Shown in pieces: positions 1-64,000 of a stretch of 64,000 nt of DNA. The position numbers and the translations under genes are program-made. Below the pieces are notes generated by a model that was given only the letters and a program-made list of their open reading frames with translations, searched no databases and was not told the origin of the DNA. Numbering within the stretch: the first letter of the stretch is position 1; the number at the start of each line of letters is the position of its first letter. The stretch lies in NCBI RefSeq assembly GCF_000346615.1, contig NZ_ANNU01000017.1, positions 1 through 64,000 on the forward strand. Reading direction: 5' to 3'. This stretch comes from Nafulsella turpanensis ZLM-10 (GTDB lineage: Bacteria; Bacteroidota; Bacteroidia; Cytophagales; Cyclobacteriaceae).

Positions 1-23
1 ATTGTTACCACTAAAAATAAAAA

Positions 24-48
24 GGTCGGAAGAAAAAATCTTCCGACC
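24..48 (-). terminator. Intrinsic terminator
   Basis: Perfect 9-bp inverted repeat (GGTCGGAAG / CTTCCGACC, loop of 7). An A-rich run on its left becomes a T-run on the minus strand. It lies about 30 nt past the stop of the leftward 3-hydroxyacyl-CoA dehydrogenase-like gene and should end that transcript. Confidence 0.75.
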
Positions 49-75
49 ACTCCTGTCATGAATAGGCCGCCTTTT

Positions 76-768
76 TTATGCTTCAAATTTTTGAGCTTTC
101 AGGTATTCATGTTTTAGTAATGGACAGATTTTATAACGCTCATCCTTGGTATCTTCATACATCGCCTCCAATAACTCATATACCTGTCCTACTCCTATCC
201 GCTCACACCATTCAAAAGGTCCGTAAGGATAATTGGTACCAAGTTTCATTCCCAGGTCTATATCTTCCCGTGAAGCAGTTCCTTCCTGTACAGTGTAAAA
301 AGCCTCATTAATAATCATGCAGATCACCCGGGGCGTAGCCATCCCTACCCTGTCGGCCACAACTGCTATTTCTGTTCCCAGGACCTTACCTACTGCTTCC
401 ACTCTTTCCCTGGCTGATTCCTCCAGCAGGCTTACCTCCAGGAGCGGTCGGTTTAAAAAGGTGGGAAGGCCATTAAAGCGAACCAGCATGCAGGCAATTT
501 CAGGATTATAATACTGCACCTCAGCCAGACTCATTTTTGGCATATTGCAAAAAACCAGCAAATGGTCATGCTCAAGGTACAGTTCAATATTTTCAGGCTC
601 CTCATCGAGGGTAAAATCAAATACCACTTCTGCGGAAGTCAGCTCCTCTGCAATATCAGCAGTTTCAGAAAAAAAATGATAGTCTAGTGGAGCATCCTGC
701 GATGAGCCGGCAAACTTTTCTCTGAACTTGGCCAATATTCGTTCGTTCCCTACCGCAAGTATTTTCAT
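76..768 (-). CDS. 3-hydroxyacyl-CoA dehydrogenase family protein, divergent
   Basis: A 230-aa protein whose C-terminal ~100 residues match the 3-hydroxyacyl-CoA dehydrogenase C-terminal helical domain: DRVGMATPRVICMIINEAF, then EDIDLGMKLGTNYPYGPFEW. The family oxidises 3-hydroxyacyl-CoA with NAD in fatty-acid or butanoate metabolism. The N-terminal half is shorter than the usual ~180-residue Rossmann domain. It begins MKILAVGNERI, without a clean GxGxxG. At the catalytic HFFNP position it has LVRFNGLPTFLNRP, so the His seems absent. It may be a divergent or non-catalytic member. It is divergent from the RidA gene and has its own terminator. The family call is firm; the activity is uncertain. 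Confidence 0.75.
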   Translation of the reverse strand: MKILAVGNERILAKFREKFAGSSQDAPLDYHFFSETADIAEELTSAEVVFDFTLDEEPENIELYLEHDHLLVFCNMPKMSLAEVQYYNPEIACMLVRFNGLPTFLNRPLLEVSLLEESARERVEAVGKVLGTEIAVVADRVGMATPRVICMIINEAFYTVQEGTASREDIDLGMKLGTNYPYGPFEWCERIGVGQVYELLEAMYEDTKDERYKICPLLKHEYLKAQKFEA

Positions 769-776
769 ATTTTTCT

Positions 777-784
777 TAATTTTG
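777..784 (+). promoter_or_regulatory. Bacteroidota -7 element TAATTTTG
   Basis: An exact match to TAnnTTTG, 40 nt upstream of the RidA start in the short divergent gap. Assignment as a promoter is inferred from the motif and its position; no clear -33 element was picked out. Confidence 0.45.
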
Positions 785-823
785 GCTGTAAAACTAAGGC
801 TTTTCGCTAATTAACGAAGGAAA

Positions 824-1204
824 ATGAATAAAACAATCATCCACACCCCAAAAGCGCCGGAACCTATTGGCCCGTACAGCCAGGCTATTTATAAAAACGG
901 AACCCTCTATGTTTCAGGCCAGATTGCCCTTAACTCCAGTTCAGGAGAACTGGTTACCGGGAACATCAGCCTCGAAACACATCAGGTAATGAAGAACATT
1001 CAGGCGGTGCTGGATGCGGCGGACCTCACTTTCGAGCATGTGGTTAAATGCTCCATTTTCTGCCGTAACCTCGAAGATTTCCCGCTGATTAACGAGGCTT
1101 ACAGCCTTTACTTTGGCGACGATGCCCCTGCCCGCGAAACGGTGGAGGTAAGCCGACTGCCCAAAAATGTAAATGTAGAGATATCCTGTATCGCGGTGGC
1201 CTGA
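824..1204 (+). CDS. ridA: RidA family enamine/imine deaminase
   Basis: A 126-aa protein of normal RidA (YjgF/YER057c/UK114) length. It has the family landmarks: N-terminal APEPIGPYSQAI, then SGQIAL, and the C-terminal block PARETVEVSRLPKNVNVEIS. Arg104 and Glu119 correspond to the Arg/Glu pair that binds the imine substrate in enterobacterial RidA. The enzyme hydrolyses reactive 2-aminoacrylate-type enamines released by PLP enzymes, in the cytoplasm as a trimer. Its stop codon overlaps the start of the next gene (TGATG), so the two are probably translationally coupled. A TAATTTTG element lies 40 nt upstream. Confidence 0.93.
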   Translation: MNKTIIHTPKAPEPIGPYSQAIYKNGTLYVSGQIALNSSSGELVTGNISLETHQVMKNIQAVLDAADLTFEHVVKCSIFCRNLEDFPLINEAYSLYFGDDAPARETVEVSRLPKNVNVEISCIAVA

Positions 1205-1680
1205 TGCACCTGCTCCCCTTTTACCAGCAGACTATTGTGCTTCCATACGAAGCCCCGGAAACAGTACGGCGCCTTCAAAGGACCATTCGTCCGCTGGAAA
1301 AAGGGGTTGAGTATGCAGAGGAGAATGAAAATAAGTTCCTGTTCAATGGCTGGCTAAAAGAAGGCCGCTTCCGGATAAGCCGGAAGGTCAGCCACCCGGA
1401 AAACTTCCTGCCCCTGATGTCGGGGCGCATCGAAGGCACCTCCGTGGGCAGTATTCTCTTCGTTCGCTACCGGATGTTTTCCAGTGTAGTCATGTTCCTG
1501 ATCTTCTGGTCGCTCATCTGCCTGTTGCTGAGCCTCTTCTTCCTGCTTGTTCATCAGGAAACCCTCTACGCCCTCCTTTCCTTTGGATTAGGCGTGATAA
1601 ATTATGTAATTTCCACCAAGAACTTTTTTCTGCAGGTCCGAAGCAGCCAAAAGGCACTGGACAAGGCGCTGAACGGGTAG
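1204..1680 (+). CDS. Hypothetical two-helix membrane protein
   Basis: A 158-aa protein I do not recognise. The first ~90 residues are soluble, with Arg/Glu-rich stretches and a possible beta-rich fold. Two hydrophobic segments follow (about 93-115 and 120-137), then a short basic tail ending near SSQKALDKALNG. The ATG overlaps the ridA stop codon, so it is the second gene of a two-gene operon. The topology resembles small Bacteroidota membrane proteins with a cytosolic N-terminal domain. No catalytic motif is visible and no function is assigned. Confidence 0.7.
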   Translation: MHLLPFYQQTIVLPYEAPETVRRLQRTIRPLEKGVEYAEENENKFLFNGWLKEGRFRISRKVSHPENFLPLMSGRIEGTSVGSILFVRYRMFSSVVMFLIFWSLICLLLSLFFLLVHQETLYALLSFGLGVINYVISTKNFFLQVRSSQKALDKALNG

Positions 1681-1865
1681 GTTTGGTTGATGGTTTTTCG
1701 TGGCTCGTGCTTAGTGGCTGCTTTTAGTATTAAGTAGTCAGTATTAAGGATAAAGACGCTACCGTTTATTGCTCATGAGTTTGCCTTTGCGATAGAGTGT
1801 AGTGGTGAATTACCTCCTGCCCTGGCTCTTGACGCTTGGTTCCTGGTTCTAAAGTCTTACGTCTA

Positions 1866-1910
1866 TTGTCCATCGTCTCTCATCTCCTGTCTCAAGTCTC
1901 ATATCTCTCC
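1866..1910. repeat. Dispersed GTCTC-type intergenic repeat, copy 1
   Basis: A pyrimidine-rich stretch of short GTCTC/ATCTC units lies in the 287-bp gap before gltX. Its core CTCCTGTCTCAAGTCTC nearly matches, in opposite orientation, the repeat at 44674-44698. The rest of the gap (1681-1860) is degenerate TAGTATTAAGTAGTCAG-like sequence with no gene visible. Confidence 0.55.
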
Positions 1911-1940
1911 TCTAAACCTTTAACCTTAACCGATTTTTTA

Positions 1941-1948
1941 TAATTTTG
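1941..1948 (+). promoter_or_regulatory. -7 element TAATTTTG of gltX
   Basis: An exact TAnnTTTG match ending 19 nt before the gltX ATG. This implies a short 5' UTR. No Shine-Dalgarno sequence is visible between it and the start. Confidence 0.5.
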
Positions 1949-1967
1949 CAGCAAACAGATATTTTTT

Positions 1968-3500
1968 ATGGAACAAGAGGTAAGAGTACGATTTGCACCA
2001 AGCCCTACCGGGCCTTTACATATTGGCGGCGTAAGAACCGCTCTCTACAACTATTTATTTGCCCGTAAGACCGGCGGTAAAATGATTCTCCGGATAGAAG
2101 ATACCGACCAGACCCGCTTTGTACCCGGCGCCGAACAGTATATACAGGATGCCTTAAAATGGGCCGGTATTGAGCTGGACGAAAGCCCCTGGACTGGCGG
2201 CCCCTACGGCCCTTATCGCCAGAGCGAGCGCAAGCCCGACTATATGCAATATGCCATTCGGCTGGTTGAGGAAGGGAAAGCCTACTATGCCTTCGATACT
2301 CCGGAAGAGCTGGATGCCATGCGTGAGCGCCTGAAAGCTGCCCGGGTAGCTACCCCGCAGTATAATGCCATTACACGCATGCAAATGAAAAACAGCCTTA
2401 CCCTGCCCGAAGATGAAGTAAAGGCAAGGCTGGAAAGCGGTGAGCCCTATGTTATCCGCATTAAGATACCACGCAAGGAAGAAATTCGCCTCAACGATAT
2501 GATTCGCGGCTGGGTAATGGTACACTCCTCTACCCTCGACGACAAGGTACTGATGAAGTCCGACGGCATGCCAACCTACCACCTGGCCAATATCGTCGAC
2601 GACCACCTCATGAAAATTACGCATGTAATTAGAGGCGAAGAATGGTTACCATCGGCTCCCCTGCACGTGCTGCTGTACCAGTACTTTGGCTGGGAAGACA
2701 GTATGCCACGCTTTGCCCACCTACCCCTGCTCCTGAAGCCCGATGGCAACGGCAAGCTTAGCAAGCGCGATGCCGAAAAACATGGCTTTCCCATTTTCCC
2801 GCTGGAATGGGTCGACCCGGTATCAAACGAAAAAGTGGCCGGTTTCCGCGAAGATGGCTATCTGCCCGATGCCTTTGTAAACTTCCTTGCCTTTCTTGGC
2901 TGGAGCCCCGGCACTAATGAGGAGTTATTTACCCTGAATGAACTCATTCAGGCCTTCAGTATTGAGCGCATCGGTAAATCGGGCACCAAGTTCGATATCG
3001 ACAAAGCCAAATGGTTTAACCAGCAGTACCTCCGCCAGAAGCCCGATGAGGAGCTCGGGAAAATGCTGCTGGAGCAGCTGAAGCAAAATGGTATAGACGC
3101 CGATATGGAAAAAGCTACCAAAGTAGCGGTGGAGGTAAAGGAGAGAGCCGTATTCCCGGCCGACCTGTGGCAGGAAGGCGCCCTGTTCTTTGTCCGCCCG
3201 GCTACTTACGATGAAAAAGTAGCTGAAAAGAAATGGAATGAAGAGGCGGCTACCATTATCGGCCAGTTCAAAGATTCGCTGCAGGAGGTTGAGACACTCG
3301 ATGCTGAAACAGCCAAAAACACCCTTAACGAAGTGCTGGAAAGAAACAATGTAAAGATTGGTCGTGTTATGCAGGCACTAAGGCTTGCTTTAACCGGCGT
3401 GGGTTCCGGCCCCGACCTGATGAATATTATCGAAATTATCGGAAAAGACGAAACCGTAGCCCGCCTGGAGCAAGCCTTGCAACAACTGCAAGTAAAATAA
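1968..3500 (+). CDS. gltX: Glutamate--tRNA ligase
   Basis: A 510-aa class I aminoacyl-tRNA synthetase that charges tRNA-Glu with glutamate. The HIGH-type signature (PSPTGPLHIGG, His18) is near the N-terminus. The KMSKS-type signature reads KLSKR at residues 263-267. Between them lies the discriminating WTGGPYGPYRQSER block. The C-terminal half is the helical anticodon-binding domain. Length is typical for Bacteroidota GluRS. Seven bases separate it from the next small gene and two rightward genes follow closely, so it probably heads a three-gene unit from the TAATTTTG promoter. Whether it also charges tRNA-Gln cannot be judged here. Confidence 0.97.
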   Translation: MEQEVRVRFAPSPTGPLHIGGVRTALYNYLFARKTGGKMILRIEDTDQTRFVPGAEQYIQDALKWAGIELDESPWTGGPYGPYRQSERKPDYMQYAIRLVEEGKAYYAFDTPEELDAMRERLKAARVATPQYNAITRMQMKNSLTLPEDEVKARLESGEPYVIRIKIPRKEEIRLNDMIRGWVMVHSSTLDDKVLMKSDGMPTYHLANIVDDHLMKITHVIRGEEWLPSAPLHVLLYQYFGWEDSMPRFAHLPLLLKPDGNGKLSKRDAEKHGFPIFPLEWVDPVSNEKVAGFREDGYLPDAFVNFLAFLGWSPGTNEELFTLNELIQAFSIERIGKSGTKFDIDKAKWFNQQYLRQKPDEELGKMLLEQLKQNGIDADMEKATKVAVEVKERAVFPADLWQEGALFFVRPATYDEKVAEKKWNEEAATIIGQFKDSLQEVETLDAETAKNTLNEVLERNNVKIGRVMQALRLALTGVGSGPDLMNIIEIIGKDETVARLEQALQQLQVK

Positions 3501-3507
3501 AAAGGCC

Positions 3508-3783
3508 ATGGCACGAAAATCAGATAAACCAGATAAAAAAAAGAAAGACCCTAAAGTAAATCCTGAACTGGAGGGTTTCGACGTACGGATTGATTCTTTC
3601 GGCGAAATAAAATCGAACCTGAATATCGATAAAATCAATGAGTTCCTGAACCGCAGTGTAGATGATAAAAAGCTGCGCGACCGGGCAGATCTTGAGTTCA
3701 TTAAGGAAAAAGAAGCACGAAAGAAGAAGAATAAAACGAAAGATGAGCAGCAGGAGGAGGATGACGAAGATCAAAATCCTTAA
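3508..3783 (+). CDS. Small charged hypothetical protein
   Basis: A 91-aa highly charged protein. It has a Lys-rich N-terminus (about residues 1-16), a central ordered-looking segment around GFDVRIDSFGEIKSNLNIDK (about 23-45), then a Lys/Glu-rich tail ending in an acidic run. It starts 7 nt after the gltX stop and ends 18 nt before the AIM24 gene, so it is co-transcribed with both. The NIDKINEFLNRSVDDKKL segment looks conserved-helical and resembles small proteins seen after gltX in Cytophagales. No function is assigned. Confidence 0.7.
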   Translation: MARKSDKPDKKKKDPKVNPELEGFDVRIDSFGEIKSNLNIDKINEFLNRSVDDKKLRDRADLEFIKEKEARKKKNKTKDEQQEEDDEDQNP

Positions 3784-3801
3784 TCGCTAGCAATAAACCA
3801 T

Positions 3802-4584
3802 ATGCAGTCGCACGAAATCGATTACCGCATCCTGGGCGAGAGCATTCAGGTGGTAGAAGTTGAGCTGGATCCACAGGAAACAGTTATTGCCGAAGCCGGC
3901 GCCATGTTGTACATGGAAGAAGGCATTAATTTTAAAACAAAGATGGGCGATGGTTCCGAAGCGAATGACAGCCTCCTGGGGAAAATCTTTAAGGCCGGCA
4001 CGCGTATGGTAAGCGGTGAATCGCTGTTTATGACTCACTTTACCAATGAAGGCGGCCGCTCGGCTAATGGTAAGGCAAAGGTGGCATTCTCAGCCCCCTA
4101 CCCGGGCACCATTATTCCGATTGACCTGCGCAACATGCATAACAATGAGGTTCTGGTACAAAAGGATGGATTTTTGTGTGCAGCTTATGGCACCAAAGTA
4201 TCCATTGCTTTCAATAAAAAACTTACCAGCACCTTCTTCGGTGGCGAAGGTTTTATTCTGCAGAAGTTAAAGGGCGACGGTAAAGCCTTTGTGCATGCCG
4301 GCGGTACCATTATTGAAAGACAGCTCAATAATGAAACCCTGCGGGTAGATACCGGCTGCGTAGTCGCTTTTGAGCCCACAATCGACTTCGACATTCAGCG
4401 AACCGGCGGCCTCAGAAGTATGGTGTTCGGCGGCGAAGGCCTCTTTCTGGCAACCCTCCGCGGTACCGGAAAAGTATGGCTGCAGTCTATGCCTATCCGT
4501 AAACTAATTGACGTCTTATTGCCACACGGCAAAAACAGCGACAAAGGAAGCAGCTCTATTCTGGGCGGCTTGTTTGAGGAGTAG
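3802..4584 (+). CDS. TIGR00266/AIM24 family protein
   Basis: A 260-aa beta-rich protein of the AIM24 (TIGR00266) family. It shows the repeated Gly-rich motifs typical of that fold: [40 protein letters not shown] and [15 protein letters not shown]. The family is a trimeric double-stranded beta-helix with no settled biochemical role in bacteria. The gene ends a gltX-small protein-AIM24 unit (18-nt gap). It faces a convergent membrane methyltransferase across 58 bp with no obvious terminator. The family call is firm; function is unknown. Confidence 0.88.
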
Positions 4585-4642
4585 ATTTGATCTTCAAACC
4601 ATTCTACTGTAAAGAAGCGCTACAAAACTGCTTATCAGAAAA

Positions 4643-5242
4643 CTAAATATGGCCTTTTGGCCTCTTTGAAAAGGGTATCAGCATTGGTACCCTTTTTTTA
4701 TACTCCAGGTATTCCGTACCAAACTTTTCTTCCAGGCTCCTTTCCTCCAACTGAATGCCTATCAGGATATACACCACAATAGAAAGGCTGGTGATAAGGT
4801 TGGCGGTAGTCGGCACATAAAGCCAGAACCCCAGGGCAACTAAAATAGTCCCGGCATACATCGGGTGCCGGACATAAGCCAGCAATCCTTCTGTTTGTAG
4901 CTGTTCACCTCTTTCCTCAGGCTCAAGCCCAAGAAAAGCCTTTAGCTTATATTGCCTGAAGCTTAAGCGAATAACGATTACTCCCCAGCTTGCCAGCACA
5001 AGCGCTCCAAAACGAGTGAGTGTGTAGGGCGGGAACCACCTCTCACCTGAAATCAGAAAGTTATAGTACAGTATACCGATAAGCCCCAGAAACGCCAGCG
5101 AAGAGTAGGCAAGTCGGTAATTGGTGGCGGACATATTGAGCCGCTGCTTCATAATTGATTTGACCCATTGGCGTGCCAGCAGACTGTGCAAAGAAAAGTA
5201 GCCTAGCCAGAGAATTGCCAATAGGAAATATGCTGCCTTCAT
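4643..5242 (-). CDS. Isoprenylcysteine carboxylmethyltransferase-like membrane protein
   Basis: A 199-aa integral membrane protein with about five hydrophobic segments. The C-terminal signature is that of the ICMT/PEMT-type membrane methyltransferases: YVRHPMYAGTILVALGFWL followed by EERSLEEKFGTEYLEYKKRV. In the family the RHPxY and EE...FG..Y..Y.. elements bind S-adenosylmethionine at the membrane face. The N-terminal half resembles the NnrU branch. The substrate cannot be deduced; bacterial members act on lipids or small hydrophobic molecules more often than prenylated proteins. It is a single leftward gene between convergent AIM24 and a divergent dehydrogenase. Confidence 0.8.
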   Translation of the reverse strand: MKAAYFLLAILWLGYFSLHSLLARQWVKSIMKQRLNMSATNYRLAYSSLAFLGLIGILYYNFLISGERWFPPYTLTRFGALVLASWGVIVIRLSFRQYKLKAFLGLEPEERGEQLQTEGLLAYVRHPMYAGTILVALGFWLYVPTTANLITSLSIVVYILIGIQLEERSLEEKFGTEYLEYKKRVPMLIPFSKRPKGHI

Positions 5243-5359
5243 TCGAAATTATTATATTTGATGCGCCCATAAAGGGACAGCCAAATGCTGCTCCTGTTCA
5301 GTTTTTAGAATATGTACCTGCCTAAAGGTACAAACCTTTTTAACCCGCTACCCAACTGT

Positions 5360-6571
5360 ATGCTAAAATTAGCCCTAATTAGAGAAGGAAAGCAGCCTAA
5401 CGACCGCCGCGTGGCGCTAACTCCTGCCCAGGCAAAGAAGCTCAGCCATGCATATGCTCAGGTACAGGTTGTAGTCCAGAAAAGTGCTGCCCGCTGCTAT
5501 CCTGACCACGAATATTCCGAGGCTGGCATTGCCGTGCAGGAACAGGTAAATGACTGCGACATACTGTTGGGTATTAAAGAGGTACCCGTACAACAGCTGA
5601 TAGACGGTAAAACCTATCTTTTCTTCTCTCACACCATTAAAAAGCAGCCCTATAACCGCAAAATGCTGCAGGAGATCCTGAAAAAGAACATCCGGCTGAT
5701 TGATTATGAAAAGTTAACAGATGAAAACGGGAACCGACTGGTTGGCTTTGGCCGCTGGGCAGGCATTGTGGGAGCCTACAATGGTATTTGGGCCTGGGGC
5801 AAGCGGTTTAACCTGTTCGATCTCCACAGGGCCAGTAACTGCTTCAATCTGGAGGAGCTACAGAAAGAATATTCTAAAGTAAAGCTTCCGCCAATTAAAA
5901 TCGCTGTGACCGGCGCCGGAAGAGTAGCGGGCGGAGCCATTGAAGTGCTGAAAGGAATGAAAATCCGCCAGGTAGAACCGGCAGCGTTTATCGATAATGA
6001 GTTCCAGGAAGCTGTATTTACCCAGCTCCGCAGCCAGGACTATCACCTTCGCCGCGATGGCGGGGATTATAACAGAGAGGAATATCACCAGAATCCATGG
6101 CTTTATGATGCTGATTTTGCCAAGTACACCCGGGTAACCGACCTGCTCATTGCCGCCGCTTACTGGAACCCTAAAGCACCCGTTCTTTTCTCCAGAGAAG
6201 AAATTAAAAAAGAAGACTTCAAAATTAAAGTTATTGCTGATGTTACCTGCGACATAGAAGGCTCCGTGCCTTGTACCCTTAAAGCAAGCACCATAGCCGA
6301 GCCGCTCTACGATTATGATCCAGCAAAAGAGGCTGTTACCACTCCCTTATCCGACCCGGCCAACTTAACCATAATGGCCATCGATAATCTTCCCTGCGAG
6401 CTTCCCCGCGACGCATCGGAGAACTTTGGCAAACAGTTAATGGAACACGTCCTCCCTTACCTGCTGGGAGAAGACAGCCGCAATATTATTAAACGCGCTA
6501 CTATAACAGATAATGGAAAACTATGCCCCGGCTACGAGTACCTGCAATCTTATGTAAATGAACAGGATTAA
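5360..6571 (+). CDS. NAD(P)-dependent oxidoreductase, saccharopine/alanine dehydrogenase-like
   Basis: A 403-aa protein from the chosen ATG at 5360. The frame is open from 5312, but the first 16 residues look non-homologous and the family begins at MLKLALIREGKQPNDRRVALTP. The N-terminal AlaDH/PNT-type domain carries REGKQPNDRRVALTPAQA. A Rossmann segment follows (VTGAGRVAGGAIEVLKGM, about residue 190), and then the C-terminal half with VIADVTCDIEGSVPCT. This architecture matches Lys1-type saccharopine dehydrogenases and their bacterial relatives. The real substrate in Bacteroidota is not established. Two overlapping short inverted repeats lie at 5321-5345 upstream. Confidence 0.8.
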   Translation: MLKLALIREGKQPNDRRVALTPAQAKKLSHAYAQVQVVVQKSAARCYPDHEYSEAGIAVQEQVNDCDILLGIKEVPVQQLIDGKTYLFFSHTIKKQPYNRKMLQEILKKNIRLIDYEKLTDENGNRLVGFGRWAGIVGAYNGIWAWGKRFNLFDLHRASNCFNLEELQKEYSKVKLPPIKIAVTGAGRVAGGAIEVLKGMKIRQVEPAAFIDNEFQEAVFTQLRSQDYHLRRDGGDYNREEYHQNPWLYDADFAKYTRVTDLLIAAAYWNPKAPVLFSREEIKKEDFKIKVIADVTCDIEGSVPCTLKASTIAEPLYDYDPAKEAVTTPLSDPANLTIMAIDNLPCELPRDASENFGKQLMEHVLPYLLGEDSRNIIKRATITDNGKLCPGYEYLQSYVNEQD

Positions 6572-6660
6572 AATATAGTGTGAGGCAGAATTGATTCCCC
6601 TGCTTATCCTGTCATGTCTCCTGCTGCCTTGCCTGTTCTTTTCTCTGCCCCGCAGGCTCC

Positions 6661-7785
6661 TTACAACCATGATTTCTTTCTGAAAGTATACACCATTCCT
6701 CCCAGCAGCAGCAGCATCAGTATCCAGACAGAAAGGTAGCCGTATTTCCACTGGAGTTCCGGCATATACTCAAAGTTCATCCCGTATACCCCTACAATAA
6801 AAGTAAGCGGAATAAAGATGGTGGAGATAATAGTGAGCACCTTCATTACATCATTGGTGCGGGTGCTAACGGTAGAGTGATAGAGGTCGACCATGCCGGA
6901 GAGCAGGTCGCGGTACGTTTCGACTGTATCAATAACCTGTATCATATGGTCATATACATCGCGTACAAATAGTTGCGTTTCCTTCTGAATGATGGCAAAA
7001 TCTTCCCGCTCCAGTTTGTAAATCACCTCCCGCAGGGGCCAGGTAGAGCGTCGCACTGCCAGCATTTCGCGCTTTAGGTTATAAACTGCATCGAAATTAT
7101 CTTTCGTGGCATTCACAAGCAGGCGTTCTTCCAGTTCGGCCATGGAGTCTCCTACTTTTTCCATTATTACGAAATAGTTATCAACCACTGTATCGAGGAG
7201 GGCATAGAGCAGGTAGTCGGCCCCACGGGTTCTTATACGGCCCTTCCCGGCCCGCAGGCGTTCCCGCACAGGCGTAAAGGTGTCGCCTTCCCGCTCCTGG
7301 AAAGAAAGGACAAAGTTTTTACCCAGCAGCAGGCTTACCTGCTCCATCTGTACCCGTTCCTTTTCTGTATCATATTCCATCATTTTCAGCACCACATAAA
7401 TATATCCTTCGGCCTCTTCTATTTTAGGTCGCTGATCGGTACTGACAATATCTTCGATAGTTAAAGGATGAATGCCATAATGCTTACACACCTTTTCTAC
7501 CAGTTCTACATCATGCACCCCGTTAATATTGATCCAGCTGGTTTTGGTGGCATCCCGGTAGGAGAAAGTTTCTTCGGCAGTTTGCAGCTCGACCTCTTCT
7601 AACCCTTCGCCATCGTAATTAAAGAGACTAATATTTACCGGCTCAACTGTTCTGGTTCCTGTATAATAAAGGGAGCCGGGCGGCATCCCTACCTTTTTAG
7701 AGCTGTTTTTAAAGAAGCGCCCCATATGGCGGGCGGTGTGTATAGCCTTTTTGGCGGCACTTTTCTTTTGCTTGGGCTTAGACAT
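6661..7785 (-). CDS. corA: Magnesium/cobalt transporter CorA
   Basis: A 374-aa protein with the CorA layout. A long cytosolic domain rich in charged helices is followed by two C-terminal transmembrane helices. The GMN selectivity signature (VYGMNFEYMPEL) lies between them and the tail is basic (FRKKSWL). CorA forms a homopentameric Mg2+/Co2+ channel in the inner membrane. The N-terminus is Lys-rich (KPKQKKSAAKK) and about 40 residues longer than the core fold. It is a single leftward gene; the start at 7785 is the first in-frame Met of the basic leader. Confidence 0.93.
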   Translation of the reverse strand: MSKPKQKKSAAKKAIHTARHMGRFFKNSSKKVGMPPGSLYYTGTRTVEPVNISLFNYDGEGLEEVELQTAEETFSYRDATKTSWININGVHDVELVEKVCKHYGIHPLTIEDIVSTDQRPKIEEAEGYIYVVLKMMEYDTEKERVQMEQVSLLLGKNFVLSFQEREGDTFTPVRERLRAGKGRIRTRGADYLLYALLDTVVDNYFVIMEKVGDSMAELEERLLVNATKDNFDAVYNLKREMLAVRRSTWPLREVIYKLEREDFAIIQKETQLFVRDVYDHMIQVIDTVETYRDLLSGMVDLYHSTVSTRTNDVMKVLTIISTIFIPLTFIVGVYGMNFEYMPELQWKYGYLSVWILMLLLLGGMVYTFRKKSWL

Positions 7786-7869
7786 TCAGTAATAGTATTG
7801 AATTATGGAGGTGGGCTTTTTATTCATTTCAATGAATTTAAAAAGCATAAGGCATCTGATGGCGCTTCT

Positions 7870-8412
7870 TCACCTCTTTTTTTTAGTTGTTTTATAATGA
7901 AGTTGAATAAGTCCTGTATCAAATTGTTTTACAGAAATAAGCTCTACACCTTGCTCGGGACGCCCATCCTGGAATAGCTTTATTCCATTGCCGACTAAAA
8001 CAGGAATAATGGAAATGATAAATTCGTCAATCAGCTCGAGCCTCAGGAGTTCATTTATCACCTCTGCCCCACCGTCGCAGAATATATTCTTCCCCTGCTC
8101 TTTTTTAAGCCGGTTTACCAGCTCCTTTAAACTGCCTGAATAGAAATTGATGTTTCCTTCTTTAGGCCTGTCGGTACGGGTAATAACATATATTTCCTTG
8201 CTGGTATGGGGAAACTCAGGAACCTGGCCCATCACCCAGTCATATGTTTTTCTTCCGAGAATGACACAGTCAACTGTAGATATAAAGTTATTGTACCCAT
8301 AATCCTCTCCTTTTTTCTGAACGCGGTCTAAGAAGCTCAGATCATTACCTGGCTTTGCTATGTACCCATCTAAGGAGGTGGCTATATACACAATTAGTTT
8401 CCTGTTCTTCAT
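7870..8412 (-). CDS. Dihydrofolate reductase-fold family protein
   Basis: A 180-aa protein of the RibD C-terminal/DHFR-like fold. It begins KLIVYIATSLDGYIAKP, has the nucleotide-binding motif VILGRKTYDWV, and a later FCDGGAEVINELL helix of the RibD-C type. These small reductases are NAD(P)H-dependent enzymes often annotated as YyaP/YwjB-like, with unknown substrates. They are not the housekeeping folate enzyme. It lies 84 bp upstream of corA on the same strand and may share its transcript. Confidence 0.85.
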   Translation of the reverse strand: MKNRKLIVYIATSLDGYIAKPGNDLSFLDRVQKKGEDYGYNNFISTVDCVILGRKTYDWVMGQVPEFPHTSKEIYVITRTDRPKEGNINFYSGSLKELVNRLKKEQGKNIFCDGGAEVINELLRLELIDEFIISIIPVLVGNGIKLFQDGRPEQGVELISVKQFDTGLIQLHYKTTKKKR

Positions 8413-8477
8413 TTTCAGATATTTTTGCCCGTGATCCTTCCTGACATAGGTGTAACTATCGCTAAATGAAACTTAAC

Positions 8478-8512
8478 AAAAAAAGCAGCCATCTCACAAT
8501 AGCTGCTTTTTT
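8478..8512 (-). terminator. Bidirectional terminator after rho
   Basis: AAAAAAGCAGC and GCTGCTTTTTT arms flank an 11-nt loop, with T-runs on both strands. It lies 20 nt beyond the rho stop codon. Confidence 0.8.
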
Positions 8513-8531
8513 AAATTATTTTTATTTCTTC

Positions 8532-10397
8532 TTATCCGTTCATGGACACCAGGAACTCTTCATTGTCGCGGGTATGCTTCATTTTTTCGAGCAGGAACTC
8601 CATGGCTTCATTCGAATTCATATCGGCCATAAACTTACGGAGTATCCATACCTTCGACAGCACATCCTTATCCATGAGCAGGTCTTCGCGGCGGGTGCCG
8701 GAAGCCGGAACATCAATAGCAGGATATACCCTTTTGTTAGCCAGTTTCCGATCGAGCTGAAGCTCCATGTTACCGGTACCCTTAAACTCTTCGAAGATTA
8801 CCTCATCCATTTTAGAGCCTGTTTCAATGAGCGCCGTTGCGATAATAGTAAGGGAACCACCATTTTCCACATTACGGGCCGCACCAAAGAAACGCTTAGG
8901 CTTATGAAGTGCATTGGCGTCCACACCACCTGAAAGGATTTTACCGGACGAAGGCACTACGGTGTTGTACGCACGGGCAAGGCGGGTAATAGAGTCGAGC
9001 AGAATTACCACATCGTGCCCGCATTCAACCATACGCTTGGCCTTCTGTAATACAATACTCGAAACTTTAACATGACGCTCGGCCTGCTCGTCGAAGGTAG
9101 AGGCAATTACTTCTGCCTTTACACTGCGGGCCATATCCGTTACTTCCTCAGGGCGTTCGTCAATCAGCAGAATCATCAGGTAACATTCCGGATGATTTTC
9201 GGCAATGGCATTGGCTATTTGCTTCAGCAGAACGGTTTTACCTGTTTTTGGCTGCGCCACAATCATACCACGCTGGCCTTTTCCTATTGGAGAGAAAAGG
9301 TCTAGTATTCGGGTAGAATAGTTATTAGGGGCAGTACTGAGGTTTAGTTTTTCCTGCGGAAACAGGGGTGTTAGGTGCTCAAACGCAATTCGATCGCGTA
9401 TCTCTTCTGTTGTTTTCCCGTTTACGGTCTCCACACGCAGCAGGGCAAAATACTTTTCTCCTTCTTTCGGCGGGCGGATTGAGCCACGCACCGTATCGCC
9501 GGTTTTAAGGTTAAAGAGCTTTATCTGGGAAGGAGAAACGTAAATATCGTCGGGAGAGGCAAGGTAATGGTAATCGGAGGAGCGAAGGAAGCCGTAGCCA
9601 TCCTGCATAATCTCAAGCACCCCTTCGTTCTCAATCAGGCCATCGAAATCCTTGATGTTAGCGGCTGGCTGGTCGCGTTTCTGCGGAGCATTTTGCTGCT
9701 TACTATGCTGGGGCTTCTGAGACTGAGGTTGATTGTTGTTCGGTTGATTACGGTCCTGGTTAGACTGATTTTTGTCTTCTCCATCACTGGAATCCCGCTT
9801 GTCCTGGTAATTGTTATTGCTGTTGTTATCCGGTTTCCGCGGGCGACGACCTTTATCTTTGTCGTTACTACGGCGATTAGAATCATTGTTGCGTCCGCCG
9901 CCGCTGCTTCGGTCCTGCTGTGGCTGCTCTTCCTCTGCTACTGCAGTGCCTTCTTCCTCTTCCACTACCGGGGCCACATTTTCCCGCTTCATAATCCGGT
10001 TTCTCTCCTGCTGCTGGGCAGGGGTACGCTGTTCGGCCGGGCGGGCTTCAGTAGCCCGCTCGTCTTTGCCTCTTTGGGCGGCAGGGCGTTGTGCGGCATC
10101 CCGCTGAGCGTCACCACGCTGAGCGTCACCACGCTGGGCGTCACCACGCTGGTTATTTTCTTTCCTGTCCTGGTTCTGCGCAGATTCCTTCTCGGGGGCA
10201 TTATCAGCTGCTGGGGTATCTTGCGGGGCTGATTTCTTTTTAGGGAGGGCAGATTCGGGGTTTACTGCCTGGTGGTCCAGAATCTTGTAAATCAATTCTT
10301 TCTTGGGCAGTTTCTTATAATTTTGTACGCCCATCTCCTCCGCAATTTCTTTCAACTCGGAAAGAAGCCTAAGATTTAGTTCTTCAATTTTGTACAT
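8532..10397 (-). CDS. rho: Transcription termination factor Rho, with Bacteroidota insertion
   Basis: A 621-aa protein, about 200 residues longer than enterobacterial Rho. An N-terminal Rho-N helical domain (about 1-45) is followed by a low-complexity region (about 48-245) rich in Asn, Gln, Arg and Glu. Next come the cold-shock-like RNA-binding domain (about 250-330, containing [14 protein letters not shown]) and the hexameric RecA-type ATPase. The ATPase has Walker [11 protein letters not shown], Walker [17 protein letters not shown] and the [11 protein letters not shown] loop. The insertion carries tandem RGDAQ units encoded by a 15-bp DNA repeat (10108-10150). Such insertions are known in Bacteroidota Rho and may drive condensation or RNA binding. 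Confidence 0.97.
10108..10150 (-). repeat. 15-bp tandem repeat inside rho
   Basis: Roughly three copies of GAGCGTCACCACGCT-type units encode consecutive RGDAQ pentapeptides in the disordered Rho insertion. The copies differ by one or two bases. Confidence 0.75.
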
Positions 10398-10676
10398 AAT
10401 AGGGTGTTAGACATAAAGTCAGGAACGACCTCGATTGGATAAAGGTGATTAATAATTAATCTAAAAAGAATGACTAAGTGTTTTCTAAGAAATGATTTCT
10501 ACGTGTGCTCTGGAAGCAAAGTGCGTTAAAGAAAGTGCAATTATATGCAGATGACGGACAATAAGCAAGCTTTCCAATTTTTATTTAAGCACGCCTAAAA
10601 AACCTTCCATTAAGTCTCAATTGCTGAAAAAATACGCTAATTTTACAACCTTTTGCAAGGTAATCAATAACTTAGT

Positions 10677-11951
10677 ATGTTACAACTTATTTACATTAAA
10701 GATAATAAGGATACTGTCTTAACCGGCCTGAAGAAAAAAAAGTTTGCCAGAGCCGAAGAAACCATTGAAAAAGTTTTGTCGCTCGATGAAGAGCGTCGCC
10801 ATACACAGCAGCAACTGGACAAAATACTGGCAGAAGCCAATAATACGGCCCGCCAGATAGGACAGCTCATGAAAGAGGGCAAAAAAGAGGAAGCCGAAAA
10901 AGCCAAATCTGAGGCTGCACAATCTAAAAGCCAGAGCAAGGAACTCAGCGATAAACTTTCTGCCACCGAAGAGGAACTCACACGTTTACTCTACACCATC
11001 CCTAATGTTCCCCACCCGCGCGTACCCGAAGGCAGTGGCGCCGACGACAATGAGGTGGTGGTGGAAGCGGGCGAAAAGCCTTTCCTGCCTGCTACGGCTC
11101 AGCCTCACTGGGAGCTTATTAAAACATACGATATTATTGACTTTGAGCTTGGCAATAAAATTTCCGGCGCCGGCTTTCCTGTTTATAAAGGCAAAGGAGC
11201 CCGCCTGCAGCGTGCCCTCATCAATTATTTTCTCGACGAGGCCATTGCCGCCGGCTATACCGAAATTCAGCCACCCCTGCTGGTAAATGAAGACAGCGGC
11301 TACGGCACCGGTCAGCTCCCCGATAAGGACGGGCAAATGTACCACGCTACCGAAGACAACCTTTACCTGATTCCTACGGCGGAGGTACCTATTACCAATA
11401 TTTTCCGCGATGTAATTTTAAAGGAAGATGACTTTCCGGTAAAATGCGCCGGCTATACGCCCTGTTTCCGTCGCGAGGCAGGCTCATGGGGTGCGCATGT
11501 TCGCGGCCTTAACCGCCTGCACCAGTTCGATAAGGTAGAGATTGTGCAGATTGCCCACCCGGATCGGTCTTACGAAGTACTGGAAGAAATGCGGAGACAC
11601 ATTATCGGTCTGCTTGAAAAACTGGAACTCCCTTACCGTATCTTAAACCTTTGCGGAGGTGACCTCGGCTTTACCGCCGCCCTTACCTACGACATGGAAG
11701 TGTGGAGCGCAGCTCAGGAACGCTGGCTGGAAGTAAGCTCTGTTTCGAATTTCGAAACCTACCAGAGCAACCGTCTGAAGCTCCGCTACAAGCCAACAGA
11801 AGGCAAAGGCACTCAGCTGGCCCATACCCTCAACGGAAGCGCACTCGCCCTGCCGCGCATACTGGCCGCTATTCTGGAAAATAACCAAACGGAAGACGGT
11901 ATAAACATACCAAAGGTACTGCGCCCTTACTGCGGTTTCGAGAAGATTTAA
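10677..11951 (+). CDS. serS: Serine--tRNA ligase
   Basis: A 424-aa class II synthetase that charges tRNA-Ser and tRNA-Sec-type tRNAs. The N-terminal ~110 residues form the long antiparallel coiled-coil arm that contacts the variable loop of tRNA-Ser; they are rich in Lys, Glu and Gln. Motif 2 reads CFRREAGSWGAHVRGLNR and motif 3 lies near LNGSALALPRILAAILEN. Length is normal. The 279-bp gap to divergent rho contains no visible gene. A TAATTTTA near-match to the -7 element lies about 35 nt upstream of the start. A bidirectional terminator follows at 11988. Confidence 0.97.
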   Translation: MLQLIYIKDNKDTVLTGLKKKKFARAEETIEKVLSLDEERRHTQQQLDKILAEANNTARQIGQLMKEGKKEEAEKAKSEAAQSKSQSKELSDKLSATEEELTRLLYTIPNVPHPRVPEGSGADDNEVVVEAGEKPFLPATAQPHWELIKTYDIIDFELGNKISGAGFPVYKGKGARLQRALINYFLDEAIAAGYTEIQPPLLVNEDSGYGTGQLPDKDGQMYHATEDNLYLIPTAEVPITNIFRDVILKEDDFPVKCAGYTPCFRREAGSWGAHVRGLNRLHQFDKVEIVQIAHPDRSYEVLEEMRRHIIGLLEKLELPYRILNLCGGDLGFTAALTYDMEVWSAAQERWLEVSSVSNFETYQSNRLKLRYKPTEGKGTQLAHTLNGSALALPRILAAILENNQTEDGINIPKVLRPYCGFEKI

Positions 11952-11987
11952 ATAAATTCCATCAACACTTTTTTATAACACAAAAAT

Positions 11988-12015
11988 GGCCAGTCCCTTA
12001 TTTCATGGACTGGCC
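11988..12015 (+). terminator. Bidirectional terminator between serS and rocD
   Basis: A perfect 9-bp stem (GGCCAGTCC / GGACTGGCC) with a 10-nt loop. TTTCTGTTTTT follows on the plus strand and an A-rich run lies on the other side. It serves both convergent genes. Confidence 0.8.
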
Positions 12016-12046
12016 TTTCTGTTTTTACACAAGTTTTAAGTGTTGC

Positions 12047-13324
12047 TTACTTCTTAAACTCGTTAATCGTTTTTTCAATAATATCGCAACACTCATGGAG
12101 CTGCTCCTCCGTCATCACCAGTGGAGGGGCAAAGCGAATGATATTTCCATGGGTTGGTTTTGCCAGCAATCCGTTTTCCTTCAGAGCCACACACAAATCC
12201 CAGGCGGTAGAGCTGTCTTCCGAATCGTTTATTACCACTGCATTCAGCAGGCCTTTGCCACGCACCAGTTTAACCAGGTCGGATTTTTCGACCAGCTCCT
12301 GCATACGCTCGCGGAATAGCTTACCAAGTTTACGAGCATTTACCATTAGCTTTTCGTCCTGCACTACATCCAGCGCAGCCATGGCTACTTTACAGCCAAG
12401 CGGGTTACCACCAAAGGTAGAACCATGCTGCCCCGGCTGAATCACCTCCATTACCTCATTATCGGCCAGCACAGCTGAAACCGGGTAAACACCTCCGGAA
12501 AGCGCTTTTCCTAGAATGAGGATGTCGGGCTTAGTATAGGTAGGCTGGCGCTCACACTTATTTTCGCAGCTACAGTCTCCACAAACAGCCAAAAGGCTTC
12601 CGGTACGGGCAATCCCCGTCTGCACCTCATCGGCGATAAATAAAGCATTATGCCGATGGCAGGCCTCCTTGGCACGACGCACAAAATCATTGGCAGGCGT
12701 GTATACCCCTGCTTCACCCTGAATGGGCTCCACAAGCAGGCCAACTACATTTTTCTCTTCCTTCAGCACCTTTTCAAGCGCTTCAATATCGTCGTAAGGA
12801 ATTTTAATAAAGCCGGGGGTATAAGGCCCGAAGTTTTTACGGGCCACCTCATCGTTCGAAAATGAAATTACCGTGGTGGTGCGTCCGTGAAAGTTATTCT
12901 GGCAAACAATTATCTTGGCCTCATTTTCAGGAACACCTCTTTTTTCATAAGCCCACTTACGGCAAACCTTTATCGCTGTCTCCACCGCCTCGGCCCCGGT
13001 ATTCATAGGCAGCACCTTGTCGAAGTGGAAGTATTCTGTTACATATTTTTCGTATGCTCCCAGCACATCATTATAAAAAGCACGCGAGGTAAGAGTCAGC
13101 GTTTCAGCCTGCTCCTTCAGTGCATTTACAATACGAGGGTTGCAATGCCCCTGGTTAACGGCAGAGTAGGCCGAGAGAAAGTCGTAGTAACGCTTTCCTT
13201 CCACATCCCACACATATACCCCTTCGCCTTTGGCCAGCACAACCGGCAATGGATGGTAATTGTGGGCGCCGTACTGGTCTTCAAGCTCCATGGCTTGCTT
13301 GCTCGAATTAATGGTTGTTTGCAT
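12047..13324 (-). CDS. rocD: Ornithine--oxo-acid transaminase
   Basis: A class III PLP aminotransferase that converts ornithine and 2-oxoglutarate to glutamate semialdehyde and glutamate. The chosen start is Met at 13324 (MQTTINSSKQAMELEDQYGAHNYHPLPVVL), giving 425 aa. The frame extends to 13390 but the extra residues look non-homologous. PLP Lys is in ILGKALSGG; other landmarks are NTGAEAVETAIKVCRKW and NFHGRTTTVISFSND. Between QTGIARTG and the PLP Lys it carries a Cys-rich insertion, VCGDCSCENKCERQPTY, with four Cys; this resembles other Bacteroidota RocD but not Bacillus or human enzymes. It pairs functionally with CtlX at 26894. Confidence 0.95.
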   Translation of the reverse strand: MQTTINSSKQAMELEDQYGAHNYHPLPVVLAKGEGVYVWDVEGKRYYDFLSAYSAVNQGHCNPRIVNALKEQAETLTLTSRAFYNDVLGAYEKYVTEYFHFDKVLPMNTGAEAVETAIKVCRKWAYEKRGVPENEAKIIVCQNNFHGRTTTVISFSNDEVARKNFGPYTPGFIKIPYDDIEALEKVLKEEKNVVGLLVEPIQGEAGVYTPANDFVRRAKEACHRHNALFIADEVQTGIARTGSLLAVCGDCSCENKCERQPTYTKPDILILGKALSGGVYPVSAVLADNEVMEVIQPGQHGSTFGGNPLGCKVAMAALDVVQDEKLMVNARKLGKLFRERMQELVEKSDLVKLVRGKGLLNAVVINDSEDSSTAWDLCVALKENGLLAKPTHGNIIRFAPPLVMTEEQLHECCDIIEKTINEFKK

Positions 13325-13401
13325 ACTGGTAAATTTAAAATATTTAGAAATGTATATCCAGGCGCCGGCTATGCCAGCAAAAAGTCGCACTGGTTTTTTT
13401 T

Positions 13402-13409
13402 ATATTTGT
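13402..13409 (+). promoter_or_regulatory. -7 element TATATTTG
   Basis: An exact TAnnTTTG match in the gap divergent from rocD, 56 nt upstream of the DUF5522 start. Confidence 0.45.
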
Positions 13410-13464
13410 ATTTTTGAGGAGCGGTAAAGATAGTAAAAACTGCACCGTAGTACAAAAAGAACAG

Positions 13465-13629
13465 ATGAGCAAAAAAAGCAAACCGCAATCGTTACCAGCT
13501 CTGCAGGAGGGAGATTTTTATTTTAATGAGCAGGGACTAATGGTCTTTACCGAACAGTACCACCTCCGCAGGGGCTACTGCTGCCGGAGCGGTTGCCGGC
13601 ACTGCCCCTGGGGGTTTAAGAAGAAATGA
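13465..13629 (+). CDS. DUF5522 family small Cys-rich protein
   Basis: A 54-aa protein from the ATG at 13465; an upstream in-frame start at 13414 gives 71 aa but sits right after the promoter-like TATATTTG. The conserved C-terminal block GYCCRSGCRHCPWGF with four Cys is the hallmark of the DUF5522 family and suggests metal binding. FYFNEQGLMVFTEQYHLRRG precedes it. Function is unknown. It is a single small rightward gene between divergent rocD and the L28 cluster, with a 226-bp gap after it. Confidence 0.8.
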   Translation: MSKKSKPQSLPALQEGDFYFNEQGLMVFTEQYHLRRGYCCRSGCRHCPWGFKKK

Positions 13630-13797
13630 AACAGGAAATTGGAAGCCGGAAATTTAGATACCCTTAGATTCAGAAACTGAAGCCGCCAGCCATCCCACTT
13701 AGCCTCCTCACCCCCTATTGCTCTGTTAGCCCTTGTCCATGACTCAAATCTTCCATCTAAATTCTCCTGCAAGCTTTGCTTTTATAAAAACATTTCC

Positions 13798-13805
13798 GAT
13801 ATTTG
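13798..13805 (+). promoter_or_regulatory. Near-consensus -7 element of the rpmB cluster
   Basis: GATATTTG matches TAnnTTTG at all but the first position and lies 50 nt upstream of rpmB. It is the best candidate in the 226-bp gap, which otherwise shows no gene. Confidence 0.3.
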
Positions 13806-13855
13806 CAGACTAATTTGAAGAAATAGTATTTACGAATTGGATTAAGATATAAGTC

Positions 13856-14095
13856 ATGGCCAGAGTTTGTCAAATTACAGGAAAAAGACCTCGAGTAGGT
13901 AACAACGTATCGCACGCGAATAACAAGACAAAAAGAAGGTTTTACCCTAACCTTCAGAAAAAGCGCTTTTACCTGGCGGAAGAAGACCGCTGGATCACTC
14001 TTAAAGTGTCGACTTCTGCACTGCGGACTATTAACAAAAATGGCCTGCAGGCTGTATTGAAAAAAGCTGCCGAAAACGGCAACGTACTGGTCTAA
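13856..14095 (+). CDS. rpmB: 50S ribosomal protein L28
   Basis: A 79-aa protein with the L28 N-terminus [29 protein letters not shown] and a C-terminal [16 protein letters not shown]. It is a large-subunit protein and the first gene of the compact rpmB-rpmG-DUF4295 operon (32-nt and 2-nt gaps). The [15 protein letters not shown] segment lacks paired Cys, so this is the zinc-free form. No Shine-Dalgarno sequence is visible. Confidence 0.97.
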
Positions 14096-14127
14096 CTTCT
14101 CAGGAAAGCTGATAAAACAAAAGAATA

Positions 14128-14310
14128 ATGGCTAAGAAAGGTAACAGAGTTCAGGTAATCCTTGAGTGCACCGAACAGAAAACTACTGATGTACCAGGAA
14201 CTTCCCGCTACATCACTACTAAAAACAGAAAAAACACTCCTGAAAGAATTGAGTTGAAGAAATACAACCCAAATCTGAAGAAGATGACTGTTCACAAAGA
14301 AATTAAATAA
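14128..14310 (+). CDS. rpmG: 50S ribosomal protein L33
   Basis: A 60-aa protein starting [18 protein letters not shown], with [24 protein letters not shown] in the middle. This is the standard L33 pattern. It has no CxxC pair, so it is the zinc-independent form. It is followed after only 2 nt by the DUF4295 gene, which suggests translational coupling. Confidence 0.97.
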
Positions 14311-14312
14311 TC

Positions 14313-14462
14313 ATGGCTAAGAAGGTAGTAGCAACACTAAAGAACAAAGAGGCTAAAGGATTCGCCAAAGTGATTAAGGCGGTTAAGTCTCCTAAAACCG
14401 GAGCATACACATTCAAAGAAGAGATTGTGCCGGTTGACGACGTGAAAGAAGCTTTAAAATAA
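14313..14462 (+). CDS. DUF4295 family protein
   Basis: A 49-aa basic protein: MAKKVVATLKNKEAKGFAKV, then IKAVKSPKTGAYTFKEE, ending DDVKEALK. It follows rpmG by 2 nt and precedes a clear terminator. DUF4295 proteins occupy exactly this place, after L28-L33 and before ftsY, in Bacteroidota. Their size, charge and context suggest ribosome association, but that is inference. Confidence 0.9.
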   Translation: MAKKVVATLKNKEAKGFAKVIKAVKSPKTGAYTFKEEIVPVDDVKEALK

Positions 14463-14493
14463 GCATTCTGCAAAAGCATATAAATTAGTTAAG

Positions 14494-14520
14494 AAGTCCC
14501 GCCTATTCGGGACTTTTTTG
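14494..14520 (+). terminator. Terminator of the rpmB operon
   Basis: AAGTCCCG / CGGGACTT arms with a 6-nt loop and a following T-run. It separates the ribosomal unit from ftsY. Confidence 0.85.
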
Positions 14521-14556
14521 TTATATTAAGGCAGTTTAGGTTTAATTTATACAACT

Positions 14557-15525
14557 ATGGGCCTGTTTGATTTTTTCTCTAAGGAAAGTCCGAAAGAAAA
14601 AAAGGAAACCTTAGATAAGGGGCTGGAAAAGACCAAAGACAACTTTTTTTCCAAACTTAGCAAGGCAGTTGCCGGCAAAGCCAAGGTCGATGAGGAAGTG
14701 CTCGACGAGCTGGAAGAAATTCTTATTTCTTCGGATGTGGGCGTTGGCACTACCATCAAAATAATTGAGCGAATAGAAGAGCGGGTAGCACGCGACAAAT
14801 ACGTAAGCACCGCTGAGCTCGATGAAATTCTTCGGGAGGAAGTAACCGATCTACTCGCAGAAAATAATACCGAAGATCTTGATGACTTTGGCATCCCTGC
14901 CGGCATTAAAAGACCTTACGTAATTCTGGTGGTAGGCGTAAATGGCGTAGGAAAAACCACGACCATTGGTAAGTTAGCCGCTCAGTTTAAAGCCCGCGAT
15001 AAGAAAGTAGTACTGGGGGCTGCCGATACCTTTCGTGCTGCCGCTGTGGACCAGCTCATCCTGTGGGGAGAGCGGGTAGGCGTGCCCGTGGTATCGCATG
15101 GTATGAATACCGACCCTGCTTCCGTTGCTTTCGATGCCGTTAAGCAGGGAATGGACGATAATGCCGATGTGGTTATTATCGACACCGCCGGCCGCTTACA
15201 CAATAAGGTGAACCTGATGAACGAGCTTTCAAAGATTAAGCGCGTTATTCAGAAATTTGTGCCCGAAGCACCACACGAAGTACTGCTGGTGCTCGATGGC
15301 AGCACAGGACAGAATGCAGTGAACCAGGCCCGCGAGTTTACCAAAGCGACAGAAGTTAGCTCCCTTGCCATTACCAAACTCGATGGCACCGCTAAAGGTG
15401 GAGTGGTGATTGGTATATCCGACGAGTTTAAAATACCGGTAAAATATATTGGGGTGGGTGAAAAGGTAGGTGACCTGCAGGTTTTTAACCGAAGAGATTT
15501 TGTTGACTCCCTCTTTAAAAGATAA
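14557..15525 (+). CDS. ftsY: Signal recognition particle receptor FtsY
   Basis: A 322-aa SRP GTPase that docks SRP-ribosome complexes at the inner membrane. The N domain (about 30-110) is preceded by a short basic/acidic leader instead of the long acidic A domain of E. coli FtsY. The G domain carries G1 GVNGVGKTT (Lys133), DTFRAAAVDQL, G3 DTAGRLHNK and G4 TKLDGTAKGG. GVGEKVGDLQVFNRRDFVDSLF at the C-terminus is typical. It lies after rpmB-rpmG-DUF4295 as usual in this phylum and ends at a strong terminator. Confidence 0.97.
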   Translation: MGLFDFFSKESPKEKKETLDKGLEKTKDNFFSKLSKAVAGKAKVDEEVLDELEEILISSDVGVGTTIKIIERIEERVARDKYVSTAELDEILREEVTDLLAENNTEDLDDFGIPAGIKRPYVILVVGVNGVGKTTTIGKLAAQFKARDKKVVLGAADTFRAAAVDQLILWGERVGVPVVSHGMNTDPASVAFDAVKQGMDDNADVVIIDTAGRLHNKVNLMNELSKIKRVIQKFVPEAPHEVLLVLDGSTGQNAVNQAREFTKATEVSSLAITKLDGTAKGGVVIGISDEFKIPVKYIGVGEKVGDLQVFNRRDFVDSLFKR

Positions 15526-15551
15526 AGGTTCCAAACCAAGAAAGAATACGC

Positions 15552-15578
15552 AGCCGGTTTAAAAGCCGGCTTTTTTTT
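15552..15578 (+). terminator. Terminator of ftsY
   Basis: AGCCGG / CCGGCT stem with an 8-nt loop followed by eight T. Confidence 0.8.
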
Positions 15579-15724
15579 ATCTAAAACATCCCGACATACA
15601 AGGGACATTCGACACTAGGTGGGAAAACAGTTGAAGGCAGTTGATAAGCAATGCATCACCTTTTAAAGGATGTAATCTTTTGAAAACAAGACAGCATAAA
15701 GTGACCAAACAGGTCCCCAACTGC

Positions 15725-16459
15725 TTAAAAGCCCAGTGGAATCAGGTAAGACAGGTGATAGCTGAAAGAAAAGTTAGCGCCGTCGCCAACCTTACCAAAA
15801 CCCGGCACCTCATAGGAGATAAAGGAGTTCTGCTCCTGTACATTTAAGCCAAATTTGTACCGCAGGGTATAGCCCATAAAAAGGCCCTTCCAGATCCTGG
15901 CCTTCAGGCCAGCCACCCCCTCAAACCAGAAGGCACTTGTTTGTCGCTCAGGTGTAACCGGAAAAGATCCCCAGGTGGGATCTGAAAAAGAAGTTACCAG
16001 CCTTTCCTCGTAAAAGCTTTGCCCATAGCGCAGCCCGATAAAAAGGGCATTAAGGTCATCGTTGTCGGCAACAAAGTTTACATCCGGCCCAATTCTGAAG
16101 TAGCTTCCTGAGCTTCGGTAGTCCAGCCCGTCTTCAGACCTGTACCGCCTGCCGGTTCCCCAATCAGCAGAAAGAAGATAACGACCAAAGATAACATCGG
16201 CCTTCAGTTCATAAAACCGCCCATCCTGGTCCACTAACTGCCCTACCAGATGAGAAACATCTACTCCTATACGAAGCCCCTGCGGTCGCAAGTCAAACGT
16301 ACTGTCTTCGGGCACCTCAACATCTCCGGCAGCTGCCGGCACCTCAGGCACCTCCAGGCTATCCTTTTCCAGCAGTGGCTCCTCCTGCCCAAATGCCAGA
16401 ACGGGCATAAGGCTCAGAAAACAGATAGTTAGTAAACTACTTAAATATTTGCACATCAA
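15725..16459 (-). CDS. DUF6048 family outer-membrane beta-barrel-like protein
   Basis: A 244-aa protein with a signal peptide (about 1-24, cleaved near LAFGQ). A Pro/Glu/Val-rich linker (about 25-55) is followed by alternating amphipathic strands ending in an aromatic-terminated strand (SYLIPLGF), typical of outer-membrane barrels. Recurrent segments such as LRIGVDVSHLVGQLV, YFRIGPDVNFVADNDDL and GLFMGYTLRYKFG fit the DUF6048 family as I recall it. The gene starts inside the end of the DUF6452 lipoprotein gene (23-bp overlap), which commonly partners it. The pair sits on the strand opposite ftsY and rimO. Function is unknown. Confidence 0.75.
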   Translation of the reverse strand: MMCKYLSSLLTICFLSLMPVLAFGQEEPLLEKDSLEVPEVPAAAGDVEVPEDSTFDLRPQGLRIGVDVSHLVGQLVDQDGRFYELKADVIFGRYLLSADWGTGRRYRSEDGLDYRSSGSYFRIGPDVNFVADNDDLNALFIGLRYGQSFYEERLVTSFSDPTWGSFPVTPERQTSAFWFEGVAGLKARIWKGLFMGYTLRYKFGLNVQEQNSFISYEVPGFGKVGDGANFSFSYHLSYLIPLGF

Positions 16460-17351
16460 GACCTTCGGTAGATTTAAGTTCTGTATTTAAAATACTCACA
16501 CTATCAAAAGTGCTTTTGGCTATTTCCAGCTGCGAATAGCGGATATCCAGTCCGCATTCCGGCGAAAGTATACTGCCGGTACGTGTATAGGTGAGCTGCA
16601 GAGTATCAGTATCATTTTCCCGGGAGCCTTCAAAAATAAAGGTGGTTCTGTTTCCAAGAGGGTTCAGGAGCAGAGGAAGCCCTCCATCCGGGCCAATGGT
16701 AAATACACTGTCTGTCTCCACCGTGCTAATTTCTTCAAATGCCACTCTTGCCGGAACAAGCTCCCCTTCTTCCAGATTAAAAAAGCCGGATTCGAGCTGA
16801 TTGGTAGAAAATGTTTCGCAGGGATTGTCGCTGTAAATGGCGATATCAACTGAGGTGGCGGCGACCTCCAGTTTCTCATTTAGCACCTGCACACTATCGA
16901 AGGTGTGGCGGTATACTTCCAGGCCGCTGTACATAATTTCAAGACCACAATCCGGAGATATCATCCGGAAAGCTCTTTCATACTTTACGGCAAGTGTATC
17001 GCTAAGCGCTCCATACCCAAAGACGAAAATAGTAGAATCCGATTTAGGGTTCAAAGAAAGGTCCAGCCCCTGAATACCAAAAGCATTCACCTCCTGCCCA
17101 TCCTGCAGTTCACCAAGGTTTATTCGGTAAAAAATGCTGTCGCTGCCAATGGCTCGTACTTCTTCAAAATTATAAGCACCCGCTACTGCTTCGCCACGCT
17201 CGTTCAGCATAAAAAAGCCGGGCCTGAGGCGGTTCGTCGACAAGGAAACGCAGGATTCTTCTGCTTCACAGGCCAGCAAGCCAACTGCCAGCAGAATAAC
17301 CGACAAAAGGGAACGGATTCGGCAACTGATTTTAATTGATAGCTCTTGCAT
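16437..17351 (-). CDS. Lipoprotein with two DUF6452-like domains
   Basis: A 304-aa protein with a lipoprotein signal (LLAVGLLACEAEE; lipid-modified Cys near residue 28). It holds two homologous halves. The first has CVSLSTNRLRPGFFMLNERGE and the second CETFSTNQLESGFFNLEEGE. Each then continues with FEEV/FEEI, DSIFYRI/DSVFTIG, LNPKSDSTIFVFGYG or LNPLGNRTTFIFEG, SPDCGLEIMYSGLEVYRHTFDSV or SPECGLDIRYSQLEIAKSTFDSV, and LNEKL/LNTEL. A single DUF6452 protein is normally about half this length, so this one arose by internal duplication. It overlaps and is translated just before the DUF6048 gene. It is probably envelope-associated. Confidence 0.78.
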   Translation of the reverse strand: MQELSIKISCRIRSLLSVILLAVGLLACEAEESCVSLSTNRLRPGFFMLNERGEAVAGAYNFEEVRAIGSDSIFYRINLGELQDGQEVNAFGIQGLDLSLNPKSDSTIFVFGYGALSDTLAVKYERAFRMISPDCGLEIMYSGLEVYRHTFDSVQVLNEKLEVAATSVDIAIYSDNPCETFSTNQLESGFFNLEEGELVPARVAFEEISTVETDSVFTIGPDGGLPLLLNPLGNRTTFIFEGSRENDTDTLQLTYTRTGSILSPECGLDIRYSQLEIAKSTFDSVSILNTELKSTEGLDVQIFK

Positions 17352-17422
17352 ACAGCGTACAAATTTAAAGGAATATTTTAGTATGGAACGATACCGGAAA
17401 CCATTCTTACCTATTTTTATGT

Positions 17423-17430
17423 TATTTTTG
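17423..17430 (+). promoter_or_regulatory. -7 element TATTTTTG of rimO
   Basis: An exact TAnnTTTG match 30 nt upstream of the TTG start of rimO, in the gap divergent from the DUF6452 gene. Confidence 0.45.
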
Positions 17431-17459
17431 CGTTTTGCCGGATTTAGAAGAGGAAAGCT

Positions 17460-18773
17460 TTGAAAACAAAAACCTTAAGAAAAAATAAAGTCAATATCAT
17501 TACCATGGGTTGTTCCAAAAACCTGGTCGACTCTGAGGTGCTATTGACACAGCTCAAAGGAAACCAGATTGAGGCCACCCACGAAGCTGAAAATGACGAA
17601 GCCAATATTGTAGTTATCAATACCTGTGGTTTTATAGATAATGCCAAGCAGGAAAGCATCGACACCATTCTTCGGTATGTAGATGCAAAGGAAGCCGGGG
17701 TGGTAGAAAAAGTATATGTAACGGGCTGCCTGAGCCAGCGCTATAAAGATGACCTGGAAAGGGAAATTCCACAGGTCGATGCCTACTTCGGTACCCGCGA
17801 TCTTCCCCGCCTCCTGAAAACGCTTAAAGCCAATTATAAGCATGAACTGGTGGGGGAACGAATTCTTACTACCCACAGCCACTATGCTTATATGAAGATA
17901 AGCGAGGGCTGCGACCGCCCCTGTTCTTTTTGCGCTATTCCGCTGATGCGGGGTGGCCATGTAAGCCGGCCGATTGAAGAGCTGGTAAAGGAAGCACAAA
18001 ATCTGGCAAAAAATGGCACCAAAGAACTACTGCTCATTGCACAGGACTCCACCTATTACGGCCTGGATTTATACAAAAAACGCAACCTGGCAGAACTGAT
18101 GCAGCAGTTGGCCGATGTGGACGGCATTGACTGGGTACGCCTGCACTACGCCTTCCCCACAGGCTTTCCGCTCGATATACTTGATGTAATGCGAGAGCAC
18201 CCCAATATTTGCAACTATCTCGACATTCCGCTGCAGCATGGCAGCACCAGTGTACTCAAAAAGATGCGCCGCGGTACCACCCGCGAAAAGCAGGAGGAGC
18301 TTATCCATACCATTCGCGAAAAAGTACCGGGTATTGCCCTGCGCACCACCTTAATTGCCGGCCACCCCGGCGAAACAGAAGCCGAGTTCCAGGAAATGGC
18401 CGATTTTGTGGAAAGGATGCGCTTTGAACGTCTTGGAATCTTCACCTATTCGCACGAAGAAAATACCCATGCCCACAGCATGGAAGACAATGTGCCGGAG
18501 GAGGAAAAGCAGGCCCGCGCCAATGAGATTATGGAGTTGCAGGAAGGCATTAGCTTTGAGTTAAACCAGGAAAAGCTTGGAAAAACTTTTAAAGTGCTCA
18601 TCGATCGCAAGGAAAGCGGCAACTATATAGGCCGCACGGAATTTGATTCGCCCGAGGTAGATAATGAAGTGCTGATAGATGCCAGTCAGCATTACCTGCG
18701 CGTTGGCGACTTCGCCCAGATTACCATTACAGAGGCAACGGAGTTTGACCTTTACGGAGAACCCGCCCAATAA
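17460..18773 (+). CDS. rimO: Ribosomal protein uS12 (Asp) methylthiotransferase RimO
   Basis: A 437-aa radical-SAM enzyme that methylthiolates a conserved Asp of ribosomal protein S12. The N-terminal UPF0004 domain supplies three Cys (MGCSKN, NTCGF, TGCLSQ) for the auxiliary Fe-S cluster. The radical-SAM CxxxCxxC is CDRPCSFC. A C-terminal TRAM domain follows (about 370-437). The frame starts with TTG at 17460, preceded by a purine-rich AGAGGAAAG stretch; the next in-frame Met is inside the conserved ITMGCSKN block, so TTG is the credible start. It lies beyond the ftsY position expected for this phylum, separated by the opposite-strand DUF pair. Confidence 0.96.
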   Translation: MKTKTLRKNKVNIITMGCSKNLVDSEVLLTQLKGNQIEATHEAENDEANIVVINTCGFIDNAKQESIDTILRYVDAKEAGVVEKVYVTGCLSQRYKDDLEREIPQVDAYFGTRDLPRLLKTLKANYKHELVGERILTTHSHYAYMKISEGCDRPCSFCAIPLMRGGHVSRPIEELVKEAQNLAKNGTKELLLIAQDSTYYGLDLYKKRNLAELMQQLADVDGIDWVRLHYAFPTGFPLDILDVMREHPNICNYLDIPLQHGSTSVLKKMRRGTTREKQEELIHTIREKVPGIALRTTLIAGHPGETEAEFQEMADFVERMRFERLGIFTYSHEENTHAHSMEDNVPEEEKQARANEIMELQEGISFELNQEKLGKTFKVLIDRKESGNYIGRTEFDSPEVDNEVLIDASQHYLRVGDFAQITITEATEFDLYGEPAQ

Positions 18774-18798
18774 TAAACCCTGATTCTAGTATATCAAG

Positions 18799-18825
18799 AG
18801 CCGGCTTATGTAGCCGGCTTTTTTG
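18799..18825 (+). terminator. Terminator of rimO
   Basis: Two AGCCGGCT arms form an 8-bp stem around a 5-nt loop, followed by TTTTTTG. Confidence 0.8.
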
Positions 18826-18974
18826 TTTTATACAGATAAAACAGGTATTTTCATTAACTTATTCAGAATCAATATGAAAAAGAATATATTTACTTAAACC
18901 CGGTTTCTGCTCCGCTCACCTCCTCCTTCAGCCGGTAGTGAGCGCACAGGCAATAGGCTAAAAGAACCCGGAGT

Positions 18975-21686
18975 ATGAGCATTTTTATGAAAAGATTACC
19001 TTTCGTTATCAGTGTTGCCTATTTTTTAATTGCTATCACCTGGTTTATTTTCACTTACCAGGCTTCCCTGTATGGCCCTGTTGCTGAAGAAACTGACTTC
19101 CCGCACCTGCTCAACATCCTTCTACTCATCATTCTCAGCAGCTTATTGCTCTATTTTATCGCCCGGGGAAGACCTGCCAAGGTAAAATATTCTGAAGCTC
19201 AGTACCACCAGCTATTCGAAGACAATCCACAGCCCATGTGGATTTTTAAGCAGCAGGACCTCGAGATACTGGCCGTCAATACAGCTGCCATGGAAATATA
19301 TGGCTATAGCCGGGAAGAGTTTACTGGCATGAATCTAAAAGAGCTCATAGCAGACGAAGATGTTCCTCAACTGGAGCAGGCGCTCCTCCAGGCTCCTCCT
19401 CTTCGAACCTTTAAAGATAAGCTGGTAATCCGCCATAAAAAGAAAGATGGTGAGTTGTTCTACACGCAAATTTCCTCCCGACAAATTACTTTTAATGGTG
19501 TAGCGGACCGGCTGGTACTGGCTCTTAATATCGACGTACAGCACAGGGCTCATCTTAAAATCAAAGATCTTAACCATAAGTTAAAGAACATCCGCAAGGC
19601 GCTTTCTGCCTCTTCCATTGTACTAAGACTTAATCGTGAGGGGGAAGTACAGTTTATGAATGGAAAGTTCATCAGCATTTTTCAGATTGGCGAAGAGGAT
19701 TTTTATCAGCCAAAAATTCATGAAGACATCTGGAACGAGTTTTCACCCATTCGAAAAGCACGTATTGTACACACTGTTCAGCAGGGGCGCATCTGGCAGG
19801 GCGAAATAAAGGTTGCTAACAGAGCACAAAAAGCTTTTTGGATTGACACCAAAATAATTCCGGTAAAGAATGACCAGCAGATAATTGAAGAGTTTTTTGT
19901 GATTGGTTATGATATAAGCGATAAAAAGAAGACAGAGGAGGCGCTTATCCAACGTGAGCAGCTTTTCCGTTCGCTAATCGATTCCTACAGCAGCTACCTT
20001 GTAAGAATAGAGCCGGAAGGAGGTTATACCTATGCCAATCCACGCTTTCTTCAAAAATTCGGTTTTACAATGGAGGAGCTCAAGGCCACCACCTTTGAGC
20101 AAATGGTTTTACCCGAAGATCTTGCGGAATACCAAAAGGCAGCGCGCTTTTGCCGGGAAAACCCTGAGCAGATTGTTGTACTGGAAATACCCATGCCAGA
20201 CAAAGAAGGGAATATTAACTGGAGCAGCTGGGAGTTCGTTGGAATTGCCGGCAAAGAGGGCACAACAAGCGTTATCCAGGGCTTAGGCCGCGACATCAGC
20301 CCGCAAAAGAGAGCTGAACTCGACCTCCAGAAGTATACCCGCCGCCTCGACCTTGTACTCGACAGCATTGGCGAAGGCTTTTTTAATATGGACCTGAACT
20401 GGAAACTGCTGAAGGTAAATAAGGAATTTGAGCGATTAACAGGTAAAAAAAGAAATGAGGTACAGGGGCTGTACCTGCTCGAAGTGCTTCCATTTATGAC
20501 CGACAGTCCATTTTACCCCTACCTGGAAGCTGCCCTGGAAGAGGGGGTTCCCATGCGTTTCGAAGAGTACTCCACCCAGCTTAATAAATGGCTGGAAGTG
20601 AATCTTTTCCCTTACCAGGATGGCCTCTCCGGCTATTTTAGGGATGTAAGCAAGAAGAAAAAGACTGAACTGGAAGTAAAGCAGGCCCTGCTTCGCTTCG
20701 ATACTTTAACCAAAGCAACCTACGACACCATATGGGAGTGGGATCTTTTGAAGCAGAAGGTCCGCTGGAACGATGGACTATTCCGCAATTTCGGCTATTC
20801 TACAATGGAGGTACAGGATACACCTGAATGGCGGAAGAGTAAAATTCATCCCGATGATTTCGACAGCGTTGTAAATGGCATCCACAACCATATAGAGCAG
20901 AAAAAAGGAGCATGGACAGCTGAATACCGCTTTCAGGCTGCCGATGGTAGTTATCGATTTGTACTGGACAGGGGCTACGTTATTTACAACGAGAATGAAA
21001 TGCCGGTGCTAATGATAGGTGCCATACAGGATATTCACCAGGAACGGGAGTACCAGGAAGAGATTAAAAAACTTTCACTCGTAGCAAGGAAAACCCAAAA
21101 CAGCGTCATCATCACCGACAAAGATGGCTACATAGAATGGGTAAACGAATCTTTTAGCCAGCTTTGCGGCTATACGCTTGAAGAGGTAAAAGGAAAGAGA
21201 CCGGGTAACTTTTTGCAGGGCCCACAAACCGATCCCGAAGCCATTACTCGAATTCGCCGCCTGCTGGAGCAGAAAGTGGAATTCTCGGAAGAAATAATAA
21301 ACTACAGCAAAGATGGAACACCCTACTGGGTACGAATGGATATTTCGCCTGTGCTCGACGAAGATGGTAAGCTCATTAAATTTATAGCGATAGAAACCGA
21401 TATAACAGAGAGGAAAAAGTTCGAACAAAGACTACAGCAACAGAACGAGCAGTTAAAAGAAATTGCCTGGATCAGCTCTCACGAAATAAGAGGCCCCGTT
21501 GCTTCCATTCTAGGCCTTATTAGCCTCTACGACCACGGCTTCCCTGAAGCGTCTTTTAACAAGGAAATTCTCCAGCACCTCCTCAATGTAAGCCAGCAGC
21601 TCGATAAAGTAATTCACCGAATCGTGAACAAGACCTTCGAAGTAGACGAGCTGGAGGATAGGAAGCAGGACAGACAGGGAGAGTAG
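18975..21686 (+). CDS. Six-PAS sensor protein with DHp helix but no ATPase domain
   Basis: A 903-aa protein. Two transmembrane helices (about 8-28 and 44-63) are followed by six PAS repeats at about 77-190, 205-315, 325-440, 455-570, 575-690 and 697-815. A histidine-kinase-type dimerisation segment with phospho-acceptor-like His836 (WISSHEIRGPVASILGL) comes next. The protein then ends after 67 residues, with no N, G1 or G2 box of a HATPase domain. The last PAS is LOV-like (KRPGNFLQGPQTDPEA), but Gly744 stands where the photoactive Cys would be. It may act as a scaffold or as an acceptor phosphorylated by another kinase. It is a single rightward gene. Confidence 0.88.
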   Translation: MSIFMKRLPFVISVAYFLIAITWFIFTYQASLYGPVAEETDFPHLLNILLLIILSSLLLYFIARGRPAKVKYSEAQYHQLFEDNPQPMWIFKQQDLEILAVNTAAMEIYGYSREEFTGMNLKELIADEDVPQLEQALLQAPPLRTFKDKLVIRHKKKDGELFYTQISSRQITFNGVADRLVLALNIDVQHRAHLKIKDLNHKLKNIRKALSASSIVLRLNREGEVQFMNGKFISIFQIGEEDFYQPKIHEDIWNEFSPIRKARIVHTVQQGRIWQGEIKVANRAQKAFWIDTKIIPVKNDQQIIEEFFVIGYDISDKKKTEEALIQREQLFRSLIDSYSSYLVRIEPEGGYTYANPRFLQKFGFTMEELKATTFEQMVLPEDLAEYQKAARFCRENPEQIVVLEIPMPDKEGNINWSSWEFVGIAGKEGTTSVIQGLGRDISPQKRAELDLQKYTRRLDLVLDSIGEGFFNMDLNWKLLKVNKEFERLTGKKRNEVQGLYLLEVLPFMTDSPFYPYLEAALEEGVPMRFEEYSTQLNKWLEVNLFPYQDGLSGYFRDVSKKKKTELEVKQALLRFDTLTKATYDTIWEWDLLKQKVRWNDGLFRNFGYSTMEVQDTPEWRKSKIHPDDFDSVVNGIHNHIEQKKGAWTAEYRFQAADGSYRFVLDRGYVIYNENEMPVLMIGAIQDIHQEREYQEEIKKLSLVARKTQNSVIITDKDGYIEWVNESFSQLCGYTLEEVKGKRPGNFLQGPQTDPEAITRIRRLLEQKVEFSEEIINYSKDGTPYWVRMDISPVLDEDGKLIKFIAIETDITERKKFEQRLQQQNEQLKEIAWISSHEIRGPVASILGLISLYDHGFPEASFNKEILQHLLNVSQQLDKVIHRIVNKTFEVDELEDRKQDRQGE

Positions 21687-21738
21687 AGCAGGTTTCTTTA
21701 TATACCTGCCAATAGCTCCCTCCTCTTTTATTCTTTAG

Positions 21739-22305
21739 CTAACCCAGTCGGCGTACAATCAACTGACTCACAAGGTCGCAGAAATGCTGGGGTTTTAAGG
21801 TTCGCCAGTTTTCAATATTCAGGCTGCCGCCAAGGTTAATATAGTTGTCGACATTGTACACCTTCATTTCGTGCTGTACAAAGTCGCGGAAGTTTACGGC
21901 TGCAATCCACCCATCTTCCACATCTTCGAACCACTCCTCGTAATAGCAGTCGTCGGAGCCATGGAAGTTCAAGATGTTCTCGCCTATCAGAATATATTTG
22001 TTAATTCCGTAACGGGTAAAATGGTCGACGATATTACGTTTCAGGTGCATTATATCATTATTAATGGCATCGTTCCACTCCCCTATAAACTCCATCACCA
22101 CAAAGCCACGCTCGTAATCGGCAAATAGTATTTTAAAATAGAGCGTTTCCGAGCCGAGGAAGTCCCAGGCAGGATCGATATAGTAATTGTAGATGGTATC
22201 GGTATAAAGTTCATAATTATATTCTTTACCGAAATAGGGGGAATACTGGTCTTCATCTACCTGGTAGTATTTCAGCCAGCTATAAAATGGCTCAATCTCG
22301 TGCAT
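21739..22305 (-). CDS. Hypothetical Tyr/acid-rich protein downstream of murQ
   Basis: A 188-aa soluble protein, rich in Tyr, Trp, Asp and Glu, that I do not recognise. Distinct segments include FYSWLKYYQVDEDQYSPYFG at the N-terminus, YFKILFADYERGFVVMEFIG in the middle and YYEEWFEDVEDGWIAAVNF further on. No signal peptide or membrane helix is seen. Its start lies 14 bp inside the 3' end of murQ on the same strand, so the two form one transcription unit and are probably translationally coupled. Whether it has a role in cell-wall recycling is only suggested by position. Confidence 0.75.
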   Translation of the reverse strand: MHEIEPFYSWLKYYQVDEDQYSPYFGKEYNYELYTDTIYNYYIDPAWDFLGSETLYFKILFADYERGFVVMEFIGEWNDAINNDIMHLKRNIVDHFTRYGINKYILIGENILNFHGSDDCYYEEWFEDVEDGWIAAVNFRDFVQHEMKVYNVDNYINLGGSLNIENWRTLKPQHFCDLVSQLIVRRLG

Positions 22306-23110
22306 CTCTCTTCTGGTAATAATCTACTGCTTTGCGGACAGAGCCATGGGCCTGCAACAGCCTGGCGGCTTCCTCCTCTTCGACTCCTAACTCATCCATA
22401 ATCATCCGGGTTCCGCGCTCTACCAGTTTATGGTTACTTAATTGCATATCAACCATTTTATTGCCCCGCACACGCCCCAGTTGTACCATTACCGAGGTAG
22501 AGAGCATATTCAGCACCAGCTTTTGAGCAGTCCCGGCCTTCATGCGGGTACTACCTGTTACAAATTCCGGTCCCGTAATTACTTCTACAGGATATTCCGC
22601 TTCAGCAGCCACCGCAGAACCAGGATTGCAGGTAATGGAGCCAGTTAACAGGCCAGCCTCCCGTGCCTTCCGGAGACCCCCGATGACGTAAGGAGTCCGG
22701 CCGGAGGCGGCAATGCCCACTACGGTATCTAATGGTACAGGTTTGTAGGGCTCCATATCACGCCACGCACCTTCTTCATCATCCTCGGCAAATTCCACTG
22801 CCTTGCGAATAGCGGCATCTCCCCCGGCAATCAGCCCGATAACCCAGTCGTGCGGCACACCATATGTAGGTGGACATTCCGAAGCATCGACAATACCCAG
22901 CCGCCCGCTGGTGCCGGCACCGATGTAAAACAGCCGCCCGCCCTGCCGCATCCGCTCAACCACTTCCTTTACCAGCGCTTCTATTTGCGGAAGGGCCTTT
23001 TGCACAGCCAGCGGCACACTCTGATCTTCGCGGTTAATATGGTCGAGCAGCTCACGCACGCTCATTTTATCAAGGTTATTATAATTGGAGGATGATTCGG
23101 TAATGCTCAT
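22292..23110 (-). CDS. murQ: N-acetylmuramic acid 6-phosphate etherase
   Basis: A 272-aa SIS-domain lyase that cleaves the lactyl ether of MurNAc-6-P in peptidoglycan recycling, giving GlcNAc-6-P and lactate. The chosen start is Met at 23110 (MSITESSSNYNNLDKMSVRE). The frame runs open to 23281, but the extra N-terminus is not family-like. Family motifs include FYIGAGTSGRLGIVDASECPPT, GLIAGGDAAIRKAVEFAED, GIAASGRTPYV and TGSTRMKAGTAQKLVLNMLST. It lacks the C-terminal ~30 residues of E. coli MurQ, as is common in Bacteroidota. It overlaps the next gene by 14 bp. Two TATATTTG elements lie upstream on its strand. Confidence 0.95.
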   Translation of the reverse strand: MSITESSSNYNNLDKMSVRELLDHINREDQSVPLAVQKALPQIEALVKEVVERMRQGGRLFYIGAGTSGRLGIVDASECPPTYGVPHDWVIGLIAGGDAAIRKAVEFAEDDEEGAWRDMEPYKPVPLDTVVGIAASGRTPYVIGGLRKAREAGLLTGSITCNPGSAVAAEAEYPVEVITGPEFVTGSTRMKAGTAQKLVLNMLSTSVMVQLGRVRGNKMVDMQLSNHKLVERGTRMIMDELGVEEEEAARLLQAHGSVRKAVDYYQKRDARD

Positions 23111-23222
23111 GGGGTTATTAACTTTTGCTGTTATACGTTTTTCAGGTAAAAGAGGTAGGATTCCAATCTTATACTGGTACTGGAGTCCGCAGGCCTTCTT
23201 CCTTTTCACCAAACTATTTATA

Positions 23223-23243
23223 CAAATATACTTGTCAAATATA
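23223..23243 (-). promoter_or_regulatory. Paired -7 elements TATATTTG upstream of murQ
   Basis: CAAATATA occurs at 23223-23230 and again at 23236-23243, so the minus strand has two exact TATATTTG elements 13 bp apart. They lie 113-126 nt upstream of the murQ start and suggest alternative transcription starts. Confidence 0.45.
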
Positions 23244-23313
23244 AGAGGAAATGCCTGCCGCCTGGTGGGATTTCGGAGCATCTTTTGTAATTTGATGCAC
23301 TTATTGCAAAAAG

Positions 23314-24462
23314 ATGAAAAAACAAGCCACTACTGCCGCTACCATTTGCGTACATACCGGCACCCAGATAGACCCGGCCATCCAAGGCGCTAACACACCC
23401 ATACATACCTCCTCGGCCTTTGGCTACCGGGGCACCCCGGAAAATCAGTATCCCCGCTATTACAATACGCCTAACCAGAAGGCCATTGTACAAAAGCTCT
23501 GTGCGCTGGAACAGGTGGAAGAAGGCCTGCTCTTTAGCTCCGGCATGGCAGCCATCAGTGCTATTATTTTTGGCCTCCTCCGGCAGGGCGACCACCTGGT
23601 GCTATCGAAAGAAATTTACGGGGGCACCTATGCCTTCATCACTAATGAGCTTCCCCGCTTTGGCATAAGCTATACTTTTACCGACACTACTGAACCCGAA
23701 AGCTTTGCCGCTGCCCTGCAGGACAATACCCGCCTTATTTATCTTGAAACTCCTTCAAACCCCCTTCTCCGCCTCACAGATGTAGCCGCTGTGACCAGGC
23801 TGGCAAAAGAAAGGGGAATTGTTACCGCCATTGACAACACCTTTGCCTCTCCCATAAACCAAAAGCCGGCGGAATTTGGTATTGACCTCATTATGCACAG
23901 CGGCACTAAATATCTGGGAGGCCATTCCGACCTCTGCTTTGGAGCCGTGGTGGGCAGTAGCGAATTAATGAAGCCACTGCGCAAGCATGCCATCAACCTG
24001 GGCGGCAGCTTAAATGCTGAAACCTGTGCGCTTATTGAAAGAAGCATGAAGACGCTCTCGCTGCGGGTGGAGCGCCAGACTCAAAATGCCCTGGAGGTAG
24101 CAGAATGGCTGGAGAAGCAGGAAGGAATTCGGAAGGTGAATTATCCTGGCCTTCCCACCCATCCGCAACACGAGCTGGCACGTCGGCAAATGAAAGGCTT
24201 TGGTGCCATGCTCTCATTTGAGCTGGAAGGCGATGCCGCCAGTACAGAAAGATTCCTGGACCGCCTCCAGATGATTCTGCCCGCCCTGAGCCTGGGGGGA
24301 GTGGAAAGCCTTATTTGCGCCTCTGCCAAAACCTCACATGTGAAAATGTCGCCCGAAGAGCGTGCAGCCGCCGGCGTTTCCGATACTCTCCTAAGGCTTT
24401 CAGTAGGAATTGAAGCCGCTGAAGATATTATTGCGGATATCCGGCAGGCGATGAATGCTTAA
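23314..24462 (+). CDS. Cystathionine gamma-synthase/lyase family PLP enzyme
   Basis: A 382-aa member of the Cys/Met-metabolism PLP family. Landmarks are NQYPRYYNTPNQKAIVQKL, LFSSGMAAISAIIFGLL, YLETPSNPLLRLTD, IDNTFASPINQKP and the PLP Lys in MHSGTKYLGGHSD. The C-terminal SLGGVESLICASAKTSH and LRLSVGIEAAEDIIADI complete the fold. It carries out a gamma- or beta-elimination or replacement in trans-sulfuration. Synthase, gamma-lyase and methionine gamma-lyase cannot be separated by eye. It is divergent from murQ; a TAATTTGA near -7 motif lies upstream. No SAM riboswitch was recognised. Confidence 0.92.
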   Translation: MKKQATTAATICVHTGTQIDPAIQGANTPIHTSSAFGYRGTPENQYPRYYNTPNQKAIVQKLCALEQVEEGLLFSSGMAAISAIIFGLLRQGDHLVLSKEIYGGTYAFITNELPRFGISYTFTDTTEPESFAAALQDNTRLIYLETPSNPLLRLTDVAAVTRLAKERGIVTAIDNTFASPINQKPAEFGIDLIMHSGTKYLGGHSDLCFGAVVGSSELMKPLRKHAINLGGSLNAETCALIERSMKTLSLRVERQTQNALEVAEWLEKQEGIRKVNYPGLPTHPQHELARRQMKGFGAMLSFELEGDAASTERFLDRLQMILPALSLGGVESLICASAKTSHVKMSPEERAAAGVSDTLLRLSVGIEAAEDIIADIRQAMNA

Positions 24463-24523
24463 TTAAGGAATCTCTTCCTTACAGCAGCTCCGCAAAACAA
24501 TTTATTCACTCTAATTACTTTAA

Positions 24524-25348
24524 ATGCCTTCGCTTAAATATACCGTCAAGAACAAGGCCCGAGCTTTTTATAAAGATTTAACTTTTAATCTTAGCGCCAG
24601 TAACAGCCCTCTCTTTATGGCTTATTACCAGCAGTTTTATAAGCCAAAGCAGGGAACCATAGCCGAATTCGCAGACTACTTCTCCAGGAGAAACAGGAAT
24701 CTGACCGTTATTCAGGTAGGGGCCAATGATGGGTTTAATCATGATCCTATCCATAAGTTTATTAAACGCGACAAGTGGAAGGGCGTACTCCTGGAGCCCC
24801 AGAGCGATGTTTACCACCAGTACCTGGAAAGGCTGTACCGGAAGTCAGAAGGCATTCACACCATTAATGCCGCACTGGATTATAAAGATGGAGAGAGTAC
24901 CATCTACAAAGTAGCTTTCAGTAATGCCCGCTGGGCCACAGGCTTAACCAGTTTTGACCGTTCAGTGCTTGAAAAAGCGGTGCAGTCGGAGCACGTAGCT
25001 TCCTGTGCCCGCAAAGAGGGTGTTGAAATACCCGAACGCGTAGAGGATAGAATTAAAGCAGAAAAGATTAAAGCCATCAGTCCGCAAAGCCTTTTACAGC
25101 AATACCATATTCAGCACATAGACTGGCTCCAGATCGATACTGAAGGTTTCGACTTTGAGATAATTAAGATGTTCGACATCGGCACCACAAAACCAACGGT
25201 AATTGTTTTTGAGCATTTTCTTTTATCAGAAGAGGACAGGCAAAGCTGCTTCGACCTCCTCCACCGGAAAGAATACGAAATTAAAGTGTTTGGACGCGAT
25301 GTACTGGCCATTAAAAGCCCAACCGGCGAGTATGGCAAGTTCCTCTGA
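24524..25348 (+). CDS. FkbM family methyltransferase
   Basis: A 274-aa protein with the FkbM SAM-methyltransferase pattern. The glycine loop is VIQVGANDGFNHDPI (about residue 67), followed by GVLLEPQ, and then IDWLQIDTEGFDFEII, the FkbM-type D-E-G motif. The family methylates hydroxyl groups of sugars and natural products and often modifies surface glycans. It has no signal peptide. It stands alone, not in a glycan cluster, 61 bp after the PLP enzyme, so the substrate is unknown. A 264-bp gap with no visible gene follows. Confidence 0.9.
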   Translation: MPSLKYTVKNKARAFYKDLTFNLSASNSPLFMAYYQQFYKPKQGTIAEFADYFSRRNRNLTVIQVGANDGFNHDPIHKFIKRDKWKGVLLEPQSDVYHQYLERLYRKSEGIHTINAALDYKDGESTIYKVAFSNARWATGLTSFDRSVLEKAVQSEHVASCARKEGVEIPERVEDRIKAEKIKAISPQSLLQQYHIQHIDWLQIDTEGFDFEIIKMFDIGTTKPTVIVFEHFLLSEEDRQSCFDLLHRKEYEIKVFGRDVLAIKSPTGEYGKFL

Positions 25349-25612
25349 ACCATTTCCTTTCTCCCCATAACACTTTGCAGAAGGAGCAAGCTCTCCTCTC
25401 CAACCCAGAATTATACAAGATTTGAAATAATTCGACAGAAATTAAAAGACTGCTGCTGAATTAAAAGATACAATTGTTTGTACTACTGCTGAAACCAGAA
25501 ACAGCCCTGTAGCCGCATTTTACAATTTTAGTTTCTTTTATTATCTTGTTCGCAGACAGGTTCAGGGCTTTTTCCTTAAAAATAATCTTATTTAATAAAA
25601 TTGGTTCTCATT

Positions 25613-26722
25613 ATGCATCAGGCCAGAATAAAATTTGTAAACAAAGACCGCAGCGAATTCTTTGCTACCCTCAAAAAACGAGTAGATGTTTATTTCAAAG
25701 AAAATAAATGCTCGAAGCACGCTAACAGCAGCATGATTGTTAAAACCATTACCCTTCTACTGGCCTATATCGTTCCTTTTATTCTGCTGCTCATTTTCCA
25801 GCCTTCATTTGGTTTAAGTATGCTCCTGTGGTTTGTAATGGGTGTAGGGGTAGCCGGAATTGGTATGAGTGTGATGCACGATGCGATTCATGGCGCCTAC
25901 TCCTCCAAAAAATCTACCAACGAATGGCTGGGCTATTCACTGAACCTGCTTGGTGGCTCTGTTTTTAACTGGAGGCTGCAGCACAATGTATTACACCATA
26001 CCTATACCAATGTGGTAGAAATGGATGAGGACATACAGGACAAACTGGTACTCCGTTTTAACCCGCATGGAAAGGTAAAGCGGTTCCACCAGCTACAGTG
26101 GGTATATGCCTTCTTTTTCTATGGTATATTAACGCTTTACTGGGTACTCCTCAAAGACTTTGTACAGTTCTTTAAGTTTACAAGTAATGGTGTTAATAAT
26201 GATTCGGCTGCTAAAAATGCAGTTACACTGACAAAAATCATTCTTCTGAAGGTTGTTTATTTCTTCGTGTTACTGGCTGCTCCGGTGCTCTTTTTCGGTA
26301 TTCCGTTTTCTGAGGTACTGGCAGGCTTCCTGCTGATGCACTTTATCGCAGGCCTAATCCTGACTGTCATTTTCCAGCTGGCGCATACTGTTGAAGGGAC
26401 CTCCCACCCAAGACCTAACGAGAGCGGAGCCATCGAAAACGACTGGGCCATTCACCAGCTTAATACCACCGTCAACTTTTCCCGTCATAATAAGTGGATC
26501 TCCTGGTATGTAGGCGGTTTAAATTTCCAGGTAGAACATCACCTCTTCCCCCGTGTTTGCCATGTGCATTACCCTGCCATTGCCCCCATTGTAAAGCAGA
26601 CGGCCGAAGAATTTGGTATTCCGTATATGGAAAATGAAACCTTTTTTCAGGCCGTACAATCGCATATTGCTACCCTGCAGCGATTTGGGAAATTGCCCGA
26701 CCTGAATGAGGCCATTGCCTAA
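25613..26722 (+). CDS. Membrane fatty acid desaturase
   Basis: A 369-aa integral membrane di-iron desaturase from the ATG at 25613 (MHQARIKFVNKDRSEFFATL); an in-frame start four codons earlier is also possible. The three His boxes are present: HDAIH, HNVLHH and QVEHH near the C-terminus. Hydrophobic segments flank the first box and the region before ENDWAIHQLNTTVNFS. The Q in QVEHH and overall pattern resemble front-end or acyl-CoA desaturases, as in bacterial linoleoyl-CoA desaturase-like proteins. It introduces a cis double bond into acyl chains for membrane fluidity. No electron-transfer domain is fused. Confidence 0.93.
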   Translation: MHQARIKFVNKDRSEFFATLKKRVDVYFKENKCSKHANSSMIVKTITLLLAYIVPFILLLIFQPSFGLSMLLWFVMGVGVAGIGMSVMHDAIHGAYSSKKSTNEWLGYSLNLLGGSVFNWRLQHNVLHHTYTNVVEMDEDIQDKLVLRFNPHGKVKRFHQLQWVYAFFFYGILTLYWVLLKDFVQFFKFTSNGVNNDSAAKNAVTLTKIILLKVVYFFVLLAAPVLFFGIPFSEVLAGFLLMHFIAGLILTVIFQLAHTVEGTSHPRPNESGAIENDWAIHQLNTTVNFSRHNKWISWYVGGLNFQVEHHLFPRVCHVHYPAIAPIVKQTAEEFGIPYMENETFFQAVQSHIATLQRFGKLPDLNEAIA

Positions 26723-26893
26723 AACAGTGGTCTCCGCGGCACTATACCACTACTCTCCTGCTGCTTTTCCTTTTTCTTTCACCAAATTGACAAAACAGGA
26801 ATTTTCAGTTATATTCTATTGTTCCGCCTGTATCGGAGCAATTTTCAAACCTTTAAAAAATAGTGAATGATTGAGCAAAATGCCTTCAGAACA

Positions 26894-27820
26894 ATGAAAC
26901 AGATAACGGATACTCTTTTAATGATTGAGCCCAGCAGCTTTGGATTTAACCTGGATGCCTCGCTCACTAATTCATTTCAGCAGGCGCTGAAGGAGTTCAC
27001 CCCCTCGCAGGTGCAGGATATTGCCCTGCTGGAATTCCGTAATGCTGTAAATGCTTTGAGAGAGCATGGAGTGGAAGTAGTGGTTATGAAGGATACCCCA
27101 GGCTCCGGTACTCCCGACTCGATCTTCCCTAATAACTGGTTTTCCACTCATATAGAAGGGCCCCTCTTTACCTACCCGATGGCTCCCATGAACCGCCGGA
27201 AGGAAAGACGGGAAGATATTATTTCGTTCCTGAACGAAACCTACAGGTATAAAGAACATATAAAACTGGAGGATTTCGAATTACAAAACCCTCCGCACTT
27301 CCTGGAAGGAACCGGCAGCCTTGTTCTGGACCGCCAGAACAGAATTGCCTATGCAGCGCTTTCCCCAAGAACAATGGAACAGCCCCTGACAGGCTTTTAC
27401 AACCGCCTTCAGTATTCTCCCCTCACCTTCCGTGCCTACGGGCCTACCGGAGAGCTTATTTATCATACCAATGTAATGATGTGCGTAGGCGAAACCTTTG
27501 CTGCAGTAGGTCTTGAAATTATAGATGAACAAGACAGAGGCAAAGTAATTGACGCTCTCCAGGACAGTGGTAAAGAAATTATTGAACTGAGCCAGCAACA
27601 GGTACACCACTGCTTTGCAGGCAATATGCTGCAGGTACAAAATCAGCAGGGAGAAAAAATACTAGTCCTTTCCAAAACAGCTTTTGATTCTCTTACAGAG
27701 AACCAACTGAACAAGCTGAATATGCATAACGACCACCTGCTTCCTATCCCCATTCATATGATAGAAAAATGCGGGGGAGGCAGTATTCGCTGTATGCTTG
27801 CCGAAATATTTAAGCCTTAA
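26894..27820 (+). CDS. ctlX: Citrulline utilization hydrolase CtlX
   Basis: A 308-aa amidinotransferase-fold enzyme from the ATG at 26894 (MKQITDTLLMIEPSSFGFN), which fits the family start better than the open start at 26867. It has the guanidino-modifying landmarks PNNWFSTHIEG, FLEGTGSLVLDR, a catalytic His in YHTNVMMCVG, and the C-terminal nucleophile region KCGGGSIRCMLAE. Family members hydrolyse citrulline to ornithine, CO2 and ammonia. The product feeds RocD, encoded about 13.5 kb away at 12047. It is a single rightward gene ending at a strong terminator. Confidence 0.9.
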   Translation: MKQITDTLLMIEPSSFGFNLDASLTNSFQQALKEFTPSQVQDIALLEFRNAVNALREHGVEVVVMKDTPGSGTPDSIFPNNWFSTHIEGPLFTYPMAPMNRRKERREDIISFLNETYRYKEHIKLEDFELQNPPHFLEGTGSLVLDRQNRIAYAALSPRTMEQPLTGFYNRLQYSPLTFRAYGPTGELIYHTNVMMCVGETFAAVGLEIIDEQDRGKVIDALQDSGKEIIELSQQQVHHCFAGNMLQVQNQQGEKILVLSKTAFDSLTENQLNKLNMHNDHLLPIPIHMIEKCGGGSIRCMLAEIFKP

Positions 27821-27832
27821 TCTTATTCTTGA

Positions 27833-27860
27833 AGAGCCCGCACCCCGGGCTCTTTTTTTC
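27833..27860 (+). terminator. Terminator of ctlX
   Basis: AGAGCCCG / CGGGCTCT perfect 8-bp stem with a 5-nt loop, followed by a T-run. Confidence 0.85.
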
Positions 27861-28329
27861 CCATCATCTAAGGAATGACGGTCTCCTATCACCTGAGCCG
27901 GATTCTTTTAAGAATTAAGAACAGGCCCTTTATTCACACCGTTCCTCCTGTAAAGGGTTTTACTTTTAAAACGTATCCTCTTCCATTGGCCCCTGTACCG
28001 ATTGTGGAAACTTGTCTGCTATAAGCTTAAAGAGGCCCGGCAGACACTACCACGAATAGCAGAAAAAGCCATAAAAATATTACACCCTGACCTGACTGTA
28101 TCCTTTTCAGCAATTTTAAATTTTAGCCAAATAGGGGAGTTTACAGCCCTCATAAATTCGGGCTCTGATATTTTCCAGGGCACTCCGGAAAAGGCTTCCT
28201 GTTTTGTCCAGGCTTTTCCTCCTCCATCAAAATCTCCCCTGCACCATTATTCCCCCCTAATCTTACACTTCTTTTCTCCGCTAATCAGGCACAGCACTTG
28301 TCATCTCTTTCTTGTTGATATTTAATATA
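27861..28329. other. Intergenic region upstream of an ABC exporter
   Basis: About 470 bp between the ctlX terminator and the exporter promoter. I see no convincing gene. A 107-codon open frame at 28002-28325 is Pro/Ser/His-rich with no protein-like pattern. A weak AGCCC/GGGCT hairpin occurs near 28145-28170 without a T-run. Confidence 0.4.
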
Positions 28330-28337
28330 TAACTTTG
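28330..28337 (+). promoter_or_regulatory. -7 element TAACTTTG, decides start of the ABC gene
   Basis: An exact TAnnTTTG match. It overlaps the first possible start codon (TTG at 28335), so transcription would begin downstream of that codon. This favours the ATG at 28386. Confidence 0.5.
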
Positions 28338-28385
28338 AACATCAGCACAATAACCCCATTCGCCTCCGGCACCAAGAGAAGCCTG

Positions 28386-30164
28386 ATGAGTACATTACCC
28401 AACTGGAAACCCAATACCGGTTCACACTGGAAACTAATTAAAAGGGCACTGGAATATACCAGATCAAACACCCGATACATACTGGTGGTTCTTGCCTGTA
28501 CACTTACCATTGCTGTCATTGGGGTTAGCGAGCCCCTGCTAATGCGACATATATTCGACAGCCTTAGTGGAAACGGCTCCATAGAGGAAGTGCTAATGAC
28601 TGCGGCAGCCATGCTGGGACTGGCCTTTGCTAAAGAGGCAATTGCCGCCCGTTCTAATTATTTGAGCTGGCGCACCCGCCTCTCCATCCACCATACGCTT
28701 TTAAGCTCTACCATTGAGCGCCTGCACCGCCTTCCGCTGGATAATCAGCGGAAAGAAGGTATTGGTGCAATTATGACCAAGCTCGATAAGGGCATACAGG
28801 GCTTCTTAAATGCGCTGAGCGAGGTGGTGTTTAACTTAATTCCTGCCATAGGCTACCTGCTGCTGGCCGTAAGTATTATGCTCCAGCTTGACTGGCGAAT
28901 GACCCTGCTGGTCCTTCTCTTCGCGCCACTGCCTGCCATTATTGCCACCTGGGCAGCCCCTTCCCAAAGTAAGCGCGAAGAATTTCTGCTACAGAAGTGG
29001 GGAAAAATCTATTCCCGCTTCAACGAAGTGCTTTCGGGTATCGTTACCGTTCGCAGCTTTGCCATGGAAGATTATGAAAAGCAGCGCTTTCTCACCAATG
29101 TAAATGAAGCAAACGCAACCGTAACCAAAGGAGTCGCATTCGACTCCAGGATAAAAGCGGCACAAAACCTAAGCATCGCTATCGCAACCGTTACAGCTGT
29201 TACCTTCGGAAGCTGGCTGGTAATAAGAGGAGAAATGACTTTAGGTACCCTGGTGGCCTTCCTTGCCTATGTGGGAGGCCTCTTTGGTCCGGTACAGAAT
29301 TTAACAGGTATATACCGAATTATCCGCACCGCCAGTGCCTCCTTAGGCCATATATTCTCAATTCTTGATACTCAGGATTCACTGGGCGATGCTCCGGATG
29401 CTATTGAGCTTAAAAATGTAAAGGGCGAGATTAATTTCGATCAGGTTTATTTTCATTATAACGCCACCAACCGCCCCATCCTGAAGGGGATTAACCTTCA
29501 TGTTCCGGCAGGACAAACAATTGCACTTGTTGGCCCCAGCGGCACAGGAAAATCTACGCTAACCGCCCTTTTGCAGCGCTTTTACGACCCCGTTAGCGGC
29601 AGTGTCTCCATCGACGGACAAAATATCCTTTCACTGAAGCAGCAATCTATTCGCCGTAATATTGGCGTGGTACTGCAGGATGCGCTTCTCTTTAATGAAA
29701 GCATACGCGATAATATTGCCTATGGAAAACCAGAGGCAACCTTCAGGGAAATTGAAGCCGCTGCCCGTGCAGCCAATGCGCATGAATTTATTAGCAAGCT
29801 GGAAGAAGGCTATGATACAATTGTTGGAGAAAGGGGCAGCCGCCTTTCGGTAGGAGAACGACAGCGTATTGCCATTGCCAGGGCTATTCTTAAAAACCCG
29901 CCCATCCTCATTCTCGATGAGGCCACTTCGGCCATGGATGTGGAGCTGGAAGCATTGGTACAGGAGGCACTGGAACACCTGATGAAAGGCCGTACTTCTT
30001 TCATAATCGCCCACAGGCTCTCCACCATTGTTAAAGCCGATCGAATCATTGTGCTGAAGGATGGAAACATTCTGGAAGCAGGCAGGCATCAGGAGCTTAT
30101 GATGAGCAATGGCTACTATGCTTCACTGGTGAATAAACAGGTAAGAGGATTACTCGTAGCTTGA
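28386..30164 (+). CDS. ABC transporter, fused permease and ATPase (MsbA-like exporter)
   Basis: A 592-aa half-transporter that should work as a homodimer or heterodimer in the inner membrane. A six-helix exporter domain (about 35-310) is followed by an ATPase with Walker A GPSGTGKSTL, Q-loop region GVVLQDALLFNESI, Walker B ILILDEATSAMD and an H-loop in FIIAHRLSTI. The signature reads LSVGERQRIAIARA instead of LSGGQ. The start at ATG 28386 follows from the TAACTTTG element overlapping an upstream TTG. The substrate is unknown; drugs, lipids or peptides are all possible. Confidence 0.93.
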   Translation: MSTLPNWKPNTGSHWKLIKRALEYTRSNTRYILVVLACTLTIAVIGVSEPLLMRHIFDSLSGNGSIEEVLMTAAAMLGLAFAKEAIAARSNYLSWRTRLSIHHTLLSSTIERLHRLPLDNQRKEGIGAIMTKLDKGIQGFLNALSEVVFNLIPAIGYLLLAVSIMLQLDWRMTLLVLLFAPLPAIIATWAAPSQSKREEFLLQKWGKIYSRFNEVLSGIVTVRSFAMEDYEKQRFLTNVNEANATVTKGVAFDSRIKAAQNLSIAIATVTAVTFGSWLVIRGEMTLGTLVAFLAYVGGLFGPVQNLTGIYRIIRTASASLGHIFSILDTQDSLGDAPDAIELKNVKGEINFDQVYFHYNATNRPILKGINLHVPAGQTIALVGPSGTGKSTLTALLQRFYDPVSGSVSIDGQNILSLKQQSIRRNIGVVLQDALLFNESIRDNIAYGKPEATFREIEAAARAANAHEFISKLEEGYDTIVGERGSRLSVGERQRIAIARAILKNPPILILDEATSAMDVELEALVQEALEHLMKGRTSFIIAHRLSTIVKADRIIVLKDGNILEAGRHQELMMSNGYYASLVNKQVRGLLVA

Positions 30165-30190
30165 AAAACCAGATTCAAATTAACCATTAA

Positions 30191-30230
30191 AGAGGCAGCC
30201 GGATTCAACTTTGGGCCGCCTCTTTTTTTT
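30191..30230 (+). terminator. Terminator of the ABC exporter
   Basis: AGAGGCAGCC pairs with GGCCGCCTCT with one mismatch, followed by a run of eight or more T. Confidence 0.75.
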
Positions 30231-30339
30231 GCCACTATCTTCCTTAGGCTAAACTGCCTCTTCAGTTGCCTCTCATTATACCATAGAACCTGGCGCACAT
30301 ATGCGCGTATGGTAAGGTACTAACAAAAGCGAAACGAAT

Positions 30340-30951
30340 ATGGCAGGCTATCCTTACGAAATATTTTATCCCGGAAACTACCACCTTCAGCCAGGTAAAA
30401 AGTGGCCCCTCATTCTCTTCTTGCATGGTGCAGGAGAAAGAGGCAGCAATATGTCCAATGTTCGACTCCAGGGCATTCCGGACTTTTTAAGAGGCAGGAA
30501 AGACTTTCCTTTTATCGTGGCGTATCCGCAATGCCCAGCCGGGGAATACTGGACCATCCCTTTACTCAATGATTGGTACGAAAAAGTACTTGCAGAGGTA
30601 GATGCCGATGAATCAAGAGTATACCTGACAGGCCTGAGCATGGGAGGCTACGGAACCTGGTACTGGGCAGCGGCTCACCCGGAGAAATTCGCAGCCATTA
30701 TTCCTGTTTGTGGGGGCGGGGAGCCTTCAAAAGCAAAAAACCTGATTAAAATGCCTACCTGGGCCTTCCATGGACAGAAAGATAATATTGTTCCGGTAGA
30801 AGAAACCCTGCAGATGGTGGAGGCGATAAGAGCAGCCGGAGGACATCCTAAAGTCACCATCTATCCCGACGCTTTCCACGACTCCTGGACCCCCACTTAT
30901 ACAAACCCGGATATTTACAGCTGGCTGCTGGGGCATAGGAAGGGAGATTAA
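30340..30951 (+). CDS. Alpha/beta-hydrolase (phospholipase/carboxylesterase-like)
   Basis: A 203-aa compact esterase. The oxyanion-side motif is ILFLHGAGERGSN. The nucleophile elbow is GLSMGGYGTWYWA (Ser about residue 99). The acid is in AFHGQKDNIVP and the catalytic His in YPDAFHDSW. It resembles the catalytic core of Bacteroidota phospholipase/carboxylesterase-like proteins that are often exported or fused. Here there is no signal peptide, so it is predicted cytoplasmic. The substrate is unknown. It is a single rightward gene 175 bp after the ABC exporter and 245 bp before the macroglobulin-like pair. Confidence 0.87.
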   Translation: MAGYPYEIFYPGNYHLQPGKKWPLILFLHGAGERGSNMSNVRLQGIPDFLRGRKDFPFIVAYPQCPAGEYWTIPLLNDWYEKVLAEVDADESRVYLTGLSMGGYGTWYWAAAHPEKFAAIIPVCGGGEPSKAKNLIKMPTWAFHGQKDNIVPVEETLQMVEAIRAAGGHPKVTIYPDAFHDSWTPTYTNPDIYSWLLGHRKGD

Positions 30952-31196
30952 AGGAGCAATTTGAAATAATGGCAAGAACAGCTATCAGTGGTGGCGGATA
31001 AATATCTTCGCCCTTAATATAAAAAGCTGATTGAAGGAAGAGTCTGATGCCAAAGGAGACAGTGTTCTCTTCTTTATGTTAAACCTTAGCTGTTTTAAAA
31101 TCTAAAAGTTGGCTTAAAACAATAAATTAGAGAATAATATAATGAAAAAGGCATGATTATTGTTACTTTTATGCTTTTATCGTTAAAGCCGGGAAC

Positions 31197-33695
31197 ATGA
31201 AATTCTTTTATCTCTTCTGCCTTCTACTTATTCTTTTTACCCCTAATATTTCTGCACAATCACACTCTTCCCCGCCAGATACCGCATCTAAGAAGCTCCA
31301 GACATACCAACAGCACCATCCGTCGGAGAAAGTTTATCTCCACCTTGATAAAAATATTTATGCTCCTTCAGAAACCATTTGGTTTAAAGCATACATGGTC
31401 GATGGGAGCATTCACCTCCCCGGCTCCCTAAGCACCCTTCTATATGTTGAACTATGGAGCCCTCTGCAAACTCTGATTGCAAAACGTAATATTTTTGTTG
31501 CCGGAGGAGTAGGGAAAGGAGATATTGAACTTCCTGATTCCCTGGCAACAGGTGTTTATCACATAAAGGCATACACCCGCTATATGTTGAATAATGACAC
31601 CGCCTTTATTTTTAATGAGCCCATCCATATTGTAGGAGAAAATGAACCTCCTGCCCTGGCAGCAGTGGAAACAATCCAGCTTCAACAAAATACCACTACA
31701 ACTCCTGCACTGCCTTCGCCCCTACAGCTTCAATTTTTCCCTGAAGGTGGTGAGCTGGTAAACGGACTACAAAACCGCATGGGAATTAAAGCAGGGAGTG
31801 GAGCTGGTGAAAGTCTTGATATAAAAGGCAAAATCATCAATAACAGGGGTGATACCACCAGCTGGTTCAATACCTATAAGTTTGGCTTAGGGGATGTGTT
31901 GCTACAACCTTCCTTGGCCGACGCCCCCTATTCTGCAGTTGTTAATTATAAGGGAACAAACTTCTACTTTATGCTCCCGGAAGTAAAAGACAGTGGTTCT
32001 ACATTGAGTGCCCGTACTCACAGCAATAAAATTTATATTAAAGCGGTGCATACAGATCCGGAAGATATCAAGGGAGCTTATATTCTTGGACACATCAGGG
32101 GAAGGGTTTTTACTACCATAGAAGCTGAGCCGGGGGCGAAAGAAATTTATGCCGCCCTCCCTACCGACAGCCTCCCGCCTGGCATTGCCCATTTTACACT
32201 CTTTAATAAAGAAGGCATTCCCCAGAGGGAAAGGCTGGTTTTTATCAGCCACCCAGATAAGCGTACAAGGCTATCTGTCAAAACAGACCAGCAAAGCTAT
32301 GATACCCGTGAAGAAGCAAACTTTCAGCTCCACCTCCGCGACCATAGGGGTGAGGCCATCAGTGGAAATGTTTCGGCTACAATAATTGATAAATCCCTGC
32401 TGGAAGAGGGAGGGAACAAGCCCGATAACATCAGGAGTTTCTTTCTGCTCTCTTCTGACATGAAGGGGACCATTGAAAACCCTGCTTATTATTTTAACCC
32501 GGCAAATAAAGACAGGCTATACCTCCTCGACCTGCTGATGCTTACCCATGGCTGGAGAAAATTCACCTGGAAAGAGGTACTGGAAGCTCCGGCTACCTCC
32601 CCTGCCATCCTGCCGGAAGTCGGCTTTACCATTAATGGGCAACTGTTTAAATATTACCGCCGGGAAAAGGAACAGGAAGGAATTGTACAGCTCCGGCCCA
32701 TGGAGGATTTACTTTTCAGCAAGTCAGATACTACTTCAGAAGATGGGAAATTTTCTTTTCAAGGACTGCACTTCATGGATACCGTTACTGTTATCCTGCA
32801 GGCAGATAAGGCAGGAAAAAAGAACAATAAAGGAAATGATGCGATCTATATTGCTGTAGATTCAGCAGGTATCCATCCTCTCAGGAAGGAACGCACCTCC
32901 TCCATCCCCACCAGAAATCCTTCCTTACAGGAAAGTCCAGTAGCAGGAGAATACCAGGATAAAATCAGCAAGATAAAAGAAATTGATGCTGCCTATGCTT
33001 TGGAAGAAGGAACCGTATTACTGGAAGAAGTAGCTGTTGACGCTAAAAAAGAGAAGAAGGATGATCCTTTCGACCGACCCGGTATGATGTACCACCACCC
33101 CACCAAAAGATTAATCCCTGATTCAATATCCTCCTCCACCGCCTTTCGTGATGTATTTGATATGCTTCAGGGCAGTATGCCGGGAGTCAAAATAGTAGGA
33201 ACAGGGCTCCAGAAGTCTGTACTTATTAGAAATACTGTACCTGTATTTGTGCTGGATGGAATGCTTGTGGATCATTCTATCATCAGCATGATTCCTCCCT
33301 CTTATATTGCGTTTGTGGATATAGTAAGAGAAGGAAAAACTGCCATATATGGGCTTAGGGGAAATAATACAGTCATTGCTGTATATACCCGCAGGCATTC
33401 CGATGATGTAAATGTCAAAAAAGAGGTGCCCGGAATTATTAATTTTAAGCACCCTGGCTATTACCTGGCACGGGAATTTTATACTCCCAATTACCATAAA
33501 GATGACCCTTCGCACGCCAAGCCCGATTTCCGCAGTACCCTCTACTGGAACCCGGATATCTTTATTGATGAGGATGGAGAGGCTGAGATTAAATTTTTTA
33601 CCTCGGATGAAAAAGAAGAGTACATCCTGCTGATTGAAGGCATAACAGCCGATGGCAGATTTATTACCGGAGAGAAAAGCTTTCAGGTAAAATAA
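31197..33695 (+). CDS. Secreted macroglobulin/TonB-plug protein, paralogue 1
   Basis: An 832-aa exported protein with a signal peptide (about 1-20, ending NISAQ). Alpha-2-macroglobulin MG2-like strands follow, with KVYLHLDKNIYAPSETIWFK, KAYTRYML and a central THGWRKFTWKEVL box. A carboxypeptidase-regulatory-like segment (about 478-550) and a TonB-dependent-receptor plug-like domain (about 640-740, with FDMLQGSMPGVKI, VPVFVLDGMLV and NTVIAVYTRR) come next. A final MG-type domain contains STLYWNPDIFIDEDGEAEIK. No outer-membrane beta-barrel follows the plug. It is the first of a tandem pair with the gene at 34025; the last 223 bp are nearly identical between the two. Function is unknown; an envelope location is inferred. 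Confidence 0.85.
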   Translation: MKFFYLFCLLLILFTPNISAQSHSSPPDTASKKLQTYQQHHPSEKVYLHLDKNIYAPSETIWFKAYMVDGSIHLPGSLSTLLYVELWSPLQTLIAKRNIFVAGGVGKGDIELPDSLATGVYHIKAYTRYMLNNDTAFIFNEPIHIVGENEPPALAAVETIQLQQNTTTTPALPSPLQLQFFPEGGELVNGLQNRMGIKAGSGAGESLDIKGKIINNRGDTTSWFNTYKFGLGDVLLQPSLADAPYSAVVNYKGTNFYFMLPEVKDSGSTLSARTHSNKIYIKAVHTDPEDIKGAYILGHIRGRVFTTIEAEPGAKEIYAALPTDSLPPGIAHFTLFNKEGIPQRERLVFISHPDKRTRLSVKTDQQSYDTREEANFQLHLRDHRGEAISGNVSATIIDKSLLEEGGNKPDNIRSFFLLSSDMKGTIENPAYYFNPANKDRLYLLDLLMLTHGWRKFTWKEVLEAPATSPAILPEVGFTINGQLFKYYRREKEQEGIVQLRPMEDLLFSKSDTTSEDGKFSFQGLHFMDTVTVILQADKAGKKNNKGNDAIYIAVDSAGIHPLRKERTSSIPTRNPSLQESPVAGEYQDKISKIKEIDAAYALEEGTVLLEEVAVDAKKEKKDDPFDRPGMMYHHPTKRLIPDSISSSTAFRDVFDMLQGSMPGVKIVGTGLQKSVLIRNTVPVFVLDGMLVDHSIISMIPPSYIAFVDIVREGKTAIYGLRGNNTVIAVYTRRHSDDVNVKKEVPGIINFKHPGYYLAREFYTPNYHKDDPSHAKPDFRSTLYWNPDIFIDEDGEAEIKFFTSDEKEEYILLIEGITADGRFITGEKSFQVK
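33456..33678 (+). repeat. Near-identical 3' segment, copy 1
   Basis: This 223-bp segment matches 36293-36515 with four differences counted by eye. The surrounding parts of the two paralogous genes are much more diverged. Confidence 0.85.
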
Positions 33696-34024
33696 CTCCT
33701 CAACCTGCCCATTCCAGCAGAAGCTTCACCGTCTGAACCTGTTTATTGGAGCAATACAAGTCATTATTAGCATAGTTTATGCTTTGGAATATTGTACAGT
33801 CCAAAAGATTATTGTAAATAGATACTCTTAACGGAAAAGCTGATAACTCTAAACAACCCTTCCTATTTATACTCTTCTTTTAAATAATTACAAAAACAAT
33901 AACCAACTGACAATCAATGGATTTTGTATTTATTGGATATAAAATAACAAAAAATCCATGTGAAGGAAGTGAAGGGGCATGGTTATTGCTTTTGTTATAA
34001 TTTTAACATCAAAATTATAAAATT
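33696..34024. other. AT-rich gap between the tandem paralogues
   Basis: A 329-bp AT-rich spacer without a gene. A 9-bp inverted repeat (ATGGATTTT at 33917-33925, AAAATCCAT at 33951-33959) is present. The GCATGGTTATTGCTTTTGTT stretch before the second gene resembles GCATGATTATTGTTACTTTT before the first, so the paralogues may share a promoter type. Confidence 0.4.
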
Positions 34025-36532
34025 ATGAAACAGCTCTTCCCCCTTTACTTTTTCCTGGCATTTTCCAGTTTTTCACTTTTTGGCCAAAACACACCTCCTG
34101 TTGCTGATGAGGTTCATGAAAAGCTCCTGTCTTACCAGCAGGCGCGGCCTACAGAAAAAGCTTACCTCCATACCGATAAAAGTATTTACAGTCCTGGAGA
34201 AACAATTTGGTTCAAGGCCTATTTAACCGATGGCAGCACCCTTCTTCCCGGCTCGCTAAGCACAATTCTTTATGTAGAGCTGCTTGGCCCTGACCAAAAC
34301 CTGATTTCGAAGCGCAATATTTTCGTTGCCGAGGGAGTAGGTAAGGGCGATATTGCTCTCCCGGATTCTTTAGCTGCCGGATCTTATTCCATAAGAGCCT
34401 ATACCCGCTATATGCTAAATGAAGGTCTTCCTCACCCATACACGAAAGATATTACAATTATTAAAGCCCTTCCCTCTCAACCTGCAACGAAAAAGCTTCC
34501 ACCTCTTACAAGTTCAGAAAATATTGAGGCCCTGCCTGCTCAACTGAACCTTCACTTTTTTGCCGAGGGTGGAGAAGTAGTAAACGGCCTGCAAAATAGA
34601 ATTGCCATAAAAGCAGTAAATGAAAGTGGAGAGGGAATAGATGTGGAAGGGAATATTGTTAATAACAGTGGAGAGGTTATTGGTGAATTCAGTACTTACA
34701 AATTTGGCTTGGGAGAAATTCAGCTCAAACCCACTCCGGGAGAAGTACCTTACTCAGCCATTGTTACCTACAATGGAAAAGACTACTCCTTTCAACTCCC
34801 GAACACCAAAGAGAGTGGCTTTGGAATAAATATCCGTAGCCACAATAACAGAATATATCTTAATGCTTCCCATACAAACCCGGATGAATTAGAGGGTGCG
34901 TTTGTACTGGGACATATCAGAGGTAATACCTTTGCTACCATAACAGGTGAAAAAGGTGCAAAAGAAATTTATGCCGCCATTCCAACAGATAGCCTGTCTT
35001 CTGGTATTGCGCACTTTACTCTTTTCAATAAAGAAGGAATCCCGCAGAGAGAAAGGCTGGTTTTTATTGATAATCCATTGCACCAGCTTTCCCTCAGCAT
35101 AGCCACAGACCAGCCAACCTACGATACACGAGAGGAAGCAGGCTTTCAACTCAAGCTCCAGAATAAAAGAGGAGAAACGCCGATTGGTAATGTTTCGGCC
35201 ACAGTAGTAGAAGAATCCCTCTTGAAAAAATTTAGGAAAAACGGCAATATCAGAAGCTTCTTTCTTTTAACTTCTGACTTAAGAGGTAAGATTGAAAATC
35301 CTGATTATTATTTTAACCCTCAAAATAAGGACAGACATTATCTCCTGGACCTCCTTATGCTAACTCATGGCTGGAGAAGATTCGCATGGAAAGAGGTCCT
35401 TGAAGAAAAACTGAAAGCACCTTCTATCCTTCCTGAAAAAGGTTTCACCGTTAACGGTCAGCTGTTCAATTATTCCCGGCAGGACAAGAAAACGGAAGGA
35501 ATTGTTGAACTGCGAACCATGGAGAATTTTCTTTTCAGCAAAACCGATACAACTACTAAAGATGGACAATTTTCTTTCAATGAACTCCATTTTACAGATA
35601 CCGTTACCTTTATTGTACAGGCCGACAGAATAAGAAAGAAGGATCGTGAAGGAAATGATAATTTCCATATAGAAATTGATTCCGGAAAAGACTTGAATAT
35701 AGCTCCTCCGAAACTTTCTGTAAACACTGTAAAAAAAACCATCAATTATTCTGCATATAAGCAGTACCAGCAGAAAATGGCAAAAATACAGGAAATCGAC
35801 TCTGTATATAGTCCGGATAGGCGAGTAATTCTGTTAGATGAGGTTTCAGTTGAATCGGAAAGAGCGCGCGAAGAGAGCGTATTTGAACATAGTGGAAGTT
35901 TTTATCGTGAACCATCAGGCAGACTTCTAATGGATTCTATGCCTCCCGGCTTCTCTGCTATGAATGTATTCGATATTATTCAGGGAAGGGTACCGGGCGT
36001 TTTTGTAACAACAAATGGAGCAGGCAGAACAGCAGTAATAAGAGGCCCCGGAAGCTTTCGCGCTGGTGCCAACGATGCTCTGTTCCTGTTAGATGGTATG
36101 CCGGTTGAACCTCAGGTGATGAACACTATTTTTGGCCATGATATTGCTTATATAGATGTAGTGAAGGGAGCTAAAACAGCTGCTTTCGGCTCAAGAGGAA
36201 GTAATGGGATAATTGCCGTTTATACAAAGCGTGGCGTAGGCCAACAGCCTATCAATGAAGATGTACCAGGCATCATTACCTTTAAGTATCCCGGCTATTA
36301 CCTGGCACGGGAATTTTATACTCCCAATTACCATAAAGATGACCCTTCGCACGCCAAACCCGATTTCCGCAGTACCCTCTACTGGAACCCGGATATCTTT
36401 ATTGATGAAAATGGAGAGGCTGAGATTAAATTTTTTACCTCGGATGAAAAAGAAGAGTATATCCTGCTGATTGAAGGCATAACAGCCGATGGCAGATTTA
36501 TTACCGGAGAGAAAACTTTTTCTGTAGAATAG
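34025..36532 (+). CDS. Secreted macroglobulin/TonB-plug protein, paralogue 2
   Basis: An 835-aa exported protein with the same domain order as the preceding gene. It has a signal peptide (about 1-20, ending SLFGQ), MG2-like start KAYLHTDKSIYSPGETIWFK, and a THGWRRFAWKEVL box. A carboxypeptidase-regulatory-like segment and a plug-like domain (about 640-745) with FDIIQGRVPGVFV, ALFLLDGMPVEPQ and NGIIAVYTKR follow. The C-terminal MG-type domain is almost identical to that of paralogue 1. The plug keeps the VxxGAKTAAFGSRGSNG-type loop better than the first copy. No barrel is present. A bidirectional terminator follows. It may have arisen by tandem duplication, then partial gene conversion. Confidence 0.85.
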   Translation: MKQLFPLYFFLAFSSFSLFGQNTPPVADEVHEKLLSYQQARPTEKAYLHTDKSIYSPGETIWFKAYLTDGSTLLPGSLSTILYVELLGPDQNLISKRNIFVAEGVGKGDIALPDSLAAGSYSIRAYTRYMLNEGLPHPYTKDITIIKALPSQPATKKLPPLTSSENIEALPAQLNLHFFAEGGEVVNGLQNRIAIKAVNESGEGIDVEGNIVNNSGEVIGEFSTYKFGLGEIQLKPTPGEVPYSAIVTYNGKDYSFQLPNTKESGFGINIRSHNNRIYLNASHTNPDELEGAFVLGHIRGNTFATITGEKGAKEIYAAIPTDSLSSGIAHFTLFNKEGIPQRERLVFIDNPLHQLSLSIATDQPTYDTREEAGFQLKLQNKRGETPIGNVSATVVEESLLKKFRKNGNIRSFFLLTSDLRGKIENPDYYFNPQNKDRHYLLDLLMLTHGWRRFAWKEVLEEKLKAPSILPEKGFTVNGQLFNYSRQDKKTEGIVELRTMENFLFSKTDTTTKDGQFSFNELHFTDTVTFIVQADRIRKKDREGNDNFHIEIDSGKDLNIAPPKLSVNTVKKTINYSAYKQYQQKMAKIQEIDSVYSPDRRVILLDEVSVESERAREESVFEHSGSFYREPSGRLLMDSMPPGFSAMNVFDIIQGRVPGVFVTTNGAGRTAVIRGPGSFRAGANDALFLLDGMPVEPQVMNTIFGHDIAYIDVVKGAKTAAFGSRGSNGIIAVYTKRGVGQQPINEDVPGIITFKYPGYYLAREFYTPNYHKDDPSHAKPDFRSTLYWNPDIFIDENGEAEIKFFTSDEKEEYILLIEGITADGRFITGEKTFSVE
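36293..36515 (+). repeat. Near-identical 3' segment, copy 2
   Basis: Second copy of the 223-bp segment at 33456-33678, same orientation and same position relative to the gene end. Confidence 0.85.
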
Positions 36533-36557
36533 ACCGTCCGTCTCAGCTCACGAAAAT

Positions 36558-36588
36558 AAAAGAGGCTACCTTTTCGGGCAGCCTCTTT
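36558..36588. terminator. Bidirectional terminator
   Basis: AAAGAGGCT / AGCCTCTTT stem between the convergent paralogue 2 and lysS, with T-runs on both sides. Confidence 0.8.
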
Positions 36589-36606
36589 TGTTAAAAACCG
36601 TTACTT

Positions 36607-38349
36607 CTACTCTTTTTCGTAAATCCAGCTTTCTACCTCTTCAAGCGTAGGGTTCTTCACCTCCTTTAGCTTCATCTTTTTGCGGGTGCCGCAAATATCA
36701 TTGAAAAGTTTCGTAGGAGTGCTGTGCTTCAGCTGCTCAATCGTCAGGATTTTCAATTCCTGCAGAATCGGAATCAGCTCCTCACGAATGCCCTGGTCTT
36801 TATAATCCTGCTCAGTGGCATATTTCACTTTCTTCTCCGGGCGCATCTGCGGGAAGAAGAGCACATCCTGAATAGAATTGGAGTTGGTCATGATCATGCT
36901 CAGGCGGTCGATGCCAATACCCAAACCTGCTGTTGGCGGCATTCCATATTCAATAGCCCGCAGGAAGTCCTCGTCGAGCACCATGGCTTCTTCATCGCCC
37001 CGCTTGCCCAGCTCCAGCTGCTCTTCGAAGCGCCTGCGCTGATCGATAGGATCATTCAGCTCAGAGAAGGCATTACAGATTTCCTTACCGTTACAGATAG
37101 CCTCGAAACGTTCAACCAGACCTTCTTTGCTGCGGTGGCGCTTGGCAAGCGGCGACATCTCCACAGGGTAATCGGTAATAAAAGTTGGCTGAATCAGCTG
37201 GGCCTCACATTTCTCGCCGAAAATTTCGTCAATCAGCTTACCTTTACCCATGGTTTCATCCACCGGTACATCCAGCTTTTGGCAGGTTTCGCGCAGCTGG
37301 GCCTCGTCCATTTCAGAGATATCGATTCCTGTAAAATGCTCAATGGCTTCGAACATGGTAAAGCGTTTCCATGGGCGCTGGAAGTTGATGGTATGCTGAC
37401 CAACCTTTACCTCAGTAGTTCCATGCAGGTCAAGGGAAACTTTCTCCACCATTTCCTCTACCAGGTTCATCATCCAGTTATAGTCTTTATAGGCTACATA
37501 CAGCTCTACCTGGGTAAACTCAGGATTGTGGAAGCGGCTCATCCCCTCGTTACGGAAGTCTTTGGCAAACTCATATACACCATCGTATCCGCCTACAATC
37601 AGCCTTTTCAGGTAAAGCTCATTGGCAATACGCAGGTACAGAGTCATGTCGAGCGTATTGTGGTGGGTTTTAAAGGGACGGGCAGCGGCACCACCATAGA
37701 GTGGCTGCAAAATAGGGGTTTCGACCTCCAGGTACCCGCGCTCATTCAGGTAAGAGCGCATCGACTGCACCAGCTGAGAGCGCTTCCGGAAGGTTTCCCG
37801 CACGTGAGGATTCACAACCATATCGACATAGCGCTGGCGGTAACGCTGCTCCGGATCGTCGAATGCATCGTAGCGCACAACATTACCCTGCTCATCTTCC
37901 CGCTCTTTAACGATAGGCAATGGACGGAGCGATTTGCTCAGTATTTTCAGCTCCGTAACGTGGATGGAAATTTCTCCGGTTTGGGTGGTAAATACGTAAC
38001 CTTTTACACCAATAAAGTCGCCAATGTCTAACAGCTTTTTGAAAACCGTATTGTACATCGTCTTATCTTCATCAGGGCAAATGTCGTCGCGGCGAACATA
38101 AAGCTGAATACGGCCGGTGGAGTCCTGCAGTTCGGCAAAAGAGGCAGAACCCATAATGCGCTTGCTCATGATACGGCCGGCAATGGATATGTTTTTATAG
38201 TCTGTTTTTCGCTTTTCGTAATTGGTTTCAATATCCTTCGCCGTTACGTTTACCTCGAAGGTTTCGGAAGGATAAGGGTTAATCCCCAGCTCACGAAGCG
38301 CTTCCATTTCTTCGCGCCGCCTGAGTTCCTGTTCGCTTAAATGCTGCAT
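36607..38349 (-). CDS. lysS: Lysine--tRNA ligase, class II
   Basis: A 580-aa class II LysRS. An N-terminal OB-fold anticodon-binding domain (about 55-160, with [20 protein letters not shown]) precedes the catalytic core. Motif 2 is [18 protein letters not shown] and motif 3 is [11 protein letters not shown]. Compared with the ~505-aa E. coli enzyme it has a C-terminal helical extension of about 70 residues (after [11 protein letters not shown]), as in other Bacteroidota. A TAAATTTG -7 element lies 60 nt upstream on its strand. A bidirectional terminator separates it from the convergent neighbour. Confidence 0.97.
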
Positions 38350-38408
38350 AAGACCGTCTTCTGTTATTAGAGTCGTACAGGCAAATTACCTGCAAATAAA
38401 ATTTGGTG

Positions 38409-38416
38409 CAAATTTA
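38409..38416 (-). promoter_or_regulatory. -7 element TAAATTTG of lysS
   Basis: CAAATTTA on the plus strand gives an exact TAnnTTTG on the minus strand, 60 nt upstream of lysS. Confidence 0.45.
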
Positions 38417-38536
38417 GTAATTAATCATGGTAATTTTATGCAGGGGAACGGCTAATTGCGGAATGGACAAAATAAAGCGCCTCATCTTCTTCTATAAAAA
38501 GAAAAGGAGGCGCACTAAAAAGATACCTTTATTCCT

Positions 38537-39751
38537 TTACAGGAGTTTTATTCCTCTGCGGTTCATTTCGCGCCTCACCAGGTTAAACTCCCGGCTGCTT
38601 TGGCCTGCCATAGCTGTATTTTCCTGCGCACGGCGAATCAGGTAGGGCATTACATGCTTTACAGGACCATAAGGAACATACTTAGCCACATTGTACCCGT
38701 GAGCAGCAAGGGCATAGGACATATTATCGCTCATACCGTAAAGCTGGGCGAAGAAAAAGCGGGGATCTTCTTTATGCACACCATGCTTCTCCATGAGCAT
38801 GGTAAGGTAATAATTGCTGTAGTCGTTGTGCGAACCGCAGCACATGCCGATTCGCTGCTTATGGTCGAGGCAAAATTTTAAGCCCTGGTTAAAGAGGTCG
38901 TCGGTCATTTCTTTATTCGGATTGATCGGATCCGGATAACCTTTTTCTTCCGCCCGATCTCTCTCCTTTTCCATATAGGCTCCCCGCACCAGCTTAGCAC
39001 CCAGCCATACCTGGTGGGTAACTGCAAAGTGGAGGGCATTCCGGAGGAGCTGCAGACCATCTACCCGGTACATCTGGTAAGTATTGTACACCACCGGCCG
39101 TTCTCCATTATACCTTTTCATCATCTCCAGGGCCAGCTGATCGATTACGTCCTGAATCCAGGTTTCTTCCCCGTCAATAAAAACTCTGGTATTGGCATCG
39201 TGGGCTGCTTTGCAGATACGATCTACCCTTTCTTTTACCTGATCAAAACTTTGCTGTTCGGTTTCCGATAGCTTATCGCCCCGCTGCACTTTTTCTAATA
39301 AACTAAAGCGGGCAATACCGGTGACTTTAAAAACACAAAAAGGAATAGTAGGGGTGGTGCGGGCTTTCTCTACTGTACGAAGGATTTCCCTGGTAGTCGC
39401 CTCAAAGGCTTTTTCATTCTCCTCTCCCTCCACCGAATAATCAAGTATCGTCCCTATATTCGACTGGGCCAGTTCCTGAATGGTTTTCTCACTGTCTTCT
39501 ATGGTTTCTCCCCCGCAAAACTGCTCAAAAATAGTTTCCTTTATCAGCCCTTTTACCGGCAGGTGGAGGTTAAGCGCCTGCTTCAGCAAAACAGTACCAA
39601 CATTAGTCAGCAAATTGCTGTTCATGGCAGCAAAAATCAGGTATTTCTTGCGCAAAGCCAGGTCAGATTGTGAGGCAAATGCTACTGCGGTGTCTTCGAA
39701 AGACAGCGGTTTTTCGGGTATATGTGTCAATACTGTTCCTTCCATAGTCAT
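38537..39751 (-). CDS. Proline dehydrogenase
   Basis: A 404-aa FAD-dependent proline dehydrogenase from Met at 39751 (MTMEGTVLTHIPEKPLSF); the frame is open to 39808. It has the TIM-barrel landmarks of the PutA/ProDH family: CVFKVTGIARFSLLEKVQRG, RVFIDGEETWIQ, GAKLVRGAYMEKERDRA, GSHNDYSN and the C-terminal AKYVPYGPVKHVMPYLIRRAQEN, whose Arg pair binds the proline carboxylate. It oxidises proline to P5C and passes electrons to quinone. It is monofunctional; no P5C dehydrogenase is nearby. A 9-bp perfect inverted repeat in its upstream region may be an operator. Confidence 0.93.
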   Translation of the reverse strand: MTMEGTVLTHIPEKPLSFEDTAVAFASQSDLALRKKYLIFAAMNSNLLTNVGTVLLKQALNLHLPVKGLIKETIFEQFCGGETIEDSEKTIQELAQSNIGTILDYSVEGEENEKAFEATTREILRTVEKARTTPTIPFCVFKVTGIARFSLLEKVQRGDKLSETEQQSFDQVKERVDRICKAAHDANTRVFIDGEETWIQDVIDQLALEMMKRYNGERPVVYNTYQMYRVDGLQLLRNALHFAVTHQVWLGAKLVRGAYMEKERDRAEEKGYPDPINPNKEMTDDLFNQGLKFCLDHKQRIGMCCGSHNDYSNYYLTMLMEKHGVHKEDPRFFFAQLYGMSDNMSYALAAHGYNVAKYVPYGPVKHVMPYLIRRAQENTAMAGQSSREFNLVRREMNRRGIKLL

Positions 39752-39842
39752 GCAATCGATTGTGTATACGGCGCACTTCCGGATAAGTTCCTGCACAACT
39801 AATGACACATTTGTCGGGGGCTTGTCTTGTATCCGGCTCGTT

Positions 39843-39869
39843 CAAAGGATTTACAACATGTGTAAATCC
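39843..39869 (-). promoter_or_regulatory. Putative promoter and operator of proline dehydrogenase
   Basis: A perfect inverted repeat, GGATTTACA (39847-39855) and TGTAAATCC (39861-39869), has a 5-nt centre. It overlaps CAAAGGAT (39843-39850), which on the minus strand is ATCCTTTG, a near match to TAnnTTTG. A dyad this close to a promoter in a divergent gap looks like a repressor or activator site. It could also affect the aromatic gene on the other side. Confidence 0.45.
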
Positions 39870-40037
39870 AGGCGAATTTCCGGCAAGTATATGTACAAGT
39901 ATTGGATTTTAAAACTGCTGCCTGGGAAATATTATCCCCTGGCTCTTTACAGCAAACAGAGGGTGTTTCCGCTCTTGCAGAGGGTGGTAATTCGGGTGGT
40001 TTAGTGTACCTTTACCCTTATAAGCAGATAGAGCAAA

Positions 40038-41117
40038 ATGAATAAGAACTGGATAACAGCTTATGGTCAGCAGCCGCTGTACATTGCAGGCCCCTGCAGT
40101 GCCGAAACGCCGGAGCAGCTTCGCACGACTGCCCTGGCTGTTCAGCAGCTTGGCATTAAGCTGGTGCGGGCAGGAGTGTGGAAACCACGCACCCGCCCCA
40201 ACAGCTTTGAAGGAGTAGGCGTAGAAGCCCTGAAATGGATACAGGAGATAAAAAAAGAAACAGGACTTGCCTTTGCAATAGAGGTGGCCAATCCACTGCA
40301 TGTAGAAGCTGCCCTTCAGTACGATATAGACGTCCTCTGGATTGGCGCCCGCTCTACTGTTAACCCTTTTACCGTACAGGAAATTGCCGATGCCCTGCAG
40401 GGAACTGATAAACCAGTGCTGGTTAAGAACCCCATTAACCCCGACCTCTCGCTCTGGATGGGTGCCTTTGAGCGGCTAAAAGGCAGAGGCATCGACAAGC
40501 TGGGGGCCATTCACCGGGGTTTCTCTTCTTTTGCTGAAAGCCGCTACCGCAACATTCCTGCCTGGCAAATTCCAATTGAACTCAAACGGCTTATGCCGGA
40601 CCTGCCTCTTATTTGCGACCCCAGCCATATTGGGGGCGATAGCCTTATGATCGAAGGCATCTCTCAAATGGCCCTGGACCTGGATTACGACGGGCTTATG
40701 ATTGAAACGCACCCGACTCCTGCTGAAGCCTGGAGCGACGCCAAACAGCAGGTAAGTCCTGCTCAGCTACAGGAAATTCTATCGCGCCTGCGGAAGCGCG
40801 ACCCGGCCAGTCAGCACCCGGAGTTTGCTGATAAGCTGGAGGAAATCCGCGACCAGATTGACCAGGCTGACCGGGAAATCCTGGAGGCGCTCCACCGGCG
40901 TATGGAACTGGTCGGGCGAATTGGCGAGTATAAGCGAAACCATAATATTGCCATCCTGGACCTGAAGCGCTGGAACGAGATTTTTGAAAGTCGCCCGCAA
41001 TGGGGAAAAAAGTTTGGCCTGAAGAAATCATTTATAAAAGAACTGTATAAGTTGGTCCATCAGGCCTCCATTAAAATGCAGACGAACATTCTTAACAACA
41101 AAAAGGAAAAATATTGA
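40038..41117 (+). CDS. Bifunctional DAHP synthase / chorismate mutase type II
   Basis: A 359-aa fusion. Residues 1-260 are a KDO8P-synthase-like DAHP synthase (IAGPCSAETPEQL, AGVWKPRTRPNSFEGVG, VKNPINPD, AIHRGFSS, CDPSHIGGDSL, IETHPTPAEAWSD). It condenses PEP and erythrose-4-P. Residues about 272-355 are an AroQ chorismate mutase (LEEIRDQIDQADREILEAL, RRMELVGRIGEYK). The fusion is characteristic of Bacteroidota and links the first shikimate step to prephenate formation, so prephenate may feed back on the synthase. The next gene, aroB, starts with a TTG overlapping its stop. A TACCTTTA near -7 motif lies 24 nt upstream. Confidence 0.94.
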   Translation: MNKNWITAYGQQPLYIAGPCSAETPEQLRTTALAVQQLGIKLVRAGVWKPRTRPNSFEGVGVEALKWIQEIKKETGLAFAIEVANPLHVEAALQYDIDVLWIGARSTVNPFTVQEIADALQGTDKPVLVKNPINPDLSLWMGAFERLKGRGIDKLGAIHRGFSSFAESRYRNIPAWQIPIELKRLMPDLPLICDPSHIGGDSLMIEGISQMALDLDYDGLMIETHPTPAEAWSDAKQQVSPAQLQEILSRLRKRDPASQHPEFADKLEEIRDQIDQADREILEALHRRMELVGRIGEYKRNHNIAILDLKRWNEIFESRPQWGKKFGLKKSFIKELYKLVHQASIKMQTNILNNKKEKY

Positions 41118-42169
41118 ATCTTCCTTCGAGCATCCACACCCATTTACCAGCGCCGGAAGCACTGCAAAAGCTTTTGCTGGAGTTGGACTTTTCGCAACTG
41201 GCTGTCCTCACCGATGAGCATACCAGCCGACATTGCCTTCCTAAAATAAAGCGGGCATTACCAGAGTCATTTACCTCCATTGAAATCCAAAGTGGAGAGG
41301 AAAATAAAAACCTGCAAAGCTGTTCCCACATCTGGGAAGCGCTTACCAGTACCGGCTTCGACCGGAAAGGCATTCTTATCAACCTTGGCGGGGGCGTGCT
41401 AACCGATATGGGGGGCTTTTGTGCAGCTACCTATAAAAGAGGAATCCGCTTTATCAATATCCCTACCACTCTCCTCTCGCAGGTCGATGCCAGCGTGGGC
41501 GGAAAGCTGGGCATTGATTTTATGGGGTTCAAAAATCATATCGGGCTTTTCCAGGAAGCAGAGGCGGTATTAATCGATGCTGATTTTTTAAGCACGCTGC
41601 CGCTGCAGGAGCTACGGTCTGGCTATGCAGAGGTAGTAAAACATGCCCTTATTGCCGATGCCCATCACTGGCAGCAACTGCAGGAGAAGGACTGGCAGCA
41701 ACAAGACTGGCAGCAAATCATCAGGCACAGCATAGGCTTAAAGCAGCAGATTACCTTAGCCGACCCGAGGGAAAAGGGATTGCGCAAAATCCTTAATTTC
41801 GGCCATACCATCGGCCATGCGGTCGAAAGCTATTTTCTGGAGAACGGCCCCAAACTCCTCCATGGGGAAGCGGTGGCCATTGGCATGGTGGCCGAAGCAT
41901 ACCTTTCTTACTTAAAAACCGGCCTATCTGCTGAGGAACTGCAGAACTGCTGCAGCTATATCAGCGAAATTTTTCCTTTAGCCTCTATTCCCGAAAGCGC
42001 TTTTGAGCAGCTGATCAGCCTTGCTCTGCAGGACAAAAAGAATGAAAGAGGCATTATTCACTGTACCCTTTTAAGCCAGGTAGGGAAAGCAGTGTACGAT
42101 GTTGCTATTAGCCGGAAAGATATAGAAGAAGCCTTCCAATGGTACAATAAAAAAGGCTGGATAAATTAA
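41114..42169 (+). CDS. aroB: 3-dehydroquinate synthase
   Basis: A 351-aa NAD- and metal-dependent enzyme that converts DAHP to 3-dehydroquinate. Landmarks are the NAD loop NLGGGVLTDMGGFCAATYKRG, PTTLLSQVDASVGGKLGIDF, GYAEVVKHALIAD and the metal-site FGHTIGHAVE. The TTG start at 41114 overlaps the stop of the preceding gene (TTGA), a strong sign of translational coupling with DAHP synthase-chorismate mutase. The next Met lies well into the conserved fold. The 3' end of the coding region is itself part of a hairpin that serves the opposite strand. Confidence 0.95.
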   Translation: MNLPSSIHTHLPAPEALQKLLLELDFSQLAVLTDEHTSRHCLPKIKRALPESFTSIEIQSGEENKNLQSCSHIWEALTSTGFDRKGILINLGGGVLTDMGGFCAATYKRGIRFINIPTTLLSQVDASVGGKLGIDFMGFKNHIGLFQEAEAVLIDADFLSTLPLQELRSGYAEVVKHALIADAHHWQQLQEKDWQQQDWQQIIRHSIGLKQQITLADPREKGLRKILNFGHTIGHAVESYFLENGPKLLHGEAVAIGMVAEAYLSYLKTGLSAEELQNCCSYISEIFPLASIPESAFEQLISLALQDKKNERGIIHCTLLSQVGKAVYDVAISRKDIEEAFQWYNKKGWIN

Positions 42170-42180
42170 TTATCCAGCCT
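42154..42180 (-). terminator. Terminator overlapping the aroB stop
   Basis: AGGCTGGATAA / TTATCCAGCCT is a perfect 11-bp stem around 5 nt. On the minus strand it is followed by TTTTTT, so it terminates the leftward YtxH gene. Its arms include the last aroB codons. Confidence 0.75.
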
Positions 42181-42211
42181 AAAGCAGTTGGTAAGTATGT
42201 GCTAAAGCAGA

Positions 42212-42472
42212 TTAGCCTTTTAAATCGTCTATTTCGCGCTCACCACGCTCTCTGAGTCTCTCAGCCTCGGCCAGGGCGCTGTTGGTAAGGTCTCTGATCT
42301 TTTCAAAGCCCACTTCCCACTGGTCTTCAAGGTCATTTACCAGTGCATCGGCCTGGCGGCTTAGCTTATCTCTGGTCATTCGTCCGCTGTCGGGAGCCAT
42401 TAGCATTCCAATAGCAATGCCTGCTGCAGTACCAGCTAAAAAGGCAAAAAGTGATTTGTCTGAATTATTCAT
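42212..42472 (-). CDS. YtxH domain-containing protein
   Basis: An 86-aa protein with an N-terminal glycine-rich hydrophobic helix (FAFLAGTAAGIAIGMLMAPDSG, about 8-29), a YtxH hallmark. It is followed by an amphipathic helical tail (KLSRQADALVNDLEDQW..., ending EREIDDLKG). YtxH proteins are small, membrane-anchored and often stress-induced, without an enzyme activity. It lies on the opposite strand between aroB and aroA, splitting an otherwise rightward aromatic run. Confidence 0.87.
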   Translation of the reverse strand: MNNSDKSLFAFLAGTAAGIAIGMLMAPDSGRMTRDKLSRQADALVNDLEDQWEVGFEKIRDLTNSALAEAERLRERGEREIDDLKG

Positions 42473-42639
42473 AAGAATTGAGGATTAAGGAATAAAAATT
42501 ATTTAATCTACTTAACGGTTTGGATGCAAACTTGTTTTGACGGATTGCCAACGCTTAATTTACGTAAAAGTAAGAAGGAAGTTCAAAGATTCAGTAAAAA
42601 GTTAAATCACAGCTCCTTACTTTGCTAAACCATTACTCC

Positions 42640-43878
42640 ATGTTTACTCCTATAGTACGTATTAACCTGCAAAAAAATATTCGCCCTGCGGCCATTTCTT
42701 TACCGGCCTCTAAAAGTGAAAGTAACCGGGCACTTATTATTGCGGCACTTTGTCCCGGTGGCGCCGAACTCCACAATATTTCTGAAGCCCGCGACACCCA
42801 AACCATGCAGCGGCTCCTGCAATCGGATGAACGGGTAATGGATGTATTGGATGCCGGCACCACTATGCGTTTTCTTACTGCTTTTTTTGCCGTAAACGGG
42901 CAGGAAAAGATCATGACCGGGACTGAACGAATGCAGCAACGCCCTATAGGCCTGCTGGTCGATGCCCTCCGCTTACTCGGAGCACAGGTAGACTATACCG
43001 CCAGGGAAGGATACCCTCCTCTCCATATCAGCGGCCCTTTTGAGCAAAAAATAAAAAGGCTTAGCATAAGAGGCGATGTAAGCAGCCAGTACATTTCGGC
43101 CCTGCTCATGATAGCCCCTGCTCTCTCCCAAGGCCTCGAGCTGCAGCTGGAAAGAAAAATCGGCAGCCGCCCTTATATAGACATGACTCTCCAGCTCATG
43201 ACCCGCTTTGGTATAGAGGCGGAGTGGAACGGTAACATTATTAGGGTAAAACCCGGCCAGAGCTATAAAACGGAAAGCTATACCATTGAATCGGACTGGT
43301 CGGGTGCGAGCTATTGGCTCAGCTTTACCGCCCTGGCTGAAGAGGCTGAGATAAGCCTCCTCGGCCTTCGTCCCGATTCGCTGCAGGGCGATATCCGTAT
43401 CCTTGAAATCATGGAGAAAGCAGGGGTTGGCTACCGGTGGGAAGGCAGTATGCTTCATTTGTTTAAAAAGGAAGCTGCCGGTGAAATTTCAGTAGATTTT
43501 ACCCACTGCCCTGACCTGGCTCAGACGGTGGCAGTGGCCTGTGCTGCCAAGGGCATCAAAGGCTATTTTACCGGCCTGGAAAGCCTGCGGATTAAAGAAA
43601 CCGACCGTATTGCTGCACTGCAGACCGAGTTAGCAAAAATAAATGCACGCCTCATAGAAGCGGAAGAAGGTAAATGGGAGTTACACCCAACAGATAAAAT
43701 GCCGGAAGGAGCGATCCGTATCCACACCTACGACGACCATCGAATGGCCATGGCCTTCGCCCCATTAGCGACCCAACTGCCATTGGTAATAGAAGAGCCG
43801 GATGTAGTAAGGAAGTCATACCCGCGCTTCTGGCAGAATATGGAAGAGGCCGGTTTTAGTCTACAGGTGGAGGGCTGA
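42640..43878 (+). CDS. aroA: 3-phosphoshikimate 1-carboxyvinyltransferase (EPSP synthase)
   Basis: A 412-aa two-lobed enzyme that joins PEP to shikimate-3-phosphate. It has LPASKSESNRALIIAAL, AGTTMRFLTAFFA, a QQRPIGLLVDALRLLGA block, SRPYIDMTLQLM, KETDRIAALQTEL and YDDHRMAMAFAPL. ATG 42640 is preferred over the upstream TTG at 42622, which falls in a promoter-like TTACTTTG. The glyphosate-contact region reads DAGTTMRFLTAFF, without the NAGTAMRP motif of plant and E. coli enzymes, as in class II-like bacterial forms. Its 3' end overlaps the convergent binding-protein gene by 18 bp. Confidence 0.95.
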   Translation: MFTPIVRINLQKNIRPAAISLPASKSESNRALIIAALCPGGAELHNISEARDTQTMQRLLQSDERVMDVLDAGTTMRFLTAFFAVNGQEKIMTGTERMQQRPIGLLVDALRLLGAQVDYTAREGYPPLHISGPFEQKIKRLSIRGDVSSQYISALLMIAPALSQGLELQLERKIGSRPYIDMTLQLMTRFGIEAEWNGNIIRVKPGQSYKTESYTIESDWSGASYWLSFTALAEEAEISLLGLRPDSLQGDIRILEIMEKAGVGYRWEGSMLHLFKKEAAGEISVDFTHCPDLAQTVAVACAAKGIKGYFTGLESLRIKETDRIAALQTELAKINARLIEAEEGKWELHPTDKMPEGAIRIHTYDDHRMAMAFAPLATQLPLVIEEPDVVRKSYPRFWQNMEEAGFSLQVEG

Positions 43879-44658
43879 GGAAATCTCCTGCTGTAGCTGC
43901 TTAAAATACGGCACTGCCTTTAATAAGCGGCTGCCATACCAGCTGAACATCTCTCCATCGACTGTCATGATTACGGCACCCGGACATAGGTCCCTGAACT
44001 CCTGAACATGCTTCTCTCCGAAAGGGTATGGTTCGGAGGAAAGCAGGATCAGGCGCGGATTTAGCTGTCGGATATCTTCGGCAGAAAGCTCCGGGTATCG
44101 CTCCTGCTCCTTGAGTACATTGGCAAAGCCGCAACGCTGCAGCATTTCGTCAATAAAGGTATTTCCACCTGCTACCATATAAGGCTTTCGCCAGATAAAG
44201 TACAGGCAGCTAAGGGGTGATATCGCCTGGAGGTTGTTGAATTTATCATTAACCTCCTGTGCCAGTGCAGCTCCCCTTTCGGCTCTGCCTGTTATCTCCC
44301 CTAGCTGAGTAACCATTTGCAGGGCATCTTCAAGGGTAAAAATATCGCTCATCCACACCGGGAATTCCTTTTCCAGTTCTTCTATTCCTTCCTGGTAGTT
44401 TTCTTCTTTATTGCCAATGATCAAATCAGGCCGAAGGGCCCGTATTCTGTCGAAATGAAAGTTTTTAGTGCCGCCAATTACCTGTTTTTCCTTGCGCAGG
44501 TGGGCCGGGTGTACACAAAATTTAGTAAGCCCCACCACTTCCTGCTCAAGTCCAAAGCTATAAAGCAATTCGGTTTGGCTGGGCACCAACGATATAATAC
44601 GCCGTGGGCGGTCCGGCACTTCTACTTTGCGCTGCATCTGGTCGGTATAGAGGGGCAT
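43861..44658 (-). CDS. Helical-backbone metal/cobalamin-binding protein, BtuF-like, no signal peptide
   Basis: A 265-aa class III substrate-binding-protein fold. It has PRRIISLVPSQTELLYSFGL, VVGLTKFCVHPAHLRK, LRPDLIIGNKEEN, VAGGNTFIDEMLQRCGFANV and NPRLILLSSEPYPF. Relatives bind cobalamin, haem or ferric siderophore for ABC importers. This one starts at MPLYTDQMQRKVEVPDRPRR with no signal peptide or lipobox, and no importer permease or ATPase gene is adjacent. It may be cytoplasmic. The stop overlaps the aroA stop region by 18 bp, tail to tail. Confidence 0.85.
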   Translation of the reverse strand: MPLYTDQMQRKVEVPDRPRRIISLVPSQTELLYSFGLEQEVVGLTKFCVHPAHLRKEKQVIGGTKNFHFDRIRALRPDLIIGNKEENYQEGIEELEKEFPVWMSDIFTLEDALQMVTQLGEITGRAERGAALAQEVNDKFNNLQAISPLSCLYFIWRKPYMVAGGNTFIDEMLQRCGFANVLKEQERYPELSAEDIRQLNPRLILLSSEPYPFGEKHVQEFRDLCPGAVIMTVDGEMFSWYGSRLLKAVPYFKQLQQEISSALHL

Positions 44659-44673
44659 CTTTTTTTAGATTAG

Positions 44674-44750
44674 AGATGGGAGACCTGAGACAGGAGACGC
44701 AAAAAACTAAACCTTTCTTTCTAATGTCTCCAGTCTCATTTCTCACATCT
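44674..44750. repeat. GTCTC-type repeat, inverted pair (copies 2 and 3)
   Basis: Two 25-bp arms, 44674-44698 and 44726-44750, are complementary at 21 of 25 positions by eye (GAGACAGGAGAC core against GTCTCCAGTCTC). The left arm reversed nearly matches the repeat at 1866-1910. The pair forms a long imperfect hairpin between the M42 peptidase and the binding-protein genes. Confidence 0.65.
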
Positions 44751-44756
44751 AAAGCT

Positions 44757-45824
44757 TTATTTAAAATATCTGAAATCGTGTCCTTCGGGCAGGTGCTGCA
44801 GAAATTCCATCATCAGCTTAATCACGTTCTCCACATCTTCTTTATGCACCATTTCCACTGTGGTGTGCATATACTTAAGTGGCAGGCTAATGAGGGCAGA
44901 GGCGACACCTTCGTTGCTGTAGGCAAAAGCATCGGTATCGGTACCGGTGGCGCGGCTGGCAGATGCCCGCTGAAAAGGAATTTCGGCCCGCTGCGCATTT
45001 TCGATAATCATATCGAGCAGGTTGTTGTGCACTGCCGGTCCATAAGTAAGTACCGGCCCAAGCCCCGCCTTCTGGTTACCGCTTACTACTTTGTTGTAAA
45101 GAGGCGAATTGGTATCGTGGCACACATCGGTTACAATGGCTACATCAGGCTTAATCCGCTGGGCAATCATCTGCGCTCCGCGAAGACCTACTTCTTCCTG
45201 CACCGCATTTACTACATATAAGCCAAAGGGCAGCTTTACCCCTTGTTCCTTTAACCTGCGGGTGGCTTCGGCAATCATATAGCCGCCAATGCGGTTGTCA
45301 AGCGCCCTGCCGGACCAGTAGCGACCGTTTAGCTCAATCAGCTCATCGTCGAAGGTAACAACCGTACCGGGATGGATGCCAAGGGCTTCCACTTCGTCTT
45401 TGCTGCTGCAGCCAACATCGATAAAGATATTTTTACTGGTGGGTTTAAGGTCTTTTTCATCATGGCGAACATGCACAGCCGGCCAGCCAAACACGCCCTT
45501 TACCAGCCCTTTACGGGTATGGAAATCCACCCGTTTGGAGGGGGCAATCTGGTAATCGGAGCCGCCATTACGCCGGACATAAATATAGCCATCGTCGGTA
45601 ATGTAATTTACAAACCAGCTGATTTCATCGGCATGGGCCTCGATTACTACTTTATACTTAGCCTGTGGGTTAATGACACCGACTGCGGTACCGTAAGTAT
45701 CAGAAAACCACTCATCGACATGGGGCCTTAAATAGTCGAGCCAAATTTGCTGGCCTGACTTTTCAAAACCGGTAGGAGATGTGTTGTTCAGGTATTTATA
45801 AAGAAATTCAATGTTTTTTTCCAT
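44757..45824 (-). CDS. M42 family metallopeptidase
   Basis: A 355-aa co-catalytic zinc aminopeptidase of the M42 (TET/glutamyl aminopeptidase) family. Zinc and catalytic residues are visible in VVIEAHADEISWF, RALDNRIGGYMIAEA, NAVQEEVGLRGA, TDVCHDTNSP and a C-terminal PLKYMHTTVEMVHKEDVENVI. Members assemble into dodecameric tetrahedra that trim peptides in the cytoplasm. No signal peptide is seen, consistent with that. It is a single leftward gene, separated from the binding-protein gene by the hairpin repeat. Confidence 0.93.
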   Translation of the reverse strand: MEKNIEFLYKYLNNTSPTGFEKSGQQIWLDYLRPHVDEWFSDTYGTAVGVINPQAKYKVVIEAHADEISWFVNYITDDGYIYVRRNGGSDYQIAPSKRVDFHTRKGLVKGVFGWPAVHVRHDEKDLKPTSKNIFIDVGCSSKDEVEALGIHPGTVVTFDDELIELNGRYWSGRALDNRIGGYMIAEATRRLKEQGVKLPFGLYVVNAVQEEVGLRGAQMIAQRIKPDVAIVTDVCHDTNSPLYNKVVSGNQKAGLGPVLTYGPAVHNNLLDMIIENAQRAEIPFQRASASRATGTDTDAFAYSNEGVASALISLPLKYMHTTVEMVHKEDVENVIKLMMEFLQHLPEGHDFRYFK

Positions 45825-45893
45825 ATCTTAATTTTATCAGTTCCGTACTACAGTCAATGTATATCAGGAGCAATTGTTTACACTTTTTAAGCT

Positions 45894-46673
45894 ATGCCAT
45901 TTACCTTCGCACACCCGGCCATTGTGCTGCCGTTAAAGAAAATGAATGCCCGCTGGTTCTCGCTCACAGGGTTGGTAACAGGCAGCATTACGCCTGACTT
46001 TGAATACTTCCTGCTGGTACAGGGGACCGCTAACCCTATCGGAGAAACTATTTTAGGGGTGTTTATTTTCGACTTACCCATGTCCATTGTACTTGGCCTG
46101 CTCTTTCACCTGTTGGTGCGGAATCCATTAATCCGCCATCTCCCCTCCCCCTTCGATCGGCGACTGTCGGGTTTCCTTACTTTTGATTTTTTACACTACC
46201 TTAAGCGGCACCCATGGATATACATCCTTTCGGTGATAGTTGGAGCCGTTTCTCATCTCGTACTTGATACTGTTACCAGTCCGGCTGCTATGATGGATAC
46301 CTTTCAACGGCTTGAACAACTGGGGAGCCGGAGGGATTTGCCCCTGATGATGGGAGCACTCGGAGAACACCCTTTCTACACACTGGAAAAAGCTTTTTCA
46401 GCCGTCGGCATGTTACTTATTTTGTACCTGCTCCTGCGAACCAACGTTCCGCTGCCAGGCTATAGAATCCTGCGCTTTCGGGAGAAGGTAGAGTTTTTCA
46501 GCCTGCTCTCCATTTTTATGGCAGGCGGCACCATTGCTTCCTTTGAGTTCCTGCCAATCGTTTTTGGGCCCGCCCAGCTAATTATCAGCACACTTTCAGC
46601 AGCCATGCTCAGCCTCATCCTGTGCTCCCTCATTTTTAGAAAACGGGGCAGCCTGGCGATAAAAAAAGCCTGA
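45894..46673 (+). CDS. DUF4184 family membrane protein
   Basis: A 259-aa integral membrane protein with about six hydrophobic segments. The DUF4184 pattern is present: MPFTFAHPAIVLPLKKM at the N-terminus, TGSITPDFEYFLLV near residue 30, and VIVGAVSHLVLDTVTSP in the middle. The conserved His/Asp in FAHPA, TPDFEYF and SHLVLDT recall metal-dependent membrane hydrolases of the YdjM type, though no activity is known for this family. It is a single rightward gene. Confidence 0.87.
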   Translation: MPFTFAHPAIVLPLKKMNARWFSLTGLVTGSITPDFEYFLLVQGTANPIGETILGVFIFDLPMSIVLGLLFHLLVRNPLIRHLPSPFDRRLSGFLTFDFLHYLKRHPWIYILSVIVGAVSHLVLDTVTSPAAMMDTFQRLEQLGSRRDLPLMMGALGEHPFYTLEKAFSAVGMLLILYLLLRTNVPLPGYRILRFREKVEFFSLLSIFMAGGTIASFEFLPIVFGPAQLIISTLSAAMLSLILCSLIFRKRGSLAIKKA

Positions 46674-46700
46674 TACACCCTATAGGTATACCAGGCTTTC
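46665..46700 (-). terminator. Terminator of the carboxyltransferase gene
   Basis: AAAGCCTG / CAGGCTTT stem with an inner GTATACC/GGTGTAT-like pairing. A T-run follows on the minus strand. It lies just past the stop of the PccB-type gene. Confidence 0.6.
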
Positions 46701-46715
46701 CTGTTTCTTATCTCC

Positions 46716-48305
46716 TTAAAGAGGAATATTGCCGTGCTTTTTGCGGGGCAGCTTATCGGCTTTATTTTCCAGCATTTTAAAGGCTTTAATAAGTTTGCCG
46801 CGGGTTTCCGATGGCATAATTACCTCATCGACATAACCACGATGTGCTGCCCTGTAAGGATTTGCAAACTTGACAGTATACTCATCCACCTTTTCCTGCA
46901 GCTTCGCCTCCGGGTCTTCGGCAGCGGCAATCTCGCGACGGAAAATAATTTCTGCTGCACCTTTGGCTCCCATTACGGCAATTTCGGCCATAGGCCAGGC
47001 AAAGTTCATATCGGCCCCAATGTGCTTGGAGTTCATTACATCATAGGCCCCGCCATATGCCTTGCGGGTAATAACAGTAACACGTGGAACAGTTGCTTCG
47101 CTAAAGGCATAGAGCAGCTTGGCTCCGTTGGTAATAATGGCATTCCACTCCTGGTCGGTACCCGGCAAAAAGCCCGGCACATCTTCAAATACCAGCAGGG
47201 GTATATTAAAGCAATCGCAAAAGCGTACAAAGCGGGCTGCTTTAGTGCTGGCCTGTATATCGAGCACACCGGCCAGGGAAGCAGGGTTATTCCCAACAAT
47301 ACCAATGCTGCGACCGGCAAGGCGGGCAAAGCCTACAACTATATTTTCGGCAAAGTTTTTATGTACCTCAAAGAAGCTTCCTTCATCGACCACCCCTTCC
47401 ACCACTTCGCGCATGTCGTAAGGCTGGTTAGGATTATCGGGTATAAGGTCATTCAGCGCCGGGCGGCTTTCGTCGGCTTTTGGCTCGTATGGCAGCATAG
47501 GTGCATCTTCCTCGCAGTTCTGCGGCACATAGCTCAGGAGCTTCTTCAGGTAATTAATACACTCCACCTCATTGGCACAGCTGAAATGGGTGACGCCACT
47601 TTTGCTGCTGTGCGTGCTGGCACCCCCCAGCTCTTCGGCTGTAACATCTTCCTGCGTAACGGTTTTTACCACATTAGGCCCTGTTACAAACATATAGGAA
47701 GAGTTCTCCACCATCATGATAAAGTCGGTAATAGCAGGGCTATATACGGCTCCACCTGCACAGGGCCCCATTACGGCCGAAATCTGCGGAATAACACCGC
47801 TGGCAAGTGTATTGCGGTAAAAAATATCGGCATAACCACCAAGCGACACGACCCCTTCCTGTATACGGGCTCCGCCGGAATCGTTTAAGCCAATTACCGG
47901 TGCGCCATTCTTCATGGCCAGGTCCATTATTTTAACAATTTTTTCGGCATGGGTTTCAGAAAGAGAGCCTCCGAAAACAGTAAAATCCTGAGAGAATACA
48001 TATACCAGGCGCCCGTTTATTGTACCATAGCCGGTTACTACACCATCGCCCAGGTAGTGCTGCTTATCTAAACCAAAGTCCTTGGCCCGGTGCATCACAA
48101 ATTTGCCTATTTCCTCAAAAGAACCTTCATCCATTAATAAATGGATTCGCTCCCTTGCCGTAAGCTTATTCTTTTTGTGCTGGGCTTCTATCCGCTCGGC
48201 ACCTCCGCCCTGCAGGGCTTCTTCATTTTTCTTTTTAAGCAGTTCGTATTTTTCCTTATTCGTCGGGAAGGTGTATTTACGTTCATTCAGTTTATCGTCG
48301 CTCAT
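46716..48305 (-). CDS. Acyl-CoA carboxylase beta (carboxyltransferase) subunit, PccB type
   Basis: A 529-aa carboxyltransferase with the two crotonase-like halves of the propionyl-CoA carboxylase beta subunit. The N half has [31 protein letters not shown] and [16 protein letters not shown]. The C half has [26 protein letters not shown] and [19 protein letters not shown]. With a biotin-carboxylase/BCCP alpha subunit it makes methylmalonyl-CoA from propionyl-CoA; the alpha subunit is not in this window. Substrate specificity cannot be fixed by eye. A TAATTTTG element lies 20 nt upstream. Confidence 0.94.
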
Positions 48306-48324
48306 GCTACAGGGGGTTTATCGC

Positions 48325-48332
48325 CAAAATTA
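48325..48332 (-). promoter_or_regulatory. -7 element TAATTTTG of the carboxyltransferase gene
   Basis: CAAAATTA on the plus strand gives an exact TAnnTTTG on the minus strand, 20 nt upstream of the start. The 5' UTR would be very short. Confidence 0.5.
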
Positions 48333-48721
48333 AAAATTATTCCTATCGAACCCTTCTTCTGATAGAAGAAGAGGCCATTGGAGACTGAAAAGTCCAAAGA
48401 TAAAAAAATAGAGGAGTTAATAAATATAATCTGCCCATATTCATGCAAAAATCGGCTCAGACAAACGGGTAAATACAAATAATTTCTTGGATAAGCGAAA
48501 CCCTTAAACGCAGGAACGGTATAAACAAGCCACGAGTCTGAAGAGGAGTGATAAGGCGAAAAAGCGGCCAAAAAGTCCCTAAACCTTAGAATTTAAAAGT
48601 CTGCCTCTAAAAACTGTTACACCTGAAACATTAAAATAATTATCGGGTTAATAGTAACTGTATGGCTATCAGCCGTATAATAACTAAAACATTTTTTTTG
48701 TTGAACCAAAATTTTTATCGT
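48333..48721. other. Intergenic region before the EF-hand cluster
   Basis: About 390 bp of AT-rich sequence between the divergent carboxyltransferase gene and the first EF-hand gene. No gene or clear regulatory motif was found. An in-frame start at 48662 would only add a non-signal-like leader to the lipoprotein. Confidence 0.4.
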
Positions 48722-49390
48722 ATGAAAAAGCTGACAAATGAAACAAAATTAAGCTCTCTGCTTCCAACCAAAACCATCGGAAGCCTGCTAACTGCCGGAC
48801 TTTTCCTTTTTGGCGCCGCTTCCTGCGGACCCGCAAATGAAGAAAATGCAGTAGCAGAAGACGAAGTATATGAGGAACCACTTGCTGAAGATGAGGCATT
48901 TGCCGAGGACGAAGCATTAGCAGAGGGTGATTTTAATGAGTGGGATACCAATGATGATGAACTTTGGGATGATAATGAGTTTGAAACCGTAGCCAATGAC
49001 GCTGGTCTATACGAAGGTTGGGATGAAGATGCAGACGGCTTATATTCAGAGGACGAAGTAGACGCAGGTCTTTTCGAAGTTTATGATGAAAACGATGATG
49101 GTTTCCTTGATGAAGAAGAATACTCTGCCTGGAATACTGCCTGGGGCGGTGAGTACGAAGAGGAATTCGAAGCATGGGATGCCGATGCAGATGGTGTGCT
49201 GGCCGAAGATGAGTTCTTTGAAGGCACTAACGAAGCTGACCTCTACGAAGGCTGGGATGAAGATGGTGATGGCCTTTACAGCGACGACGAGTTGGAAGGT
49301 GGCCTTTTCGAAACCTGGGACGCCGATGATGATGGCTACCTGAGCGATGAAGAATATAACACAATCGGTTATAACTTCTGGGGTATATAA
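48722..49390 (+). CDS. EF-hand repeat lipoprotein, paralogue A
   Basis: A 222-aa acidic lipoprotein. The start at ATG 48722 (MKKLTNETKLSSLLPTKTIG) gives a lipoprotein signal ending FLFGAASCG. An acidic linker (about 40-70) precedes six EF-hand-like loops at about residues 75-215. Loop sequences include DTNDDELWDDNE, DEDADGLYSEDE, DENDDGFLDEEE, DADADGVLAEDE, DEDGDGLYSDDE and DADDDGYLSDEE. All have acidic or Asn residues at positions 1, 3, 5 and Glu at 12. Five of six are preceded by Trp. Loops are grouped as two sets of three. It has its own terminator. Calcium binding is inferred; the role is unknown. Confidence 0.82.
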   Translation: MKKLTNETKLSSLLPTKTIGSLLTAGLFLFGAASCGPANEENAVAEDEVYEEPLAEDEAFAEDEALAEGDFNEWDTNDDELWDDNEFETVANDAGLYEGWDEDADGLYSEDEVDAGLFEVYDENDDGFLDEEEYSAWNTAWGGEYEEEFEAWDADADGVLAEDEFFEGTNEADLYEGWDEDGDGLYSDDELEGGLFETWDADDDGYLSDEEYNTIGYNFWGI

Positions 49391-49427
49391 TCCTTATGAA
49401 CTTTAACTGAACTCTGAAAAGAGATAA

Positions 49428-49463
49428 AAAAAAAGCCTCCAGCTGAATGGGGGCTTTTTTTTT
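49428..49463 (+). terminator. Terminator of EF-hand gene A
   Basis: GCCTCC / GGGGGC stem (one G-T pair) with an 8-nt loop, flanked by an A-run and nine T. Confidence 0.8.
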
Positions 49464-49580
49464 GTTCTTCCATTACCCCAGGGTGTCTTCACCTCAATCA
49501 TTTCAGCTTTAACGCAACCCTGTAGTCCAGAAACGTATACTATAGCATAAAACTAATTTTCTGAATTAACTTTTTAAACT

Positions 49581-50333
49581 ATGAAAATAAGAACATTTAA
49601 AATAAAAAACCGTAAGCCTTTTTCTCTTCAAAAGCTTGGCACTCTTTTTACGATTTTCCTTTTCTCCTGGGGAGCTATTTCCTGCGATGCAGGCAGCGGA
49701 GTAGATGAGGACGACAGCATTGCCGAGGAAACTGCAGAAATAAACAAAGGGCTGGAAGAGCAGCCGGAATGGGCAAGGGATGACGTCCAGAACCTGGGAA
49801 ATGACGTGGAAGAAGTGGAAGAAGGAGAAATAGAGAACGATGAGGGCGCAGTGGAGGGGAATCCTATCACTCCTGTTACCGAAGAAGCCTTTTATGAGTG
49901 GGATAAAGACAACGACCGGCGCTGGAATTCGGAGGAATTCAGATCCAGGGTAGAAAATGTAGGCCTGTACGAGGAGTGGAATATGGGTAACGATGAGGTT
50001 TTCTCCGAAAATGAATTCCATGGCAGCTATTTCGATGAATGGGATGATGATAATGACGGCTATCTGGAGAGCGACGAATACCGCGTAGGCTACAGAGACT
50101 GGAGAGACGATTATGCTGAAAACTTCACTGAATGGGACCTAAACCAGGACAACAGGTTAGAGCTTGCCGAGTATGAAGCTGGAATGAGAGAAACCGGTCT
50201 TGTTGATGAATGGGATGTTGACAGAGATGGCAATTTAACAGAAGATGAGGTAAACACGGGAATATTTAACAGCTGGGACCAAAACGGAGATGGTTACCTG
50301 GAGTTTGATGAATATAATGAAGTAGATGAGTAA
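49581..50333 (+). CDS. EF-hand repeat lipoprotein, paralogue B
   Basis: A 250-aa acidic lipoprotein with a basic leader and lipobox near WGAISCDAG. A long acidic linker (about 45-100) is followed by six EF-hand-like loops at about 107-245. The loops read DKDNDRRWNSEE, NMGNDEVFSENE (degenerate), DDDNDGYLESDE, DLNQDNRLELAE, DVDRDGNLTEDE and DQNGDGYLEFDE. Trp precedes all six. The spacer between the two three-loop modules (YRVGYRDWRDDYAENFTEW) parallels those of the sister proteins. It has a 14-bp terminator hairpin. It is more diverged than A is from C. Confidence 0.82.
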   Translation: MKIRTFKIKNRKPFSLQKLGTLFTIFLFSWGAISCDAGSGVDEDDSIAEETAEINKGLEEQPEWARDDVQNLGNDVEEVEEGEIENDEGAVEGNPITPVTEEAFYEWDKDNDRRWNSEEFRSRVENVGLYEEWNMGNDEVFSENEFHGSYFDEWDDDNDGYLESDEYRVGYRDWRDDYAENFTEWDLNQDNRLELAEYEAGMRETGLVDEWDVDRDGNLTEDEVNTGIFNSWDQNGDGYLEFDEYNEVDE

Positions 50334-50368
50334 GATTTAAATATCACTGCTTGTAGAAAGTCTTAGTT

Positions 50369-50410
50369 AATCCGCCTCTGAACAGTGTTTCAGAGGCGGA
50401 TTTTCCTTTT
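50369..50410 (+). terminator. Terminator of EF-hand gene B
   Basis: A perfect 14-bp stem (AATCCGCCTCTGAA / TTCAGAGGCGGATT, loop of 6) followed by TTCCTTTTTT. Confidence 0.85.
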
Positions 50411-50573
50411 TTAGAATAAATAATTCACTTTCTGTTTAAGAATACAAACCATGAACTAACGGTCTGCATACCAATACCTTAAGCAACAAATAACAGCAGC
50501 TTTTCGTAACAATCTTGCGTTTTACCGTATATATAAGTAGTTAATTTTTTTATTGAACTTAAACTTTTTTGAA

Positions 50574-51305
50574 ATGAAAAATTTAGATAACCAAAAAACA
50601 AGCAAATGGTCTGCCGCGAAAGTATTCGGTGGAGTAGCTACTGCCTTTCTGTTTTGCTTTGGTACCGCCACCTTTGCACAGGACTATGAGCCGGTTTCCG
50701 ATACAGAAGTAGATGAATTTACGGAATGGGATGCCGATGCAAACGAAATGTGGGATGAAAACGAATTTGACTCCAGCCTAGGAGATAACGGTATTTTTAA
50801 CGACTGGGATACTGACGATGACGGATTCTACTCTAACGATGAGTTTAGTACCGGGCTTTTCGACCAGTGGGATGAAGACGAGAATGGCGAACTTGACTAT
50901 GATGAATATTCCGCAGGTAATTCTGCCTGGGAAGACGATTTCGGCGACAACTTCAGCGAGTGGGACACCAATGATGATAACATCATTGATACTGAAGAGT
51001 ATAATGCAGGTTTAGATGATGCCGGTATCTATGATGAATGGGATACTGATGATGACGAATTATTCAGTGAAGATGAATTTAACACCGGACTTTTCAGCAC
51101 CTGGGATGAGGACGAAGATGGATTCCTGAACGATAGGGAATATACCAAATCTAACTACGACGCCTGGTACGACGATGAAGAACTCTTTAATGAAGAAGAG
51201 GAAGATGTTGAAGTAGAAGAAGGTGTTGATGAAGAAGAAGGAGTCCTTGAAGAAGAAGGGATACTTGAAGATGAGGATGAGGTACTGGAAGGTGACGATA
51301 TGTAA
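50574..51305 (+). CDS. EF-hand repeat secreted protein, paralogue C
   Basis: A 243-aa acidic protein with a type I signal peptide (cleaved near TATFAQ), unlike the two lipoprotein sisters. The start is ATG 50574; an upstream in-frame codon at 50553 adds seven residues. Six EF-hand-like loops lie at about 52-190: DADANEMWDENE, DTDDDGFYSNDE, DEDENGELDYDE, DTNDDNIIDTEE, DTDDDELFSEDE and DEDEDGFLNDRE. Each is preceded by Trp. A C-terminal tail of about 40 residues is nearly all Glu, Asp and Val with EEEGVLE/EEEGILE repeats. It ends at a bidirectional terminator. Confidence 0.82.
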   Translation: MKNLDNQKTSKWSAAKVFGGVATAFLFCFGTATFAQDYEPVSDTEVDEFTEWDADANEMWDENEFDSSLGDNGIFNDWDTDDDGFYSNDEFSTGLFDQWDEDENGELDYDEYSAGNSAWEDDFGDNFSEWDTNDDNIIDTEEYNAGLDDAGIYDEWDTDDDELFSEDEFNTGLFSTWDEDEDGFLNDREYTKSNYDAWYDDEELFNEEEEDVEVEEGVDEEEGVLEEEGILEDEDEVLEGDDM

Positions 51306-51343
51306 AAATAAACCTCGTTTAACACCTGCGTAAGCAGGAAATA

Positions 51344-51375
51344 AAAAGCCAGCGGGAATACACCTGCTGGCTTTT
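51344..51375. terminator. Bidirectional terminator between EF-hand gene C and uppP
   Basis: AAAAGCCAGC / GCTGGCTTTT stem with T-runs on both strands. Confidence 0.8.
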
Positions 51376-51407
51376 ATTGTGTACCAAATCTCTTCTGAAC
51401 TATAACC

Positions 51408-52181
51408 CTAGAATGTCTCCATAAAGAGCAGAAATACTACTCCAAGTATAATTCTATAGTAGCCAAACTGCTTAAATCCATAATTCTCCACCAGTTTTAA
51501 AAATATTTTTACAGCCAGCCATGCAAAGAGGAAAGCCACTAATAAGCCCACTCCCAAAAGAAAAAATTCATGGCTGGTTAAGTCGGCCGGTGTTTTGTAC
51601 AAATCATAACCCGTGGCTGCAATCATAGTAGGCACCGCCAGCAAAAAGGAAAATTCCGTTGCCTGCTTCTTGTCCAGGCCATTGAAAACCCCTCCAATAA
51701 TGGTAGCAGCCGCGCGGGAAGTTCCCGGTATCATGGAAAGGCACTGGAACAGACCTATGAAAAGGGCATTTTTATAGGATATATCTTCCAGGTCGATATA
51801 CTCCGAATCTTTTGCGACTACTTTGCGATCAATCCATATCAGGATAATGCCACCCACAATAAGGGCAATGGCCACAACAGTAGGGTTGAAGAGATAAGAC
51901 TTTATGGTCTCATAAGCGAGAAAACCCGCTATAGCCGTAGGAATAAATGCTGCACTCAGCTTAAAGTAAATTGTTAAGCTTTGCAGAAAACGCTTGGCAT
52001 AGAGGAGCACAATGGCCATAATAGCCCCAAGCTGAATGGCCACCTCAAAAGTTTTTACAAAAGGTTCCTCATGCATTTTCATAGCCGCCGAGGCTAAAAT
52101 CATGTGGCCGGTGGAAGATATAGGCAGGAATTCCGTTAGGCCTTCTATCACAGCCAGTACAATTGCTTGTATAAGAGTCAT
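51408..52181 (-). CDS. uppP: Undecaprenyl-diphosphatase UppP (BacA)
   Basis: A 257-aa polytopic membrane enzyme that dephosphorylates undecaprenyl pyrophosphate to recycle the lipid carrier for cell-wall and surface polymer synthesis. Signature motifs are EGLTEFLPISSTGHMIL near the N-terminus and SMIPGTSRAAATIIGG (about residue 155), with several hydrophobic helices. Length is normal. It is a single leftward gene, convergent with EF-hand gene C. A 273-bp gap separates it from topA. Confidence 0.95.
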   Translation of the reverse strand: MTLIQAIVLAVIEGLTEFLPISSTGHMILASAAMKMHEEPFVKTFEVAIQLGAIMAIVLLYAKRFLQSLTIYFKLSAAFIPTAIAGFLAYETIKSYLFNPTVVAIALIVGGIILIWIDRKVVAKDSEYIDLEDISYKNALFIGLFQCLSMIPGTSRAAATIIGGVFNGLDKKQATEFSFLLAVPTMIAATGYDLYKTPADLTSHEFFLLGVGLLVAFLFAWLAVKIFLKLVENYGFKQFGYYRIILGVVFLLFMETF

Positions 52182-52420
52182 GCAGGGGAACTGTTCAGGT
52201 AAATAATTTCAGGACACTAATATAGTATTACCCTACAGCACCACCAATGATGAAGACAAACTTCTGTTAAAAGTACAAAAATTAAATACCGGAAGTAAAA
52301 GAATAAAAACCTGTTGCCCCTGTAGTCTCTTTATTTCAGTCTCTCCGCCAAACCCGTGAACTACATGTAATTTATCTGCAATACTGGCTCTGGCCAGGAG
52401 CTTGGATGAGCAGAAATCAG

Positions 52421-52428
52421 TATATTTG
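52421..52428 (+). promoter_or_regulatory. -7 element TATATTTG of topA
   Basis: An exact TAnnTTTG match 26 nt upstream of topA, with a TTG about 17 nt before it. Confidence 0.5.
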
Positions 52429-52454
52429 TAAGTCGGGTTATGTGATGTTATCGT

Positions 52455-54773
52455 ATGAATTTACTAATTGTAGAGTCTCCCAACAAAATTAAAAAACTAA
52501 AATCCTTACTGGGCAAGGATTGGGAAGTGGCGGCTTCCGTTGGACATATCCGCGACCTGCCGGCCAAAAACCTGTCCATCGATAAAGCCAATGGCTATAA
52601 AATGCTCTATCAGCTGAACGATGACAAAAAATCAGTGGTAGCAGCCCTACAGAACAAGGTAAAGGCAGCCGGCAAAGAAAATGTATATCTTGCTACTGAC
52701 CCCGACCGCGAAGGCGAGGCCATTTCTTTCCATTTATGTGCCGCCCTGGGGCTCAATTATAAAACAAGCAAGCGGGTAAGCTTTCAGGAAATTACAAAGG
52801 GGGCGGTGCTAAAGGCCATTGAGGCGCCCCGTACTATTGACCTGAACCTGGTGTCGGCACAGGAAACCCGCCGTGCCATTGACCGCCTGGTGGGCTACGA
52901 AATAAGTCCGGTACTCTGGCGCAAGCTCGAAAGCGGCCTTTCAGCAGGTCGTGTACAGTCTGTCGCCCTCCGGCTTTGCGTAGAGCGCGAAAAGCAGATT
53001 TTATCCTTTGCCGACCGCTTTAACTACCAGCTCAACGGCTGGTTTAAAACCACTAAAGGCGATACTCTAAAGGCCAAAAAGAAAGATTACTTTCAGGCCG
53101 AAGAAGATGCTTACTCCTACCTGCAAAACTCTGTTTCTAAAACATTCAGGGTTACCGACATTACGACCAAACCGGCAGAAAAGCTGCCGCAGCCGCCCTA
53201 CTCTACGTCCTCCCTGCAGCAGGATGGGGTAAAAAAGCTGAAGATGAATGTTAAGCGGGTAATGGATGTGGCGCAAAAGCTCTTCGAGGGTGGTCATATT
53301 ACTTATATGCGTACCGATAGCCAAAACCTGTCGGAATCGGCCACTGCCGAGGCCAAAATACAGATCACCAACCAGTACGGCGGCGACTACTTCGAACAGC
53401 GCCAGTTTAAAAGCAAGGCCGGCTCACAGGAGGCGCACGAAGCAATTCGCCCAACAGACTGGAATAATGCACAGGCAGGCGATACAGAGGAAGAGCGCCG
53501 CCTCTACGACCTTATTTACCGCCGGGCACTTGCCAGCCAAATGAAGGCTGCCCGCTTCGACGAAACCATCATCAGTATTGAATCTGAACAGCCCGACGAC
53601 CTCTACACCAGCAAGGCTAAAATTATGACCTACGACGGTTACCTGAAGGTGTACCAGGAAGAAAAAGAAGAAGACGATAAGGAAGAGGATGAAGATACCA
53701 TACAGCCGGTTGAGGTGGGAGAAGTACTGGAAATGCTGAAGCTGGAAGCCCGCCAGGTATATGCCAAGCCCCCCCGCCGGTTCGATCAGGCCACCCTGGT
53801 AGCCGAGCTGGAAAAGAAACAAATAGGCCGGCCTTCTACCTATGCCAGCATTCTTAACACCATTATGTACCGCCAGTACGTAAAAACCGGCAATGCCGAA
53901 GGCAAACAGTTAACCGCTGCCCTGCTCACGCTTGAAAATGGCGAGCTTACCCGTTCCGAAAAAACCGAAACCCTCGGCTCCGATAAAAACAAGCTCATTC
54001 CTACGGAAAAAGGCATCCGCCTTACCGAATTTATGGAGAGCAACTTCGCCCAGGTAGTCGATTACCAGTTTACGGCCAAATGTGAGGACCTCTTCGACGA
54101 AATTGCAGAAGGAAAAAGAAACTTCGCCCAGATTGTTCCTGCCTTCGACCGCCGTCTGGCCAAATGGGTGGAACATGTGAATGAAAATTACCAGGATATC
54201 CCCGCCGAAAACCAACTCGAAATCGGGCAGTACGAAGAGCACCCACTGCTGGTCGGCAAGGGCAAATTTGGTGTTTATGTAAGCCATAAAGGCACCTACT
54301 ATCCTGTGGATGACCGCCGAAAACCGGAGACCGTTACTGTAGAAGATGCCATTGCCGCTATTGAAAAGAAGCGCGCCACCATGCCCCGCGAAATCGGCAT
54401 TTTTGAAGGAAAAGCCGTGCAGACAGGGAAGGGTAAGTTCGGCACCTATGTGCTCTTCGAGAAAAAGTATATCAATGTAGAAGATAAGGAGCCTGATGCT
54501 GTTTCTCTTGAAGAAGCTATTGCCTTAATTGAAGCTAAGCGGGCTCAAATGGAAGAACGTAAGAAGAGCCTGCTTGCACAAATAGGGAAGAAATATCAAA
54601 TCCACAATGGCAAATGGGGCCTGTATGTTACCGACGGTAAGATCTTTGCCAATTTACCTAAAAATGTAAGTGTAGAAGAAGCGGCGGGCTGGAAGGCAGA
54701 GCAGTGCAAAAAAACCATAGCCGATTACCTGGAGTGGAAAGAAAAGCAAACCAAAGAGGGCGCTGAAAGCTAG
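52455..54773 (+). CDS. topA: DNA topoisomerase I (type IA)
   Basis: A 772-aa type IA topoisomerase that relaxes negative supercoils. An N-terminal Toprim domain (LLIVESPNKIKKLKSLLG, and YLATDPDREGEAISFHL) precedes the core with RAIDRLVGYEISP, SAGRVQSVALRL, and active-site Tyr in GHITYMRTDSQNLSESA. KKQIGRPSTYASIL follows. In place of zinc fingers the C-terminus has three beta-type repeats (GKGKFGVYVSHKG..., GKGKFGTYVLFEKK..., HNGKWGLYVTDGK...), each followed by a DAIAAIEKKRA-type helix in the first two. The N-terminus is slightly divergent, so this could be one of two paralogues. Confidence 0.95.
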   Translation: MNLLIVESPNKIKKLKSLLGKDWEVAASVGHIRDLPAKNLSIDKANGYKMLYQLNDDKKSVVAALQNKVKAAGKENVYLATDPDREGEAISFHLCAALGLNYKTSKRVSFQEITKGAVLKAIEAPRTIDLNLVSAQETRRAIDRLVGYEISPVLWRKLESGLSAGRVQSVALRLCVEREKQILSFADRFNYQLNGWFKTTKGDTLKAKKKDYFQAEEDAYSYLQNSVSKTFRVTDITTKPAEKLPQPPYSTSSLQQDGVKKLKMNVKRVMDVAQKLFEGGHITYMRTDSQNLSESATAEAKIQITNQYGGDYFEQRQFKSKAGSQEAHEAIRPTDWNNAQAGDTEEERRLYDLIYRRALASQMKAARFDETIISIESEQPDDLYTSKAKIMTYDGYLKVYQEEKEEDDKEEDEDTIQPVEVGEVLEMLKLEARQVYAKPPRRFDQATLVAELEKKQIGRPSTYASILNTIMYRQYVKTGNAEGKQLTAALLTLENGELTRSEKTETLGSDKNKLIPTEKGIRLTEFMESNFAQVVDYQFTAKCEDLFDEIAEGKRNFAQIVPAFDRRLAKWVEHVNENYQDIPAENQLEIGQYEEHPLLVGKGKFGVYVSHKGTYYPVDDRRKPETVTVEDAIAAIEKKRATMPREIGIFEGKAVQTGKGKFGTYVLFEKKYINVEDKEPDAVSLEEAIALIEAKRAQMEERKKSLLAQIGKKYQIHNGKWGLYVTDGKIFANLPKNVSVEEAAGWKAEQCKKTIADYLEWKEKQTKEGAES

Positions 54774-55013
54774 CCGCAAAAATTAAAAGCACCTGTTCCA
54801 TACGAATGAGCGCTTATTCTTACTGCTATCAAAAACTCGAAGCATTAGAAGTTGCTAACTACAACAACCACAATTAAAGAGTGCTGCAGCCTGTTCTTAT
54901 CAGAATAAAAATTAACCTTTGCCAGCCGGGCCAGAACCAAAATGGTCTCCACTCCTGCTAAAAAGCAGCGAGTGCCTCTTCACTTTATAATTCATACCTT
55001 TTAGCACCACCCG

Positions 55014-56771
55014 ATGTCAGCATCCAAACCTATAGATAAGGAAAAGAAAGTTACCATTACCCATGTATTTAAGACCATCATCTGGCCAAGGAGAATGCAC
55101 CTGCTTCTCGGGCTGGGCCTCATCATTATCAGCAGGCTGGCCGGGCTGGTACTGCCGGGGGCCAGTAAGTACCTGATAGATGAGGTGATTCCAAATAATG
55201 ACTTACAATTACTCAAATGGCTGATTATTGCCGTGGTGGCCGCCATTGTTGTCCAGTCCGTCACTTCTTTTGCGCTTACTCAAATTCTGAGTGTGGAGGC
55301 CCAGAACCTCATTGCTCAGCTAAGAGCGAAGGTGCAGCGGCACATCATTCGGCTGCCCGTTCGCTTTTTCGATAATACCAAAACCGGGGAGCTCGTATCG
55401 CGCATTATGATAGATGTGGAAGGCGTCCGCAACCTGGTGGGCACCGGCCTTGCCCAAATGGTAGGCGGCTTTATCACCTCTGCCATCTGCCTCGTGCTCC
55501 TTATAATGATTAGCCCCTGGATGACGCTTTACGTCCTGATTCCTGTAGCCATTTTTGGTTTTATCTCGCTTAAAGCTTTTGCCAAAATTCGTCCTATTTT
55601 TCGGGAACGTGGCGTCATTAATGCACAGGTAACCGGCCGCTTAACCGAAACTTTGGGTGGAGTACGGGTTATAAAAGGTTTTAATGCGGAAGAGCAGGAA
55701 ACAAAAACTTTTGAGGAGGGCGTAAACCGCCTGTTCCTCAACATCAAAAAAAGCCTGGTCACTTCCAGCCTGGTAACCAGCTCTGCCACCCTCCTGCTGG
55801 GGCTGGCCTCTGCCGGCATTATGGGCCTTGGCGGGTATATGATTATGAACGGGGAAATGACCTTTGGCGACTTCCTGGCCTTTACCCTTTACCTCGGCTT
55901 TATGATTGCCCCTATTTTGCAGATGAGCAATATTGGCAGCCAGCTTACAGAGGCCTTTGCAGGACTCGATCGTACCGAAAACATCATGAATACCCCTTTG
56001 GAGGAAGACGAAACCACCCGGACCATCAAACCAGAGAGAATCCATGGCGAAATAATTTTCGACCGTGTATCCTTTGCGTATGAAGAAGGAAAGGAGGTAG
56101 TAAAAGAAGTAAGCTTTGAAGCTCCTGCCGGTTCTGTTACCGCCCTCGTTGGCACTTCGGGCTCCGGCAAAACCACTATTGCCGGGCTGGCCGCCTCCTT
56201 CCTCAACCCCAATAGCGGCACCATTACCGTCGATGGAAATAACCTCCGCCAAATCAGCCTGCAGAGCTATCGCAGCCAGCTGGGTGTGGTGCTGCAGGAC
56301 GATTTTCTGTTCGAAGGCACTATCCGCGAAAATATTCTCTTTCCGCGGCCGAATGCCAGTGAGGAGCAGCTCATGCAGGCGGTATATGCTGCCCATGTGC
56401 AGGAATTTACCGACCGCTTCGAAGATGGACTCGATACGCTCATTGGGGAGCGGGGTGTCAAACTATCGGGCGGGCAACGCCAGCGCATTGCCATTGCCAG
56501 GGCTATACTGGCCGACCCGCGCATCCTTATTCTGGACGAAGCCACCTCCAATCTCGATACGGAAAGTGAAACCCTCATACAGGCCAGCCTGAAAGAGCTT
56601 ATGAAGGGCCGCACCACCTTTGTTATCGCCCACCGCCTGAGCACCATTCGCCAGGCCGACCAGATACTGGTGATTGAGCAGGGCCAGATTGCCGAACGAG
56701 GCAAACACGAGGAGCTCATTGAAAAGAAAGGAAGGTATTACCAGCTGTACACCTACCAGGCGAGAATATAG
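55014..56771 (+). CDS. ABC transporter, fused permease and ATPase
   Basis: A 585-aa exporter half-transporter. A six-helix membrane domain (about 25-305, with RMHLLLGLGLIIISRLAGLVL and FFDNTKTGELVSR) is fused to an ATPase. It has Walker A GTSGSGKTTI, Q-loop GVVLQDDFLFEGTI, canonical signature LSGGQRQRIAIARAIL, Walker B ILILDEATSNLD and H-loop VIAHRLSTI. It is typical of MsbA/multidrug or lipid exporters and acts as a dimer. The substrate is unknown. It follows topA after 240 bp with no visible gene; TACCTTTT upstream resembles a -7 element. It is unrelated in detail to the exporter at 28386. Confidence 0.94.
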   Translation: MSASKPIDKEKKVTITHVFKTIIWPRRMHLLLGLGLIIISRLAGLVLPGASKYLIDEVIPNNDLQLLKWLIIAVVAAIVVQSVTSFALTQILSVEAQNLIAQLRAKVQRHIIRLPVRFFDNTKTGELVSRIMIDVEGVRNLVGTGLAQMVGGFITSAICLVLLIMISPWMTLYVLIPVAIFGFISLKAFAKIRPIFRERGVINAQVTGRLTETLGGVRVIKGFNAEEQETKTFEEGVNRLFLNIKKSLVTSSLVTSSATLLLGLASAGIMGLGGYMIMNGEMTFGDFLAFTLYLGFMIAPILQMSNIGSQLTEAFAGLDRTENIMNTPLEEDETTRTIKPERIHGEIIFDRVSFAYEEGKEVVKEVSFEAPAGSVTALVGTSGSGKTTIAGLAASFLNPNSGTITVDGNNLRQISLQSYRSQLGVVLQDDFLFEGTIRENILFPRPNASEEQLMQAVYAAHVQEFTDRFEDGLDTLIGERGVKLSGGQRQRIAIARAILADPRILILDEATSNLDTESETLIQASLKELMKGRTTFVIAHRLSTIRQADQILVIEQGQIAERGKHEELIEKKGRYYQLYTYQARI

Positions 56772-56850
56772 AGTTAGTTGTTAGTTGGTGGTTGCCGATA
56801 ATTTTTAGTACTGGGTATTGGCTTTTAAATATCAAGCATTAAATCATCTC
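56772..56850. repeat. Degenerate TTAGTTGTTAGTT intergenic repeat
   Basis: Short TTAGTTG/GTTAGTT and AGTACTGGGTATTGG units follow the ABC gene. The style matches the TAGTATTAAGTAGTCAG tract after 1681. Confidence 0.4.
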
Positions 56851-56969
56851 CAATGGCAACTGTCATAAGAAACCCGGCGCTGCAAAGCACAGCCACTTAA
56901 CTGTCAGCAAGGACAGGTCTCCCACCCCAAGTCCAACATCTCCCGAAGCAAACCCGTTGATATAAGTAT

Positions 56970-57386
56970 ATGATACAAACAGCCAGAGTAAGAAATAAAG
57001 ATGTTACCAGCGAACTGGATTTTAACGCCTCAAAAAGTGGCGGGCCTGGCGGGCAGAATGTCAATAAAGTAAACAGCAAAATTACTCTTCGCTTTGATGT
57101 AAAAAACTCACAGTTGCTCACGGAAGAGGAAAAAGAGAAAATTAGCGATAAGCTTTCTTCCAGAATAAGTAATGATGGCATCCTTATTATTAATGCTCAA
57201 AGCAAACGGACACAACTCCAGAATAAAGAGGCCGCCATTATTAAGTTTAACCAGCTGATGGGAAAAGCCTTTGCCCGTAAAAAATTCCGGAAGGCGACTA
57301 AACCCACCAAAAGCTCCGTTAAAAAGAGGCTGAATGAAAAGAAGAAGCACTCTGAGAAGAAGAAGCTCCGCCAGAATATATTTTAG
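56970..57386 (+). CDS. arfB: Alternative ribosome-rescue factor ArfB (peptidyl-tRNA hydrolase)
   Basis: A 138-aa protein with the class I release-factor catalytic motif SGGPGGQNVNKV near residue 23 and a highly basic C-terminal tail (about 95-138, KKRLNEKKKHSEKKKLRQNIF). ArfB hydrolyses peptidyl-tRNA on ribosomes stalled at mRNA ends, with the tail entering the empty mRNA channel. It lacks the codon-recognition domain of RF1/RF2. It is a single rightward gene, convergent with a serine hydrolase. Confidence 0.93.
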   Translation: MIQTARVRNKDVTSELDFNASKSGGPGGQNVNKVNSKITLRFDVKNSQLLTEEEKEKISDKLSSRISNDGILIINAQSKRTQLQNKEAAIIKFNQLMGKAFARKKFRKATKPTKSSVKKRLNEKKKHSEKKKLRQNIF

Positions 57387-57474
57387 CCAATACAATGCCA
57401 CCGCCCTCTGAGGTAATAGCAAGTACACCCAAACAGCATTACTGGCAGCAGCTTCTCTTCCTCGCGGAATCCTC

Positions 57475-58722
57475 TTAATCTTCCATACTTTCCAGCACCC
57501 TCGCAATGAGGCCATCCAACGCGCTGCTTTCAATCCACCGGGCAACAATGACTAAATCATGCTCCGGATCAACATACACCATATTGGTTCCTGCACCCAG
57601 GTGGGCAAAAGCAGTTTCAGGAGCACTCGGGAAGCGTTCCTTATTTGTATTGAGGAAATAATTCATAAAGCCATAGTCTGTTTTTGCCGGAGTGGGTGTT
57701 AGGGCTCTGCTAATCCAGTCCTCAGACAAAATCTGCTCTCCATTCCATTCTCCTCTGTTGAGCGTAAGATAGCCAAACCGGGCCTGGTCCATGGCATTTA
57801 TGAACATACCGCCTCCCCAGTGCCCTCCACCGCTTACCACCTGCACAGGCAGCCCGTCCAGTACAATCCAGGAGTTTTCATAGCCCAGCCAGCGCCAGGT
57901 CCGGGAAGCACCGATGGGATCCATTAGCTGTTCTTTTAAAACAAGGGGTAAAGGTTTCCGCCATAAATTGGTAGCAGCAAGCGCCAGCACGTTTACCCGC
58001 ACATCGTTGTACTTATAGGTACTTCCGGGTTCGTTCCTGCTTCGGCTAAGCCAGGTAGAGGCTTCCCCTTCCGGCCGGTCAGCCCAGTCGGGCTTTCCCC
58101 AAAGGGTACCTTCCCAATCGCTCGTCTGCCGCAGGAGGTGGTCCCATGTAATCTTTCTGTTGTGCTCTGTGTCAAAGGGTTGTATAATATCAGCATCCGC
58201 GAGCCTGTCGGCCTTATTACCGGTGGCATACGGCTCAAACAGAATAACCGGTGCCATATATTCATGCACAGCATCGTCCAGCTCATGTATTAGCCCCTGG
58301 TCAAGAGCAAGGCCTACTACTGTAGACAAAAAGCTCTTGCTAACACTAAAAGTCATATTTACCTCTTCGGGCTCGCCCCATTCGGCTACGATATAGCCAT
58401 TTTTAATGATTAAGCCTGTTGGCGCTCCCCGCTCCTTAAATGGCCCCACGGCATCTCCGAAGGGCTCTTTACCAAAACTCTGGTAATGGGCCTGTTTTAA
58501 ATCCCGCGGGGCGGTGGCTTCATTTTCAATGGCAAACTCAACTGCCTCCTGAAGCTCCTCTTCATCCATTCCCACCAACTGAGGAGCTTTCCTTTCCCAG
58601 TGTTCCGCTGATGGAAAGTAAACTTTTCCTTTCTTCTGCTGTGCGAAAGACTCGGCAGGTAAACACACACTCCAAAAGAAGAATAACAGGCAATAAAACC
58701 TTCCGCTGCTCATCATTTTCAT
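57475..58722 (-). CDS. Serine hydrolase, beta-lactamase/class C family
   Basis: A 415-aa exported protein with a signal peptide (about 1-27, ending ESFAQQ). The penicillin-binding/class C SxxK is in MTFSVSKSFLSTVVGLALD, and the YxN motif is in STYKYNDVRVNVLALAA. A late GGGHWGGGMFINAMD segment is the KTG-like region. Relatives include esterases, D-Ala-D-Ala peptidases and class C-like lactamases, so substrate is undetermined. It is predicted periplasmic. It is a single leftward gene; 490 bp of apparently gene-free sequence lie upstream. Confidence 0.9.
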   Translation of the reverse strand: MKMMSSGRFYCLLFFFWSVCLPAESFAQQKKGKVYFPSAEHWERKAPQLVGMDEEELQEAVEFAIENEATAPRDLKQAHYQSFGKEPFGDAVGPFKERGAPTGLIIKNGYIVAEWGEPEEVNMTFSVSKSFLSTVVGLALDQGLIHELDDAVHEYMAPVILFEPYATGNKADRLADADIIQPFDTEHNRKITWDHLLRQTSDWEGTLWGKPDWADRPEGEASTWLSRSRNEPGSTYKYNDVRVNVLALAATNLWRKPLPLVLKEQLMDPIGASRTWRWLGYENSWIVLDGLPVQVVSGGGHWGGGMFINAMDQARFGYLTLNRGEWNGEQILSEDWISRALTPTPAKTDYGFMNYFLNTNKERFPSAPETAFAHLGAGTNMVYVDPEHDLVIVARWIESSALDGLIARVLESMED

Positions 58723-59212
58723 ACATCTTAATTAGCAATAAGTTCTTTTATAAGCGCCACTAACAGAACCTCACCCCTATTTGAACCACAGTCTTTTACC
58801 TCAGGAACCGTAGAAATAAATCACCAGCGGCCAGGTATTTGTGCTAGCTTCCAGGAAAATTCCTCCCGCTTAATTTCCTAAAATACATATTTTATCCGAA
58901 CAACTGAAGACATCTCTAACGCGCCAGGTCCATTTTGCCTGTAGGTAAAAAAGGTAAAGCCGATAATTAGCCTGCTTTGAATCAGATATACCTTCATCTA
59001 GGAAAAGAGGAGAAATAAGTAGCTACCAAAAAGGTTTTAAATAAAAAGTTTCTAAGAGAGAAGGCTGCCAGGGACAGAAAGAAGCAACCGGAACATGCAG
59101 AAACAGCTTTGTTCAACTGGTGTAATCTTCAAATAACTTTTCCCATAAATTTTTATTATATTGTATAAGCGATTATTCCATAGGTATCAGCCTGCTGATT
59201 TTTTTCTCTTTT
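58723..59212. other. Intergenic region, nothing recognised
   Basis: 490 bp between the divergent serine hydrolase and histidine kinase genes. No gene, TAnnTTTG element or strong hairpin was found on reading. The open frame that enters from 58440 is the shadow of the hydrolase gene. Confidence 0.35.
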
Positions 59213-61963
59213 ATGGACCTTTCCCGTTTGTTAAAAGGTTTTTTTGAGTCGGTTGACCCCGGGGTGTTGATTACCGACAGAAAAGGAGTTATCCTGCTGG
59301 TAAATGATGCCTACTGCTCTCTGCTAGGCTATTCAGAAGAAGAGCTTAAGGGAAGCATGTTTAGTCATGGAATAGTTGCCGAGCAAAGGGAAGAGGCAAT
59401 GGAAACACACCAGCTTCTGTTCGCCCAGGAAGTAAAAGGAACAAGCTCAGAAAGAACCTTCAGGCACTGGCTGGCACAAAAAAAAGATGGAGCCCGTATA
59501 GCGGTAATGGCCAACAGCTATGTTCTTCAGTTATCAGCAGAGGAGCGTTACCTTATTACCATGGTCAGCGAGTTAAAGCAAGATTTTCCTAACCCGGGTT
59601 TGCCTCCTTCTGCCAGGGGCAGGGAAGCCTTACAGGCGAATGAAGATAAATTACCCCAGAAGCAGGAAAGAACCGCTGAACTCAACCACTATATTCTCAA
59701 AAACGAAAGGAAGTTTAAGAGCCTCCTGGAAAATAGCTTCGAAGCGATTATTCTTTACGACGAGCCCGGCTTTATCACCTATGCCTCCCCCTCCGTAAGC
59801 AGTACACTCGGCTATTCTGCAGAAGAAATGCTGGGCAAGAAGGGAATGTCTTTTATTCATGAGGATGACAAAGACCGCACAAAAGCGCTTCTGGCCCAAA
59901 TGATGGAGGCCCCCGGCAATAAGGTTTACATTGTGCAACGGGTAAGAAAGAAAGATGGCTCCTATATATGGACAGAGGCATATACAACGAATCTTTTACA
60001 CGATGAAAATGTACGTGCCGTCGTATCTAACTTCAGGGATGTAACAGAAAGAATAGAGGTAGAGGAAAAACTACGGGATAGCGAAGCCTCCTTAAACTTA
60101 GCCCAGCATGTGGCTAATTTAGGCAGTGCAGAGTTCGACCTTGTTTCGGGCGAAGTAAAAAATAGCTCAGGCGTTTACGCCATTTACGATTTCGATCTTG
60201 ATGTTTTTACCGAAGACCAGTTCAACGGCTTTGAGTATATACACCCCGAAGATGCTGACAAAGCCCCCAATCTTTTTGAGAACTACAGGCCCGCCGGTAA
60301 AGAATGGATAAAAGAACTGGCCAAGCTTTCAGATGAAAAAATCAGGGAAGTCGAATCTACCCCCTTTGAGTTCAGGATCATTAGTGCCAGTGGAAGGCTG
60401 AAGTACCTGAGAACCAGAAGCCGGTTTATCAGGGATAAAAACGGCTCTCCTGTAAAATCAATCCTTACGATTCAGGACGTAAGCGAAGAAAAACATCGCA
60501 GGCGCCTGCTGGATGAAACCAGCCGGATTTCCCGTATAGGCGGCTGGGAACTGGACCTCCTTACTAATACTATGTCCTGGACTGCCCAATCCTATGAGCT
60601 GTTCGAAATCCCTGCTACAGAAGAACTGAGCATTGAAAGGGCCACCCAATTTTATTTGCCCGAGTTTCAGCCTGTTTTGTTGGAGGCCTTTCAGAAGCTG
60701 GTGACAGAAGGTACTGCCTTCGACCTGGAGCTAAAAATGGCTACCGCTACAAAAAAGGAAATGTGGGTTCGCATGCTGGGGCAGTCAGAAACAGTAAACA
60801 ATAAGGTGGTGCTCGTAAAAGGCAGCATGCAGGACATTACCGATAGAAAGAAAGCAGAACACGAAATACGCAGCTATGCCCAGCGGCTACAGCTGGCCAC
60901 CGAGGCCGCGGGTATTGGTATATGGGACTGGGACCTGGAAACCAATAAAATAGTGTGGGACCAGCAAATGAGAGAGCTGTATGGTCTCCCTGCTGATAAG
61001 GCAGAAGTGGAATTTGACGATTACAAAAAGGTCCTGCACCCGGATGATGTTCCTGAACAGGAATTGCTCCTGCAGGAGGTGTTAAAATATAAAAAGCTGG
61101 ATTCGGAGTTCAGAATCATTATTGAATCAAAAGTAAGATGGATAAAATCGTATGCAAAAGTCTTTGAGAATGAACAGGGAGAACCCAGGCGATTATTAGG
61201 CCTGAACTGGGACATTACCCGCCTCAAAGAAACGGAAGAAACGCTTCGCAGGAGTAATGAGGAGCTACTTAAAATTAATCATGAGCTGGACCAGTTTGTT
61301 TACAGCACCTCGCATAACCTTAGGGCCCCCTTAACCTCTATCTTAGGCATTCTCAATCTCATTAAGAATTATCCTGAGGGAGCTGACTTAAATACCTACC
61401 TCCAACTCATCGAAAAAAGCGTTACCAAGCTGGATGAAACCATTCAGGAAATTACGGATTACTCCCGCAACACAAGAGTAGAAGTGAGCCTTGAGCCTGT
61501 AAATTTCGAGGCTATTATTGAAGAGGTAGTGGAAAGTCTTTCCTTTCTTGAGCAGGCAAATAAGATAAAGATCTCCTATGTCACCCCAAGCGGTTCTCAT
61601 TTCCTTTCCGACAGCAGTCGCCTGAAAATGATATTTACCAACCTGATCTCCAACGCCATTAAGTATGCCTCCACAGAGGGTAAGGAGCCTTCTATTTTTA
61701 TTCTGGTTGAAGAGAAAAGAGGAGGCGCTACCATCAGAATCCAGGATAATGGTATTGGGATAGCAAAGGAACACCAGGAAAAAATATTTAGTATGTTTTT
61801 CAGGGCCTCCTCCAAGTCCTCTGGTTCCGGCTTAGGCCTCTACATTGTAAAAGAAGCCATTCAAAAGCTGGGGGGTACTATCAGGGTAAAATCCAATCTC
61901 GGTAAAGGTACGGAGTTTATCATTTTCCTGCCTGAGCCTGAAGTTAAATCTAAAAAACTGTAG
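59213..61963 (+). CDS. Five-PAS sensor histidine kinase
   Basis: A 916-aa soluble kinase with no transmembrane helix. Five PAS repeats lie at about 5-120, 163-280, 288-425, 428-548 and 557-675. A HisKA domain with phospho-acceptor His701 (FVYSTSHNLRAPLTSILG) follows. The HATPase domain has N box IFTNLISNAIKYAS, G1 IRIQDNGIGIA and G2 SGSGLGLYIVKEAIQKLGG. No receiver domain or adjacent response regulator is present. A cytosolic signal (redox, light or small molecule) is expected, but no cofactor site is clear. Unlike the PAS protein at 18975 it has all kinase motifs. Confidence 0.93.
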   Translation: MDLSRLLKGFFESVDPGVLITDRKGVILLVNDAYCSLLGYSEEELKGSMFSHGIVAEQREEAMETHQLLFAQEVKGTSSERTFRHWLAQKKDGARIAVMANSYVLQLSAEERYLITMVSELKQDFPNPGLPPSARGREALQANEDKLPQKQERTAELNHYILKNERKFKSLLENSFEAIILYDEPGFITYASPSVSSTLGYSAEEMLGKKGMSFIHEDDKDRTKALLAQMMEAPGNKVYIVQRVRKKDGSYIWTEAYTTNLLHDENVRAVVSNFRDVTERIEVEEKLRDSEASLNLAQHVANLGSAEFDLVSGEVKNSSGVYAIYDFDLDVFTEDQFNGFEYIHPEDADKAPNLFENYRPAGKEWIKELAKLSDEKIREVESTPFEFRIISASGRLKYLRTRSRFIRDKNGSPVKSILTIQDVSEEKHRRRLLDETSRISRIGGWELDLLTNTMSWTAQSYELFEIPATEELSIERATQFYLPEFQPVLLEAFQKLVTEGTAFDLELKMATATKKEMWVRMLGQSETVNNKVVLVKGSMQDITDRKKAEHEIRSYAQRLQLATEAAGIGIWDWDLETNKIVWDQQMRELYGLPADKAEVEFDDYKKVLHPDDVPEQELLLQEVLKYKKLDSEFRIIIESKVRWIKSYAKVFENEQGEPRRLLGLNWDITRLKETEETLRRSNEELLKINHELDQFVYSTSHNLRAPLTSILGILNLIKNYPEGADLNTYLQLIEKSVTKLDETIQEITDYSRNTRVEVSLEPVNFEAIIEEVVESLSFLEQANKIKISYVTPSGSHFLSDSSRLKMIFTNLISNAIKYASTEGKEPSIFILVEEKRGGATIRIQDNGIGIAKEHQEKIFSMFFRASSKSSGSGLGLYIVKEAIQKLGGTIRVKSNLGKGTEFIIFLPEPEVKSKKL

Positions 61964-62432
61964 CCGGCTTTTAGAACATAAGGAGGTGTAGCCTTCTGCA
62001 GCACAAGGAAAAGAGCAAAAGCTTTATTTGGCTTCTCAGTTAAAGAAAAGTCAATTGATAGTTCAATCTAACCTTTTAAGGCAGCCTATACGTAGCTTCC
62101 TTTACCCTTCTGCACCTTAATTTTTACAGTCTGTTTCTTTTCTCAGGCAACTTTGGAATAGCCCTGCAACCGGAAAATTAAAAAGAAAGGTGTAGGTGGT
62201 ACACATTGCTCCCTCTCAAACCTGGGCTCCTTTGGCGGGAGGAGAATTAAAAAGCTTCCTGTTTTTAAGTGAAGGGTTTTCTTCAACCTCAAACAGGAAG
62301 CTTTTACAATCCCACCATGGGTGGGTATTACTCAACAACTTGAAATGAAAAAATCAGTTAAACTTCGAACGAGTCCCGAAAAATCAGCTCTCCCGGAGCT
62401 GCGGGCATAAAAGGGTAAACAATATGGCTGTT
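61964..62432. other. Intergenic region with strong palindromes
   Basis: 469 bp between the kinase and a leftward small secreted protein. No gene is seen. Two palindromes stand out: a 15-bp-arm inverted repeat at 62250-62305, and CCCACCATGGGTGGG at 62311-62325. Confidence 0.5.
62250..62305. terminator. Long hairpin with 15-bp perfect arms
   Basis: AAAAGCTTCCTGTTT (62250-62264) and AAACAGGAAGCTTTT (62291-62305) are exact reverse complements. The 26-nt centre has its own GAAG/CTTC pairing. Both ends are only four T or A long. It lies between convergent genes, so a bidirectional terminator is the simplest reading. Confidence 0.5.
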
Positions 62433-62873
62433 TTATCGCCTTTTAGGGGCATCCATGGCATCAAGGTCTTTTTCCTCCAGCAGCTCACCATTTTCATTTA
62501 TTTGCAGAATAACGTCTGGCTGGCGTTCGCTTACACGCTCAATCTCTAAACTGGCCGCACCTTCTTCCGAAGCAGCCCCTGAAGCCTTTTGGGCCAGTTC
62601 AAATTCAAATACGGCCGCTTCAGCTGATTTAGCCGCGGGCTGTACATAAATGGCCAGCACGTCCATATCCTTATACTCACCATTATTAAACGCTTCCTTT
62701 ACAGCTTCAGGTAAATCCTGCATCTTCACCTGCTTTTTGGCTACCTGCTGTTCTTCCACAGCGGTCTGCTCTGCAGGTAACTGGGTGCTATTTTCTACCG
62801 GAGCAGCAGTTTGGGCAAAAGAAACGGAATAGGCAAAACCACATGCTATAAAGGTCAATAATGTCTTTTTCAT
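62433..62873 (-). CDS. Small secreted acidic protein, unknown
   Basis: A 146-aa exported protein with a signal peptide (about 1-20, ending SVSFAQ). A Gln/Glu/Ala-rich segment (about 21-45) is followed by KMQDLPEAVKEAFNNGEYKDM (about 49-70), which resembles the helix before the strand in Bacteroidota PepSY-like proteins. The rest is Ala/Glu-rich with DVILQINENGELLEE near the end. I do not recognise the family with confidence. It is leftward, convergent with the kinase across the palindrome-rich gap. Confidence 0.65.
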   Translation of the reverse strand: MKKTLLTFIACGFAYSVSFAQTAAPVENSTQLPAEQTAVEEQQVAKKQVKMQDLPEAVKEAFNNGEYKDMDVLAIYVQPAAKSAEAAVFEFELAQKASGAASEEGAASLEIERVSERQPDVILQINENGELLEEKDLDAMDAPKRR

Positions 62874-63437
62874 CTTTCTAAAAATTTTAAGTTCAAAAAA
62901 ATTATGTTCACAATTTATTCTCAGGTATTTGCGAAGGGTAATGGAATAACTGTGCCAAAAATCCTTATCCCTGCATTAACGCCTGCAAATCAGTAACTTA
63001 CAAAAAATCAGAGCAAAAACGATTGCAACTAAACGTTGAAAAGCTCTACAGTCCGTAGAACTTCTCAACACTAAAACTGTGGAATTCCAGCGCCTTACCT
63101 CAAAGAAAATGATCTGCTAGGAAAAGAAGGTAAAGTAGCCAACTTGCTGAAAAAGCTGAAATACAAATGGCATCAGGCCATTTTTTCTGGATATATCCAT
63201 ATAAATTCTACCGAAAGGAAGGTATGAAATACATTCTTACATAACTCCTTCCCGGCACCTTTCCCCATTCTTTTCTTCTGTAACATTATTTGGAAGAAAA
63301 TCACCGCCTGTAGTGCAGAGAATTAACAGTAAAGAAAAAATTATCCTGCCTGTAAGGTGAAGGCACATTTTCCACTTTTTTAATGATAAACAACTTGTAA
63401 TCTTGTGCCATAAATCAGCCAAATAAAACTTATTTAA
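62874..63437. other. Divergent intergenic region with a hairpin
   Basis: 564 bp between two divergent exported-protein genes. A hairpin with 15-nt arms at 63035-63049 and 63055-63069 (13 of 15 paired, loop AGTCC) stands alone. TAATCTTG at 63398-63405, one base off TAnnTTTG, may be the promoter for the gene at 63438. No gene is convincing. Confidence 0.45.
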
Positions 63438-64000
63438 ATGAACAAAATTTACAAAATCGTTAGCGCGCTGTTACTTACAGGTGCACTCAGCCTTCTCTCA
63501 GTAGCTTCTTTCGGACAAAGCTCCACTACCGGTTTTGCTCCAGGCAAAGGGTATAAACAGGTGAACTTCGGATTCGAATTAGAAGGATGGGGATTTCCCG
63601 TTTACGCAGGTATGGATTTTGGAGTAGGCAAATTCATAACCATTGGACCTCGTGTTGTAGTAGGAACAAAAGGAGACTCTCGTGAAATGGACGTCCTTAA
63701 CAGCAACAGGGAATGGGATAAAGCAAAGATAAGTTCAAGAACGACAGTCGTGGTTCCCAGCTTTAGAGGCGATTACCACTTTAGCGGCCATATCAGTGGT
63801 CTTCCTGCCGAGCTTGACCTGTATGGAGGCTTAACTTTTGGTGTAGCAGTTTTTCACAGCAGCACTAATTACCACTATAACGGCCAATTGGTCGAAGGCT
63901 ATGAGTTCCCTGAGACTGAACCGACCACTTCTTCTGATGCCAAACTTTGGGCACAGGCAGGAGCCCGTTATTTCTTTAACCCAAAATGGGCTGCTCAACT
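63438..64000 (+). CDS. Outer-membrane protein, partial at window end
   Basis: The first 187 codons of a gene that runs off the window. It starts MNKIYKIVSALLLTGALSLL and has a signal peptide cleaved near VASFGQ. The mature part shows alternating hydrophobic strands with Gly/aromatic turns: YAGMDFGVGKFITIGPRVVV, VVVPSFRGDYHFSG, AELDLYGGLTFGVAVFHSS and AQAGARYFFNPKW. This is the pattern of a small outer-membrane beta-barrel, probably near the full 8-strand OmpA-like or OmpW-like size, though the C-terminus is missing. The start is the first Met with a good signal sequence. Confidence 0.8.
   Translation, partial: MNKIYKIVSALLLTGALSLLSVASFGQSSTTGFAPGKGYKQVNFGFELEGWGFPVYAGMDFGVGKFITIGPRVVVGTKGDSREMDVLNSNREWDKAKISSRTTVVVPSFRGDYHFSGHISGLPAELDLYGGLTFGVAVFHSSTNYHYNGQLVEGYEFPETEPTTSSDAKLWAQAGARYFFNPKWAAQ

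Follow-up and report, generated by a model that had tools for sequence, protein, structure and literature searches.

The window, that is, the whole stretch of 64,000 nucleotides of Nafulsella turpanensis ZLM-10 that we analysed, carries three consecutive rightward genes (Table 1). As a first-pass annotation of this DNA had stated, their products are acidic, exported proteins with six EF-hand loops apiece; two of them are lipoproteins (lipobox FGAASC in protein 1, WGAISC in protein 2) and the third has a signal peptide of the ordinary type (ATFA-Q). Protein 3 ends with a Glu/Asp tail of about 43 residues (window 51174-51302), which proteins 1 and 2 lack. The ORF finder gave longer starts for gene 1 (48662) and gene 3 (TTG at 50553). 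Both are unlikely, since the former would make the gene overlap with its promoter box and the latter is a TTG upstream of a good ATG. The flanking genes lie on the minus strand and we take them, from reading their sequence, to be acyl-CoA carboxylase-like and undecaprenyl-diphosphatase-like.

Table 1. Coordinates of the genes and of the predicted promoters and terminators, as positions in the window
Feature	Position	Strand	Description
Gene 1 ECF-type promoter	48654..48679	+	GTAAC-N15-CGTATA, ends 42 nt before ATG
Protein 1	48722..49390	+	222 aa, lipoprotein, six EF-hand loops, linkers 14/9/19/14/9
Gene 1 intrinsic terminator	49428..49465	+	14-bp stem, U run; -18.6 kcal/mol, z -4.0
Gene 2 ECF-type promoter	49514..49539	+	GCAAC-N15-CGTATA, ends 41 nt before ATG
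Protein 2	49581..50333	+	250 aa, lipoprotein, six EF-hand loops, linkers 14/9/19/14/9
Gene 2 intrinsic terminator	50369..50412	+	14-bp stem then U-rich tail; z -9.1
Gene 3 ECF-type promoter	50506..50531	+	GTAAC-N15-CGTATA, ends 42 nt before ATG
Protein 3	50574..51305	+	243 aa, ordinary signal peptide, six EF-hand loops, linkers 14/9/19/14/9, acidic C-terminal tail
Terminator-like hairpin after gene 3	51344..51375	.	13-bp; z -6.7

The three proteins contain 18 loops of 12 residues. Glu is found at loop position 12 in all of them, and Asp or Asn at position 1 in 18, at position 3 in 17 (the remaining loop has Gly) and at position 5 in 18. Trp directly precedes the loop in 17 of the 18 cases, the exception being a Tyr before loop 3 of protein 1. 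These counts bear out the earlier description of the loops. The same is true of the duplicated three-loop module that had been proposed: the internal duplication is real, as the two 64-residue halves of proteins 1, 2 and 3 are 55%, 39% and 52% identical, respectively, in ungapped alignment. In our reading, each protein consists of two repeats of a 78-residue unit, and each unit holds three predicted calcium loops of 12 residues.

A search of Pfam has returned generic EF-hand models only, with protein 1 barely above the cut-off, protein 2 clearly above it (EF-hand_6, E 2.8e-14) and protein 3 below it (18.5 vs 25 bits). No specific NCBIfam model reaches its cut-off for any of the three, in agreement with the earlier remark that they belong to no named family. 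The label of a XopAW type III effector, which the proteins of the window match with 24-28 bits (cut-off 120), was rejected because only EF-hand sequence is common to both. Judging by the loop residues, the generic Pfam models (proteins 1 and 2) and the predicted helix-loop-helix structure, the proteins belong to the EF-hand superfamily as had been proposed, and binding of Ca2+ is predicted.

Next, we considered the spacing of the loops. Successive loops are separated by 14, 9, 19, 14 and 9 residues, identically in proteins 1-3. By comparison, ordinary EF-hand pairs lie about 25 residues apart, and the hands of lanmodulin (LanM) 12-13 (PMC10232371, PMC11845868). Linkers of 14 and especially of 9 residues would let one helix serve two adjacent hands; since a 9-residue linker leaves space for one helix, the exit helix of hand 2 would at the same time be the entry helix of hand 3. 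The AlphaFold2 models of proteins 1 and 3 (pLDDT 82.6 and pTM 0.76 for the former, 77 and 0.70 for the latter) are consistent with this: both predict loop-helix units at all six loops, with helices flanking the loops and short strands at the centres of most of them, and in both, residues 45-56 and 123-134 each form one helix of 12 residues, located between loops 2 and 3 and between loops 5 and 6, respectively, such that neighbouring hands have a helix in common. The global arrangement in these models is uncertain, because the inputs were four sequences only and the confidence differs among the five models of each job. A Foldseek search with the models matched EF-hand proteins at a whole-fold TM of about 0.4 or less, except for lanmodulin with 0.45 (normalised to its own length, one model), and gave no global match to either model. 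While the first-pass annotation had been right about the EF-hand identity, the export and the lack of a family name, it missed this fused spacing, as well as the common ECF-type promoter described below.

A chance origin of the 14/9/19/14/9 pattern can be excluded, because the spacing is conserved exactly or almost exactly in relatives from other genera and from one flavobacterium, at an identity of 27-49%. Contig C49 of the present genome carries a fourth close paralog, again with linkers 14/9/19/14/9, and more distant relatives are found on contigs C10, C19, C21 and C49. Matches were found in 30 of 297 genomes of the same taxonomic family (E<=1e-8) and in 2 of 396 genomes across the phylum (E<=1e-10), one of which is this genome; Salinimicrobium terrae is one named relative. 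We see that 44 of 45 related Bacteroidota proteins have a linker of 9 or 14 residues, and that these two lengths are dominant (60 and 49 occurrences, respectively). Trp precedes 160 of the 223 loops of the family, and some relatives are four-handed, with linkers 14/23/9. The viral contigs and plasmids that we searched held no relatives. We found no paper on a fused EF-hand family of Bacteroidota in the open-access literature searched, although one may exist. The best explanation is that the three genes are paralogs and belong to a family of exported "fused EF-hand" proteins in Bacteroidota.

Three of the relatives (L009, L013 and L017, from genomes G030 and G001) have the same type of signal sequence, and carry long stalk-like repeats, rich in Thr/Gly or in Asn/Gly/Thr, between or after the EF-hands.

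The "tandem array" of the first-pass annotation is not an operon: each gene has a promoter and a terminator of its own. The hairpin after gene 3 may serve both strands, because a run of A precedes it and a run of T follows it. The genes are separate units which appear to be co-regulated.

The promoters share a box, GYAAC-N15-CGTATA. It lies upstream of the three genes of the window, and the C49 paralog and four genes from two other genomes have it upstream as well. When these 8 upstream regions are aligned, the promoter positions without any variation are exactly those of G-AAC and CGTATA; elsewhere, the start codon and two isolated bases alone are invariant. AAC at -35 and CGT at -10 are the hallmark of promoters recognised by ECF sigma factors (PMC8103513), and an ECF sigma regulon is expected to show them at constant spacing, which is what the box does. 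Given the match to this hallmark, we regard it as a strong inference that the box is an ECF-sigma-type promoter. A scan for sigma-70 sites found them no more common than in shuffled sequences. Among the 14 above-cut-off matches to sigma region 4 (Sigma70_r4_2) in the genome, none has an exact box nearby that would indicate autoregulation. Separate from the promoter box, a TGTTGAA-like stretch lies about 20-30 nt before the start codon (window 48690-48721 and 50545-50573), and recurs in the leaders of several of these genes, those of relatives included.

How specific is the box for this family? From base composition, 0.07 boxes are expected in the window, and the three observed are all at these genes. 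The 4.8 Mb genome has 8 exact boxes, compared with 4 for the backward control. Four of the 8 occurrences are at the four six-hand paralogs; of the remaining four, three lie inside genes and one in front of a short ORF that is apparently frameshifted. Elsewhere, we found the exact box ahead of one family gene in G001, three in G030 and three in G525, which brings the total to 11 family genes in four genomes from two genera. Neither G561 nor G014 has the exact box at its family genes; in G561, which falls within the same two genera, there is a version with two mismatches. EF-hand genes are split cleanly by the box: the close family genes have it with 0 mismatches, 40-51 nt before the start, and other EF-hand genes have at least two mismatches. 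The box was found in these two genera only, and the distant EF-hand relatives do not have it in exact form.

The short ORF with an exact box mentioned above, MEDLLKKFIYTGVGLL..., is located on contig C5 (L093:3787-4363, about 139.8-140.4 kb of the contig). It seems to be frameshifted relative to the coiled-coil, phasin-like frame that follows, which is either a real frameshift or an assembly error.

On balance, we lean towards the view that the three proteins are ECF-induced, envelope-anchored Ca2+ buffers; we infer both the metal and the buffering role. Each gene would be transcribed singly from its own ECF-sigma-type promoter and, because every copy has such a promoter, an envelope signal would induce all of them together. 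The periplasm or the outer membrane would then fill with high-capacity Ca2+-binding lipoproteins, whose most likely job would be to buffer or hold Ca2+ at the envelope during stress. More tentatively, in these two genera one ECF sigma regulon may consist almost wholly of fused six-hand calcium lipoproteins, the copies being scattered and multiplied in the genome with each keeping an identical promoter; this would amount to a bacterial response dedicated to calcium buffering, with an EF-hand arrangement of its own.

A single case favours calcium as the metal: a Na+/Ca2+ exchanger encoded elsewhere in this genome bears a related domain as a fusion. The protein in question, encoded on the minus strand of contig C10 (L024:7248-8627, about 174.2-175.6 kb), combines Na_Ca_ex (PF01699) with a C-terminal four-hand EF domain with linkers 14/23/9, a four-hand cousin that is distinct from proteins 1-3. 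The gene adjoins that of a lipoprotein which is 63% identical to this EF domain, and an exchanger on C13 that lacks the EF domain is 85% identical to the fusion protein. The fusion has the look of a recent event and ties this type of domain to Ca2+ transport, though by this one case only. It was rejected as a general rule, since among 198 genomes it occurs in this one alone. A CDF-like cation transporter is also found beside the C10 gene.

The same fusion, together with the ECF-type promoter, can be read in another way. The proteins could be calcium sensors whose Ca2+-dependent folding passes a signal to a partner, for example an anti-sigma factor or a transporter, with the promoter forming part of a feedback loop; a precedent is the periplasmic EF-hand protein CaBP of Caulobacter, which is tied to SigV (PMC13171946). 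This is the main rival to a buffering role, but we think it rather unlikely: up to four similar copies per genome, with nearly all loops intact, suit capacity better than a dedicated switch, and in the related loci that we read there is no conserved gene neighbour, nor was a partner found.

The first-pass annotation had suggested a calcium buffer, an adhesin or a scaffold. Our evidence points rather to a calcium buffer or a sensor, and nothing in it specifically supports an adhesin. The lipoprotein anchor with its long spacer, and the Thr/Gly-rich stalks of the relatives L009 and L017, would fit calcium-stiffened surface rods or adhesins that keep other molecules off the outer membrane. On the other hand, neither Pfam nor NCBIfam reveals an adhesive or carbohydrate-binding domain, and the AlphaFold2 models consist of helical EF-hands with no obvious rod, so that we consider this improbable.

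Finally, proteins with similarly fused adjacent hands might bind lanthanides, as a Bacteroidota counterpart of lanmodulin. The linkers of 9 and 14 residues straddle the 12-13 of LanM (PMC10232371), the LanM structure 8fns is match 3 in Foldseek for one model (probability 1.00, with the TM of 0.45 normalised to LanM), and there are weak matches of the family to the NCBIfam LanM model NF053806 (17-47 bits, at most 31.7 for the proteins of the window). These scores are far below the cut-off of 135 bits, however; LanM is absent from the top 50 matches of the better model, Pro occupies loop position 2 in only 1 of the 223 family loops (0 of 18 in the window), and no PQQ methanol/alcohol dehydrogenase scores above cut-off in the genome. 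The commonest residues in the family are Asp or Ser at loop position 9 and Gly at position 6, which is the pattern of calcium hands. We therefore consider a lanthanide counterpart very improbable and lanthanide binding by proteins 1-3 unlikely. Membership in the lanmodulin family itself was rejected on the low bit scores, the six hands, the linkers other than 12-13 and the near-absence of Pro2.

The dedicated ECF-type promoter opens the way to direct tests of how the bacterial envelope handles calcium, a subject with few defined components. Furthermore, nearly every loop has a Trp next to it that provides an intrinsic probe for Tb3+ luminescence. The close spacing and fusion of EF-hands have been taken to mark out lanmodulin and lanthanide chemistry (PMC10232371). 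Fused hands in a calcium-type family that has no lanthanide context would show that the spacing alone is insufficient for a lanthanide protein, and the fused EF-hand family is a natural comparison set for what makes one.

Of the known systems, calmodulin and troponin C (Pfam EF-hand_1, _6 and _7) share with the present proteins the 12-residue loops with Asp or Asn at positions 1, 3 and 5 and Glu at position 12, and the aromatic residue before the loop. However, canonical hands own both an entry and an exit helix, whereas the 9-residue linkers found here fit one, and the best whole-fold TM is about 0.4. By description only, the proteins can be likened to two bacterial ones. CaBP of Caulobacter (CC_2752; PMC13171946) is likewise an exported multi-EF-hand protein connected to an ECF sigma factor, but it has three hands, is soluble in the periplasm and is linked through the neighbouring sigV gene; EfhP of Pseudomonas aeruginosa, an EF-hand protein implicated in Ca2+ responses (PMC9132961), has two hands instead of six. 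Lanmodulin (NF053806; PDB 8fns, 6mi5) is also small and exported, with shared helices and with loops much closer than about 25 residues. It differs in having four hands at 12-13 residues, whereas the present proteins have six, arranged as two three-hand modules with linkers of 14, 9 and 19, and show almost no Pro2, a Trp before the loop and no lanthanide-enzyme context.
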